From positions 1-50,411 of the IMG/VR virus record IMGVR_UViG_3300010160_000064: a stretch of 50,411 bases of DNA; one strand, written 5' to 3'. The notes beneath the pieces were generated by a model. The model did no database searches. It saw only the letters and a list, made by a program, of their open reading frames with translations, and had not been told where the DNA came from. The stretch is from a virus. How positions within the stretch are numbered: position 1 is the first letter of the stretch; each line of letters begins with the position of its first letter. This document shows, in pieces, positions 1 to 50,411 of the stretch. Both the position numbers and the translations under genes were made by a program.

Positions 1-2078
1 CACGCCCATGCGCCACCAACACCATTAAATGCAATAGGAAAAACTATTGTTTTGCCATTGGAAGTAATGGTTTTTGTACCGCTAGTTGACGCGAATGTAA
101 GGGTGTTGGTTCCTGATGTAGAAATGACATTAGCCCCCAGCGTAAAATTACCAAAACAACGTGGAGTGTTTGCAGGATTAACTGTTCCATTAAAATTGGT
201 AAAATCAATATTTCTATAACCGCCGGAAGTGCCTTGTATAACAACTACATCAGTTGCGTTGTTCAAAAACTCAACGCTGATGGATTGAGCCTCTGGCAAA
301 GCCCACATTACGATATTTCTAGTGCCTGTACCACCAGAATAGGTGAATTGCACAAGTGGGTTAGTGCCTGAAACTGATGCATTTGTTGAAGTAGCACCAC
401 TAAAACAAGTAGCACCGGTGCTATTAGTTATAACCAATTTGCCTGTTGAACCAAAAGCCAGTGTTCTCACATTGGTATTTGATGAACTAAATCCATTACA
501 AGTGGCTGTGTACCCATTCAAATCTAATGTGCCGCTGGTCAGGGTGTAGTTGCCTGAAGTTCCGGCAACTAATTCTACAGTGGTATTTCTAGCCAAAGAA
601 ACTGTGCCGTTAAATGAGTCAACTATAAAATTATTAAGGAATAGAGTTATGCCTGCTGAGTCTACTGTTTGCGTTAGACCCTGCCCGGAAAAAGTCCAAG
701 TGGGGCTTGTTGCACCAGTCATGGTCATGGACGAAGTGAGCGTCACGTTTCCGTATATGGTTGGGTCTTGATTGCCTTGATTCCAAGTGAATGCTGTGGT
801 GCGTCCACTAAAGTTCAGAGTACCCATGTTCCAGTTATCGCTTATCGTGATAGTGTTGCCAGTACGCAAGCCGTTGTTTGCAATGGCCCCTGCATCATCA
901 ATAATGGCGGTGTCTTGTGCCAAGGGAAAATCGTTCACAGCCGGTGTTGCAGTATCAGCCGAAGATGTTGACCATACAGTGCCGCCCCAGTTTGCGCTTG
1001 CGCCACTCACGCTGCGAAAGTATTTGTTTACACCTGCAGCAAATGTGATGTTGGTGTTGCCCAGGCAGTTACCCAAGCGAGTGCCGGACCAAGGACTAGC
1101 GGCACTTGCACCCGCAGCAACAATGTCCTGAAAGTCCACATCAACCAGTGCGGCAAGAGTAGCAACAGTCAATGTGCGGGGAGTGCCTAAAACACTGCTA
1201 CTAATAAATATACGGCGGGTCGCTGATGCGGCGTTGCTTAAAGTCAAAGTTCCATTGACTGTTTGGTTATCCGCAAGGACAATAGGCCGAATACCTACAC
1301 TAGCCGATGTGGCACTAGATAAATTATTAAAAGTATTTGGTCCTGAAATAGTAACTGTGTTAGCCGATGTACCTGTAAAACTCACGTTGTAGTATGTCAA
1401 TCCACCACCAGCAAATATAGGGTTTATGACGCTACAAATGATTGTGGATGTGCCTGCGCTGAACGTCAGATTGGTTGTGGTGGTAAATGTCCATGCAGCC
1501 TGCACAGATAAGGTAAGCGTAGAACTTCCTAAAGTAACTGACCTAACACCGGTTCCACTAGAAGCCATACCCGCGCTACTAACGGCAAAATTTCCAGTAC
1601 TAAATGCACCCGCAGTTACAGTAATTACATTAGTAATATTGGTAAAAGCACTGCCAAGAGTCCAACCGCCACCTACTCCGTTAAAGGTGACTGCCATCGC
1701 TCCCAGCGTCACGTTATTTGTGGTAACAGTTTTACCGGTCGTGGTAGCCAAGAAGTTTATGGCTGCACCGGTTGTGGTGGTAAAAACAACACCTGTGGCG
1801 GAATTTAACCAACTACCATAGCAGTTGATTACCGCCGTGGCTCCAGAGGTGATGGTGACATTGCCCGCAGCAGGGCCAGCAATGGTTATGTCTGCTGCAA
1901 CAGCATTGGTTCCCACAGTCACAGCATAGGCTGTGGCATTAGATGCCGTGTCAAAGATCACATTATCCGCAGATGTAGGCGCCGATGCACCACCCGCGCC
2001 ACCTGAGGCAGCACTCCAGTTGGTTGTGGTTGTTGCATCCCATGTGCCTGTGCCGCCTACCCAGTATCTATTGGCCAT
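1..2078 (-). CDS. Large fibre-like surface protein, partial (C-terminus outside window)
   Basis: An uninterrupted leftward frame runs from an ATG at 2078 to the window edge, about 692 codons with no stop. The product begins MANRYWVGGTGTWD and is rich in Thr, Ser, Gly, Asn and Val, with alternating hydrophobic and polar residues typical of beta-structured phage surface proteins. A motif like FNGVGGGW appears near residue 140 and again at the window edge, so the protein is built from repeated beta units. The start is well supported: a GAGGAG ribosome site sits 5-6 bases before the ATG and is formed by the last two codons of the preceding small gene. G+C is visibly higher than in the rest of the window, which suggests more recent acquisition. 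I associate this N-terminal signature with phage tail-associated proteins of unknown function. A role in host contact is inferred from its place at the end of the fibre array. Confidence 0.85.
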   Translation of the reverse strand, partial: MANRYWVGGTGTWDATTTTNWSAASGGAGGASAPTSADNVIFDTASNATAYAVTVGTNAVAADITIAGPAAGNVTITSGATAVINCYGSWLNSATGVVFTTTTGAAINFLATTTGKTVTTNNVTLGAMAVTFNGVGGGWTLGSAFTNITNVITVTAGAFSTGNFAVSSAGMASSGTGVRSVTLGSSTLTLSVQAAWTFTTTTNLTFSAGTSTIICSVINPIFAGGGLTYYNVSFTGTSANTVTISGPNTFNNLSSATSASVGIRPIVLADNQTVNGTLTLSNAASATRRIFISSSVLGTPRTLTVATLAALVDVDFQDIVAAGASAASPWSGTRLGNCLGNTNITFAAGVNKYFRSVSGASANWGGTVWSTSSADTATPAVNDFPLAQDTAIIDDAGAIANNGLRTGNTITISDNWNMGTLNFSGRTTAFTWNQGNQDPTIYGNVTLTSSMTMTGATSPTWTFSGQGLTQTVDSAGITLFLNNFIVDSFNGTVSLARNTTVELVAGTSGNYTLTSGTLDLNGYTATCNGFSSSNTNVRTLAFGSTGKLVITNSTGATCFSGATSTNASVSGTNPLVQFTYSGGTGTRNIVMWALPEAQSISVEFLNNATDVVVIQGTSGGYRNIDFTNFNGTVNPANTPRCFGNFTLGANVISTSGTNTLTFASTSGTKTITSNGKTIVFPIAFNGVGGAWA

Positions 2079-2080
2079 GC

Positions 2081-2245
2081 TTACTCCTCAGTAGGAGGTG
2101 AGGCTACAGCCGCAAGCCACCTGTTGTAGCGGTCTTGCTTCATTATTTCAATTTCAGCGTCAGTCATGGTTTGACCGTCTAGCAAAACAATAGCGTCTGC
2201 GTATTTGCCGTAGGGACTATCAAATTCAAAATAAATACTTATCAT
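2081..2245 (-). CDS. Small conserved phage protein, 54 residues
   Basis: A short leftward frame runs from an ATG at 2245, preceded by an AAGAG-like ribosome site, to a TAA at 2081. The product starts MISIYFEFDSPYGKYADAI and ends in an acidic PPTEE tail. The middle carries a helix-like segment (TDAEIEIMKQDRYNRW). It sits between the 1306-residue repeat protein and the MANRYWVGG protein, with only two bases to the latter, and its terminal GAG GAG codons form the ribosome site of that gene, so the two are probably translationally coupled. I cannot assign a function. Its place inside the fibre array suggests a small virion component or fibre assembly factor. Confidence 0.75.
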   Translation of the reverse strand: MISIYFEFDSPYGKYADAIVLLDGQTMTDAEIEIMKQDRYNRWLAAVASPPTEE

Positions 2246-2257
2246 ATTAATCTCTTA

Positions 2258-5200
2258 TTATCCAAATATTGTATCTAGACTATTATTTGCAGCATTGTAG
2301 GTTACATATACAACACTGCTACTAATTGTGTTTGAAAAACCAACAACACCAGTATAACCAACATAAACATTTCCTGTTACGCCAATTCCACCAGTAACTT
2401 GTAATGCACCTGTAGTATTTGATATAGATGTGGTTGTATTTGTTATTATTAAATTACCAGTAATTGTTACATTACCGGTAATTGTACCACCAGTATTTGC
2501 ATTGACTGTATTGTTTGCTCTTGTATAAGCAGAGTTGGCTTGTGCAAAAGCACCATTAGCATATGAACCTGCTGGTATCGATGTATTAGCTATATCAAAA
2601 GCACCATTAGCATAAGAACTGATTGAAACCGTATTCGAACTGGCCGTATTAGCAATACCAAAAGCAGAATTAGCATATGAACTGATTGAAACTGTATTAG
2701 AACTGGCTGTATTAGCTATAGCGAATGCTGAGTTGGCATAGGAACCGGCTGCTGTTACAGCAGAACCAGTATTAGCAGCAGCAAAAGCACCATTAGCATA
2801 AGAACTGGCTGATCCTGCATTAGTGATGGCTGTATTTGAAGAAACAAATGCACCATTAGCATATGAACCAGCCGGTATCGCTGTATTGGCTACAGTGAAT
2901 GCTGAGTTAGCATATGAACTGGCTATTGTTGCATTAGTGATGGCTGTATTTGAAGAAACAAATGCACCATTAGCATATGAACCTGCTGGTATTGCTGTGT
3001 TGGCTATTAAGAATGCACCATTAGCATATGAACTAGCTGAATTAGCTATACCAAAAGCACCATTAGCATAGGAACTGATTGAAACCGTATTAGAACTGGC
3101 TGAGTTAGCTGTTAAGAATGCACCATTGGCATATGAACTGGCTGTATTAGCTCCACCAAAAGCACCATTAGCATAAGAACCTGCTGGTATCGCTGTATTA
3201 GCTATACCAAAAGCTGAGTTGGCATATGAACTGGATGATGCAGCATAGGAACTGGCTGTATTAGCTCCAGCAAAAGCAGAATTAGCATATGAACTAGCTG
3301 ATCCTGCATTAAAATTGGCTGAGTTAGCAATACCAAAAGCACCATTAGCATAAGAACTGATTGAAACTGTATTGGAACTGGCTGTATTGGCTGTTAAGAA
3401 TGCACCATTAGCATATGAACCTGCTGGTATCGATGTATTAGCTATAGCGAATGCGGAGTTGGCATAGGAACTGGCTATTGCTGCATTAGAACTGGCTGTA
3501 TTAGCACCAGCAAAAGCACCATTAGCATAGGAACCTGCTGGTATTGCTGTATTAGCTATACCAAAAGCAGAGTTGGCATATGAACTGATTGAAACTGTAT
3601 TAGAACTGGCTGTATTAGCTATAGCGAATGCTGAGTTGGCATAGGAACTTGCTGGTATTGCTGTATTAGCTACATTGAATGCTGAGTTGGCATAGGAACT
3701 AGCTGATGCAGCATTAGAACTGGCTATTGCTGCATTAGAACTGGCTGAGTTAGCGCCAGCAAAAGCACCATTGGCATATGAACCTGCTGGTATCGCTGTA
3801 TTAGCTACATCGAATGCAGAGTTGGCATAGGAACTAATTGAAACTGTATTGGAACTGGCTGTATTAGCACCAGCAAAAGCACCATTAGCATAAGAACCTG
3901 CTGGTGTTGCTGTATTAGCTACATTGAATGCTGAGTTGGCATAGGAACTAGCTGATGCAGCATTAGAACTGGCTGTATTAGCACCAGCAAAAGCACCATT
4001 GGCATATGAACCTGCTGGTATTGCTGTATTAGCAATACCAAAAGCAGAGTTGGCATAGGAACTGGCTGAAGCAGCATTAGAACTGGCCGTATTAGCTCCA
4101 TCAAAAGCACCATTAGCATATGAACTTGCTGAATTTGCAGTACCATATGCTGCATTAGCTTGGCTAAAAGCAGCGTTTGCTTGACGCCGCGCATATGCAG
4201 CACCTGTAAATGTGTTAGATGATTCAAACGCAACATTAGCTTGGTTGAAAGCTGCGTTAGCAAATTGCAACAAGTCGGTGCCGTAACTGGTTATTTTGTA
4301 ACCAGCAACATTTGCTATAAGTGTACCAACATTGGATTCTGTGGCTGAACCTGGACTTAATATATTCGATGATGGGTCTTCTGCTATATCTCTAAACAAC
4401 AAGAAATTATTGGAACCAGCTTGGCGAACTAATCCGTGATAAGTTGGTACAGCTGAACCGGCAGTTAATGAAGTACCATAAAAACCTATATCTAAAGTAT
4501 CACTAAGAACATTATTGTTGGCTAACTTAATTAATGAATCAGTTGTTTGTATGACCGTTGTATTTACGGATATTGTCGTTCCATTAATAAACAAATTTCC
4601 AGTAACTGTAACATCACCTGTAATTGTACCACCAGATTGAACATTTAAAGAATTATTTGCTCTCACATAGGCAGAATTGGCATATGAACCTGCTGGTATT
4701 GCTGTATTAGCTACTAAGAATGCCGAGTTGGCATAGGAACTGGCTGAATTGGAAGAAGCAAATGCACCATTAGCATAGGAACTGGCTGAATTAGCAATAC
4801 CAAAAGCACCATTAGCATAAGAACCTGCTGGTGTTGCTGTATTAGCTATAGTGAATGCAGAGTTGGCATATGAACTAGCTGAATTAGATATATCAAAAGC
4901 ACCATTAGCATAAGAACTGATTGAAACTGTATTGGAACTGGCTGTATTAGCTGTTAAGAATGCTGAGTTGGCATAAGAACCTGCTGGTGTTGCTGTATTA
5001 GCTATACCAAAAGCAGAGTTGGCATAGGAACTAATTGAAACTGTATTGGAACTGGCCGTATTAGCAATACCAAAAGCACCATTAGCAAAAGAACTTGCTG
5101 TATTAGCTCCAGCAAAAGCACCATTAGCATACAAACTCGCTAATCCTACACTAGTAATGGCCGTATTAGCTGCCACAAATGCACCATTAGCATATGAACC

Positions 5201-6178
5201 TGCTGGTATTGCTGTATTTGCTACAGTGAATGCACCATTGGCATATGAACTGGCTGATCCTGCATTAGTGATGGCCGTATTCGAAGAAACAAAAGCACCA
5301 TTAGCATATGAACCTGCTGGTATTGCTGTGTTAGCTTGTGTGAATGCACCATTAGCATATGAACTGGCTGATCCTGCATTAGTGATGGCCGTATTTGAAG
5401 AAACAAAAGCACCATTAGCATATGACCCAGCTGGTATTGCTGTGTTGGCTACAGCAAAAGCACCATTGGCATATGAACTGGCTGAGTTAGCTATACCAAA
5501 AGCACCATTAGCATAGGAACTAATTGAAACTGTATTAGAACTGGCTGTATTGGCTGTTAAGAATGCACCATTAGCATAGGAACTAGCTGAATTAGCAATA
5601 TTATATGCGGAGTTGGCATAAGAACTAGCTGAAGCAGCATTAGAACTGGCCGTATTCGAAGAAACAAATGCACCATTAGCATATGAACTAGCTGAATTAG
5701 CATAAGAACTTGCCGTATTAGCTCCATCAAAAGCACCATTAGCATATGAACTGGCTGAGTTAGCAATGCCAAAAGCACCATTAGCATATGACCCAGCCGG
5801 TATTGCTGTATTAGCTACTGTATATGCTGAGTTGGCATAGGAACTGGCTGAATTGGAAGAAGCAAAAGCACCATTAGCATAGGAACTTGCCGTATTAGAT
5901 CCAGTAAATGCACCATTAGCATAGGAACTGGCTGAGTTAGCAATGCCAAAAGCACCATTAGCATATGACCCAGCCGGTATTGATGTATTAGCTTGTGTGA
6001 ATGCAGAGTTGGCATAAGAACTGGCTGAGTTGGATACAATGAAGGCACCATTAGCATAAGAACTGGCTGAGTTGGCTGTTCCATGTGCTGAATTAGCTTG
6101 GATATATGCTGAATTGGCATATCCTCCTACTATTTTTACATTTTTATTTTCTTGATTGCCAATGTATGAATATGTCAT
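2258..6178 (-). CDS. Giant heptad-repeat fibre-like protein, 1306 residues
   Basis: Almost the whole protein consists of seven-residue units of pattern xxANxAx (SYANGAF, GIANTAI, DGANTAS, SNAASAS), with frequent three-residue PAG insertions. Ala recurs at spacing 3-4, as in the core of an alanine-rich coiled coil, and Asn is nearly invariant next to it. Around residues 505-640 the repeat is broken by a beta-type module (GGTITGDVTVTGNLFING ... DIGFYG ... HGLVRQAG) that also occurs twice in the 1886-residue neighbour. The C-terminus carries a TGALQVTGGIGVTGNVYVG element of a kind seen in phage fibre proteins. The gene begins one base after the stop of the upstream 108-residue gene and lacks a strong ribosome site, so coupling is likely. 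No enzymatic or chaperone domain is visible. I infer a long elongated fibre; the trimeric state is a guess. Confidence 0.9.
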   Translation of the reverse strand: MTYSYIGNQENKNVKIVGGYANSAYIQANSAHGTANSASSYANGAFIVSNSASSYANSAFTQANTSIPAGSYANGAFGIANSASSYANGAFTGSNTASSYANGAFASSNSASSYANSAYTVANTAIPAGSYANGAFGIANSASSYANGAFDGANTASSYANSASSYANGAFVSSNTASSNAASASSYANSAYNIANSASSYANGAFLTANTASSNTVSISSYANGAFGIANSASSYANGAFAVANTAIPAGSYANGAFVSSNTAITNAGSASSYANGAFTQANTAIPAGSYANGAFVSSNTAITNAGSASSYANGAFTVANTAIPAGSYANGAFVAANTAITSVGLASLYANGAFAGANTASSFANGAFGIANTASSNTVSISSYANSAFGIANTATPAGSYANSAFLTANTASSNTVSISSYANGAFDISNSASSYANSAFTIANTATPAGSYANGAFGIANSASSYANGAFASSNSASSYANSAFLVANTAIPAGSYANSAYVRANNSLNVQSGGTITGDVTVTGNLFINGTTISVNTTVIQTTDSLIKLANNNVLSDTLDIGFYGTSLTAGSAVPTYHGLVRQAGSNNFLLFRDIAEDPSSNILSPGSATESNVGTLIANVAGYKITSYGTDLLQFANAAFNQANVAFESSNTFTGAAYARRQANAAFSQANAAYGTANSASSYANGAFDGANTASSNAASASSYANSAFGIANTAIPAGSYANGAFAGANTASSNAASASSYANSAFNVANTATPAGSYANGAFAGANTASSNTVSISSYANSAFDVANTAIPAGSYANGAFAGANSASSNAAIASSNAASASSYANSAFNVANTAIPASSYANSAFAIANTASSNTVSISSYANSAFGIANTAIPAGSYANGAFAGANTASSNAAIASSYANSAFAIANTSIPAGSYANGAFLTANTASSNTVSISSYANGAFGIANSANFNAGSASSYANSAFAGANTASSYAASSSSYANSAFGIANTAIPAGSYANGAFGGANTASSYANGAFLTANSASSNTVSISSYANGAFGIANSASSYANGAFLIANTAIPAGSYANGAFVSSNTAITNATIASSYANSAFTVANTAIPAGSYANGAFVSSNTAITNAGSASSYANGAFAAANTGSAVTAAGSYANSAFAIANTASSNTVSISSYANSAFGIANTASSNTVSISSYANGAFDIANTSIPAGSYANGAFAQANSAYTRANNTVNANTGGTITGNVTITGNLIITNTTTSISNTTGALQVTGGIGVTGNVYVGYTGVVGFSNTISSSVVYVTYNAANNSLDTIFG
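2530..6120 (-). repeat. 21-bp-period coding repeat tract (first xxANxAx array)
   Basis: The DNA repeats with a 21-base (often 42-base) period, coding the xxANxAx heptads. On the plus strand the recurring words are gcaccattagcata and gaactggctg. The tract is interrupted at about 4261-4665 by a non-heptad module. Near-identical copies make slippage and unequal recombination likely, and also make this part vulnerable to collapse in short-read assembly. Confidence 0.85.
4261..4665 (-). repeat. Dispersed ~400-bp fibre module, copy 1
   Basis: This segment codes the module running from NNSLNVQSGGTITGD to YGTDLLQFANAAF. It is nearly identical in protein, and very similar in DNA, to segments at about 7621-8025 and 10455-10855 in the neighbouring gene. 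A diverged relative lies in the S74 fibre at about 13775-14110. It lacks the heptad pattern and looks like a globular beta domain inserted in the shaft. Confidence 0.85.
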
Positions 6179-6179
6179 T

Positions 6180-6506
6180 TTAACTTATTTCTAATGCACT
6201 CATTATAACATCTGATGAAGATGCATCACTGGTCGAAACGGAAATATAATCTCCAGATTCTAGTACCAATTTTTGGTCACCCCCAATTGGAACTAAAGAA
6301 TTTCCTGGATCTATTGGTACTTTTCTAGCCATATAATAGTTTGAACCGCCTATGTTCACAATAACATTTGCCGTTATTGAAGTTTCTAAATTATTAGATA
6401 CTGTAAAACCAATAACAGTAGTTTGTACACCCGCGCCAGCTGTATATATTGTGGTAGGACTTATTCCTACAGCTGATTGAGCATAGTTTTTAAAATTGTT
6501 TGCCAT
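6180..6506 (-). CDS. Small beta-rich virion protein, 108 residues
   Basis: The product starts MANNFKNYAQSAVGIS and is predicted, from its alternation of polar and hydrophobic residues, to be mostly beta: a segment around TTVIGFTVSNNLETSITANVI, then a GDQKLVLESGDYISV turn region. This pattern (a short protein describing an offset and a GDYISV-type strand) is common next to tail-fibre genes of T4-like phages of aquatic bacteria. There is an AGGAA ribosome site before the ATG, and a CATAAATA late-promoter-like motif about 21 bases upstream. It is followed after one base by the 1306-residue fibre gene. Function is unknown; I infer a small structural protein, perhaps a fibre connector. Confidence 0.8.
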   Translation of the reverse strand: MANNFKNYAQSAVGISPTTIYTAGAGVQTTVIGFTVSNNLETSITANVIVNIGGSNYYMARKVPIDPGNSLVPIGGDQKLVLESGDYISVSTSDASSSDVIMSALEIS

Positions 6507-6526
6507 TTGTAATTCCTAGTATTTTT

Positions 6527-6534
6527 TATTTATG
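6527..6534 (-). promoter_or_regulatory. T4-type late promoter candidate (CATAAATA)
   Basis: On the minus strand this reads CATAAATA, one base from the T4 late -10 element TATAAATA. It lies in the gap between the stop of the 1886-residue gene and the start of the 108-residue gene, 21 bases upstream of that ATG. The same octamer stands at similar distances before two other genes (12597-12604 and 38622-38629). A gp33-like late coactivator is encoded in the window, which fits a T4-type late programme. Confidence 0.55.
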
Positions 6535-6536
6535 TG

Positions 6537-9500
6537 TTAACCTAAAGCTATAGAATATGCTAATGCATCGGATATTGCAGTGTTAGCTCGCAAAAATGCA
6601 CCATTAGCGTATGAACTAGATGAAGCAGCATTTAAAGTACCTGTATTGGCTGTTAAGAATGCGCCATTAGCATATGAACTGGCTGAAGCAGCATTAGAAC
6701 TGGCCGTATTAGCTCCAGCAAATGCAGAGTTAGCATAAGAACTTACTGATGATGCATTGGAACTAGATGTATTAGCTATTAAAAATGCAGAATTAGCATA
6801 AGAACTGGCTGATGCTGCGTTGGAACTGGCCGTATTAGCTGCTACAAATCCAGAGTTAGCATAAGAACTGGCTGAAGCAGCATTAGAACTTGCCGTATTA
6901 GATCCAGTAAAAGCACCATTAGCATATGAACCTGCTGGTATTGCTGTATTTGCTACAGAAAATGCACCATTAGCATATGAACTGGCTGAATTGGATACAC
7001 CATAAGATGCATTAGCTTGAATGTAGGCAGAGTTAGCATATGAACTTGCTGAAGCAGCATTGGAACTGGCTGTATTAGCTCCAGCAAATGCAGAGTTGGC
7101 ATATGAACTTGCTGAATTTGCGGAACCATAGGATGAGTTAGCATACGAACTTGCTGAAGCAGCATTGGAACTGGCTGTATTAGCTCCAGCAAATGCAGAG
7201 TTAGCATATGAACTTGCTGATGCTGCGTTGGAACTGGCCGTATTAGCTGCTAAGAATGCACCATTGGCATATGAACTTGCTGAATCCGAATTCAAACTGG
7301 CCGTATTAGCTGTTAAGAATGCTGAGTTGGCATATGAACTAGATGAGTTTGCAATACCAAAAGCACTATTAGCATACGAACTTGATGATGCAGCATTGGA
7401 ACTGGCTGTATTAGCTCCAGTGAAAGCACCATTGGCATACGAACTGGCTGAATTGGCACCAGCAAAAGCACCATTAGCATATGAACTGGCTGAATTGGCA
7501 GTGATATAAGATGCATTAGCGTGTAGAAAAGCTGAATTGGCATAAGATCCAGTTGATAATACACCGGTACCAGAATTGGATGAATCAAACGCAGCATTAG
7601 CTTGCATAAAGGCTGCATTAGCAAATTGTAACAAGTCGGTACCATAACTGGTTATCTTATAACCGGCAACATTTGCTATAAGTGTGCCAACATTGGATAC
7701 ACTTGCCGATCCTGCCGGCATTACATTCGATGATGGGTCCTGTGTTATATCCCTAAACAACAAGAAATTATTGGAACCAGCTTGCCTCACAAGACCATGA
7801 TAAGTTGGTACACCAGAACCAGTTGTTAATGAGGTACCATAGAACCCTATATCTAAAGTATCACTGTATAAGTTGTTATTAGCTAACTTGATTAACGAAT
7901 CTGTTGTTTGTATGACCGTTGTATTTACGGAGGTAGTTGTTCCATTAATGAAAAGATTACCCGTTACAGTCACATCACCTGTAATTGTACCACCTGATTG
8001 TACATTTAGTGAATTATTTGCCCGAATGAAAGATGCATTAGCATAATTAGAAGCACTATTAGCCGAATTGAAAGATAAATTAGATTGTGCAAAAGCACCA
8101 TTTGCATATGAACTAGATGAATTGGCAGTAACATAAGCACCATTAGCATATGAACTGGATGAATTAGCTACACCATAAGCTGAGTTGGCAAAAGAACCAG
8201 CTGATGCTACACCAGAACCAGTATTTGCAGCTTCAAATGCACCATTAGCATATGAACTTGCTGAAGATGCATTGGAACTAGCCGTATTCGATGCAGCAAA
8301 AGCACCATTAGCATATGAACTTGCTGAATTTGCAGTACCATATGCTGCATTAGCTTGAACATACGATGAATTGGCATATGAACTAGCCGTATTCGATGCA
8401 GCAAAAGCACCATTAGCATATGAACCTGATGAGTTTGCTGAATAACGTGCAACATTATCAATACCATAACCTCTAAAACCGGTAGCTTGTATTGTACTAT
8501 CTGGGAATGTTATATTGCCATTTGCATCAAAGTTCCATGTACCGCCGGTAGTTTGAATATGTGCGCCAGATGGATCAACCCATACAAAAGATTGGTCGGC
8601 ATTGTTTAATCGTACATACCCAACACCAGCTTCACCATTATATAAATCTAATCCGTTAGTATAACCACTACGTCCAACTTGTCCTATTATTCCCGGTAAT
8701 GTTAATGAACCATCTTTAGCAAAAGTCCAAAGAGCACCTGCCGCACCCGTATCTGTAATTATCTCTACACGACCATTGGAATATACTTGTGCAAGGCCTC
8801 CATCACCGCTCTGAGCAGCAACACCAGTTATATCATTATTGGCATTTGCTGTAATTTTTATTAAATTGTTAGCTTCATTTCCTACTAATGCAGCACCACC
8901 AGTAAATTTTACATCACTACCCACACCAGAAAGTATCAATGATCCAATCATTGTATCACCGGATTTACTTACTTTGGTGTTTGAATTAATGTAGGCTGAG
9001 TTTGCATACAAACTGGATACATTAGCACCAGCAAAAGCACTATTAGCATATGAACTTACTGAGTTAACTGCACCATAAGATGCATTGGCTTGTATGTAAG
9101 CTGAGTTAGCATATGATCCTGCAATAATTACACCAACACCTGCATTAGCTGCTGCGAAAGCCGCATTGGCATGTACATAAGCGGAGTTTGCATAGTAACT
9201 AGCGGAGTTAGCATAAGAACTGGCCGTATTAGCACCAGCAAATGCACCATTGGCATAAGAACTAGCTGAGTTGGCTGTGCTATATGCTGCATTGGCTTGT
9301 ATGTAAGCAGTATTAGAATAAAAGCTAGCTGATGCTGCATTGGAACTGGATGTATTTGTTGCATCGAAAGCAGCATTAGCATAAATACTCGCTGAATTGC
9401 CAACAGATAAAGCTGAAAATGCTAATACGAAAGCACCATTGGCATAAGAACTAGCATTATTCGCAGCACCAAATGCACCATTAGCATATGAAGCAACGGA

Positions 9501-12197
9501 GGCTACGGACGCCGTAGTATTAGCCGATGTGTTAGCCATTTCGAACGCTGCATTTGCTTGAACAAAAGCACTATTAGAATAAGAACTGGCTGTATTGGCT
9601 ACAGTGAATGCACCATTGGCATATGAACTGGCTGAATTTGCTATAATAAAAGCTGAATTAGTGTGAAAATATGCCGAATTTGCATAAGAACTAGCTGAAT
9701 TAGCATCACGGTAACCTGAATTAGCATAGGAACTAGCTGAAGCAGCATTTAAAATACCTGTATTAGCACCAGCAAAAGCACCATTAGCATAGGAACTTGC
9801 CGTATTAGATCCAGTAAATGCACCATTAGCATAGGAACTGGCTGAATTGGCACTATCATATGATGAATTGGCGTGAACATATGCTGAGTTTGCATATAAA
9901 CTAGATGTGTTTGCTGTTATGAAAGAACCATTGGCATATGAACTGGCTGAATTTGCAGTACCGTATGCTGAGTTAGCATATTGACCGGTTGAATTCTGTG
10001 ATACATAGGCCGAATTGGCTTGTATGTAAGCTGAGTTAGCATATGAACCTGCTGAATTTGCAGTACCGTAAGCTGAATTGGCATATGAACCAACTAAGTT
10101 AGCTGCGCCGTATGCTGAATTAGCTTGTATGTAACCTGAGTTTGCATATGAACCTGCTGAGTTCGCGGTGTCGTATGCTGAATTGGCTTGTATGTAAGCT
10201 GAATTGGCATATGAACCAACTAAGTTAGCCGCACCGTACGCTGAATTGGCATGTGTATATGATGAATTGGCATATTGACCTGTTGTATTCTGTGATACAT
10301 AAGCCGAATTGGCATGTGTATATGCTGAATTGGCATAAGAACTGGCTGAATTTGCGGCACCGTATGCTGAATTGGCATATGATCCAGCAGCAACTACACC
10401 ACTACCAGAATTAGCTGCATCAAAAGCTGCATTAGCTTGAATATAAGATGAACTTGAAAACTTTAATAAATCTGTACCATAACTAGTTATTGTATAACCG
10501 GCAACATTTGCTATAAGTGTTCCAACATTTGAAACAGTTGCTGATCCAGGAGAAAGTATATTCGATGATGGGTCCTGTGTTATATCCCTAAACAACAAGA
10601 AATTATTGGAACCAGCTTGGCGAACTAATCCATGATAAGTTGGTACAGCTGATCCAGCTGTCAATGAACTACCATAAAAACCTATGTCCAAGGTATCACT
10701 AAGGACATTATTGTTTGCTAATTTAATTAATGAATCTGTTGTTTGCACAACCGTTGTGTTAACTGTTGTTGTTGTGCCATTGATGAACAAATTTCCAGTA
10801 ACTGTTATGTCACCTGTAATTGTACCACCTGTTTGTACATTCAGTGAATTATTTGCACGAATAAAAGATGCATTCGCTTGCAGATAAGCTGAGTTTGCAT
10901 ATGATCCTGCAACAATTACACTAGCACCTCCATTAGCTGCTGCGAAAGCCGCATTGGCCTGAGTAAATGCTGTGTTTGCATATATGCCTGTTGTATTCTG
11001 TGCTATGTAAGATGCATTGGCGTGAATATGTGCTGTATTTGCATATACACCTGTTGTATTCTGTGATACATATGCCGAATTGGCCTTAGTAAATGCTGTA
11101 TTTGCATATTGACCTGTTGTATTCTGTGATTCATAAGCTGTGTTGGCCTGAAAATAAGCTGAGTTTGCATAATTACCGGATGAATTCTGTGACACATATG
11201 CTGAATTGGCATGAATATAAGCTGAGTTAGTGTATTGACCCGTTGAATTCTGAGACACATAAGAAGAATTGGCGTGAATGTATGCTGAGTTAGCATATTG
11301 ACCGGTTGAATTCTGCGATACATATGCCGAATTAGCATGTAGATACGCGGCATTCGCATATACTCCAGTTGTATTTTGTGAATCATAAGCTGCGTTAGCT
11401 TGTAAAAAGGAACCATTGGCACTCGAAGTAAGGTCAATAGAATCACCTGTGTTTGAGGTAATAATCAAACTACCACCTGAATTACTCAAAATAATACCGT
11501 CAATGTCAACAGACCCTGGACCAACAAACAATGATTTGAATGGTTTTAATTTAGATCCCAAGAAATAAGTATTGGCTGTTGATGGAATAATATTACCAGT
11601 TATAACCAAATCACCAAGCATTGTATCGCCATTTTTACTCAATTTAGTACCAGCTAAATTGAATGCTGTATTGGACCTAGCGAAAGCACCGTTGGCATAA
11701 GAAGCTGCTGGTATTACATTGTTAGCTTGTGCAAACGCAGCATTAGCCTGTGTGTATGCAGTATTAGCTTGTGCAAATACAATATTAGCTAGATTGTATG
11801 AAGCATTTGCTCGAGCAAAAGCAAGATTTGCGTTCGCTCTAGCTTCTGTATCTGTTACAGATACTATCAATGAATTAGCTAAAGCAAAAGCTGAATTGGC
11901 GTATGATCCAGTTGTTATTACTGCGGATAATGCATTGTTTGAATTTTCTCTTGCAAATACATCAACACCTCCATTCGCAATTGTATTTGCTAATCTGAAG
12001 GCCGCATTAGCGAACATCCCCACCGTATTTGAAGAAACTCTGGCAACCACTTCATTAGTGGTAATTTGAATTTGCAGATTTGCAATATTGGACGTTTGAG
12101 TTGGTCCTGTGAATTGCGTAATTGATTGCACGGCCGCAGGAGAACCTGGACCAACTCGTACACTAATCTGATTTACTGGATTTACTATAGTTGCCAT
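6537..12197 (-). CDS. Giant heptad-repeat fibre-like protein, 1886 residues
   Basis: This is the largest of the xxANxAx proteins. After a unique N-terminus (MATIVNPVNQISVRVGPGSP, residues 1-60) comes a short heptad stretch, then a GDTMLGDLVITGN beta module near residue 190, then heptads mixing ANSAY and SQNSTG units. The shared beta module appears at about residues 445-580 and again at about 1390-1525. A separate beta domain at about 1070-1250 begins GDTMIGSLILSG and includes segments such as GTWNFDANGNITFPD. The C-terminus stays in heptads and shows no S74 chaperone. Start and stop are clear: the ATG overlaps the TAA of the upstream 122-residue gene by one base (TAATG), so translation is probably by reinitiation. 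I infer a structural fibre or whisker; receptor binding is not shown by the sequence. Confidence 0.9.
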   Translation of the reverse strand: MATIVNPVNQISVRVGPGSPAAVQSITQFTGPTQTSNIANLQIQITTNEVVARVSSNTVGMFANAAFRLANTIANGGVDVFARENSNNALSAVITTGSYANSAFALANSLIVSVTDTEARANANLAFARANASYNLANIVFAQANTAYTQANAAFAQANNVIPAASYANGAFARSNTAFNLAGTKLSKNGDTMLGDLVITGNIIPSTANTYFLGSKLKPFKSLFVGPGSVDIDGIILSNSGGSLIITSNTGDSIDLTSSANGSFLQANAAYDSQNTTGVYANAAYLHANSAYVSQNSTGQYANSAYIHANSSYVSQNSTGQYTNSAYIHANSAYVSQNSSGNYANSAYFQANTAYESQNTTGQYANTAFTKANSAYVSQNTTGVYANTAHIHANASYIAQNTTGIYANTAFTQANAAFAAANGGASVIVAGSYANSAYLQANASFIRANNSLNVQTGGTITGDITVTGNLFINGTTTTVNTTVVQTTDSLIKLANNNVLSDTLDIGFYGSSLTAGSAVPTYHGLVRQAGSNNFLLFRDITQDPSSNILSPGSATVSNVGTLIANVAGYTITSYGTDLLKFSSSSYIQANAAFDAANSGSGVVAAGSYANSAYGAANSASSYANSAYTHANSAYVSQNTTGQYANSSYTHANSAYGAANLVGSYANSAYIQANSAYDTANSAGSYANSGYIQANSAYGAANLVGSYANSAYGTANSAGSYANSAYIQANSAYVSQNSTGQYANSAYGTANSASSYANGSFITANTSSLYANSAYVHANSSYDSANSASSYANGAFTGSNTASSYANGAFAGANTGILNAASASSYANSGYRDANSASSYANSAYFHTNSAFIIANSASSYANGAFTVANTASSYSNSAFVQANAAFEMANTSANTTASVASVASYANGAFGAANNASSYANGAFVLAFSALSVGNSASIYANAAFDATNTSSSNAASASFYSNTAYIQANAAYSTANSASSYANGAFAGANTASSYANSASYYANSAYVHANAAFAAANAGVGVIIAGSYANSAYIQANASYGAVNSVSSYANSAFAGANVSSLYANSAYINSNTKVSKSGDTMIGSLILSGVGSDVKFTGGAALVGNEANNLIKITANANNDITGVAAQSGDGGLAQVYSNGRVEIITDTGAAGALWTFAKDGSLTLPGIIGQVGRSGYTNGLDLYNGEAGVGYVRLNNADQSFVWVDPSGAHIQTTGGTWNFDANGNITFPDSTIQATGFRGYGIDNVARYSANSSGSYANGAFAASNTASSYANSSYVQANAAYGTANSASSYANGAFAASNTASSNASSASSYANGAFEAANTGSGVASAGSFANSAYGVANSSSSYANGAYVTANSSSSYANGAFAQSNLSFNSANSASNYANASFIRANNSLNVQSGGTITGDVTVTGNLFINGTTTSVNTTVIQTTDSLIKLANNNLYSDTLDIGFYGTSLTTGSGVPTYHGLVRQAGSNNFLLFRDITQDPSSNVMPAGSASVSNVGTLIANVAGYKITSYGTDLLQFANAAFMQANAAFDSSNSGTGVLSTGSYANSAFLHANASYITANSASSYANGAFAGANSASSYANGAFTGANTASSNAASSSSYANSAFGIANSSSSYANSAFLTANTASLNSDSASSYANGAFLAANTASSNAASASSYANSAFAGANTASSNAASASSYANSSYGSANSASSYANSAFAGANTASSNAASASSYANSAYIQANASYGVSNSASSYANGAFSVANTAIPAGSYANGAFTGSNTASSNAASASSYANSGFVAANTASSNAASASSYANSAFLIANTSSSNASSVSSYANSAFAGANTASSNAASASSYANGAFLTANTGTLNAASSSSYANGAFLRANTAISDALAYSIALG
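7621..8025 (-). repeat. Dispersed ~400-bp fibre module, copy 2
   Basis: Same module as at 4261-4665, with few substitutions (for example MPAGSASVSN where copy 1 has LSPGSATESN). It is flanked by heptad repeats on both sides, as are the other copies, which is the arrangement expected if repeat-mediated recombination moved it. Confidence 0.85.
10455..10855 (-). repeat. Dispersed ~400-bp fibre module, copy 3
   Basis: Third near-identical copy of the module, again within the 1886-residue gene. Its right part (GSNNFLLFRDITQDPSSN) matches copy 2 and its left part resembles copy 1, a mosaic that suggests exchange among copies. Confidence 0.8.
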
Positions 12198-12565
12198 TAT
12201 GCGTTAGGACCATTGGAATTAATTACTCCGGTCACACCAGGAGAAACATATATTTGTCCTTCCAATACGCGAGTTACCAAATTAGTTACTGAATCTTTAA
12301 TATTTACATCGTAGACGTATTTTCCATAAGGTACATTTGCAGTATTTGCTGCAGGCAACGAGAGGAATATTACACCTTCTTCTTCCGTACTGATTTGTGC
12401 AGTAAAAGTGAAAGCAACATTAGCTGTTGTGTAAGATTTCTTTGCTCTGGAATTTATAGTGAAGGTTGTTAAGTCATATGGAACTCCAGAATCATCTGTT
12501 AACGCCAGACGGGCATTAAAGGATGACCCTTGTTCCATGTATTGGTCTGAATATCCTGCGGCCAT
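12197..12565 (-). CDS. Conserved small virion protein, 122 residues
   Basis: The product starts MAAGYSDQYMEQGSSFNARL and continues with a beta-sandwich-like pattern: DDSGVPYDLTTFTINSRAKKS, a central FTAQISTEEEGVIFLSL, then YGKYVYDVNIKD and VLEGQIYVSPGVT. This layout (ligand-free beta domain with a VxxxxxGVIxLxL strand and a YxYDVxI strand) is one I recognise from short structural proteins next to T4-like tail-fibre genes, resembling baseplate-upper-protein N-terminal domains. The ATG is preceded by an AAAAGG ribosome site and, 32 bases upstream, by a CATAAATA late-promoter-like motif. Its TAA overlaps the ATG of the giant fibre gene, so the two are coupled. A role as fibre attachment or tip protein is inference. 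Confidence 0.8.
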   Translation of the reverse strand: MAAGYSDQYMEQGSSFNARLALTDDSGVPYDLTTFTINSRAKKSYTTANVAFTFTAQISTEEEGVIFLSLPAANTANVPYGKYVYDVNIKDSVTNLVTRVLEGQIYVSPGVTGVINSNGPNA

Positions 12566-12596
12566 TTTGTGTACCTTTTATTTGATTCGTTAACCA

Positions 12597-12604
12597 TATT
12601 TATG
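12597..12604 (-). promoter_or_regulatory. T4-type late promoter candidate (CATAAATA)
   Basis: The minus strand reads CATAAATATGG immediately before the stop of the S74 fibre gene and 32 bases upstream of the 122-residue gene. Spacing and sequence match the motifs at 6527 and 38622. No -35-like element is needed in the T4 late system, and I see none. Confidence 0.55.
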
Positions 12605-12605
12605 T

Positions 12606-15600
12606 TTATTGGTTTGGTATTTTTGATTTTAAGTATTGAACTTCTTCGTTCAATTCTTTAATAGCCTCGATTAACAATCCTACTATATTACCATAGTCAA
12701 CAGTTAGTGTTTCTTCTTTCGTTGTCTGATCCACATGTGACATTACAACTTCAGGCAATACTTCTAAAACTTCTTGTGCAATTACACCGACCTTTTTCGT
12801 TTCAATATCGTCTTTTTTGTTGTAATAAACACCACGCAATTGTAAAGTTTTTTGCAATGCATTATCAATATTTGTTATATTTGTTTTAAGCTTTATGTCA
12901 GAGAATGCAACGACGTTACCTGTAGCTGTTAGGACACCTGTAGCAGTTACACCTGCATTAGCTGTAACGAGCCTATCTGCTCCGTTTATTCGATGAAATA
13001 TACCTGAAGTTGCATTCTGGACCGTGTTCGTTAAATCACTTTGGAATATATTATCAGGATTAACACTTCCACTACCATTTCCATTTGTTCCAAAATATAC
13101 TGCGCCGGTAGAGGTAATTCTAAATCTTTCGTTGCCTGATGTAGATATAGAAACTTCATCAGTTCTAACAGAACCAATACCTGTATAAGTTGCAGATGGC
13201 GCTTGATTAGTCAAGAATCGCATACTGCCATATAAAGACAATTTAGGAGCAGACGCAGGTGTTGTTCCACCAATTGCTACGTTGCCTTGTAAATAATTGT
13301 CTGCGGTTCCTGAGAGATATAGATTATATTTACCTGCGCCAGCTGAAACAAGTCCTTTAATACCGTGATTAGATACTGTTCCTGTGGACAAATCGGAAAT
13401 ATATAAACCCGTAGTATTAGATACAACACTTCCACCACCTGCAGCTACACTTCCGGCTATGAAATGATAAGCGTTATCCATAAGTAAACCGGCGGCGGTG
13501 TTTATATTACTATAGAAACTTGTATACCAACCAGTCATACCACCACCGGCGGTTCCTTGCGCCAATATACCACCACCCGTGTTCGTACCTGTAACTGTTT
13601 TACCAAGAGTAAGATTCCACTGAGATACCCCTACGCCATTAAATCCAATATCACCACCAATGTTGCCTGTAAATGAAGGTGATGTTAATGAAGGTGAAGC
13701 ACTCAATACAACTGAACCTGATCCTGTAGATGTTTTGACGCCAGTACCACCGGAAGCAACCGGAATTGCCTGTGAACTGGTTATTTGTCCTGCAGCAATA
13801 TTTGTGTTTAATGTTCCATAATTTGCAAACGATATAGCACCAATGCTATTACTTGTTGGATTCGTTGTTATTCCTTGGAATAGAGTCCAATCACTCGAAG
13901 CTGTTCTTACTAGTCCTGTATATTTTGTACCTGAGTTTACATATTGGCCATAAAAACCAATATCAACCACATCTCCTAAATTGTTTGCAGCTAATTCAAT
14001 TAGAGAATCGACTGTTTGGTATGTTGCAACATTTATGTAAGTTAATGGACCATTAACAGTTAAACTACCAGTAATACCCAAATCACCTATGATTTGACCA
14101 CCCGCAGTGGTTAGTGCAGTATTTGCTTTACCATATGCAGAGTTAGCATAGGAACTAGCAGATGCAGCATTTAATGTACCTGTATTAGCTTGTACATACG
14201 CAGCATTAGCGTAAAGGCCAGTTGTATTAGCTCTAGCAAATGCACCATTAGCATAGGAACTAGCAGATGCAGCATTTAAAATGGATGTATTAGCAATACC
14301 AAATGCAGAGTTAGCATAAGAACTAGCAGAAGCCGCATTTAGAGTACTTGTATTAGCTCCAGCAAAAGCAGAGTTAGCATATGAACTAGCTGAATTGGCA
14401 TCACGGTATCCTGAATTAGCATAAGAACTAGCAGAAGCCGCATTTAGAGTACTTGTATTAGCTCCAGCAAATGCAGAGTTGGCATAGGTACTGGCTGAAT
14501 TTGCATCACGGTAACCTGAATTAGCATATGAACTGGCTGATGCTGCATTTAAAGTACCTGTATTAGCTGCAGCAAAAGCGGCATTAGCATATACGGATGC
14601 TGCAGGTGAACCTGCCGTAAATTGAACTGAACCATCAGTAAAGGTGATACCATTGCCAGTACCTCTAATAACAACATTACCAGAATACACACTGCCACTT
14701 ACACCAAGACCGCCTGCAATAACAACAGCACCAGTTGTGTTTGAAGAAGATGCTGTTGCATTTGAGAAAGTGTATACTGTTAAGCTGTTAGCTGTTACTG
14801 ATGTGCCAGTATTAGCCAATGCATTATTAGCTACACCATAAGCTGAGTTGGCATATGAACTTCCTGCTGCAGCATTTAAAGTACCTGTATTAGCTACTAA
14901 GAATGCACCATTAGCGTATGAACTGGCTGACGCTGCATTTAGAGTACCTGTATTAGCCTGTGCAAAACCGGCATTAGCATATACAGATGCTGCAGGTGAA
15001 CCTGCTGTGAATTGAACCGAACCATCAACAAAGGTAATACCATTACCAGAACCTCTAATCACAACATTGCCAGTGTATACACTACCACCTACACCAAGGC
15101 CGCCCGCAATAACAACGGAACCTGTGACATTCGAAGTGGATGCCGAATTGTTGGCAAAAGTATACATGGTACTGCTATTAGACGTAACCATGGAACCAAC
15201 ATTAGCTAAAGCATTGTTAGCAGTAATAAATGCTGAATTAGCATACGAACTGGCTGAATTTGCGCCACGGTAAGCTGAATTAGCATACGAACTAGCTGAA
15301 TTGGATACACCATAGGCCGAGTTAGCATATTGACCGGTTGTATTCTGTGACACATAGGCTGAATTAGCTTGCAGGTAAGCTGAGTTAGCATACGAGCTAG
15401 CTGGTATTGCTACATTAGCTTGCTCAAAGGCCGCGTTCGCATGAGCATAAATTGCGGTTGAAATTTTACTTGTTGGAACAGTTGAAATACTTGTAGATGT
15501 TGCACTATCAGAAATCATATTCGCAGTCATAATTTGCGAATAGTAAATGCCATTATTTGAATCTAAAATATCCCAATATTTGTTTGATTCGTTCCAACGA

Positions 15601-17777
15601 ATGGATGCATTTGCATTTGGAATACCAGTGGGTTGATTATTTGCAGTACCCCTATTAACACTAAAATAACTTGTGATTGGTGTATAAGTGTTTGCGTTTA
15701 TTACAAAATTATTTGTTGTATAAACTGTTGTTCCGTTAATTGTAAACGTACCACCAACAGTCAAACCGGCCGATGTTGTTAGAGATTGGAATGCACCTAC
15801 AGCATTTGTTGCCGAAAGAAGTGTACTCGTAACATACAGTTTAGATACAGAAATATCATTATTTGCAATAAGATAACTAGTATATGTATTTCCTGTTGCT
15901 GAAATTGTAGTAGTGTTTACAGTATTATTAGATTGCAAATATCCTGTGTAACTAGTGCCAACCACAGACATTGTAACCGTATTAACTGTCGCGTTAGCTT
16001 GTAATGCATTAGTCCAAGTATTGCCAACCACGGATAATGTGGCTGTATTTACGGAAGCATTAGCTTGAACTCTATTAGTCCAAGTATTGCCAACCACGGA
16101 TAATGTGGCTGTATTTACAACGCTATTAGCTTGTAACTTATCGGTATAAGCAATGTTAGTAACAGATAATGTGGCTGTATTTACAACGCTATTAGCCTGT
16201 AACTTATCTGTAAACGAAATATTGGTAACCGATAATGTGGCTGTATTAACAACGCTATTAGCTTGTACTTTATCGATATGAGAAATATTGGTAACAGATA
16301 AAATAGCAGTATTAACTGAACTATTAGCCTGTAATCTATCTGTATGAGAAATATTAGTAACAGATATTGTAGCCGTATTAACAGCAGTATTAGACTGAAT
16401 TACTCCAGTTAAAACATTCGTATTGGCCTGAAGTGTGTTAGTATACGAAACACCTGTGACCGATAGTGTGGCGGTATTTACAACACTATTAGCTTGTAAC
16501 TTATCAGTATAAGCAATGTTGGTAACAGATAATGTGGCTGTATTTACAACGCTATTAGCTTGCACTTTATCGATATGAGAAATATTGGTAACAGATAGTG
16601 TTGCGGTATTTACTGAACTATTAGCCTGTAATCTATCTGTGTGAGAAATATTAGTAACAGATATTGTAGCCGTATTAACTGAACTATTAGCTTGTAATCT
16701 ATCAGTATGAGAAATACCAGTCACTGAAGAAGTCGCAGTATTAACTGCCGTATTAGATTGAAGTGTGTTAGTAAAACTTGCACCAGTAACGGATATTGTG
16801 GCAGTATTAACTGCTGTATTAGATTGTAACTTATCTGTGTAAGAAATACCTGTCACCGAAGAAGTCGCAGTATTTACAACGGCATTAGCTTGTAGTTTAT
16901 CGGTATATGAAATATTGGTAACAGATAGTGTGGCTGTATTTACAGCGGTGTTAGCTTGTAAAGTATTGGTAAAACTTGCGCCTGTTACTGAAGACGTGGC
17001 TGTATTTACGGCGGTGTTAGCTTGTAAAGTATTGGTAAAACTTGCACCAGTAACGGATATTGTGGCAGTATTAACTGCGGTGTTAGATTGTAGTTTATCT
17101 GTAAAGGATGTGCCTGTTACAGATAGTGTTGCGGTATTTACTGAAGTGTTAGATTGAATTACCCCAGTTAAAATGTTTGTATTGGCCTGAAGTGTGTTAG
17201 TATAAGTGGTACCAAGAACTGATAAAACTGCTGCTCTGATAGCCGTATTAGATACTAATAAGTTAGTATAAGTTTCTAATGTTGCATTTAAATTACCTGT
17301 AATTATTGTGTCTTTACCAACACTCAAAGTATTTTGAAGAACTGTTGATTTAGTAACAGTTAATGTATTTGAGATTAATGTTACACCACCTACCGTTAAA
17401 GAACCTCCAATTGTAGTATTGTTTGCAACGGCTAAACTTGTTCCTGTATTGCTAGCATAAACTGTACCATTTGCAGTAACAGAACCACTTGCAACCAAGC
17501 TTTGTGTAGTGTTTGTAAAATATACTTGTTTACCTACAGTTAAATTATTGTCGATAGTTGCTGAAGAAGCTGTACCTGTAACCAGTAATTGACCTGCAAC
17601 AATGACATTATTAGCAACAGTTAAAGCAGTACCTGTACCATTTAAAGTCAATGTGCCAGAATCTTTGGTCCAATCGTATTTACCAATAGAATTGATTTCA
17701 TTGGAACCTGCATTAGTTGCAACGATCCAATCACCAAATGTGTTGGCGTAGCCTAAAATATTAACTGTATTTGCCAT
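12606..17777 (-). CDS. Giant tail fibre with C-terminal S74 self-cleaving chaperone, 1723 residues
   Basis: The protein begins with beta-type fibre repeats (residues 1-190: GTLTLNGTGTALTVANN, GKQVYFTNTTQ), followed by about 19 copies of a 22-residue unit (SVTNISxTDKLQANSVVNTAT). Next come xxANxAx heptads, two copies of a TGSVVIAGGLGVGGSVY module, more heptads, and a diverged copy of the shared GLVR module. The last ~98 residues are a peptidase S74 intramolecular chaperone: SDIKLKTNI with Ser1626 and Lys1631 spaced like the known Ser-Lys dyad, VGVIAQEV, VDYGNIVGLLIEAIKEL and a final coiled coil. In this family the chaperone trimerises the fibre, then cleaves itself off just before the Ser. The start follows a 73-residue gene whose last codons supply an AAAAGG ribosome site. 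A host-contact fibre is strongly supported; the receptor is unknown. Confidence 0.93.
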   Translation of the reverse strand: MANTVNILGYANTFGDWIVATNAGSNEINSIGKYDWTKDSGTLTLNGTGTALTVANNVIVAGQLLVTGTASSATIDNNLTVGKQVYFTNTTQSLVASGSVTANGTVYASNTGTSLAVANNTTIGGSLTVGGVTLISNTLTVTKSTVLQNTLSVGKDTIITGNLNATLETYTNLLVSNTAIRAAVLSVLGTTYTNTLQANTNILTGVIQSNTSVNTATLSVTGTSFTDKLQSNTAVNTATISVTGASFTNTLQANTAVNTATSSVTGASFTNTLQANTAVNTATLSVTNISYTDKLQANAVVNTATSSVTGISYTDKLQSNTAVNTATISVTGASFTNTLQSNTAVNTATSSVTGISHTDRLQANSSVNTATISVTNISHTDRLQANSSVNTATLSVTNISHIDKVQANSVVNTATLSVTNIAYTDKLQANSVVNTATLSVTGVSYTNTLQANTNVLTGVIQSNTAVNTATISVTNISHTDRLQANSSVNTAILSVTNISHIDKVQANSVVNTATLSVTNISFTDKLQANSVVNTATLSVTNIAYTDKLQANSVVNTATLSVVGNTWTNRVQANASVNTATLSVVGNTWTNALQANATVNTVTMSVVGTSYTGYLQSNNTVNTTTISATGNTYTSYLIANNDISVSKLYVTSTLLSATNAVGAFQSLTTSAGLTVGGTFTINGTTVYTTNNFVINANTYTPITSYFSVNRGTANNQPTGIPNANASIRWNESNKYWDILDSNNGIYYSQIMTANMISDSATSTSISTVPTSKISTAIYAHANAAFEQANVAIPASSYANSAYLQANSAYVSQNTTGQYANSAYGVSNSASSYANSAYRGANSASSYANSAFITANNALANVGSMVTSNSSTMYTFANNSASTSNVTGSVVIAGGLGVGGSVYTGNVVIRGSGNGITFVDGSVQFTAGSPAASVYANAGFAQANTGTLNAASASSYANGAFLVANTGTLNAAAGSSYANSAYGVANNALANTGTSVTANSLTVYTFSNATASSSNTTGAVVIAGGLGVSGSVYSGNVVIRGTGNGITFTDGSVQFTAGSPAASVYANAAFAAANTGTLNAASASSYANSGYRDANSASTYANSAFAGANTSTLNAASASSYANSGYRDANSASSYANSAFAGANTSTLNAASASSYANSAFGIANTSILNAASASSYANGAFARANTTGLYANAAYVQANTGTLNAASASSYANSAYGKANTALTTAGGQIIGDLGITGSLTVNGPLTYINVATYQTVDSLIELAANNLGDVVDIGFYGQYVNSGTKYTGLVRTASSDWTLFQGITTNPTSNSIGAISFANYGTLNTNIAAGQITSSQAIPVASGGTGVKTSTGSGSVVLSASPSLTSPSFTGNIGGDIGFNGVGVSQWNLTLGKTVTGTNTGGGILAQGTAGGGMTGWYTSFYSNINTAAGLLMDNAYHFIAGSVAAGGGSVVSNTTGLYISDLSTGTVSNHGIKGLVSAGAGKYNLYLSGTADNYLQGNVAIGGTTPASAPKLSLYGSMRFLTNQAPSATYTGIGSVRTDEVSISTSGNERFRITSTGAVYFGTNGNGSGSVNPDNIFQSDLTNTVQNATSGIFHRINGADRLVTANAGVTATGVLTATGNVVAFSDIKLKTNITNIDNALQKTLQLRGVYYNKKDDIETKKVGVIAQEVLEVLPEVVMSHVDQTTKEETLTVDYGNIVGLLIEAIKELNEEVQYLKSKIPNQ
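15840..17240 (-). repeat. 66-bp coding repeat, ~19 copies
   Basis: Within the S74 fibre gene a 66-base unit coding 22 residues of type ANSVVNTATLSVTNISFTDKLQ recurs about 19 times with variation. Two copies are expanded by an LTGVIQSNT insertion. The length 22 equals two hendecads, compatible with an elongated helical or beta-solenoid shaft. Copy number is likely to vary among relatives. Confidence 0.85.
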
Positions 17778-17778
17778 C

Positions 17779-18000
17779 TTAACCTTTTATTAGTAATTGT
17801 TGCAACAGGGATTTTATTTCACACATATCCGATTTGATGCAATCTATTTCTGACTTTACTTTATTTATTTCATCTTTTTGCATCTTAACCAACCTAAGCT
17901 TAGCATAATACTCATTTTTTTCTGTATTATCAGTAGGCATTAGAGCTCTACTTTCAATATCACGAACAAAATTTGTATTGGTAACTTTTACTAGTTGCAT
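17779..18000 (-). CDS. Small coiled-coil virion-operon protein, 73 residues
   Basis: The N-terminal half (MQLVKVTNTNFVRDIESRAL) reads like a short domain found before fibre genes in T4-like phages of aquatic bacteria. The C-terminal half (residues ~30-70, KLRLVKMQKDEINKVKSEID and onward) has regular hydrophobic spacing and should form a coiled coil. The ribosome site AGGAATC lies inside the last codons of the upstream 2323-residue gene, and its own last codons supply the site of the S74 fibre gene, so all three are translationally linked. Function is unknown; a fibre attachment or assembly helper is possible. Confidence 0.75.
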   Translation of the reverse strand: MQLVKVTNTNFVRDIESRALMPTDNTEKNEYYAKLRLVKMQKDEINKVKSEIDCIKSDMCEIKSLLQQLLIKG

Positions 18001-18001
18001 G

Positions 18002-21000
18002 TTAGATTCCTGTTCCTGCCGGTAATGCTAATGCGCGAATATCTGTTAGGAATGGAACAATGGTATTATCACTTGTTGCCAAAACTACCTTGATTGCAAA
18101 TTGGATGAATGAATTATACGTCTGGCCTGTTGTGGAATTGGTGTAACTTATACTGTTATCAGCTTGATTACTTGCAAAAATTCCAGGAGCACACTCATAT
18201 TCATATAGGTCAGTCCTAGATTTGGAGTATGTATTTGGATTTTGGAGAGTGGTCATTAATTGCCAATTTCCAGATTCAAATGTTGAAGTATCGTCAGCGT
18301 TTAGAATTTTGTAGTAAACATAAACAGCTGTCCCAGGTGGTTTATAAGCTGTATAGTATACACGCAAATCACCTGAATCATTTCCTGGTGCAAGTACAAC
18401 TTTCTTTGTGAAGTATTTTGCAATTGAATTACCACCTGAAGGTGAGGTTTCACCTGCAACAGTTATAACAACATTTGCATTTCCGCCGCGAGTTGCAGCA
18501 TCGGAAATTGTAATTGTTGGTGTGTTAATGTAACCAGCTCCTGATGTGATGGTATAAACTGAAGTAATTGCACCATTTGCATTTGCAGTAAATCCTAATG
18601 ATGCAGTATTGGAACCAATATCAGGACTTGAAATTGATATTGTTGTTGTATTAACATTATAACCATAACCTGGATTGCTAATTGAAATAATGTTATTACC
18701 AATACCCATGTTGTTAATGTTATAGGAAACAGTATACAGTGTAAGACCATCATCGGAAATGATTGGAGACACATCGGAATCATTTGTAACTAATGATGCA
18801 TACAAAGAGAATGAACTATTTGAGGATCTCAATAGGACTCTTTCTCCATTACCATCGGACAGATAAATGTCTTCATATGTGGGACTTCCTAATTTTCCAG
18901 GATTGACTGATTTAACACCTGTCGGAACATTTCCGGTACTTAATGTTGTAGCATATGTATAATTAATATCAGTTCCTGAAGGTGTGAAATCTGTTGTAGT
19001 GATGTTTAATGCATGATAATTTTTATCTAGTGAATAGTTTCCAAATAGGTTTGAAGCACTATTTGCATCTAACTTATTCAAAATTTCTTGACTTCCCATT
19101 TTTCTATATGGTAGATTTTTAGGAATAATAAAAGGTATTGAAACTCTGTCAGTTGAGAATACACATTTTTCCATAACAAACATCATAGATTTAGTTTGGT
19201 CTGCTGACCATGTTATACTATTTTGTGATTCAAATAGAGAACCAATATAAGGTGAAGCCGTAATTTTTGTCGGACTGGCTGGATTTGGATCAGACACTTT
19301 AGCCTTCGCTGTAGAAGGTATAGCAATTTGATTTTGTTGACCGTAATAAACCAAATAATCTTTCGAAGAAGATTTTACAATGAAAGCATACATAACACCC
19401 GATTGAATATAAACAGGTGCAGGGAAAATAAATTCAGTATAAGAAGATGGATCCAAATAATGTGGTGTAGTTGAAACATTAACCTTACTTGGTTCTAGGT
19501 ATACAGTTGAATAGTCCAACGTATCTCCTGTTGGATAACCATTAAGTGTGGGAACAACAGTAAGTCTGACTGGAGAATTATCTGTAGCTTTTGAATAGAA
19601 AAATAATTTAACTGAATATAAGAAAATTCCATTAGGATAATTTTCTTTAGAAACAATAAAAGTCTGGGCAAGTGGATCTGAATTCTGTGGCGGCGGTGGC
19701 GCTGGTGGTGGCGGCGGCGGTGGAGGCGTCAAGTCCCAACTTCTTGTGGTGCTACTTCTATTTGAACTAATAAATTGATTTGATAACTCACTCACCTGTG
19801 TAAACACTGAGCTGGATGAATCTAATGAAGGTGCAAAATTTACTTGTTGTGATACTGTCGATAAACCGGAAGCAACAAATGTAGCTTCAGCTATTGTTGT
19901 TGCGGTTGATGGCTGAGTTGCAACAGTTCTGTTATCTATACGAAACACTCTGCTACCTGTTTTGAATACTCCAGGTGGTATATTGAAAACAGCAACAAAA
20001 TTACCAGCTTCATCTGTGGATGGTTTAGCTAGTGAAGTTCCTGCTTGAACTGCAGCATTAATTTTACTTAAATTACCACTAATTGAATAAACAGAAGTTA
20101 TATCTCCACCTATTTGTGAATTTGTTCCTAATGATAAATTAACAGGTGTGGATAATGTGACTAATTTTGTTGCGTTACTGTAGGCGGTAATAGTTGAATT
20201 GAATGTCTGAGTTTTACTGTAATATCTGTTATTGAATATATAAACATATTTTGAAGTTACACTTATAGTTGAGCCTACATAATAATCTGAAATATTGGAC
20301 GCAGTTGATGGATCTAATCTTAATTGTGTGGCATCAATGAACCATTCACCACCACCAGGCAATATAGATTTTGTACCTGCATTTACATATGAGATTGGTG
20401 GATTGATTGTTGAATAAACAATATTACTTCCAGAATCTTTGATCGTCATACCAAAAGCTGAGGTTGTTGTACCTGAACTTGTCGCAGAAAAACCAATTCT
20501 TACTGTAGCTGGAGCAGTTGCGACTGTATATGTGAATGTTGTCGTAGATGCGGGTGTGCTTGATAAGGATGCACCAATACTTGTTCCATTTGCATAAACA
20601 AAAGCGCTGCCAGATGCACCAACTTCTATGGTATATGTTCCTGCCGTTGTGAATGTTACCGGCGAAGTGAAATTAAATGTTGTTCCGTTAGTTGCATCAC
20701 CCCAAATACCATAATTGTTAAGTAGAGTTGAATAGTTTTGTACTACTGGTGTTCCATATAATTGAGTTGTTGTTCCACTATTTAATGTGTTAGACCAACC
20801 TCCTCCAACACCACTGATTGATCCTGATTGACTTATGTTTACTATTGCTCCAGCCGGCACGGTTCCTGATGCAGAAGAAGAAACATAATTACCACTAACG
20901 TCGAAAAATGCATTTCTTAATATTGTTGATCCTACTGCATTTGGTGCGCCAACTATATCTGCAACATATAAACGAACTTTTGATGTATTTGGATAATAAT

Positions 21001-24000
21001 ATACGTTAATTACTCGAGCAACTGGATAAAAAACATTTGCTATGTAGAAACCAACAATATCATCTTTGTTGAATGTTCCAGATACAGCAGTTAATTCGAT
21101 GGTATTTGGATTAGACAAATATTTAGATACATCTACACCATCAAAATATGTTGATACATTTGAATTAACTAACATATTTGTTGCACTAATAACAATTCTT
21201 TGACTTCTAATGTATGGTAATATTGCAACATTTGTCAAATAACCATTATTCATTGCAAAAGTTGAAGATGATGGATTATAAGCACCTGAAAGAGTATTTT
21301 TTATCTGATTAACATAAGTGTCGGTTACTATGGTTGTTGTTGCTGACCCCACAACTTGATTTCCTGTTGTACTTGTTGATGTAGTGCTTTTAAAGGTTGT
21401 TGTTCCTGGTATTGTTTGATAGTCACCTGAACTTAATAAGTTAACGCCATTACTGGATTGATAAACTTGGAAATTAGGATCAGTTATTAGAATTGCAGGA
21501 GATTCGTTGTTATCTACCCAATTATCCATTGGAGGATTTAAATTTAGAATACCTTCAGTTACTGAAACATTGAAAGGATTAACCGAAACTGTACTGCTTG
21601 CAAGTGGTTGATATGCAACATTTTCAGTTGTAAATGGTAATGTGAATAGATTAGTTTGAGCATTATTGATGCCACTAATGCTATAACTGCCTGTATTTGC
21701 TATCGTACCTAAACCAGCAAGAACGACAGGATTTTGTAATTGAAAATTTTCAACAGTTTGCAACGCCGACATTTGATTTTTGCGTACATTAATGTTTGCA
21801 GCGTAGTCTGGATTATAAGTATCTGCTGTTCCAAATGATGAAAAATCATCAACTAAAATACCATTTTTAAATCTATTCAAACCATTAGCATCAGGAATTT
21901 GTTGAGAACTTGCTTTCGATTCTAAAATACTTAAAGATGTATAGTATTCCAAATTATTAATACGGGTTTCTAAATCTGTAATGTCTTCTTTAGCCCAACG
22001 CTTGTGAATAATCTTATTAATAGATAGGTTAGAAATTGTACCTGGAGTACCTTCACCTGGAACAAAAGCTGTATAAGCGTCATGTGAGAGATTTGCTATT
22101 ACTAGAGAACCGGCAGGTTGATTTGGAAAAGAAGGATTGACAGAAGGTGTTCCTTGAATAATATTGAAACTCTTATCTTTTGTTAATACCAATTTATCTT
22201 TTCTAGCCAAATAATATTGATAGAATCCTGAAAAATTTGATAAATTATTCGGTATTAACATACCAATATCATTACTGGAAGTTTGAGATCCTGAATATTC
22301 CCAAATATAGGCAGTCTGGCTATTTACACGGCAAGGCCTGAAATCAATACAATCACCTAATGTATATTTAACACCGTCATTAGCTGTGTATGTTCCAATT
22401 TGTGCATAAGCTTCAGCTGAACTCGATACGCCACCGTATGTTGATCCTGAAGTATTGTATGATTGAATGCTAAAGTAACCATCACCAGATGAAGCTTGAC
22501 TATGTGAATAGTAGTCCACAACAACTAAGATGTTGCCTACTGGGCGAGGTGCACCTGGAATTAATGATACAGATGCATGGTCATAAAAATTGTCTCTTTG
22601 GCCGTTGTCTAATTTATAGTAGGAAGTAACATCTGTGTAATTTGACAATGAACCAGTTGGGTTTGTTCCTGCTACACCCGAATCAAAAACTTTTGTAATT
22701 TTCTTAACGTCATTTACATATAAAGATATTTTTCCAGTTGTGGTAACATCTGAATTTTTAATTGTAATTTGACCTTTTGTTAAGTCCTGATAAGAATTTG
22801 TACCCGCAATTGATGCGAGTGTACCAACAATTGTGGTATTTCCTGTAACTAAACTCTTAGATTTTAAAACATAACTCGAAGAATCACCACTACTCACTTG
22901 AACTTGTGCGATAATTGTAACATTTTTATTTGTTCCAACGCCTGATCCAACAGTGAAGGTTGCTGTGGTTTTATCGCCTGAAATGGAAATTGTATTACCT
23001 GATGTGGTAAAATCCATAACACTTCCTGTTGAATTATCAATAACCATGAACAGTTGTTGAGCTGATGAACTGTCTAAGGTTCCAGAACCTGTAAATTTTA
23101 ATGGATTGCTTGCATTTCCGGAAGTAGATTGTAGCGTTAATGTTGTACCAGTAAATGTTTTTGATCGGTATACTCTTTGTGTGTAATATGATGTTGTAAT
23201 CAACTGAGCAACATAAGGATATCCAATTTGATATATTACTTCAGGTGATACTTGAGAGAATAATATTGTTTGAGAATTTGCAAGGCCGTTAACTTTTCCA
23301 CTGGTGGAGTTAATATTAACATTTGCAGTTGTTGCATATGAACCTGAACCTGCGGTTTTAATAATAGACTCAACATCAGTGCCTCTGAATATTAATGAAA
23401 ATATTGAACTTGCTGTAGGTGAAACTGTAAACGGATAATCAACAGTTGCTGTTTTGGTGGAACCATTATAACTAACAATATTTCTAACATCAATTAGACC
23501 ACCTGTATTCATACTGACGGTCATATCATAATATGCATTTGCAACAGGTGAAAAAGAACCAGTTGTATCTGTAATGGTAAATGTATTTGTGGTACCTGAA
23601 GTAACATTTCCGGTTAATTTGTTTGCGGAAAAATCTGAAATATATGCATTGTAAACATAAGATTTTGTATTTGTTCCAGTTCCTGAAGCGTATTTTAGAT
23701 TGCGAATAAAAGCTGTACCCGCCAAAGTGGCTGAATAAGTTTTGGTATTGGTCGAAATGACGTTAGCTGCAGGAACACAATGCAAATCAACTTGCGGCAT
23801 TGTTGAAATGTCGAAAACGCCATTTGCAGTATCGACAACAAAATAATTTCCATAATCAATAAAGACGGGATTATTACTAATATTTGCAACAGATTGAGCT
23901 CTGTCGTTTGTTAATTTAATATCAGATTGGCTCTCAACTCTATAACCGTGAACATATGCAACACCTTTACTAATGTTTAAATCATATTCCGTTGGTGATA

Positions 24001-24973
24001 TTGAGTTTGCTGATGGTGTCAGTTTAAAATCATTAACGATATAATCACCGTTTGTTTCATAATCACGTTTTGCAAAGTAATCATCGATGGTTGAATATAC
24101 TGTACCATCAACTTGTTTTGAGATTTTACCATTTTCAATACGAACCAATTCAATAAAATTGTCATCATTACCTAGTGTTAATGGCAGTGTTACGAGTGTT
24201 AAGGTAATAACATAACGGTCTGCACCTGGCGCTTGATAATTTGAAGCACCAACCGCCGGATCTAATAGAGAAGAATCATTTATATAATCATAAATTGTTT
24301 CTGTAATTTGCAGACCAATTCTATAAGATGGTGTATTATCATATTTGTTTAGTATGATTGTTTGTGGATCAACTTGAACAAAATTACCAATTGAATATTT
24401 AATACCTGTGGTGTCTGAAACGGAATAACCATTAACTACATAGAAAACACCACTAGAAATTGAGGCAACAGAAGATGATCCTGTTGATATATTTGTTGTT
24501 GTAGATGTTATAACAGAAGCGAAATATGTTGGACCACTTGCTGTTGTAAGAACAACTTCATCTGTAAATTTAGCACCCGACAGATATGATATGATTAATG
24601 TTGGAGGATCACCAGCAACGGAACCACTGGCTGTTGACTCGGATGTGGCTAAAACTCTAGCGAGAATTGTTCCACTTGCATCTTGAATTAATTGACCTGC
24701 AAAATTTTCTGCAACAACAGTTATTCCATTATATGTGTTATTCAATTTAATAAAATAACAATTTTGGTTAACCGTTACTTGGCCACCAGAAACTGGAGTA
24801 TTTGTGGAAAAGATCGATGATGCAAAATTTGAAATTTGATTTTGCAGAATGGTTTGAGATTGCGTTAATTCACGAGCTTGGACCGCAGAACCTGGTTTGA
24901 AAAGTATACGGTGAAAGTTTTTTGATGGATCAAAATCGTCAAAATATGGGCTAACATTGAAATTTAAAGACAT
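18002..24973 (-). CDS. DUF4815-type giant virion structural protein, 2323 residues
   Basis: The N-terminus (MSLNFNVSPYFDDFDPSKNF ... AVQARELTQSQTILQNQ) is the signature I know from DUF4815 proteins, large virion proteins of T4-like phages from aquatic bacteria. The body is beta-rich. A poly-proline hinge (TPPPPPPPPAPPPPQ, about residues 1746-1762) is followed by a domain starting SDPLAQTFIV, which also recurs in this family. The second half holds further beta domains (for example VRLTVVPTLNGYPTGD). The length is large for the family as I know it, probably through extra beta domains. A clear AAAGGA ribosome site precedes the ATG. It lies between the gp8-like wedge gene and the fibres, consistent with a baseplate-peripheral protein or fibre connector; the precise role is unknown. 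Confidence 0.88.
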   Translation of the reverse strand: MSLNFNVSPYFDDFDPSKNFHRILFKPGSAVQARELTQSQTILQNQISNFASSIFSTNTPVSGGQVTVNQNCYFIKLNNTYNGITVVAENFAGQLIQDASGTILARVLATSESTASGSVAGDPPTLIISYLSGAKFTDEVVLTTASGPTYFASVITSTTTNISTGSSSVASISSGVFYVVNGYSVSDTTGIKYSIGNFVQVDPQTIILNKYDNTPSYRIGLQITETIYDYINDSSLLDPAVGASNYQAPGADRYVITLTLVTLPLTLGNDDNFIELVRIENGKISKQVDGTVYSTIDDYFAKRDYETNGDYIVNDFKLTPSANSISPTEYDLNISKGVAYVHGYRVESQSDIKLTNDRAQSVANISNNPVFIDYGNYFVVDTANGVFDISTMPQVDLHCVPAANVISTNTKTYSATLAGTAFIRNLKYASGTGTNTKSYVYNAYISDFSANKLTGNVTSGTTNTFTITDTTGSFSPVANAYYDMTVSMNTGGLIDVRNIVSYNGSTKTATVDYPFTVSPTASSIFSLIFRGTDVESIIKTAGSGSYATTANVNINSTSGKVNGLANSQTILFSQVSPEVIYQIGYPYVAQLITTSYYTQRVYRSKTFTGTTLTLQSTSGNASNPLKFTGSGTLDSSSAQQLFMVIDNSTGSVMDFTTSGNTISISGDKTTATFTVGSGVGTNKNVTIIAQVQVSSGDSSSYVLKSKSLVTGNTTIVGTLASIAGTNSYQDLTKGQITIKNSDVTTTGKISLYVNDVKKITKVFDSGVAGTNPTGSLSNYTDVTSYYKLDNGQRDNFYDHASVSLIPGAPRPVGNILVVVDYYSHSQASSGDGYFSIQSYNTSGSTYGGVSSSAEAYAQIGTYTANDGVKYTLGDCIDFRPCRVNSQTAYIWEYSGSQTSSNDIGMLIPNNLSNFSGFYQYYLARKDKLVLTKDKSFNIIQGTPSVNPSFPNQPAGSLVIANLSHDAYTAFVPGEGTPGTISNLSINKIIHKRWAKEDITDLETRINNLEYYTSLSILESKASSQQIPDANGLNRFKNGILVDDFSSFGTADTYNPDYAANINVRKNQMSALQTVENFQLQNPVVLAGLGTIANTGSYSISGINNAQTNLFTLPFTTENVAYQPLASSTVSVNPFNVSVTEGILNLNPPMDNWVDNNESPAILITDPNFQVYQSSNGVNLLSSGDYQTIPGTTTFKSTTSTSTTGNQVVGSATTTIVTDTYVNQIKNTLSGAYNPSSSTFAMNNGYLTNVAILPYIRSQRIVISATNMLVNSNVSTYFDGVDVSKYLSNPNTIELTAVSGTFNKDDIVGFYIANVFYPVARVINVYYYPNTSKVRLYVADIVGAPNAVGSTILRNAFFDVSGNYVSSSASGTVPAGAIVNISQSGSISGVGGGWSNTLNSGTTTQLYGTPVVQNYSTLLNNYGIWGDATNGTTFNFTSPVTFTTAGTYTIEVGASGSAFVYANGTSIGASLSSTPASTTTFTYTVATAPATVRIGFSATSSGTTTSAFGMTIKDSGSNIVYSTINPPISYVNAGTKSILPGGGEWFIDATQLRLDPSTASNISDYYVGSTISVTSKYVYIFNNRYYSKTQTFNSTITAYSNATKLVTLSTPVNLSLGTNSQIGGDITSVYSISGNLSKINAAVQAGTSLAKPSTDEAGNFVAVFNIPPGVFKTGSRVFRIDNRTVATQPSTATTIAEATFVASGLSTVSQQVNFAPSLDSSSSVFTQVSELSNQFISSNRSSTTRSWDLTPPPPPPPPAPPPPQNSDPLAQTFIVSKENYPNGIFLYSVKLFFYSKATDNSPVRLTVVPTLNGYPTGDTLDYSTVYLEPSKVNVSTTPHYLDPSSYTEFIFPAPVYIQSGVMYAFIVKSSSKDYLVYYGQQNQIAIPSTAKAKVSDPNPASPTKITASPYIGSLFESQNSITWSADQTKSMMFVMEKCVFSTDRVSIPFIIPKNLPYRKMGSQEILNKLDANSASNLFGNYSLDKNYHALNITTTDFTPSGTDINYTYATTLSTGNVPTGVKSVNPGKLGSPTYEDIYLSDGNGERVLLRSSNSSFSLYASLVTNDSDVSPIISDDGLTLYTVSYNINNMGIGNNIISISNPGYGYNVNTTTISISSPDIGSNTASLGFTANANGAITSVYTITSGAGYINTPTITISDAATRGGNANVVITVAGETSPSGGNSIAKYFTKKVVLAPGNDSGDLRVYYTAYKPPGTAVYVYYKILNADDTSTFESGNWQLMTTLQNPNTYSKSRTDLYEYECAPGIFASNQADNSISYTNSTTGQTYNSFIQFAIKVVLATSDNTIVPFLTDIRALALPAGTGI

Positions 24974-24982
24974 TTTTTTCCT

Positions 24983-26407
24983 TTAGTATCCTAGTACAAA
25001 TTTAAATTGTTCGATGCCATCATTACTTCTTTGAACACCAACTCTATTATCAACATAGGTTATATATCCTGAGAATGGAATGAGAGAAGGTTCAGTTACA
25101 TTGAAAACAACCCTAGAAGCGCCTGTGGTTACACCAAGAATTGTTTGGCCAACAGTATAATTTCCACTTGTATTTATCAACTGTAAAATATTACTTGATG
25201 TGTTAAAATTTAAAACTGTTCCATAGTAAGTTACATTACCATTTGCATCTTTTTGTTGCACAATCTCACCGGATGTATATACATTTCCTTGACCAGAAGA
25301 AAGTAAAAATTGTGTAGTTGTATTATAAATTGCGCCATTTGCTAACACAGGACCTGATGTTCCATAAGTTTGTGGATTGACAAGTATACCAACTTGATGA
25401 TAGTTTACACCAGTTGTAGGTAAAATTCCATTTTCTGTTCCGTTAAATTCAGCTGCGTACATAACATGGTTACATCCCAATTCAGATATTGGATCATATG
25501 CATGTCCCCCTACTGGTGAAATTGGTGCAACTGCTGTTGCTCCTGTGCCTGAGGAAGAAACCACAACCATATTTGCGGAAGTATATGCAGTTATTGTGAC
25601 ATTTGCGTTAGTGTAGTTTTTACCTGAAAAACCAGGTTTTACCACAATATCTTTAATTACACCAGATGTTATTTCAGAACTGGTTATATTAGCAACACAT
25701 CCTGTACCATCTCCGGTGACGGAAACAACAATGAATGTGTTTACTGCATCATAACCTGTACCACCATTTGTTACATTAATTACCTGAATGTCTCCAACAC
25801 CTGCATCAGTCAAGTATGGTTGTGGTGTGTTTACACCGACAGGAATAGGCATCCAAACAGTATCCAAGAAGGTTTTCTTGAGGCCTGCATCAATGGTATA
25901 AATATATTTCCACTTGTATAAGTCATTGCCTTGGTAAATATTATTTGTTCCATATGAACCAGGTTCAAAATATGGTTCAGATGTGGACAAACCACCGTTG
26001 TTATTTGCTAAGCATTTAAATACTTGGTCATATCTATTTTTTACATAAAAATTATACAGTGGAAAGCCATTTGCATCTTTTGCATTCAAATTCACAGTGT
26101 CGGAATAGGCAAAAAAATTCGTGTTATTTTTCCAATTGATTCTTTGGATTACTGGATGAATATTGCTGGAATTTATCAATTTAACCGCAAACATATTCTT
26201 AAATATTTTCTTTAATGATAATTGGTCTTCTTGTGGTTGTGTCGGAGTTTCTACGGAAGATATTGTTGGCCATGTATCTTCTTGGCTAAGAAATATATAA
26301 GTTGAATTAATTGAATCGCCATTAAGTTCTAAGGACGGATTATAATAATCCGTCTTGACTCTGATTACTTTTGCTTGATTTGTAAGAATGTTTTTATTTG
26401 TAGCCAT
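24983..26407 (-). CDS. 8: Baseplate wedge protein, gp8-like
   Basis: The 474-residue product carries the strongly conserved stretch NFYVKNRYDQVFKCLANNNG ... EPYFEPGSYGTNNIY ... DLYKWKYIYTIDAG, which I recognise from gp8-type baseplate wedge proteins of T4-like phages. gp8 sits on the wedge with gp6, gp7 and gp10 in T4. The C-terminal half adds Gly-rich beta repeats (VINVTNGGTGYDAVNTF), a motif type also found in the neighbouring gp7-like and gp6 proteins. A motif AATAAATAAATC lies directly before the ATG with no strong ribosome site. The assignment rests on the conserved middle region and on synteny with gp25, gp6 and the gp7-like gene. Confidence 0.8.
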   Translation of the reverse strand: MATNKNILTNQAKVIRVKTDYYNPSLELNGDSINSTYIFLSQEDTWPTISSVETPTQPQEDQLSLKKIFKNMFAVKLINSSNIHPVIQRINWKNNTNFFAYSDTVNLNAKDANGFPLYNFYVKNRYDQVFKCLANNNGGLSTSEPYFEPGSYGTNNIYQGNDLYKWKYIYTIDAGLKKTFLDTVWMPIPVGVNTPQPYLTDAGVGDIQVINVTNGGTGYDAVNTFIVVSVTGDGTGCVANITSSEITSGVIKDIVVKPGFSGKNYTNANVTITAYTSANMVVVSSSGTGATAVAPISPVGGHAYDPISELGCNHVMYAAEFNGTENGILPTTGVNYHQVGILVNPQTYGTSGPVLANGAIYNTTTQFLLSSGQGNVYTSGEIVQQKDANGNVTYYGTVLNFNTSSNILQLINTSGNYTVGQTILGVTTGASRVVFNVTEPSLIPFSGYITYVDNRVGVQRSNDGIEQFKFVLGY

Positions 26408-26417
26408 GATTTATTTA

Positions 26418-26948
26418 TTATGATTTTACAACAGAAACAAAAGTATTTGCAAGGTCTCCAGCAATACTAAAGTATTTTAAATAGATAGTGTGTCCAGCTG
26501 AGACATTTGTTGAAGTTGTTCCTGTTGTTGAATTATTTGCCAAACAACCGTGTGTCAAACTTTGGGTATTGCCTGCTGTGTTTGTTAACCACACTTCAAC
26601 AACCTTACCTGCAACATAATTTGATAATGTATTTGTTACTGTAGCTGCAAAAGTAGCACGGATCACAGAATCTGTTGCAAAATCGATTGTGATAGCTGTC
26701 TGAGCACCTTGTAAAATTCTAGGTGTAAAAATGAATCCTTTTTGTGGAAATGTATTGCCTGTAATAGTTAAGTTCTTGCTGTTACCAACAACCAATTCAG
26801 TATTCGCAAATAGACCAGCTGCTAATGTTCCAGCAGTATAATGGAATGTTTGTGCAGACGGTATATCAACACCAACAAACAAAGTGTTTGCTGTGTTTGC
26901 ATTGATTGTATTGAATTTAGGTAATTCTGAAATTTTAATTGTTGACAT
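26418..26948 (-). CDS. Small structural protein with STIKISELP N-terminus, 176 residues
   Basis: The product starts MSTIKISELPKFNTINANTANT, a short N-terminal motif I have seen on phage adhesin and head or tail decoration proteins. It continues with a beta-rich domain: FTPRILQGAQTAITIDFATDS, ATVTNTLSNYVAGKVVEVWL, then TIYLKYFSIAGDLANTFVSV. It has no membrane segment or catalytic motif. It sits between the gp7-like and gp8-like wedge genes with gaps of 3 and 10 bases. The context says virion component; the specific role is unknown. Confidence 0.78.
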   Translation of the reverse strand: MSTIKISELPKFNTINANTANTLFVGVDIPSAQTFHYTAGTLAAGLFANTELVVGNSKNLTITGNTFPQKGFIFTPRILQGAQTAITIDFATDSVIRATFAATVTNTLSNYVAGKVVEVWLTNTAGNTQSLTHGCLANNSTTGTTSTNVSAGHTIYLKYFSIAGDLANTFVSVVKS

Positions 26949-26951
26949 TTT

Positions 26952-29900
26952 TTATCCTATTAATAACCATGCGCCTGTTTCTGAAGTTAATATATCACCG
27001 TTTTCTGTTCCTAGTTCCGAGAGATATTGTGTTCCCACTGGTCCAATAATTTGGACTTGATTGTATAATGAAGTTATACTTCTTCCCACTGAAATGTAAC
27101 CGTTTGCACCACTTGTCAGAGGACCACTTAGAGTAGCTGAAGTAAAAGGTGAACCAAATGCTGTTACTGTTTGAGCCACTCCATTAACTGTAATCTTATC
27201 TCCAACACGAATAATATCCTTTACAGGATATGCGGTGTTGCTGTAATGGCCATTGTTGATAATGTTATAACTCCATGTCAATGACTGTATATTTATGACT
27301 TGGTTATTACCATTTGCTGATGAACCGATAGCCACATTAGCAAAATATGTCCAAACATTATCTTCCATTGTTACAGTATTGGATGCATTATCTACCTTAA
27401 CAACTAAACCATGAAAGACATCATTAACTTCTGTTCCGTATGTGAAGACTAATTCTGTAGAATTTGCGGTAATAAAATCTGAAACATTTGCACCATACAA
27501 ATTGTTAAATTTGATAATATTGTTACTTGTACTCGTTGAAGTGCCAGCTGGAATTGTTACGGTAGCAGTATTTCCTGCATAATAACCTAGTGTATATCCT
27601 GTATCCAATGCATATTTTGTCTCAAAGTCCATATTATTATTTGAAGTCATAACAACTCGACCAAGAACTTTTGTTCCAGATGGATGTAATAGGTTTAATA
27701 GTACATCACGATATTTTTCTATCTCTTTTGATAAAGTAATTTGATAGGTATAGTTATTATAATCTTCACTTTGCAATACATCAAACGAACTCGGTTGGCC
27801 CGTTTTGTCTAAGTATTGACCGTTTCCTATGACTAAACCTGACAAGAAAGTTGCATTCGCTTTTGCAAAACCGTCACCGTAAGTAATAACACCGTTAGCT
27901 GAATCAAATCTTTTGTTATCAACTGAGTTATCGAAAGTTGTATTAAAATTATTTGTATAACCTCCAACTAATTTAACTGACGCGCCTTTTGAATCAATTT
28001 TCAAAGGTAATGATTTTTGTGGTATTGAATTATAATTATATACTCTTAGCTGATAGATGCTATTGGTTGCAGGAATGGAATTTTCCAAAACATTAATAGA
28101 GTCTACTAAAGCTGTATATGTTGCTGTATTAGTGTTTGCACCTTGGTAAATAATGTCACCGATTGAAGGAATTATTGAAGGAGAAACATTAGATACAATT
28201 AAATCTTGTACTTTAAGAGATACTTTAGGTGCACCAATATAATCTTCACCGTTTTCTATAATATTAAATGATGTAATTGAACCAACACGATTCAATACTT
28301 GGGAAAATGTTGCGCCTGTTCCTAAAATACTATCAACTGATAATATTGCTGTTCCCAGATAGTATGAATTTGCATTTAACGTATAATTAGAATTAGCAGT
28401 CAATATCATTGAATTAGAATTTACAATAGATTGAACTGTTCCAATAATAATATTAGTATTAGACACCAGTAAAGCACCATTACTAAATTGTGTGGTGAAG
28501 CTTGTTCCGTTTCCTGTAACTACATTGCTTGTGGTCGAAACGGTCACATTACCACCACCTGTTCGGCCAACTACAACTTTAGGTAAATTAAAATAACCCA
28601 TTCCACCTAATGTCATTTTGTTTGTTGAATTGCTTACATAATCAACAGAAATAATTGATCCTGTACCATTGACAGTTACATTCGCAAACGCACCATAACC
28701 GGTACCACCAATAAATACAATCTGGTCATTATTAGAATAACCTGAACCCGGTTTAATAATTTGAATTGGTGCAAGAATTGCCAAGTTTGATAGGGTTGTT
28801 TGAGAGTATACATCGGTAGTATATTCTGAAATTGCTTGAATATCTGGTGGAACTGTGATACCACCACCTTGATTTTGAACAATAACAGAAGATAGTGGAA
28901 ATGTAGAAAAACTACCAAAACTAAATGCATTAACTAAAGTTGTGTTTGCATTTGAAAAAGCTAAATTAGCAAACTGATAAGATTGTTGTGTCCAAAGTCC
29001 TGTGGATGAATTAAAAGTATTTGCACCTGAGCTACCTGCAATGTTACCTAGATAGTGGTATCGTTTTAATTGAATACTATCTTTAGGTATAAATGTCACA
29101 TTTGCAATACCTACAGGATTTAGAGAACCAACAACAATAATAGGTGCTTGCGGACTTGTACCTACCAAATTTGTTATATTGATATAGGTATTTGATCCAC
29201 CCACTTGTGTGTTAGCTTCACTGGTTGTGTAACCATAACCTTCTGTGATAACAGTAACCCTTTGTATGGAACCTGAAGTAACTGAACCAACTTCAACAGT
29301 AGCTCCAAGAGGATTTGCTACATTTGAATTTAATCCACCATAAACAACAACTGGGTCTTTTGTTTGATATGAAAGGCCCCTATTTTTTGGATCAATCTTA
29401 ACTTGACTAATTTGGCCAACAATCTGTGCTGTTAATGTTTCGGATCCTGCTGTTCCTGCCGGTACAATTTCACCGTTCAAGAAATATACAGGCTGATTTG
29501 AAGAATTTACAACTATTACTTTTTCACCTGATTCGAAAAGTCTTTCGATATTTGAAATGAATACTTCAGTTTTAAGACCATCATATATTGCAGATTCAAC
29601 TGTTCCTATAGATTTCGAGGTTTGACCAAACAATCTAAGATTCTGAATGGATAAAAAGTTTTTATCACTGGTCGCCAATTTCAAACTTTTAGAAACATAC
29701 CATTTACCTGAGGAAGCTTTAAGAACGGCGTCTTTTGTGTAGAAAAAATCCACATCAGTATTGTAAAGTGTCCTAAATAAAAACTTATAGGATGCAGGTG
29801 TACCTTTACTTTGATACAATTCCTTTGCTATCTTGATTGCTTTTGTTTTATCTGCCAATATTTCCTGTGGGAAATATGACATAAAATCATTCACATAATA

Positions 29901-30104
29901 CTGTAAAAACTGTTCTGTGGTTGTGTCCACATCCATGTAATTGAGTAAATTTTTGGAAAAATCTAATGTGTTATTTTGTTCCTCTAACCATTCATAGTAT
30001 GCCTGTATGAATAGAACAAAATTGGCGTAGTTTGGGTCCTCACTAATGAATTTAGGAAGCTGAAAGGGAACCAGTAACGATGTTTTATTGGTACTTTGTA
30101 ACAT
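26952..30104 (-). CDS. 7: Baseplate wedge protein, gp7-like, 1050 residues
   Basis: The N-terminal ~150 residues match a pattern I know from the large wedge protein of T4-like phages: LPKFISEDPNYANFVLFIQA, YYEWLEEQ, FMSYFPQEILADKTKAIKIA, KELYQSKGTPASYKFLFRTL, and KASSGKWYVSKSL. The remainder is beta-rich with Gly/Tyr-Gly repeats (GYGYTTSEANTQV, GSGYSNNDQIVFIGGTGYGA). The size is close to T4 gp7 (1032 residues) and its place beside gp6 and the gp8-like gene supports the wedge-initiator role. The gp7 name is by position and size; I cannot show homology to T4 gp7 by eye. It is separated from gp6 by 4 bases. Confidence 0.72.
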   Translation of the reverse strand: MLQSTNKTSLLVPFQLPKFISEDPNYANFVLFIQAYYEWLEEQNNTLDFSKNLLNYMDVDTTTEQFLQYYVNDFMSYFPQEILADKTKAIKIAKELYQSKGTPASYKFLFRTLYNTDVDFFYTKDAVLKASSGKWYVSKSLKLATSDKNFLSIQNLRLFGQTSKSIGTVESAIYDGLKTEVFISNIERLFESGEKVIVVNSSNQPVYFLNGEIVPAGTAGSETLTAQIVGQISQVKIDPKNRGLSYQTKDPVVVYGGLNSNVANPLGATVEVGSVTSGSIQRVTVITEGYGYTTSEANTQVGGSNTYINITNLVGTSPQAPIIVVGSLNPVGIANVTFIPKDSIQLKRYHYLGNIAGSSGANTFNSSTGLWTQQSYQFANLAFSNANTTLVNAFSFGSFSTFPLSSVIVQNQGGGITVPPDIQAISEYTTDVYSQTTLSNLAILAPIQIIKPGSGYSNNDQIVFIGGTGYGAFANVTVNGTGSIISVDYVSNSTNKMTLGGMGYFNLPKVVVGRTGGGNVTVSTTSNVVTGNGTSFTTQFSNGALLVSNTNIIIGTVQSIVNSNSMILTANSNYTLNANSYYLGTAILSVDSILGTGATFSQVLNRVGSITSFNIIENGEDYIGAPKVSLKVQDLIVSNVSPSIIPSIGDIIYQGANTNTATYTALVDSINVLENSIPATNSIYQLRVYNYNSIPQKSLPLKIDSKGASVKLVGGYTNNFNTTFDNSVDNKRFDSANGVITYGDGFAKANATFLSGLVIGNGQYLDKTGQPSSFDVLQSEDYNNYTYQITLSKEIEKYRDVLLNLLHPSGTKVLGRVVMTSNNNMDFETKYALDTGYTLGYYAGNTATVTIPAGTSTSTSNNIIKFNNLYGANVSDFITANSTELVFTYGTEVNDVFHGLVVKVDNASNTVTMEDNVWTYFANVAIGSSANGNNQVINIQSLTWSYNIINNGHYSNTAYPVKDIIRVGDKITVNGVAQTVTAFGSPFTSATLSGPLTSGANGYISVGRSITSLYNQVQIIGPVGTQYLSELGTENGDILTSETGAWLLIG

Positions 30105-30108
30105 TTAA

Positions 30109-31989
30109 TTAACTTCTCTTAGCTGTAATAGAAATAGTTACCGCAGATGGGTCGTATGGATCAATTGTAATTATTCTATTTAACGAAGAAGAAATGATGG
30201 TTGTCGTTGGTTCAATTGAAACAGTTAATTGTCCTAAATCATTTTCAATAGCTACTGGATTCATATTCACTAGAGAAATTACTCCATTCTCATAATCAAT
30301 TGTACCAGCATTTTCAGAAACCACAATCTTACCTTTTACTGTATCATTATAGTAACTTCTAATTGTACCATATTGACCTTGTAGTTTTAAAACCACACCA
30401 GCTCCTGTTCCTGTTGCGTCTCCAGTAGCGGGAACAATTGTGGCCAATGCAGTTGTATAACCAACGCCTGCATTTGTTACGGTGACAGAATATAACTTGT
30501 TGTTGACGATTTTGGCAGTAGCTGTTGCACCTGTTCCGTCACCATTAATTACAACGGTTGGTGTTTTGGTATAATTATAACCTGTGTTAATTACTGAAAT
30601 GGAATCTACACCAACGGTTAGAGTTGGTACTTCCTCAAAGTAAATACCTGTTAAATTTGTTGTAATGTTACTAGGATTTACAATTGTTATTCCTGGATAA
30701 GTGGTCAAAGAACTACCAAACATTCCTCGTTTCAATGAACTGTTAAAATAAAGATTATAAGTTGTTGCAGTACCTATTGTGGGATAAAACTTCTTTTGAA
30801 CCTTAATAGTGAAATCGGAAGAAAGAATAGATTTATTGTATGAGTTTATTGTATTCAAAACGTCATAAGAACTAAATGTTGAATTGAAAGTGTTTAATTT
30901 TGTAGATGCATAATTGTAAATTGCAGTTTGTATTCCTGTTTGCATTGTACCTGAAGACAAAGTGGTTTGCGCTGAATTGTAGAGTACATTTGCAGATACT
31001 TGAATGTAAGTATAATCAGGATTTACAATCACAGGTTCAACCGTCATCATACTGATTGGTTTGAGAACCTGAGACATGATTAATTCTTTTTGTGTTGTTG
31101 TCAAATCATAAGCACCGGCTGGTTTTAATGCAATAAACACTTGACCATAAACAGGCGGTTTATTTTCCTGACCGCCCCAAACCGAAACAGCATCAAAAGA
31201 AATACCTAAGGAGTTTTGTTGAACTGCTGTAATATAATCATTTTTACTTACTGCACGACCTTGTGATGCAAAGGCCTTTGGTGCTTGAAATTTAATAGAA
31301 GCAATTGATTCTTTTTCTGTACCTTGTGTTGCCGCCATGATTGGATTTATGGTTAAAGCGGAATAAGAACCAATATTATCCATAAGTACGAAATTATTAG
31401 CTAATCCACCAGCAGTTCCCGATGTTGTCAGATAAGTAACACTTATAATATTTCCATCAGACAGTTTATTTCCTAAAACACCATCACCAAAATAAATCTG
31501 ATAATTTCCATTTACAGCTTCTTGAACAAAATATACTTTGTCTGTTGGACCTAATTCCAAATAACTGGTTTGACTATTGTAAATATCATAATAGGTATTT
31601 GTACTGGACTGTTGGACTAATACTTCAATTGTGGATAAATCAATGTTGGAATCTGGAATTTCGTATGTATAATTTGGATTGTTTGTTGAGTTTACAGTGA
31701 AACTATATGATGAAATACTTCCTTGTTTCAATTCAATAAGTGGAAATTTTGCAACAGTACCAATTACACCAACTGTCGTTTCTGAGGTTGTTACATAATT
31801 ATAATTTACACCATCCATTGGTTCTGAAAGAAAGTTTGTATATTTTGGAATTGTAAAGTTTGTAGTTGTTACACCACTAAAAATAACATTTATTTCTGCA
31901 ATGGGTCCAATCGCTGACCTTGGAACATAATTCATTAATTTTGCATGAGATACAACTGAAGAACGCTGCAAGGCTGAATCTAAAAACAT
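30109..31989 (-). CDS. 6: Baseplate wedge protein gp6, main part (frame-disrupted)
   Basis: This frame gives 626 residues beginning MFLDSALQRSSVVSHAKLMNY, which is not a natural N-terminus: gp6 proteins of T4-like phages carry about 65 residues before it, ending in YNAFYLNMVANEMFLDSA. Those upstream residues are encoded in the adjacent frame (31980-32183). The rest fits gp6: GFDAVSVWGGQENKPPVYGQVFIALKP and VEPVIVNPDYTYIQVSANVLY are typical of the baseplate J/gp6 fold. gp6 dimers form the ring linking the wedges. Whether a functional protein is made depends on the frame break discussed separately. The C-terminal part adds Gly/Tyr repeats (GYNYTKTPTVVINGDGTG) like those in the gp8-like protein. 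Confidence 0.85.
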   Translation of the reverse strand: MFLDSALQRSSVVSHAKLMNYVPRSAIGPIAEINVIFSGVTTTNFTIPKYTNFLSEPMDGVNYNYVTTSETTVGVIGTVAKFPLIELKQGSISSYSFTVNSTNNPNYTYEIPDSNIDLSTIEVLVQQSSTNTYYDIYNSQTSYLELGPTDKVYFVQEAVNGNYQIYFGDGVLGNKLSDGNIISVTYLTTSGTAGGLANNFVLMDNIGSYSALTINPIMAATQGTEKESIASIKFQAPKAFASQGRAVSKNDYITAVQQNSLGISFDAVSVWGGQENKPPVYGQVFIALKPAGAYDLTTTQKELIMSQVLKPISMMTVEPVIVNPDYTYIQVSANVLYNSAQTTLSSGTMQTGIQTAIYNYASTKLNTFNSTFSSYDVLNTINSYNKSILSSDFTIKVQKKFYPTIGTATTYNLYFNSSLKRGMFGSSLTTYPGITIVNPSNITTNLTGIYFEEVPTLTVGVDSISVINTGYNYTKTPTVVINGDGTGATATAKIVNNKLYSVTVTNAGVGYTTALATIVPATGDATGTGAGVVLKLQGQYGTIRSYYNDTVKGKIVVSENAGTIDYENGVISLVNMNPVAIENDLGQLTVSIEPTTTIISSSLNRIITIDPYDPSAVTISITAKRS

Positions 31990-32183
31990 TTCATTGCAAC
32001 CATATTTAAATAGAAAGCGTTGTACTGTGTATTATATGCAAGAACGTCCATTAGTGTGGAAAGAGCTGAACCTGTAAAGTTGTAGTCTTTAAATGTATCT
32101 TGTGATTTCAAATAGGTAATGAAATTTTGCTTAATATCAGCAAAATCTAGATTAGCTATTTGTATGTTTGTATTTGATGCCAT
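31980..32183 (-). CDS. 6: Baseplate wedge protein gp6, N-terminal fragment
   Basis: This frame encodes 67 residues with the gp6 N-terminal pattern (DFADIKQNFITYLKSQDTFK, DYNFTGSALSTLMDVLAYNT, QYNAFYLNMVA) and then runs out of frame into MKCF and a stop. Adding a single A at the GCAAT near 31994-31995 would restore VANEMFLDSA and join this piece to the 626-residue frame. The ATG overlaps the TAA of gp25 by one base (TAATG). The fragment is therefore not a separate gene but the start of gp6 broken by an apparent one-base deletion. Confidence 0.85.
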   Translation of the reverse strand: MASNTNIQIANLDFADIKQNFITYLKSQDTFKDYNFTGSALSTLMDVLAYNTQYNAFYLNMVAMKCF

Positions 32184-32575
32184 TATCTGGACCTTTGAAG
32201 AATTAGGTTAACTGCCGTTGGTACTGAATTGTTTCCAACATAAAAACTCAAATATACTGAAAATGCATTTCCATCTTCATTAAGTGTTACTGTCAATTCA
32301 TTAATCGCAACCCTTGGTTCATAATTTTTAATGGTATTTCTTATTTCCATATCTAAAATTGATGCGGTAATTGCTGTTGCTGGTTCAAACAGTAATTGGG
32401 TTAAATTGGAACCAACATCTGGTTGAAAAGGCCTCTCGTAAAAATTAGTCAACAACAGATTTCTAATTGAGGCTATTACGGCATTTTCATCATAACGGAG
32501 CGCAACATCATTCGTACCTGGCACACGTTTGAATGTGAGGTCTAAATCTGAATATAATTTCTTTAATGTTGCCAT
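32183..32575 (-). CDS. 25: Baseplate wedge / sheath initiator gp25
   Basis: The 130-residue product belongs to the GPW/gp25 family, close to T4 gp25 in size. It has a N-terminal strand region (KKLYSDLDLTFKRVPGTNDV), the ERPFQPDVGSNLTQLLFEPA segment (residues 47-66) and the conserved EPR motif at residues 86-88, which is typical for this family of contractile-system sheath initiators. Its partners in T4 are gp6 and gp53, and gp53 lies upstream in the same operon while gp6 follows with a TAATG overlap. No strong ribosome site is seen; a TAATAAATAG motif lies 5 to 9 bases before the ATG. Confidence 0.95.
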   Translation of the reverse strand: MATLKKLYSDLDLTFKRVPGTNDVALRYDENAVIASIRNLLLTNFYERPFQPDVGSNLTQLLFEPATAITASILDMEIRNTIKNYEPRVAINELTVTLNEDGNAFSVYLSFYVGNNSVPTAVNLILQRSR

Positions 32576-32591
32576 CTTCTATTTATTACTC

Positions 32592-33413
32592 TTATTGGGA
32601 GTTTATTCTGGTTTTTAACTTCTCGGTTCCAATATAGTTATTGACCAGTGTTTTTTCTGCGGATCCCAATTCACCTAGAGGAGAAACGGTCGAATAGTCA
32701 CTTATTACCGCTTTAGAATTTGTAAAAAAAGCATTATCTTGTGCAGGATAAGTGGTCATTAAAGTATTAATTGAACTGACAGTAGTTTGTAGAGCTTGTG
32801 TTTGTGCTAAAGAGAAAGAGGATGTATTGGGTGAACCCATTGTTATACTAGATGAAAGTGCAGTTTGTTGTGAGGACAGTGAACTACTCAGGGTACTTAA
32901 TGTATTACCTAAAGTTATACTGGTAAAATTACCCATAATTGGAGAATTGTTTTGCACCCCATCGGATTGATATGTTAAGTAAGATAGAATTTTTCCATAG
33001 CCCATGGCCATTTTATAGTGAACTGTTGTTGTATCAGTACCTGGATCAACAACATTAGATTCTCTATTTGTCACATACAAATAATTTGCAGCAGTCGATA
33101 CACATGAAGCCGCACTATTACCTAAATCTCGCAAAGCTTGTGTTACTGTACCTGAAATGGTTGATTGTACATTAACACCAATAGTTGCACTATTAATGGA
33201 ATTCATAGTAGAAGATATTGTTGCGGTCACGGCTGCAACCGGATTAACAAAATAACCACCAACATTCGAATCTCCAATATCTTGAGTTTGCCATTTTTTT
33301 AATAGTGGTGGCATCAAAGCAACATTATTGGCAACAGCACTACTGTAATTTGTAATTGTTGCATTTGTGGTTGGGTCTGATGAATTAAACCCTAGTCTTC
33401 CGTAAATACTCAT
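32592..33413 (-). CDS. Uncharacterised Ser/Thr-rich virion-operon protein, 273 residues
   Basis: The product is rich in Ser, Thr, Ala and Asn. The N-terminal part holds MPPLLKKWQTQDIGDSNVGG, and the middle has a helical stretch with long Ser/Thr runs (TLSTLSSSLSSQQTALSSSI). The C-terminus contains PLGELGSAEKTLVNNYIGTE. No signal peptide or catalytic motif is visible. It lies between the gp5 needle and gp25, a slot often filled by uncharacterised structural proteins in T4-like phages of aquatic bacteria. Function unknown; association with the hub or baseplate is inferred from position only. Confidence 0.75.
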   Translation of the reverse strand: MSIYGRLGFNSSDPTTNATITNYSSAVANNVALMPPLLKKWQTQDIGDSNVGGYFVNPVAAVTATISSTMNSINSATIGVNVQSTISGTVTQALRDLGNSAASCVSTAANYLYVTNRESNVVDPGTDTTTVHYKMAMGYGKILSYLTYQSDGVQNNSPIMGNFTSITLGNTLSTLSSSLSSQQTALSSSITMGSPNTSSFSLAQTQALQTTVSSINTLMTTYPAQDNAFFTNSKAVISDYSTVSPLGELGSAEKTLVNNYIGTEKLKTRINSQ

Positions 33414-33423
33414 AATATAATCC

Positions 33424-34278
33424 TTAAGCTATTTCAGATGGTATTGGTGGACTTGTTGCGCCGTTTGGTGCAATATGGAATTGCATATTACGCAAATTAC
33501 CATTGATTGTATCTAATCCTAACATCGTAGATGATAAAGATGATGTTATGTATGGCGCAGAGACCATAGTTTGTGAATTAATCGGACCTGTACAATTGAT
33601 AGACAATGGAATTGGGTACGCTAAACCGACAGCTAAACCACCAAATGGAGTTGAAAAACCAATTTTTTGACTGGTTATTCCAAGTGCGGAATCGATTCTA
33701 CCGGTCGATGTTATTTTATCAGCAACAAATTCACCGCGTACCGCCAAATCACCATTAATATTGATATAACCTCCTTGGCCAGGAATAACACCTTCTCCTG
33801 TATTTAATTCAAGACGACCAGCTGATGAAATAACTTGTTTACCTTTTGAATTTGTACTGATTTGGCCTTCGACTGCTGTTGTATAATGTCCTTTTACAGA
33901 AAGTTCATAGTCACCTCCAACATTATGAATGTAATTACCATGTACGTTCATGTATACATCACCTTTGATTTCTACAGTTAAATTTCCTTTACCTGATGCG
34001 CCAATCAGTATGTTTTTATCTTTGATTGTAATCTCATAACCATCACCGTATACCTTATGAACCTCATCACCATTAGGATGCATTTCGATAAATGTACCTG
34101 TACGATGTTGTAATCTGATTCTTTCTCTTGTTGGAGTGTCATCCAACTCAAATGCATGACCACTAGGTGTTGATGTTGCATTGTTAAATGGGTAAATGGG
34201 TGGAGTTCCATTCTCTAGGTCAGCGGGAGAAAAAGGTTCATTCCACAGTCGAACAAATTCTGGTTTTTGTATTGTCAT
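33424..34278 (-). CDS. 5: Central spike / needle protein (gp5 C-terminal-like)
   Basis: The 284-residue product carries the needle signature of T4-type gp5: RERIRLQHRTGTFIEMHPNG, then short repeated beta units (GDEVHKVYGDGYEITIKDKN, GDVYMNVHGNYIHNVGGDYE, LSVKGHYTTAVEGQI), as in the triple-stranded beta-helix that tips the membrane-piercing spike. Only the needle is present: no lysozyme domain and no OB-fold. The OB-fold is encoded separately at 35179-35508 and a muramidase-like domain appears at 41232-44168. The protein should trimerise at the distal end of the hub; this follows from family knowledge. Confidence 0.85.
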   Translation of the reverse strand: MTIQKPEFVRLWNEPFSPADLENGTPPIYPFNNATSTPSGHAFELDDTPTRERIRLQHRTGTFIEMHPNGDEVHKVYGDGYEITIKDKNILIGASGKGNLTVEIKGDVYMNVHGNYIHNVGGDYELSVKGHYTTAVEGQISTNSKGKQVISSAGRLELNTGEGVIPGQGGYININGDLAVRGEFVADKITSTGRIDSALGITSQKIGFSTPFGGLAVGLAYPIPLSINCTGPINSQTMVSAPYITSSLSSTMLGLDTINGNLRNMQFHIAPNGATSPPIPSEIA

Positions 34279-34291
34279 TATAAATTATTCC

Positions 34292-35167
34292 TCATACACT
34301 TTCTGAATTATCTATTTTATCAGCAAAACTAACATCTGCTGTGGCAACTTGAGACTCAGCAACATTCGCGTCAATTTGTCCCGTTACCTGAGCAGTATCT
34401 AAATTGGCAGGTTCATAAACCAAACTTTCGATAAATTTTTCTACTTCTTTTGTATTTGCTTGTGGTGCTTGTTCTTCAGTTTCTAAATTAACTGTTGCAG
34501 CAGCTTGTGCGGCCGCTAAACTAGTTTTAAATTGATTTGAAACGGATTCTCCTACTTGTTGAAAATTGAATAAACAATTTAATAATATTTGCTTTACTCT
34601 ACCCTCAAGTGAATTAATCCATTCTTCAATTTGTTTCAATTCTTCAATAAGAAAATAGACCATTGCAATGTCGGCTATAATTTGAGCGGCTTCTTCCAGT
34701 TTCTCGTTAATTTTTCTTGCTATGTTTTTTAGTGCAGAAAATGCAAATGATAATGTTCCTGTTGCATCAAAATTTAATGCACCTAAAATGGCATCAATTG
34801 CAATTCTAAATATTCTGTTTAGTTGAGCGATTGCGGCTCGCATGATATTAGCAGCTGCATTTTTACCATTCTTAATTGCACCTGTTATTAGACCTAAATT
34901 TGGAATCAAAGCTGTAAGTGAAAAGTCTGTATTCAAATTAAATGTGAAATCACAAACGTGGGCGACTTGACTATTGGTGATATAAACACCTGTGTTTAGT
35001 AACGCACCTCTAGCAATACCTGGAGTAGTTTGAACTCCTTTAGTTAAAAACTCTCCTCCCCATTTCCATTCAGCTTGTATTGGTGCATTAATTGTTCTAG
35101 TAACAGGATCATATGATCCAGGAGCACTGTTGACATAATCTAACGCAAATTGAGCTTGAATCGCCAT
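34292..35167 (-). CDS. Uncharacterised hub-region protein, 291 residues
   Basis: The N-terminal third (residues 1-80) is beta-like with PVTRTINAPIQAEWKWGGEF and VAHVCDFTFNLNTDF. The middle (about 85-215) is helical, with amphipathic stretches (MRAAIAQLNRIFRIAIDAIL, KINEKLEEAAQIIADIAMVY) and IEEWINSLEGRVKQILLNCL. The C-terminus is acidic and probably unstructured. It sits between the OB-fold gene and the needle gene, exactly where the T4 gp5 lysozyme domain lies in the fused protein, but no lysozyme motif is seen. It may be a hub component bridging the two gp5 halves; that is inference from position. Confidence 0.75.
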   Translation of the reverse strand: MAIQAQFALDYVNSAPGSYDPVTRTINAPIQAEWKWGGEFLTKGVQTTPGIARGALLNTGVYITNSQVAHVCDFTFNLNTDFSLTALIPNLGLITGAIKNGKNAAANIMRAAIAQLNRIFRIAIDAILGALNFDATGTLSFAFSALKNIARKINEKLEEAAQIIADIAMVYFLIEELKQIEEWINSLEGRVKQILLNCLFNFQQVGESVSNQFKTSLAAAQAAATVNLETEEQAPQANTKEVEKFIESLVYEPANLDTAQVTGQIDANVAESQVATADVSFADKIDNSESV

Positions 35168-35178
35168 ACTTCCTCCTA

Positions 35179-35508
35179 TTAAGTTGAATATCCAGCTTTT
35201 TGTTCTGGTGTTATTCCCGGCATAACACCCATCATTACAGGGTATTGGCCACTCTCACCATCCAAAAAGAAACCAACAACCCAATCATTAAGTTCAGGTA
35301 CACCAAATGTTTTTGAAGCATTTATGGCGTTCATCGGCGTGGCCCAAGGTAAATGGTCATCTGGTATCAAGGTAACATTATCTGTATGCCAACCAAATAT
35401 TCTAACCCTACATCTTCCAAGACCTAATGGGTCGGTTCGGTCTTTAATAACACCTACCCACCAAACGAATCCATTCAAACCTGCAAAATTACTAGTCATC
35501 TTAGACAT
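35179..35508 (-). CDS. 5: gp5 OB-fold domain as a separate protein
   Basis: The 109-residue product matches the N-terminal OB-fold of T4 gp5 and related hub proteins: FVWWVGVIKDRTDPLGLGRC, RVRIFGWHTDN, then LPWATPM and DWVVGFFLDGESGQYPVMMG. In T4 this domain is joined to lysozyme and needle in a 575-residue chain and binds gp27. Here it stands alone and ends soon after the OB fold. Its ATG overlaps the stop of the gp27-like gene by one base, and that gene encodes its expected partner, which supports the assignment. Confidence 0.85.
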   Translation of the reverse strand: MSKMTSNFAGLNGFVWWVGVIKDRTDPLGLGRCRVRIFGWHTDNVTLIPDDHLPWATPMNAINASKTFGVPELNDWVVGFFLDGESGQYPVMMGVMPGITPEQKAGYST

Positions 35509-36866
35509 TATATAACTCCTTTAACCGCATTACTCCAACCAACTTTATCATTTTTTGGATCAGCATATGGTGTAGGAACACTTTCTTTGCATATTTCCAA
35601 AATAGTTCTATATTGAAATGGAGGATTTAATATGTGTCTTACCGCGGTAACCAAATAATTACCAGAATAAAAATCATCAAGACCTTTTTTTTCTTCAACT
35701 GGATCTTTTGAAAGTAAATTGAACTTAATGACAGTGCCAACAGTCAATGCAGGATCACCCCAAACTGAAATTTTCATTCTATTATAATTTGCCAAAGGTA
35801 TTTGTGCGGTTCTATTTGGTATGTAGGTCTCTGCAAATATGTCATGTGCAACTGAACCTGGACTATTTTTAATGAGAGCAGAATCGTTTTGGTTTGAATT
35901 TGAGAAAGCCATCTTGAAAGCTGCTTCCGGGGTTTCATATAAGTTGTCACCCATACGATTCTTATAATTATTTGTTATTGGCCAAGAGTTTAATTTTTCA
36001 ACTTTATTGCTGTAACTAGCATAATTAAAATCTGTTACTTTATATCTTCTCAATAAAGGATCAAGAGACAATAAACGATTTGCAAAAATACCTTGATTAA
36101 CTCCAGCCAATGTATCGAAAGAGTCCATTATCTCATATGAAAGAGCATTCGTTAGGTTATTAGCCATGTCTGTAATGTCCATATTTTTAGGAGAATAACT
36201 ATACTCCCTCATTGGACTTTGTTCATATAAATTCTGCAAAGACCTAAAATTATATCCAAATTTATTTTCATAGAACAACATATCAGCTCCAACCATAGTA
36301 GTGGAACCAAAGGCACCAGGTCTTGCATATGAAGACAACCAATTGATAGCATCAAAAGGTTTTAAGAATGGAATTATGAAATCGTAAACACCATATGTTT
36401 TATCTATTTGCGCCATTCTATTGGCCGGCACCTTCAAATATGTTTTTAATATGTCTTTTATATTTGTGGTAATGTCTGAATTTTTATATGATTTACTTAT
36501 TTTGTATTGTTCGGAAAGAAATAGTTCTTCAGAACAAAAGTAAATTGAATACGTTTCTGTATTTCCATCAATTAACGGTTCTCTTTTCTTTATTGTGAAG
36601 ATGCGAAAACTCTTTTTAATGATATTTGTGGTGTTATTATCTTTACCAATATGTAAATACATAAATTCATTGCCGGACAAACTAAGTTTATTAATATATC
36701 CCATAGAATCTTCAATCATTACATAACCAGACGTTGTGTTATTAAACAGGTCTTCATTATAAGAGATTTCTTTAACATTGAAAGATAAATCAACATCGCC
36801 TGCCGCCGAATGGACAATTACACTAATTAATTTAAAATCACCTGAATATTTTATACCTGTTGCCAT
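35508..36866 (-). CDS. 27: Baseplate hub protein, gp27-like
   Basis: The 452-residue product has the segment order of gp27-type hub proteins of T4-like phages from aquatic bacteria: an N-terminal beta barrel (residues 1-110, VIVHSAAGDVDLSFNVKEIS), the conserved FIIPFLKPFDAINWLSSYAR around residue 165-185, and a C-terminal barrel with VWGDPALTVGTVIKF and FYSGNYLVTAVRHIL. In T4, gp27 trimers form the torus that binds the gp5 OB-fold. The next gene encodes that OB-fold. Sequence similarity to T4 gp27 itself cannot be judged by eye, so the name rests on the conserved motif and on synteny. Confidence 0.8.
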   Translation of the reverse strand: MATGIKYSGDFKLISVIVHSAAGDVDLSFNVKEISYNEDLFNNTTSGYVMIEDSMGYINKLSLSGNEFMYLHIGKDNNTTNIIKKSFRIFTIKKREPLIDGNTETYSIYFCSEELFLSEQYKISKSYKNSDITTNIKDILKTYLKVPANRMAQIDKTYGVYDFIIPFLKPFDAINWLSSYARPGAFGSTTMVGADMLFYENKFGYNFRSLQNLYEQSPMREYSYSPKNMDITDMANNLTNALSYEIMDSFDTLAGVNQGIFANRLLSLDPLLRRYKVTDFNYASYSNKVEKLNSWPITNNYKNRMGDNLYETPEAAFKMAFSNSNQNDSALIKNSPGSVAHDIFAETYIPNRTAQIPLANYNRMKISVWGDPALTVGTVIKFNLLSKDPVEEKKGLDDFYSGNYLVTAVRHILNPPFQYRTILEICKESVPTPYADPKNDKVGWSNAVKGVI

Positions 36867-36867
36867 A

Positions 36868-37527
36868 TCACATCTTCATTAAATTATAAAACTGCAATTC
36901 AAATTCTGAAACATATATTGCGTTCACCAAATAAATTGACCTTCGAGACTCATTTAAATTCATTTCATAATCATAATATGATTCTGTATACTTACTAACC
37001 GTTTGTGTTACCTGAGCACCAGTTGTAAAAGTTTTTACTATAGTATTCTCTTGAGTGGATTGATATTCATCGAAATCAATTCGGTAATTCAATATATTTT
37101 TTTTGTTTGTGCTATTGTCTAGGGTTGAAATTGATTTAACATAATATTTTATCTGGCCTTGTGTATATGATAAAATTTGAGCAGAAGTTACTGAACTTTC
37201 TGAAACATTATAAAATGTCGCACAATCTGAAGTATATTTATTTTTAATATAACTACCGAATACACTAGAATTCATCGGCCAATCCCATTGTGGGTCAATC
37301 ATTTGATTTGCAAACAGAACAATCCAATAACGATAAGGATTATCATAGTATTTGGTTGCAATTATTTCAGGTGAATCACCATCTTGTATATCATAAGAAT
37401 AAAATAACAAAGGATTTTTCAATAAACTAGGTAGGATTTCAGACCTAACCATCAGATTTGTCATTAATATATTATTTCCATTATAATCAATGGTTGTTAC
37501 TTTAGGTAAAGTTTCAAAATAGTTCAT
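36868..37527 (-). CDS. 53: Baseplate wedge protein gp53
   Basis: The 219-residue product opens with MNYFETLPKVTTIDYNGNNI and contains YDIQDGDSPEIIATKYYDNP followed by YRYWIVLFANQMIDPQWDWP, the LysM-like region typical for gp53. T4 gp53 (196 residues) joins neighbouring wedges together with gp25. The remaining C-terminal part is a beta and coil region ending in YVSEFELQFYNLMKM. It lies between the tube-cap gene and the hub gene; its ATG overlaps the stop of the tube-cap gene by one base. Confidence 0.9.
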   Translation of the reverse strand: MNYFETLPKVTTIDYNGNNILMTNLMVRSEILPSLLKNPLLFYSYDIQDGDSPEIIATKYYDNPYRYWIVLFANQMIDPQWDWPMNSSVFGSYIKNKYTSDCATFYNVSESSVTSAQILSYTQGQIKYYVKSISTLDNSTNKKNILNYRIDFDEYQSTQENTIVKTFTTGAQVTQTVSKYTESYYDYEMNLNESRRSIYLVNAIYVSEFELQFYNLMKM

Positions 37528-38594
37528 TATCTTAATCCCCCATCTTTGCCTTCAAAACCAGATGTCAATCTATCTCTATCTAATATTTCAACCTCTTGGA
37601 ATGTCAATGTTAGATGTGTTTGTACTGGAGCACCATCACTATGTGCAGCAAAACCATTAGGTGCATAATCCACAGAAACATCTTCTAACACACAATCTGT
37701 ATATTTTGGCAGATTTATGTTTTCATACTTACCATTCATGAATTTAATTTCAAAAAGACTGGGTGGAGTTAAAAACATAGCACCTTTTGCTTTTTGACCT
37801 ACACTTAATGTAGGTGCTGCAAAAAATTTGAACAAATATATAATTTCCCTTACTACTTCCGCTTCGGGAGCTGATGTGGGTGTAAATAAAAATTCCAAAG
37901 AAAATTGTCTAAAATGTGATCCCCTATAAATCATCTGTAATTGTGGATTCGATGTATATCCTTGAGCTTGCAATAAAGCTTCACCTATTCCACCTCCACC
38001 ACCCAGAGCGTTAACAAAAGTATCAATTGTAAATTTTATGGCTGCTGGATCGGATGCTATGGCTTGAGCAAAGGGTTCACCTGATGTTTTAATTGTATCA
38101 GCTACTGACGCGGCTGTTCTTATTGCACCCAATGTTGAACCCAATTCATCCCTTATACTAATTGAAGCATAGTCGGATTGATAGGAATCTTTCAAAGAAT
38201 CTGGCATATATAAACCGATATATGCTTTAGCTTCTTGTCTGTTGTGCTGTATTGACAAGTTTTCAGTTACAGCTCGAATAGATGTACCAAAATCACTTTG
38301 GCCTAATGTCATTGGATCTGGTATTTCTGTTTCTTTCAATTGAGCTTCTCTAGTGATGTTATTGTAAGCATTTGAAGCTGAACTAATTTGTGCTTGTAAT
38401 TTTTTATCGAAATCTTGTGATGCAATGTCTTTAATAAAAAATATCACATAATGGTTTAAATTTTTATCACCCAACTTTAATGGATAATTGATTGTTTTGG
38501 CGCCGCCTCTCCCGTTAGCGTCTTTTAAAACGGCCAATGGACCACTACCTTTAGTGCTTGGTGTCGATGCCGGCGCTATAATTACTTCTGCCAT
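37527..38594 (-). CDS. 48: Baseplate tail-tube cap protein, gp48/gp54 family
   Basis: The 355-residue product is close to T4 gp48 (364 residues). The C-terminal half holds the conserved tube-type domain: MIYRGSHFRQFSLEFLFTPT, REIIYLFKFFAAPTLS, MFLTPPSLFEIKFM, NLPKYTDCVLEDVSVDYAPN and LTLTFQEVEILDRDRL. gp48 and gp54 are paralogues that cap the hub and start tube assembly; size and the long N-terminal part favour gp48 but gp54 cannot be excluded. It is the first gene of the leftward block. An AGGAAAA ribosome site and an upstream CATAAATA late-promoter-like motif support the ATG chosen. Confidence 0.85.
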   Translation of the reverse strand: MAEVIIAPASTPSTKGSGPLAVLKDANGRGGAKTINYPLKLGDKNLNHYVIFFIKDIASQDFDKKLQAQISSASNAYNNITREAQLKETEIPDPMTLGQSDFGTSIRAVTENLSIQHNRQEAKAYIGLYMPDSLKDSYQSDYASISIRDELGSTLGAIRTAASVADTIKTSGEPFAQAIASDPAAIKFTIDTFVNALGGGGGIGEALLQAQGYTSNPQLQMIYRGSHFRQFSLEFLFTPTSAPEAEVVREIIYLFKFFAAPTLSVGQKAKGAMFLTPPSLFEIKFMNGKYENINLPKYTDCVLEDVSVDYAPNGFAAHSDGAPVQTHLTLTFQEVEILDRDRLTSGFEGKDGGLR

Positions 38595-38621
38595 TTATTT
38601 TCCTAAAAAGAATATACATAC

Positions 38622-38629
38622 TATTTATG
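38622..38629 (-). promoter_or_regulatory. T4-type late promoter candidate before the leftward tail block
   Basis: The minus strand reads CCATAAATAG here, 28 bases before the ATG of the tube-cap gene, the first gene of the 38-kb leftward array. The motif overlaps the ATG of the divergent gp4 gene. It is the third occurrence of CATAAATA at a gene start in this window, and the one most likely to drive a long transcript. Confidence 0.6.
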
Positions 38630-39061
38630 GCATACTCAGGCAAATTTATCCCCAAATATCCACAGAAGTATGTGGGTGATTACACCAATATTATTTATCG
38701 CTCTTCTTGGGAGTGTAAGGTGATGTATTGGTTAGATTCAAACCCAAATATTGTCTCATGGGCTTCAGAAGAACTTATTATCCCTTATATATCACCGGTG
38801 GATGGCAGAAAACACAGGTATTTTCCGGATTTCATAGTTAAATCTAAGACAAAAGATAATAAACTAAAGACGATTATCATTGAAGTTAAACCAAAAAAAC
38901 AATCTATTGAACCTGAAAAAAAGAAAAAGGTCACAAAGCAGTACATTCAAGAAGTTATGACATGGGGTGTAAATCAAGCTAAATGGAAAGCCGCAACAGA
39001 ATATGCACTGGATCGAGGTTGGGAATTTATGGTGATAACGGAAGACCATTTAGGCCTCTAA
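38627..39061 (+). CDS. 4: Head completion protein gp4 (nuclease-fold)
   Basis: The 144-residue product closely follows T4 gp4: MAYSGKFIPKYPQKYVGD, IIYRSSWECKVMYWLD, SEELIIPY, HRYFPDFIV, IIIEVKPK, and VMTWGVNQAKWKAATEYALD. T4 gp4 is needed to make filled heads competent for tail joining. The layout RYFPDF (Asp68) followed by EVK (Glu86, Lys88) is that of a PD-(D/E)XK / TnsA-like nuclease site, and Glu29 may complete it. All of these residues are present, so activity is plausible. It is the first gene of the rightward block and diverges from the tube-cap gene across a 32-base gap. Confidence 0.93.
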   Translation: MAYSGKFIPKYPQKYVGDYTNIIYRSSWECKVMYWLDSNPNIVSWASEELIIPYISPVDGRKHRYFPDFIVKSKTKDNKLKTIIIEVKPKKQSIEPEKKKKVTKQYIQEVMTWGVNQAKWKAATEYALDRGWEFMVITEDHLGL

Positions 39062-39072
39062 CTAAATAGTAC

Positions 39073-39696
39073 ATGGAATCTAAATTAACAACATTGGCAG
39101 AAGAAAAGAAACAGGCAGGTCATAAGACCATGTCGAGGGATTCTATCGCTTGGTTAAGAGAAAAGATTGTCGAAATCAAAAGACCAGATAAAATATCTGC
39201 GGCCATTAGGGGTGAGACTTTTAGAAAAGCTAATCAATTCAGAGTAGGAATGATGTATTGTTTTTTCTATGATCCAAAAACAAAGGCAGATTTACCATAT
39301 TGGGATAAATTTCCGGTAGTTTTGGTGTTAGAGAAGTATAGTGATGGTTTCCTAGGATTAAACCTGCATTATCTGCCGGTAAAGTTCAGGATGTTATTTC
39401 TATCCAAATTGATGAAGTTTGCACAACTGACACCAGAAGATGATATTAAACGCCTGCGTATATCCTATGAGATTCTAAACTCTGCCAAGAGATATGCGGA
39501 GTTCAAACCAATGTTAAAAAGATACCTATTTGGTCGCCTTAGGTCTAAATTACTAATGGTTCAACCAAACGAATGGGATGTGGCATCGATGTTACCTCTA
39601 CAACAATTTAAGGGGGCTAGAACCTCTACAGTGTGGAAAGATTCTATGCAACATTACAAAGACCATATGGCACACTTTAATCAGGAAGAAGAATAA
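39073..39696 (+). CDS. Conserved T4-like virion-assembly protein next to gp4 (gp2 candidate)
   Basis: The 207-residue basic protein contains motifs I recognise as conserved in T4-like phages at this locus: YDPKTKADLPYWDKFPVVLV, LEKYSDGFLGLNLHYLPVKF, RMLFLSKLMKF, LRISYEILNSAKRYAEFKPM and LKRYLFGRLRSKLLMVQPNE. A cluster of Arg and Lys residues suggests nucleic-acid or protein contact. In T4, gp4 is next to gp2, the DNA end protector, and this gene occupies the matching slot, but I see no decisive similarity to T4 gp2. I therefore leave the symbol empty. A motif AACTAAATAG lies right before the ATG. Confidence 0.82.
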   Translation: MESKLTTLAEEKKQAGHKTMSRDSIAWLREKIVEIKRPDKISAAIRGETFRKANQFRVGMMYCFFYDPKTKADLPYWDKFPVVLVLEKYSDGFLGLNLHYLPVKFRMLFLSKLMKFAQLTPEDDIKRLRISYEILNSAKRYAEFKPMLKRYLFGRLRSKLLMVQPNEWDVASMLPLQQFKGARTSTVWKDSMQHYKDHMAHFNQEEE

Positions 39697-39697
39697 A

Positions 39698-40285
39698 ATG
39701 GCATCAATAACCGACTTTTTATACAATATTAAAGATGTCGCAAGACCTAAACTTTTTGATGTTGGAATTATCCTTCCTGTTGGATTTAGTACATATTTGC
39801 AAAAAAATGATTCTGTGTTAGATAATTTAAAATTAAATTTCAAATGTGAATCTACAAATATACCAGGAAGAACATTTGCAACCACAGAACAAAAATTTGG
39901 ATCTAACCCGGCTGAAAAACATGCATATCACACCACATATAATGATGTTGATATGACTTTTATTATTACAGAGGATTCTAGACTCATTCCCAACATGAAA
40001 CGAAATCTGCCGAGCTTCGAAGAATTTGGCCTAAAAGAAAAAAGATTATTTGATGAATGGATGAATTGGATTAATCCAGTAGATTCTTACGATTTTAGAT
40101 ATAAAAAAGATTATGTTAGTGACATAAAAATTAACCAAATTTCAAATTCCGGTCAAAGAGTTTTTACCTGTGAATTATTAGATGCTTTTCCAATTTCAGT
40201 CAACCAACTAGATTTAGATTGGTCAAATGATGGTTACCACAAATTAAATGTAACTTTCGCTTTCACTCGCTGGAGAACCCGTTAA
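39698..40285 (+). CDS. Tail-tube-fold protein (gp19-like)
   Basis: A longer open frame begins at 39578, but the ATG at 39698 is preferred: it follows the previous stop by one base, has a GGAAGAAG ribosome site, and gives a sensible N-terminus (MASITDFLYNIKDVARPKLF). The 195-residue product contains LKFKCESTNIPGRTF-type and KHAYHTTYNDVDMTFIITED segments, then FDEWMNWINPVDSYDFRYKK and a final VTFAFTRWRTR. These are typical for the gp19 tube-protein superfamily, which in T4 also includes domains of gp48 and gp54. A role as tube protein, tube initiator (gp54 equivalent) or terminator is possible; I cannot choose by eye. Confidence 0.85.
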   Translation: MASITDFLYNIKDVARPKLFDVGIILPVGFSTYLQKNDSVLDNLKLNFKCESTNIPGRTFATTEQKFGSNPAEKHAYHTTYNDVDMTFIITEDSRLIPNMKRNLPSFEEFGLKEKRLFDEWMNWINPVDSYDFRYKKDYVSDIKINQISNSGQRVFTCELLDAFPISVNQLDLDWSNDGYHKLNVTFAFTRWRTR

Positions 40286-40315
40286 CTTATATAATTAATG
40301 AAAAGGAAATAAACT

Positions 40316-41041
40316 ATGGCTTTACCTAAAATAGATTCACCAATCTTTGAATTGACTTTACCTATGAGCAAGAAACTGGTGCGCTTCCGTCCTTTCTTAG
40401 TGAAAGAACAGAGGAACCTAATGATGGCTATGGAGGCAAATGAAAGAGAAACAATTGAAAAGAACATTAAGCAAGTTCTACACAATTGTACCCTGACAGA
40501 GAACATTGATATTGATAATTTACCAATCATTGATATTGAATACTACTTTATCCAACTGCGAGCACGATCCGTCGGTGAAGTAGTAGAAAACAAATACCGC
40601 TGCGAGAACATAGTAGAAGAAAAAGCTTGTGGTAATTTGATGGAAGTTAGTATAAACTTATTAGATATTCAAATTACTGAAACACAAGAAAGTAAATCTG
40701 AAATTCAACTTACAGATAAGATTATGATTAAACTATCTTATCCAAAGTTTTCTGCACTCGATTTAGTGAAGGACACACAAAGTTCTACCGATATGGCTTT
40801 TGAAATGATTGTCAATAGTGTTGAATACATTTTTGACGGTGAACAATTCTATTATGCAAATGAAAGTTCAAAAGAAGAAATGGTTGAATTTATTGAATCT
40901 TTGAATCAAGAACAGTTTTCAAGAATTGAAGACTTTTTTGACAATCTTCCTGTATTGAATAAGAAGATTGAAATGGACTGTAAGAAATGTGGTTTCCATC
41001 ATACCATTGATGTGGAGGGCCTTGAAAATTTTTTCGGGTAG
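40316..41041 (+). CDS. 26: Baseplate hub protein gp26-like with zinc-binding cysteines
   Basis: The 241-residue product begins MALPKIDSPIFELTLPMSKK, then VRFRPFLVKEQRNLMMAMEA and IDIEYYFIQLRARSVGEVVE, the pattern of T4 gp26 (208 residues), a hub assembly protein. Four cysteines (96, 105, 222, 225) form two pairs, YRCENIVEEKACG and DCKKCG, and probably bind zinc. A similar layout is frequent in gp26 relatives. The ATG has an AAAGGAAA ribosome site 8 bases upstream. The next gene is a small gp51-like candidate, its functional partner in T4. Confidence 0.87.
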   Translation: MALPKIDSPIFELTLPMSKKLVRFRPFLVKEQRNLMMAMEANERETIEKNIKQVLHNCTLTENIDIDNLPIIDIEYYFIQLRARSVGEVVENKYRCENIVEEKACGNLMEVSINLLDIQITETQESKSEIQLTDKIMIKLSYPKFSALDLVKDTQSSTDMAFEMIVNSVEYIFDGEQFYYANESSKEEMVEFIESLNQEQFSRIEDFFDNLPVLNKKIEMDCKKCGFHHTIDVEGLENFFG

Positions 41042-41043
41042 TG

Positions 41044-41229
41044 ATGCGGCATGATACTCTGCGAAATTATTATACAACCAATTTTGCATTGATGCAGCAT
41101 CACAAATACAGTCTAACCGAACTAGAAACCATGTTACCTTGGGAAAGAGACATTTATATTACTTTGCTTACACAATATATTGAAGAAGAAAATGAGAAAA
41201 TAAAACAACGAAACGCAACTAAGAAATAA
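41044..41229 (+). CDS. Small baseplate hub assembly protein, gp51-like candidate
   Basis: The 61-residue product contains LRNYYTTNFALMQHHKYSLT and MLPWERDIYITLLTQYIEEE, a pattern often found directly after gp26 in T4-like phages. A T4 gp51 equivalent (needed with gp26 for hub assembly) is expected here, though similarity cannot be shown by eye. The C-terminal half is a charged helix (EEENEKIKQRN). A GTG at 41041 overlapping the previous stop would add one Met; I prefer the ATG at 41044. It ends 2 bases before the next start codon. Confidence 0.75.
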   Translation: MRHDTLRNYYTTNFALMQHHKYSLTELETMLPWERDIYITLLTQYIEEENEKIKQRNATKK

Positions 41230-41231
41230 AA

Positions 41232-44168
41232 ATGGAACAAAAAGTCTTCGACAGTATGCTTAAATCGGGAGAATTTGAGCAGATGTTCAACGAAAATAAA
41301 ATCAACGAATTGTTGAGTGTTGGAAATTTGTCTAAAAAACAGGTAGACCAACTTGTTGACCTCGGTAAAAAAATGTCAAAGAGTGAGCTAAAGAAAAGGC
41401 AACTGGAATTATCTAAACAACCTGGTTATAGAGAGCATATACTTGTTCCCTTAATTCAAAAGATTCTTGCTGAACAAGGTCGTGCTCGTGATCCAAAAAC
41501 TGGTCGTTATGTAAAAAAAGAAAAACCTGAAGAACAGGACGATGAACAAGACAATGAAGGTCCAAACATAGGACCAATGTCTAATAAATCTAACAAAATA
41601 GCTAAGAAGTTTGCTCCCAAAAGAATGAATAAGATGTTTTTGGGTAATAAAACAAATACAGCTAAATCAATAACATCTAAAGTTAATGCAGAGTTATATA
41701 CTAAGGTTGGATTATCTACAAGGCCTAAACTGCGTAAGGGTGATGGCCCAGCCACCGTGGCTGCTAAAATCTATTCTATTCTAAAAAATGATATAGCAGA
41801 AAAAAAATTAATCAAAGATTTAAAGGAAAACTTTGGTGACACCAAGCTAGAGAATGAAAAAAGAAGACATAAAGAATTGATGGAGGCATTAAGCCATACT
41901 GGTGGAAATAAAAATGTTAAATCAAATGAAAAAGATGATGATATTGTTTCTAAAGGTGCAAAAGAGTTAATACTTGCATTAGGTTTAGGTGCAGCTGCAC
42001 TTGGTATGGCTGGTGCCGCAGCTGCTCAAACAACTCCAACACCTCCTCCAGCACCGCCACCAGCACCTTCTCCAACACCACCTAACAGAGAACAAGCACA
42101 AAAAGAACAAGATGAATTGGAAAGACAAAGCGCAGCGTTTGAAGAAAGGATACGTTTAAAAGCTGAACAAGAAAAAGAAAAAAAAGCAAGAGAAGATGTT
42201 GAAAGAAGACGAGCTGAACAAGAAGAAAAACAAAGAGAAGCTGATAGATTAAGGCTAAAAAATGAAGCTGATGCTAAATCGGAGGCTATTGTTGAAGAAA
42301 GAAGAATACAAAGAACCAACGCTGAAGCTGAACGACAAAGGGAAATAGAAGATAAAGCAAGACAAGAAAGAAAGTTGAAAGAAGAAAAAGCCGCTGAAGA
42401 TGAAAGAAACAGAGAAAAAGCTAAGTCTGAAAGTAGACAAAAAGAAAGAGAGAGTGATGCTGCTCGAGCAGAAGAAGAAAAACGTGCGGCCGCAGAAAAT
42501 CAAATAAGGCAACAAAGAGAACAAGCTGCAGCTGAATCTGCAAAAGCTGAAGCTCGTCGTTTACAAGAAATAAAACAAAAAGAAGAAGCTGACAAAAAAC
42601 GTCAAGATGATGAAAAAAGACAGAGGGAAGAAACGGAAAGAAAGCAAAGAGAAGACAATCAAAGGCAACAAACGGAACAAAATGCAGCTGAGGTTGCTCG
42701 AAGAAGAAAACAAAAAGAAGATGATGATAGAAGACAGAGAGAAGAAACTGCAGCTATTGAAGCTGAAAAAGCTCGTATAGCAGCTGAAACTGAGAAAAAA
42801 CGTAAAGATGATGAAGCGGCGGCTTTGGCTGAGAGAAGACGCCAAGATTTTGAAGCTGCTCGTGAGGCTGAAATTGAGAGGAGGCGTCAAGTCACTGAAG
42901 CTGCAGCTGAAAGAAAACGCCAAGAAGAACAAAAAATAGCTGAAAGAAGTGCATCCAATGATGAGTCATTAAAGAATCGTCATGGTCAACCAGTAACAGC
43001 GCAACCTGTTCCTGAACCTGCGCCGGTAGCACCAAGGCCTCAACCAGCGAGACCTGTTACTGTTACACCAATTCCACCAAGAGAACAAACCGCAGTGCCT
43101 GTTCCTAGAGTTGAAGAACAGTCTTCAGATGTATTAAAAGCAGCAAAAGCCAATATCTCAAGAGGTGAATCCGCTAAAGTTCCCGATGAATATTTAGGTG
43201 CAAATCAAGCTTCAAAAGACCGTTTTGTGTGGTCTAATGAAAATTCCCAAGAACCTATTCTTACAAGTATAATTAAAAAAGGTGAGGGTGACATAAGTGA
43301 TCCTGGTTCAAAATTAAAATTAATAACATTTGATAAAAGAACAGATCCTGATAATTATAAAAAATATCCTAAAGGAAAATTGGTTTGGGAAAAAAGAGTT
43401 AATTTTGAAAAAGACTTAACTGACATGACAATACGAGAAGTTAATGAACTACAAAAAAGTAGAAGTAGATACTTCAATGCAAAAGGTGCTGGCTCAGCCA
43501 TGGGTAAATATCAATTCATGCCAGATACACTTTTATTTAGAGCTAGAGATGTTTTAGGACCAAATTACATGGACACAGTATATTCTGAAGATGTCCAAGA
43601 ATTGTTGATGAATGAACATACGATTGAAAATGCTAAAAATTTAGGATCCAGCATTTCCGAATTAACTCTAAGACTGGCTCACTTTAACGGAATAACTTAT
43701 GCTAAGGCAATAAAAAAAGCATTTGATGAAGGTGAAGATGATAAGCTTTTAAAAGACTTTCTTACACCTGCTGAAATTAGAGCAAACCATTACCTTGTTT
43801 ATAAGAATAATGATGAAAATTTTCCAAAAACTATAGGTGAATATAAAAATGAATTGGGATATTTATCAAGAAAACTTATTCCTTTACAAACATTAAAAGA
43901 TTTATCTGAACAAGAAACAAAAGATAGAAAAGATAAAATAATAATACAACAAACACCACGCAGAAGTTCTAGTTTAAATTCGGAAAATATTTTAGATGGT
44001 TTGGCTTTAAATCAAATGTCATCGTTAAATTCATCGATGAAGAAAAGTAAAAATATGGCATCTATTATCTTTGTAAATAATAGTACAACTATAATAGGAT
44101 CAAACAAGAGAGAAACCATTTCAATACCAACCGATCCTGACCACAATGTATACTATGCGTATGCTTAA
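41232..44168 (+). CDS. Large tail-interior protein with charged helix and muramidase-like domain, 978 residues
   Basis: Order of parts: a helical N-terminal domain (1-100); a module shared with the next gene (about 165-225, LRKGDGPATVAAKIYSIL ... RRHKELMEALSHTGG); a hydrophobic segment (about 243-265); a Pro-rich linker; a very long Glu/Arg/Lys/Gln/Ala-rich helix (about 288-590); a second Pro-rich linker (about 600-640); then a lysozyme-like domain. In the last, KKGEGD (Glu685 as possible catalytic acid) is followed by MTIREVNELQ and GAGSAMGKYQFMPDTL (752-767), a pattern of muramidases and lytic transglycosylases. In contractile phages such domains locally open the cell wall during injection. 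The position after gp26 suggests a tape-measure or hub protein with gp29-like role. The split gp5 here lacks lysozyme, so this domain probably replaces it. Confidence 0.85.
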   Translation: MEQKVFDSMLKSGEFEQMFNENKINELLSVGNLSKKQVDQLVDLGKKMSKSELKKRQLELSKQPGYREHILVPLIQKILAEQGRARDPKTGRYVKKEKPEEQDDEQDNEGPNIGPMSNKSNKIAKKFAPKRMNKMFLGNKTNTAKSITSKVNAELYTKVGLSTRPKLRKGDGPATVAAKIYSILKNDIAEKKLIKDLKENFGDTKLENEKRRHKELMEALSHTGGNKNVKSNEKDDDIVSKGAKELILALGLGAAALGMAGAAAAQTTPTPPPAPPPAPSPTPPNREQAQKEQDELERQSAAFEERIRLKAEQEKEKKAREDVERRRAEQEEKQREADRLRLKNEADAKSEAIVEERRIQRTNAEAERQREIEDKARQERKLKEEKAAEDERNREKAKSESRQKERESDAARAEEEKRAAAENQIRQQREQAAAESAKAEARRLQEIKQKEEADKKRQDDEKRQREETERKQREDNQRQQTEQNAAEVARRRKQKEDDDRRQREETAAIEAEKARIAAETEKKRKDDEAAALAERRRQDFEAAREAEIERRRQVTEAAAERKRQEEQKIAERSASNDESLKNRHGQPVTAQPVPEPAPVAPRPQPARPVTVTPIPPREQTAVPVPRVEEQSSDVLKAAKANISRGESAKVPDEYLGANQASKDRFVWSNENSQEPILTSIIKKGEGDISDPGSKLKLITFDKRTDPDNYKKYPKGKLVWEKRVNFEKDLTDMTIREVNELQKSRSRYFNAKGAGSAMGKYQFMPDTLLFRARDVLGPNYMDTVYSEDVQELLMNEHTIENAKNLGSSISELTLRLAHFNGITYAKAIKKAFDEGEDDKLLKDFLTPAEIRANHYLVYKNNDENFPKTIGEYKNELGYLSRKLIPLQTLKDLSEQETKDRKDKIIIQQTPRRSSSLNSENILDGLALNQMSSLNSSMKKSKNMASIIFVNNSTTIIGSNKRETISIPTDPDHNVYYAYA
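42095..42960 (+). repeat. Sequence coding a long charged single alpha-helix
   Basis: About 290 codons are dominated by Glu, Arg, Lys, Gln, Ala and Asp without Gly or Pro, with repeats such as EEKRAAAE, DEKRQREETERKQRED and RRRQVTEAAAERKRQEEQK. Alternating acidic and basic side chains at i and i+4 are typical for a stable single alpha-helix (ER/K helix) or long coiled coil. Its length (order of 40 nm if fully helical, at 0.15 nm per residue) suits a rod inside the tail tube. Confidence 0.75.
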
Positions 44169-44183
44169 CCAAAGAGAATAAAA

Positions 44184-45962
44184 ATGGACTACAGATCAGC
44201 AAGAGGAATAAGAAATCAAAGCCTCAAAACTCTAATTATCGATAGAACTTTAGATGGCCAAGGTTTTGGTAAATCTATTTCCAGTTCAATAAAAGATAAG
44301 ACTAAAGCCAAACTAACAGGCCTCAAAGAGAAATTTGATCCAATGAATATCTCTAGAGCAATTGGAGGAAGATTAGGTGCATATGCTTATGGTAAAATTG
44401 CAGGCAGAAGTCAGGAAGACATTGATTACTTTACCGGCAAAAGAAATTCGGCTATAACAGCAATTAAAAACAATCCATTAATTTCAAAAGTATCTGACGG
44501 CGAAAACAGGCCAGTAAGGAGAGGTGAAGGTCTTTCTACCATTATGGCTCGTATTTTCAATTTGTTAAAAAAACAAATATTGGATGAAAAGAAGCAGAAT
44601 GAAATTACTGCAAATTTTGAAGAAGAACGAGAATTTGAAAGAGAATTAAGACATAAAGAATTGATTGATGCACTTGGTCATTTAGGTGGAGGTACTGCAA
44701 CTAAACAAGATAAAGGTAAAGGATTCCTGGAAAGAATAATTGAAATAGTCAAAAAAATGTTGGCCGCGGTATTTCTAAAACTAAAACCTTTATTAAAATT
44801 TTTGAAAACGATGATAAAATCGATTGCCATGGGTAAAGACTTGAGCACCTTGCGAAGTATTGCATCATTAGCTTTAGCAAATCCTTTAACTTTTTTAGGT
44901 GCAGCAGCCATTGGCGCAGTAGTGGTAACAACAAGAGAAGTTGAAGAACGTCAAGCCGCTGTAAGGATTAATCCTTACAAAGCGGAGTATTTAAGTGATC
45001 CATACGCAATGATTCAGAGGGGTGAAGCTTCCAATAATACTGAAGCTGGAGCATTAAACGCTCAAAAAATAGGAAAACAAAAACCTAGAGATTTAGTCGA
45101 ATCAATAATGACTAATCCTCTTTTTACTGAAGCAGAAAAAAAGCAAGAGTTATCTGTTCAAAATTTACAACAAGTGACAGATTGGTTAGCGAGAACGCAG
45201 GGTAATCAAAGGGCTCAATTTCAAGGTGAAGTTACAAATAGAGCTGGAAAATTGGTTATTCTTTCTGGTGGTGTAGGTGAAAATTTAGTTGTTCCTAACA
45301 CAAATCCAAGAAGTCCAAAATATGTTGCACCACCGGCGCCTGTACCGGTCATTACTAATGCAGGACCACCTGATCCGACACAGGTTCAGATTGCTCCGGG
45401 CGGCGCAGAGGCAAATCAAATGTCAAGCCAACCAGATACATCATCAGTTTCTGTGAGACCAGTAACTGCACAATCACCAGGTTCTACAGCTGTCGCAGTT
45501 GATAGGAGTGGTTCTCGTACATCAACAATAGGTACATCTAATTCTAGTGGTGGTGCGACAACAGCAACCCGCGAGTTTGGGTCGGCCAGTGGTACAGTAG
45601 GTCTTCCACCTCCTATTGGTGAAAGTATGCCTCTAAGAAGTGTAGATAAACCTGCTGGAACAGACTTAAACTTAGTACCAAATCAAAGTGGTAAAAGTAG
45701 TTTTTCTCCAACAATGCCGGCAGCCAGTAGAGCGGCTCAAAGTTTTTTACAAAATCAAAATCTTTATGCTAGTTTAAATTTAAATGATAGTGGTGGAAGT
45801 ACAAAGCCTACTATAATTGATGCAAGTAAGAATGTTGTAAAAACTGGCACCGGCGGCATTGATTTTGCTGTGTCAACTCCTGTCCGAACAACAAATGAAA
45901 CTCTAGTAGCAATACTTAAAGCTAATCGTAGATTTAGTGGACCACCTATTGCGATGGCATAA
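44184..45962 (+). CDS. Tail-interior protein paralogous to its upstream neighbour, 592 residues
   Basis: The N-terminal half has basic and helical segments and then, at about residues 112-171, RRGEGLSTIMARIFNLLKKQ ... RELRHKELIDALGHLGGG, a clear relative of the module in the preceding 978-residue protein. A basic amphipathic region (KKMLAAVFLKLKPLLKFLKT) and a hydrophobic stretch (about 225-250, NPLTFLGAAAIGAVVVTT) follow at the same relative place as in the neighbour. The C-terminal half is Pro/Ser/Gly/Thr-rich and probably unstructured, ending in STPVRTTNETLVAILKANRR. No enzyme domain is visible. Hydrophobic segments are frequent in tape-measure proteins, so this and its neighbour may act together inside the tail. 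An AAAGAG ribosome site precedes the ATG. Confidence 0.82.
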   Translation: MDYRSARGIRNQSLKTLIIDRTLDGQGFGKSISSSIKDKTKAKLTGLKEKFDPMNISRAIGGRLGAYAYGKIAGRSQEDIDYFTGKRNSAITAIKNNPLISKVSDGENRPVRRGEGLSTIMARIFNLLKKQILDEKKQNEITANFEEEREFERELRHKELIDALGHLGGGTATKQDKGKGFLERIIEIVKKMLAAVFLKLKPLLKFLKTMIKSIAMGKDLSTLRSIASLALANPLTFLGAAAIGAVVVTTREVEERQAAVRINPYKAEYLSDPYAMIQRGEASNNTEAGALNAQKIGKQKPRDLVESIMTNPLFTEAEKKQELSVQNLQQVTDWLARTQGNQRAQFQGEVTNRAGKLVILSGGVGENLVVPNTNPRSPKYVAPPAPVPVITNAGPPDPTQVQIAPGGAEANQMSSQPDTSSVSVRPVTAQSPGSTAVAVDRSGSRTSTIGTSNSSGGATTATREFGSASGTVGLPPPIGESMPLRSVDKPAGTDLNLVPNQSGKSSFSPTMPAASRAAQSFLQNQNLYASLNLNDSGGSTKPTIIDASKNVVKTGTGGIDFAVSTPVRTTNETLVAILKANRRFSGPPIAMA

Positions 45963-45983
45963 AAAACCCCGCACTAGGCGGGG
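45961..45983 (-). terminator. Rho-independent terminator of the leftward gp32 block
   Basis: Reading leftward, a perfect 6-bp GC stem (bases 45978-45983 pairing with 45967-45972, loop of five) is followed at once by six T residues (45961-45966). It lies 27 bases after the stop of gp32. In the rightward direction the hairpin is not followed by T residues, so it mainly serves gp32, although it is also the only stem between the convergent blocks. Confidence 0.9.
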
Positions 45984-46009
45984 TATCAAGTTCCATGAAA
46001 GAAAGAATT

Positions 46010-46900
46010 TTAGTCTTCTTCAGCCAACTTTGAGAAGTAGGCCATATCGTCATCATCACCAGACAGTGACAATTCAGGTTCAACAGCCTTAGGTCTAAAT
46101 GCCTCAGGTGTTGCCTTCATTTGTTCAACAGTAGTCTTAGGTTTAATAGTCTCACCATTCAAACCAAGAACACGATTCAAGCGAGTCGATAGTTCATCAT
46201 ATGTCTTGAATTCCTTATCAGCAGTCATCTCTTTCAAAGAGTGTTCTGATTTCCAGATTTTCTCAAGCTTTGCATCATCTGTAGACAATGGTGCAGGAGA
46301 TTCAAATTCAGACTTGTCATAGTTTTGGTAACCCTCAACTTTACGAATCTTCAACTTGAAGTTAGCGCCAGCCCACAGGTCGAATGGGTTGATTGCCTGT
46401 TCATCAGCAAACTGTGGGTTCATTGCTTCTGAGATTTTGTCAAAGATTTTCTTACCGAAACGGAACAACTTGATTTGTCCTTCGTTCTCAGGATGTTTTG
46501 GATCCGAAACGATATAGACATTTGCAATGTAGTTCAGTTTACGCTTTTGTTTGCGTACAATGTCTTTGTTGGCTTCGATACCAGTATTCCACAATGAAGA
46601 ATTGTGTTCACACACAGGACATTGTTGGTTCTTGGTTGTCAAGCAGTTGTCAATAAGCCAACCACCAGGACCTTGAAAGCCGTGTGAGAATAGTTTGACC
46701 CACGGAAGTGCGTCATCACCATCTACAGCCGGAGCTGGAAGAAAACGAATAACAGCCATGCCGTTACCAGCTTTGTCTACTTCAGGTTTCCAATAATTGT
46801 CTTTGTTGTCAGAACCCTCTGTAGTGTTTAAAGCTTCAATAGCTTTAGAGAGTTTGTCAAGATTGCCCGAAGAGCGTTTAAGATTTGCGAAATCTACCAT
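46010..46900 (-). CDS. 32: Single-stranded DNA-binding protein gp32
   Basis: The 296-residue product follows T4 gp32 (301 residues) in size and layout. It has a basic N-terminus (FANLKRSSGNLDKLSKAIEA), a core with YWKPEVDKAGNGMAVIRFLP, a zinc site with His73, Cys86, Cys94 and Cys97 (T4: His64, Cys77, Cys87, Cys90), and an acidic C-terminal tail (LSGDDDDMAYFSKLAEED). gp32 coats single-stranded DNA in replication and recombination and its tail recruits partners such as gp59, which is encoded two genes upstream. An AAAGGA ribosome site precedes the ATG, and an intrinsic terminator follows the gene. Confidence 0.96.
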   Translation of the reverse strand: MVDFANLKRSSGNLDKLSKAIEALNTTEGSDNKDNYWKPEVDKAGNGMAVIRFLPAPAVDGDDALPWVKLFSHGFQGPGGWLIDNCLTTKNQQCPVCEHNSSLWNTGIEANKDIVRKQKRKLNYIANVYIVSDPKHPENEGQIKLFRFGKKIFDKISEAMNPQFADEQAINPFDLWAGANFKLKIRKVEGYQNYDKSEFESPAPLSTDDAKLEKIWKSEHSLKEMTADKEFKTYDELSTRLNRVLGLNGETIKPKTTVEQMKATPEAFRPKAVEPELSLSGDDDDMAYFSKLAEED

Positions 46901-46972
46901 GATTTTTCCTTTATATAACGGAGTGTAAAAAATTAAAACGGATTATCCACTTTATACATAATATAAGTGTAT

Positions 46973-47464
46973 TTAGGCGCTCAATAAAGCGTCTAATGAA
47001 GCAATAGTAGATGCAGCATCCGTGTGATGGATTGCTGTACCACCTGCCTCAACCCAGTCACTAATAACAGAAAGTGTGTCATCAATGATAATGGATTCTG
47101 GTGCCGCAAAGGTGTACTTCAGGCTTTTACCTGGTACAAAATTGCGTGGATAATTGATACCTTGTGAAATCAACCATACTCTTTTTTGGTCTGAAATGTC
47201 CACATGTGAATCTTGTTTTGCTGTAGAAGAAAGAATCTCTACAGGAATATCTAATGTGTTCAAATGATCCAATAGCATCCTTGCATCTGGCATCATATCA
47301 AGGTTTGCGAATTGTTTAGTATCAATAAAAGACTTAAAGTAACCAGCAAAATTGCGGCTCCTATCTGCTTGTTCAGGTGTAATAAGGAACAATTCCTTAT
47401 ATCTCTTGGCAAAGTCAGCAATTACGCCGTCCATGTCCAAATAGATTTTTGTATATTTACTCAT
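46973..47464 (-). CDS. HAD-family phosphatase, 5'(3')-deoxyribonucleotidase-like
   Basis: The 163-residue product has the HAD motifs in order: IYLDMDGVIADF with Asp10 as nucleophile and Asp12 as acid, EILSSTAK (Ser79-Thr81) as motif II, PGKSLKY as candidate motif III Lys, and IIIDDT (Asp128, Asp129) as the metal-binding motif. The length and the DMDGVIADF start are typical for 5'-nucleotidases of the type found in phages, which act on deoxynucleoside monophosphates. The substrate is inferred. The gene lies between gp59 and gp32 and overlaps the end of gp59 by 8 bases. A nucleotide-pool role fits the replication context. Confidence 0.87.
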   Translation of the reverse strand: MSKYTKIYLDMDGVIADFAKRYKELFLITPEQADRSRNFAGYFKSFIDTKQFANLDMMPDARMLLDHLNTLDIPVEILSSTAKQDSHVDISDQKRVWLISQGINYPRNFVPGKSLKYTFAAPESIIIDDTLSVISDWVEAGGTAIHHTDAASTIASLDALLSA

Positions 47465-48059
47465 TTGTAATTGCCTCTTTTAAAATATTCTTAAACTTAA
47501 CTTTATCGTATGTAATAAATGGTGCATACTTTTCACACTTCAATTTCCAGGACGGCCAAATAATGTCATCACTTATCTTTTTGTCCCACATGGAAAAGAA
47601 GTTCATCATATCATTCAGTATCACCAGTGTTTCAATCGAAATTGAATTCTGCATCGCACCAACTAGTAGGTCAGGATACTCACCAGACCTTACCTTCATC
47701 AATTCATCAGGACTATTTACCTGTTCTAAGATGCGTACTATATCAGATTCAAAATTATATGTCAAGCTCTGAGAAATCTTTTGCCACTTTTTATATACAT
47801 CTTCACCATTCGGTCCAGTCATTTCACCAACCCAAGTTGAGTCACCGTATACAAAATTAGCCACAAAGAAGTTCCTGAGTTCATCCAACGAGTATTTGCG
47901 TGATAACTTGTAGAAGCTATATTTATCTTTACGCCTCAAAAAGGTATCTTTACTCACATTAGTCTTCCCATGATACTTAAAGTAATCATAGGAAGATGTG
48001 AAATGTAACTTCAATGCATTATATAACGCAAAGGCCGCAAAGCCTGTACCTTCATTCAT
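47457..48059 (-). CDS. 59: Helicase loader gp59
   Basis: The 200-residue product resembles T4 gp59 (217 residues): YFKYHGKTNVSKDTFLRRKD, KYSFYKLSRKYSLDELRNFF, VANFVYGDSTWVGEM, and ISIETLVILNDMMNFFSMWD each have a counterpart at the same relative place. gp59 loads the gp41 helicase on gp32-coated forks and D-loops. The order gp33-gp59-gp32 is also the T4 order, although here a nucleotidase gene is inserted between gp59 and gp32. Its ATG overlaps the stop of gp33 by four bases (ATGA). Confidence 0.93.
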   Translation of the reverse strand: MNEGTGFAAFALYNALKLHFTSSYDYFKYHGKTNVSKDTFLRRKDKYSFYKLSRKYSLDELRNFFVANFVYGDSTWVGEMTGPNGEDVYKKWQKISQSLTYNFESDIVRILEQVNSPDELMKVRSGEYPDLLVGAMQNSISIETLVILNDMMNFFSMWDKKISDDIIWPSWKLKCEKYAPFITYDKVKFKNILKEAITNE

Positions 48060-48277
48060 AACGGTAGCTTTGCGGCCTTCTTGATTAGATTAACCGACTG
48101 TGCTTCTTCACGGATACGAGCTTTTAGAAATGAAGAAATCATTGTTGCTGCAATTTCTACCTCGATACCTGTTTCATCACAATATTGGATAATGACATCC
48201 ATACAAGGTTGACCTTGTTCATCAGCCATCTCCAATATTCTAGTGGAGAAATCAGATATTTCTTCTCTAGTTGCCAT
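48056..48277 (-). CDS. 33: Late transcription coactivator gp33-like
   Basis: The 73-residue product (T4 gp33 has 112) contains FSTRILEMADEQGQPCMDVI, IQYCDETGIEVEIAATMISS and the basic C-terminus VNLIKKAAKLPL, a pattern I recognise from gp33 relatives in T4-like phages. gp33 bridges RNA polymerase and the sliding clamp and makes late transcription depend on replication. Identification rests on these motifs and on the T4-like order 33-59-32. Its start overlaps the stop of the upstream membrane protein by one base (TAATG). CATAAATA motifs before virion genes are the expected targets of the pathway. Confidence 0.85.
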   Translation of the reverse strand: MATREEISDFSTRILEMADEQGQPCMDVIIQYCDETGIEVEIAATMISSFLKARIREEAQSVNLIKKAAKLPL

Positions 48278-48492
48278 TATCGTTTACCTAGTGCAAATGT
48301 GATGCAGGTTGCAGTGGGTAATTGTTCATAAGCACACTTCACCGACAATGGATCAACACCTTTGGCGATTGCTGATTCCATGTTCTTTGCAAAGTTGTTG
48401 CGTTCATTTAGGTTGTAAACGGTGAAACCTGCAATAGCAGAACCAATTAAAATGCTCACACAAACAATATATGTCACTAATTCTTTATTCAT
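48277..48492 (-). CDS. Small single-pass membrane protein, 71 residues
   Basis: A longer reading frame starts at 48525, but the ATG at 48492 is favoured because an AGGAA ribosome site lies 6 bases upstream and the product then begins MNKELVTYIVCVSILIGSAI. Residues ~6-25 form one membrane helix, followed by a basic and polar domain with two cysteines (CAYEQLPTATC) that could pair outside the cytoplasm. It overlaps the end of the SleB hydrolase gene by 8 bases. Association with the wall hydrolase suggests a lysis-related role (holin, antiholin or spanin-like), but nothing in the sequence proves it. Confidence 0.72.
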   Translation of the reverse strand: MNKELVTYIVCVSILIGSAIAGFTVYNLNERNNFAKNMESAIAKGVDPLSVKCAYEQLPTATCITFALGKR

Positions 48493-49036
48493 AAAAATTC
48501 CTATTTCTGTCAATATTATCCACACGGCTTCTATAGAAAATGTGATGACCTATTTTCTTCACTTTTTCTAATTTCCACTGTGGATTTACATAGTCGGCAT
48601 GGTAGTATGTTGCACCTTGTGTAACATCTTCCTTGAGGTCACGATTTAGAATCATGTCCACAGCCAACTCACGAACTTCATTATACAATGAACTATCTCT
48701 AATTGTCAAGCGTTTACTGGTAATGTTTTTGTCACACAACCAGGAAAACTGACAGGTATCCCCCGTCTTCTGATGAACAACTCCGCAAATATCTTTACTG
48801 TAACCGGCTTGTACACGATTCATGGTAACAAAAGCAACAGCTTGTTTACCACTCAATGGTTCATGTCCAGCCTCAAAGTAAATGTTCTCTGCAAGGCATG
48901 TAACCTGCCTTTTTGTTGCCTCAGTAAGATTTTGGTAATCAGCTTTTAGGGGCATCCTAAAATTAATGTTTACCATGGAGAGGCAAAGAACTATTGCGGA
49001 AACTACTATGCTGAAAAGTATTGCTTTACTTCGCAT
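48485..49036 (-). CDS. SleB-type cell-wall hydrolase with N-terminal membrane anchor (endolysin candidate)
   Basis: The 183-residue product begins with a short basic tip and a hydrophobic helix (MRSKAILFSIVVSAIVLCLS), a signal peptide or signal-anchor. The catalytic domain follows the SleB/hydrolase-2 pattern: CLAENIYFEAGHEPLSGKQA (Glu50 and Glu55), VAFVTMNRV, ICGVVHQK, CQFSWLCD and GATYYHADYVNPQW (141-154). Cys47, Cys84, Cys95 and Cys101 may form disulfides in the periplasm. This family cleaves peptidoglycan and is frequent in phages of aquatic Proteobacteria and cyanobacteria. With a signal-anchor it could act as a SAR-type endolysin. The AAAGGAAA ribosome site is clear. Confidence 0.9.
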   Translation of the reverse strand: MRSKAILFSIVVSAIVLCLSMVNINFRMPLKADYQNLTEATKRQVTCLAENIYFEAGHEPLSGKQAVAFVTMNRVQAGYSKDICGVVHQKTGDTCQFSWLCDKNITSKRLTIRDSSLYNEVRELAVDMILNRDLKEDVTQGATYYHADYVNPQWKLEKVKKIGHHIFYRSRVDNIDRNRNFYE

Positions 49037-49057
49037 GGGTTTCCTTTCGAAAAATTG

Positions 49058-49097
49058 ATAGGTTATTTGGACGGGTCGGCCGCCAGGGAAAACCTAT
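49058..49097 (-). terminator. Possible terminator hairpin behind the outer-membrane protein gene
   Basis: A 7-bp inverted repeat (49058-49064 with 49091-49097) encloses a 26-base GC-rich loop and, read leftward, is followed by TCAATTTTT. It lies 16 bases after the stop of the outer-membrane protein gene and before the SleB gene. The long loop and weak closing stem make it a doubtful terminator; attenuation or no function is also possible. Confidence 0.35.
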
Positions 49098-49112
49098 TAA
49101 ACCCTTTTTAGT

Positions 49113-49556
49113 TTAGAAACTAAATTTAACGCCAGCAGTGATACGGCTACCGTTTTCTGCAACAACACGGTCTTGACCAGCTTGGTAACTGTAATCAAGG
49201 CCTGCTGAAACTGATTTAGTGATAGGCATACGAGCACCGACACCAACCGTAGCGGCATAACCATCATAAGCTGAACCTGATTGACTGTCAACAAAGACAG
49301 CACCAAATTTAGCATCAAGTGATACAGGTCCAAATTTTGCTACCTCTACAGCATTTACCAAACTATAAGAGTCGGCAGTTGTAGAACGATTGAAGCCTGC
49401 GGTTAAGTTATAACCTTTCACAGTTTCACCTACTGTAACACCCCAAACATTTTGCGTTGAGCTAAGATTAGTACCATCATTGATACCAACTTCTAAAGCC
49501 TGTGCGCTTGCAAATACACCCATAAGGGATGCGATAAGTACGAGTTTTTTAATCAA
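49113..49556 (-). CDS. Phage-encoded outer-membrane beta-barrel protein, TTG start
   Basis: The frame has no ATG at its head. It starts with TTG at 49556, six bases after a strong AAAAGGAG ribosome site. The product (147 residues) opens with a signal peptide (MIKKLVLIASLMGVFASAQA, probable cleavage after AQA) and continues with alternating strands such as VWGVTVGETVKGYNLTAGFN, VSLDAKFGAVFVDS, GYAATVGVGARM and VSAGLDYSYQAG. It ends GVKFSF: a terminal Phe is the outer-membrane insertion signal of barrel proteins. About eight strands fit, as in OmpX/OmpA-type barrels. Phages are known to carry such proteins (for example lambda Lom). A role in receptor masking, exclusion or envelope change is inferred. 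It lies 27 bases behind the tmRNA locus without an obvious promoter of its own. Confidence 0.87.
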   Translation of the reverse strand: MIKKLVLIASLMGVFASAQALEVGINDGTNLSSTQNVWGVTVGETVKGYNLTAGFNRSTTADSYSLVNAVEVAKFGPVSLDAKFGAVFVDSQSGSAYDGYAATVGVGARMPITKSVSAGLDYSYQAGQDRVVAENGSRITAGVKFSF

Positions 49557-49582
49557 AATTTTCTCCTTTTGTTGAACAAATT

Positions 49583-49613
49583 GCCGACTGATTGGATAAT
49601 AAGGACAGTCGGC
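49583..49613 (-). terminator. Hairpin at the end of the tmRNA coding piece
   Basis: A perfect 8-bp stem (49606-49613 with 49583-49590) with a 15-base loop follows the tag frame. Only a weak AATTTGTT follows it, so it may be the 3' stem of the mature coding RNA rather than a strong terminator, which would let transcription continue to the outer-membrane protein gene. Confidence 0.6.
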
Positions 49614-49629
49614 GAAACCTCAGCTTAGC

Positions 49630-49662
49630 TTAAGCAGCTAGGCGATATGCGGAGTCGTTTGC
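49630..49662 (-). other. tmRNA tag reading frame (ANDSAYRLAA)
   Basis: Ten codons from a GCA resume codon to TAA give ANDSAYRLAA. The start is preceded by CGTAAAT, as expected upstream of a resume codon. The end LAA keeps the protease recognition element. Compared with the E. coli tag ANDENYALAA it differs at four inner residues; an Arg before LAA is unusual. Confidence 0.93.
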
Positions 49663-49748
49663 ATTTACGTTTTTTGCTTGATTAACGGTCATCGCCTACC
49701 GTGCTGTCCACTCTGTTACTCTTTGCCCTGTCGAAACTATGCAGGCCC

Positions 49749-49832
49749 ATCATAAAGATTGTGCTATTCCTTTTAGGAACTCTGCAATCATTTCAATAGC
49801 AGTTAATATTTTTTCTTTCATTACAATCCTTA
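49749..49832 (-). other. Intervening segment of the permuted tmRNA precursor
   Basis: The 84 bases between CCA and the first G of the coding piece would be removed in maturation. Their ends (TAAGGATTGT and ACAATCTTTA) can pair over ten bases with one G-U pair, extending the acceptor stem in the precursor and presenting it to the processing nucleases. Confidence 0.85.
49750..49821 (-). CDS. Possible 23-residue peptide encoded in the tmRNA intervening loop
   Basis: An ATG at 49821, six bases after AAGGA, opens a frame that ends in TGA at 49750, just inside the loop. The peptide starts MKEKILTAIEMIAEFLKGIA and would form an amphipathic helix. Start, ribosome site and stop all lie between the two tmRNA pieces. 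It may be chance, since only 24 codons are involved; the ribosome site would be sequestered in the extended acceptor stem of the precursor. Confidence 0.35.
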   Translation of the reverse strand: MKEKILTAIEMIAEFLKGIAQSL

Positions 49833-50099
49833 TGGTGGACCTGGGGGGATTCGCACCCCCGTCCAGAACACTTTTCTCTTTGCTTCATACAGCAATAAAA
49901 AACACTATACGGTCTATCTGCACTTTTAGGTTTCCCTAGAGTAATCTGGTGTACCAGCCCTGAGATTTGATATTATCTAATCTTCTATAGTGTTAAAAAA
50001 CACACTCAGGGAGATCCACCCTCCCGTACCCACAAAGTGGGAACTTAGTCTAATTGCACAGCCGAGCCATGTCCCAGTTCATAAGTGTGTTAATTATAT

Positions 50100-50128
50100 A
50101 TTGTATCACAGGATTAGAGACTTGTCAA
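50100..50128 (-). promoter_or_regulatory. Consensus sigma-70 promoter of the tmRNA gene
   Basis: The minus strand has TTGACA (50123-50128), a 17-base spacer and TACAAT (50100-50105). Transcription should start near 50093, right at the first closing helix of the RNA. The -35 box overlaps the stop of the nuclease gene. This is the only near-perfect host-type promoter I found; the virion genes show late-type motifs instead. Confidence 0.85.
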
Positions 50129-50411
50129 GCCACCAAAGAATCTTTATAGAATTGTATGGCTTTTACTAGTCCATCGATATGGTCTTGAGTCTTTTCAATG
50201 AACACCAATGGTTCAGAACCATCTACTGCCATAACGGTAACAATCTGGTCAACAGGTATATCAATCATTTCTTCTAACATCAATGCATATGCAGTTTCTT
50301 GCCAAAAATAGGACATAACCTTATCTCTGGTTTTAATCCTGCTACTGGTCTTGAAATCAATGATAGATAGTTTTCCGTCCCAATGTGCAATCAAGTCAAC
50401 ACGACCTGCAA
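50125..50411 (-). CDS. PD-(D/E)XK exonuclease family protein, partial (N-terminus outside window)
   Basis: The frame continues beyond the window edge and shows 95 C-terminal residues: AGRVDLIAHWDGKLSIIDFK, TSSRIKTRDKVMSYFWQETA, YALMLEEMIDIPVDQIVTVM. Motifs GRVD, IDFKTS and QETAYALM are those of RecB/Cas4-like PD-(D/E)XK nucleases common in T4-like phages of aquatic bacteria, where they are thought to act in recombination or DNA degradation. Asp in GRVD, Asp and Lys in IDFK are the expected metal and catalytic residues. Its stop overlaps the -35 box of the tmRNA promoter. Confidence 0.85.
   Translation of the reverse strand, partial: AGRVDLIAHWDGKLSIIDFKTSSRIKTRDKVMSYFWQETAYALMLEEMIDIPVDQIVTVMAVDGSEPLVFIEKTQDHIDGLVKAIQFYKDSLVA

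Follow-up and report, generated by a model that had tools for sequence, protein, structure and literature searches.

The minus strand of the window, that is, the whole stretch of 50,411 nucleotides analysed here, carries between positions 49,583 and 50,093 a circularly permuted (two-piece) tmRNA of the betaproteobacterial type. Indeed, the locus scores 133.9 bits against the Rfam model RF04321 (tmRNA_permuted; cut-off 47, E = 3e-27) and 101.4 bits against RF01850 (beta_tmRNA; cut-off 84), thus passing both curated cut-offs, ARAGORN calls a permuted tmRNA with the tag ANDSAYRLAA, and the tmRNA stretch folds better than 100 of 100 shuffles (z = −3.5); such agreement lies far outside what chance would give. 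On this strand, a promoter is followed by a long leader, an acceptor half with T-arm and CCA, an intervening segment and a coding half with the tag; the CCA-ending half is therefore encoded ahead of the tag-bearing one, the order by which permuted tmRNAs are recognized. The original prediction had placed a two-piece tmRNA here with its acceptor part first, and had described seven acceptor pairs including a G3-U, a T-arm, an encoded CCA, a tag ending in LAA and a consensus promoter. Both covariance models and ARAGORN, which it had named as means of verification, agree with it, and each of these elements is present in the sequence. The features of the locus, with the basis for each in brackets, are the following:

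50,128-50,100, minus strand: sigma-70-like promoter, TTGACA-17-TACAAT (sequence)
50,091-49,995, minus strand: module E1, a cloverleaf-like structured RNA with a closing stem and three arms (covariance model, 115.7 bits; covariation)
49,995-49,900, minus strand: module E2, a structured RNA with the core UCAGGGCUGGUA..ACCG (covariance model, 89.2 bits; covariation)
49,897-49,833, minus strand: tmRNA acceptor piece, the 3' half of the tRNA-like domain, about 65 bases (RF04321 and beta_tmRNA alignments)
49,860-49,844, minus strand: T-arm (sequence)
49,843-49,837, minus strand: acceptor 3' strand, CAGGUCC (sequence)
49,836-49,833, minus strand: discriminator A and encoded CCA (sequence)
49,832-49,749, minus strand: intervening segment, 84 bases (fold; comparison of 80 segments)
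49,831-49,827, minus strand: Shine-Dalgarno AAGGA of the 23-codon ORF (sequence)
49,821-49,750, minus strand: candidate 23-codon ORF, MKEKILTAIEMIAEFLKGIAQSL (enriched as a class, alone not significant)
49,748-49,583, minus strand: coding piece, with GGGCCUG, UUUCGACA, a stem, the tag frame and a 3' hairpin (ARAGORN; Rfam; sequence)
49,748-49,742, minus strand: acceptor 5' strand, GGGCCUG (sequence)
49,662-49,630, minus strand: tag frame ANDSAYRLAA*, resume codon to stop (ARAGORN; translation)
49,613-49,583, minus strand: 3' hairpin of the coding piece (sequence)

The strands GGGCCUG and CAGGUCC form an acceptor stem of seven pairs, including the G3-U70 of the alanine type, and the tag frame ends in small hydrophobic residues. 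tmRNAs are aminoacylated via G3-U70, bind SmpB, rescue ribosomes and add tags of the protease type. Transcription of the locus would start near position 50,093. On the plus strand, a match to the Rfam family KCNQ1OT1_1 (11-16 bits, cut-off 70) was put down to chance.

The genes of the window are T4-like, and comprise those for gp32, gp59, tail sheath, baseplate wedge, tube cap, head closure, DNA end protector and long tail fibres. The locus lies at the end of the window record, a position that could betray an assembly join or a bacterial chromosomal insert beside phage genes, against which the original prediction had cautioned. However, a longer and separately recorded IMG/VR viral contig (L106, 170,520 bases) shows 100% identity to the window across the 1,489 overlapping bases of the fetched stretch and continues past the window end with the remainder of a phage-type exonuclease gene, a tryptophan-halogenase-like gene and genes for 2OG-Fe(II) oxygenases, and relatives show the same gene order. 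With phage genes on both sides of the tmRNA, and L106 matching over the compared part, we rejected chimera and insert, which we consider extremely improbable; the tmRNA is phage-borne, as originally proposed. The phage RNA may, as originally proposed, replace the tmRNA of the host or compete with it. A search of the 170-kb L106 contig revealed no SmpB gene, whereas the identical search was positive in ten control genomes; thus, the phage tmRNA, if working, must use the SmpB of the host.

The neighbourhood also contains, directly downstream of the tmRNA, a 147-codon ORF (49113-49556, minus strand), whose start resembles a signal peptide and which matches nothing in Pfam or PHROG, and next after it a cell-wall hydrolase/endolysin gene (48485-49036, minus strand). 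On the other side, two 2OG-Fe(II) oxygenase genes and the tryptophan-halogenase gene occupy positions 53-2743 of L106, directly upstream of the exonuclease gene.

Permuted tmRNAs are already documented in phages. The T4-like methylophage Melnitz has a two-piece tmRNA, as do 17 of 47 Melnitz-like contigs, and 53 two-piece tmRNA predictions, of which 50 are marine or aquatic, were reported in 2022 among 18,146 phage genomes (PMC9004378); 79 unique bacteriophage tmRNA sequences are listed in the work in which the RF04321 model was built (PMC11915505). When IMG/VR was searched with the DNA pattern of the window's T-arm, at least 120 stretches matched. Of 128 loci examined with ARAGORN, 107 were assigned a permuted tmRNA and 5 a standard one, the 107 including the window itself and L106 and coming from a T-arm pattern that favours this tmRNA type. 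At least about 100 further phage permuted tmRNAs are hence present in IMG/VR besides that of the window. Among cultured phages, they occur in the Stenotrophomonas phages Bhz51 (annotated as ssrA), Moby and QDWS359 and in the Xanthomonas phages X1 and Rb1; together with Melnitz these make six isolates tested, each of which scores above the cut-off of RF04321. The permuted tmRNA of the window's phage is thus a further example of a kind already known in phages, several of them with T4-like genomes, and the original suggestion that such a gene is unusual in a T4-like phage was overstated, as Melnitz, the other isolates and the IMG/VR loci have them.

With the betaproteobacterial permuted tmRNAs (RF01850, RF04321), the window shares the order of the pieces, the T-arm, the acceptor stem, the CCA, the UUUCGAC motif and a tag frame of the AND..LAA type, in line with its scores above the cut-offs of both models. 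It departs from them by about 190 bases of extra structured leader, by a candidate ORF in an intervening segment of 84 bases and by its location in a phage genome. Melnitz, Bhz51, Moby, QDWS359, X1 and Rb1 resemble it in having a phage-borne permuted tmRNA, several of them in T4-like genomes. However, the tmRNA of Melnitz is described as alpha-like, whereas that of the window is of beta type, and the former reportedly stands beside a glutamine riboswitch (PMC9004378), none of which was found at the window locus.

The leader is what sets this locus apart. The original prediction had described an acceptor side of about 260 bases closed by two helices; the helices are there, but the length is made up of about 190 bases of added modules and an acceptor piece of the ordinary kind, some 65 bases long. 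The approximately 190 bases that separate the promoter from the acceptor piece resolve cleanly into the modules E1 and E2, each with its own closing helix (ACACACUUA/UGAGUGUGU and AACACUAUA/UAUAGUGUU). Where the leader of a relative is readable, the conserved acceptor piece mostly opens with UAUUGCUGUAUGAAGC immediately after a promoter or an upstream gene, and a promoter or gene likewise immediately precedes UAUUGCUGUAUG in most relatives. Only four of 53 distinct leaders (those of the window, L113, L011 and L032) have a closing helix, and the leader of L113 consists of E1 alone and that of L011 of E2 alone. In the window, a U-run follows each closing helix; this run is not conserved in relatives, which ruled out E1 and E2 as transcription terminators. 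A third module may be present in the leader of L032, where some 112 bases closed by UUAACGCACA/UGUGUGUUAA adjoin the acceptor piece, with a sequence unlike those of E1 and E2.

E1 comprises the closing stem, a two-base linker and an arm of 4-5 bp with an inserted hairpin, then a second arm of 4-5 bp and a 5-bp arm that bears a 7-base loop and stacks on the closing stem. A pattern scan detected E1 in 12 IMG/VR contigs, and a looser pattern returned the same 12, exact-pattern scans being of a kind that picks up near relatives only. Among these 12, E1 directly adjoins the acceptor piece in eight, and in L106, i.e. the window's phage, E2 lies between the two. In L143, E1 adjoins a variant tmRNA whose tRNA-like domain differs, and in L139 a gene lies between E1 and this same variant; L137 is arranged as L139, on a fetched stretch too short to show the tmRNA. 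The covariance model added five diverged members (L123-L127, E about 1e-6), each directly 5' of a permuted tmRNA, so that E1 is seen 5' of a permuted tmRNA in all but one of the 12 + 5 contigs. In most E1-bearing relatives, the same promoter precedes E1.

The gene between E1 and the tmRNA of L139 is HNH-like by eye and has no Pfam match. L143 has the variant tmRNA of L139 without this gene, and its flanks are like those of the window. This suggests a mosaic exchange of the tmRNA body.

E2 was found in the leader of seven contigs (L011, L106, L130, L132, L133, L134 and L135), and in L147 it lies between the CCA and the coding piece. Diverged members occupy the intervening position in L010, L048, L108 and L068 (26-30 bits, E about 1e-5), and UCAGGNNUGGUA...ACC(A/G) forms the conserved core across E2. 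As E2 occurs at two positions flanking the acceptor piece, it more probably folds as a module in its own right than forms part of the ring of the mature tmRNA. L086, which has the upstream gene and the acceptor start of L011, L130, L134 and L135 and yet no E2, represents a natural empty site. Three further pattern matches (L129, L131 and L146) were taken as chance, since they fall in coding-like sequence with no adjoining tmRNA.

Covariation points to structure in both modules. Among 11 distinct E1 sequences, 14 of 29 pairs have changed on both sides and 96% of the cells are paired, and among 11 E2 sequences 13 of 24 pairs have done so, with none of 500 shuffles reaching the score in either case; these counts lean towards structure, since the alignments were fitted to the covariance models, and a few diverged members supply much of the covariation. 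Helix 5 of E2 is paired in only 82%, and P3 in the E2 of the window departs from the majority helix.

For E1, Rfam gave nothing at E ≤ 10 in L123 and L113, its matches in the window were due to chance or to the tmRNA, and the E1 pattern had only two unrelated matches in bacterial and archaeal genomes. For E2, no credible Rfam family match was obtained, and the glutamine riboswitch family matched neither module. Neither module was found in the six isolated phages with a permuted tmRNA (Melnitz, Bhz51, Moby, QDWS359, X1 and Rb1). Each phage genome scanned that has a module contains a single copy (E1 in one genome, E2 in four), and, chance matches apart, no copy away from a tmRNA was seen among the phage records scanned. 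That E1 and E2 represent two structured RNA families absent from Rfam is shown by their covariation, their recurrence and the empty site. We found no prior description of either in Rfam 15 or in the literature searched, of which coverage was partial.

The layout of E1 recalls a tRNA cloverleaf, with its closing stem, two-base linker and three arms, the last of 5 bp with a 7-base loop, and the best non-E1 matches of an enlarged E1 model are two tRNAs. However, Rfam and ARAGORN see no tRNA in it, a hairpin is inserted in the D-like arm, there is no CCA, and the window departs from the T-loop consensus. We rejected E1 as an actual tRNA, as no tRNA tool recognizes it and the window lacks this consensus; its descent from a tRNA is conceivable, if rather doubtful.

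The intervening segment has features of its own. In the predicted fold, its ends form an 11-bp helix (49,833-49,823 with 49,762-49,752) that extends the acceptor stem. The segment of the window opens with UAAGGA five bases ahead of an AUG, and the resulting 23-codon ORF ends with a UGA adjoining the coding piece; its AAGGA is buried in the 11-bp helix. Taken singly, this ORF is not significant (shuffle fraction about 0.10), but as a class such frames are enriched: 15 of 71 distinct phage segments contain one against 1.2 expected from shuffles, an ORF being counted if led by a Shine-Dalgarno sequence and spanning at least 85% of the remaining segment length. Its sole comparison, with L136, gave one synonymous difference, and it has no domain match; coding by this ORF, which the original prediction had missed, is plausible. 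The pair L138/L142 was rejected as proof of coding, all of its 8 codon differences being non-synonymous. A clearer case is provided by L016 (reverse complement, about 4019-4142) and L085 (reverse complement, about 3230-3353), whose segments encode an Oxidored-like domain (PF09791, E = 9.5e-12). Their frames differ by 13 synonymous codons and one conservative replacement, a pattern that marks the nested gene as being under purifying selection. This frame is open upward into the acceptor piece, where the conserved CUGUAUGAAG would supply the start AUG. Small intervening ORFs are probably translated in some relatives, and possibly in the window. In L140, L141 and L145, the segment between CCA and coding piece includes a tRNA-like stretch (UAAGG-UUCAAGU-CCUUU), for which ARAGORN makes no tRNA call.

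Taken as a whole, the locus is quite likely a phage precursor of a beta-type permuted tmRNA that carries E1 and E2 as modules. A single precursor would be transcribed from its own sigma-70-like promoter. By analogy with the permuted tmRNAs already described, RNase P and 3' trimming would release the acceptor piece (approx. 49,897-49,833) and the coding piece (approx. 49,748-49,583), alanyl-tRNA synthetase would charge the tmRNA, and host SmpB would bring it to stalled ribosomes, where nascent chains would receive ANDSAYRLAA; on the same analogy we presume the tmRNA of the window to be active. E1 and E2 could form a compact 5' end that helps to protect, fold or process the precursor and is removed during maturation. 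Such an action on the precursor, in its maturation or stability, is suggested by position and conservation, and we hold it tentatively, at somewhat under an even chance. It offers the simplest account of the company of permuted tmRNAs, of the conserved loops and structure, of the presence or absence of the modules as units and of the tolerance of E2 at two positions.

Several other roles have to be weighed against this one. The modules might be kept on the mature acceptor piece and replace the pseudoknots that stand before the tRNA-like 3' half in one-piece tmRNAs: their position immediately 5' of the acceptor piece is that of the last pseudoknot, and with their closing stems they would form compact side domains. 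However, E2 also occurs between the CCA and the coding piece, where maturation would remove it, and most relatives manage without either module, which makes this role unlikely. We give a little less credit to riboswitch-like leaders that sense a ligand or a protein and set the amount of tmRNA. Their conservation at the 5' end of the transcript, their highly conserved loops, the U-run after each closing helix of the window and the glutamine riboswitch reported beside the Melnitz tmRNA (PMC9004378) would all fit, but no known riboswitch family matches E1 or E2, the U-run is not conserved, and a copy of E2 in the intervening segment cannot govern the start of transcription of the acceptor piece. 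Filled and empty sites, two insertion positions for E2, the gene between E1 and the variant tmRNA of L139 and the mosaic tmRNA bodies would be expected if the modules were passengers or mobile elements, inserting beside tmRNA genes without any benefit to the tmRNA; RNA-level covariation, conserved loops, a single copy per genome and, chance matches apart, the confinement to tmRNA loci render this reading less probable again. Scarcely different in probability, and just below it, is the release of the modules by processing as independent small RNAs with the tmRNA gene as mere carrier. In its favour, each module, about 95 bases long, forms a self-contained fold, has a closing stem of its own and is found as a unit, yet both are tied to permuted tmRNAs and were seen nowhere else in the phage genomes scanned.

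A different question is whether the phage tmRNA hinders trans-translation by the host instead of aiding it. A tag-less tmRNA form of phage DS6A, expressed in Escherichia coli, inhibits the endogenous tmRNA (PMC11915505); at the window, however, the tag frame is intact, as are the acceptor stem and the CCA, and interference of this kind appears the least probable of these alternatives to a working tmRNA with precursor-acting modules.

For E1 and E2 themselves, we incline slightly towards regarding them as two new structured RNA classes of phage pre-tmRNAs, which, together with the nested small genes, would make the locus a modular, multi-function transcript that goes beyond a copied bacterial ssrA. 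Phage tmRNAs are common. Conserved modules associated with permuted tmRNAs, able to stand on either side of the acceptor piece, provide a handle on how the precursor is made, stabilized or controlled during infection, and two RNA families with covariation support outside Rfam are open to direct test. Genes nested in an excised segment of a tmRNA precursor, if confirmed, would be an unexpected packing of coding capacity into a non-coding RNA gene.

Among the phage loci, unusually long tags are predicted in L072, L092, L093 and L115, of 27 residues (AKANTTVTVSGKNVKFSARTAKESLAV and a relative) and of 31 residues.
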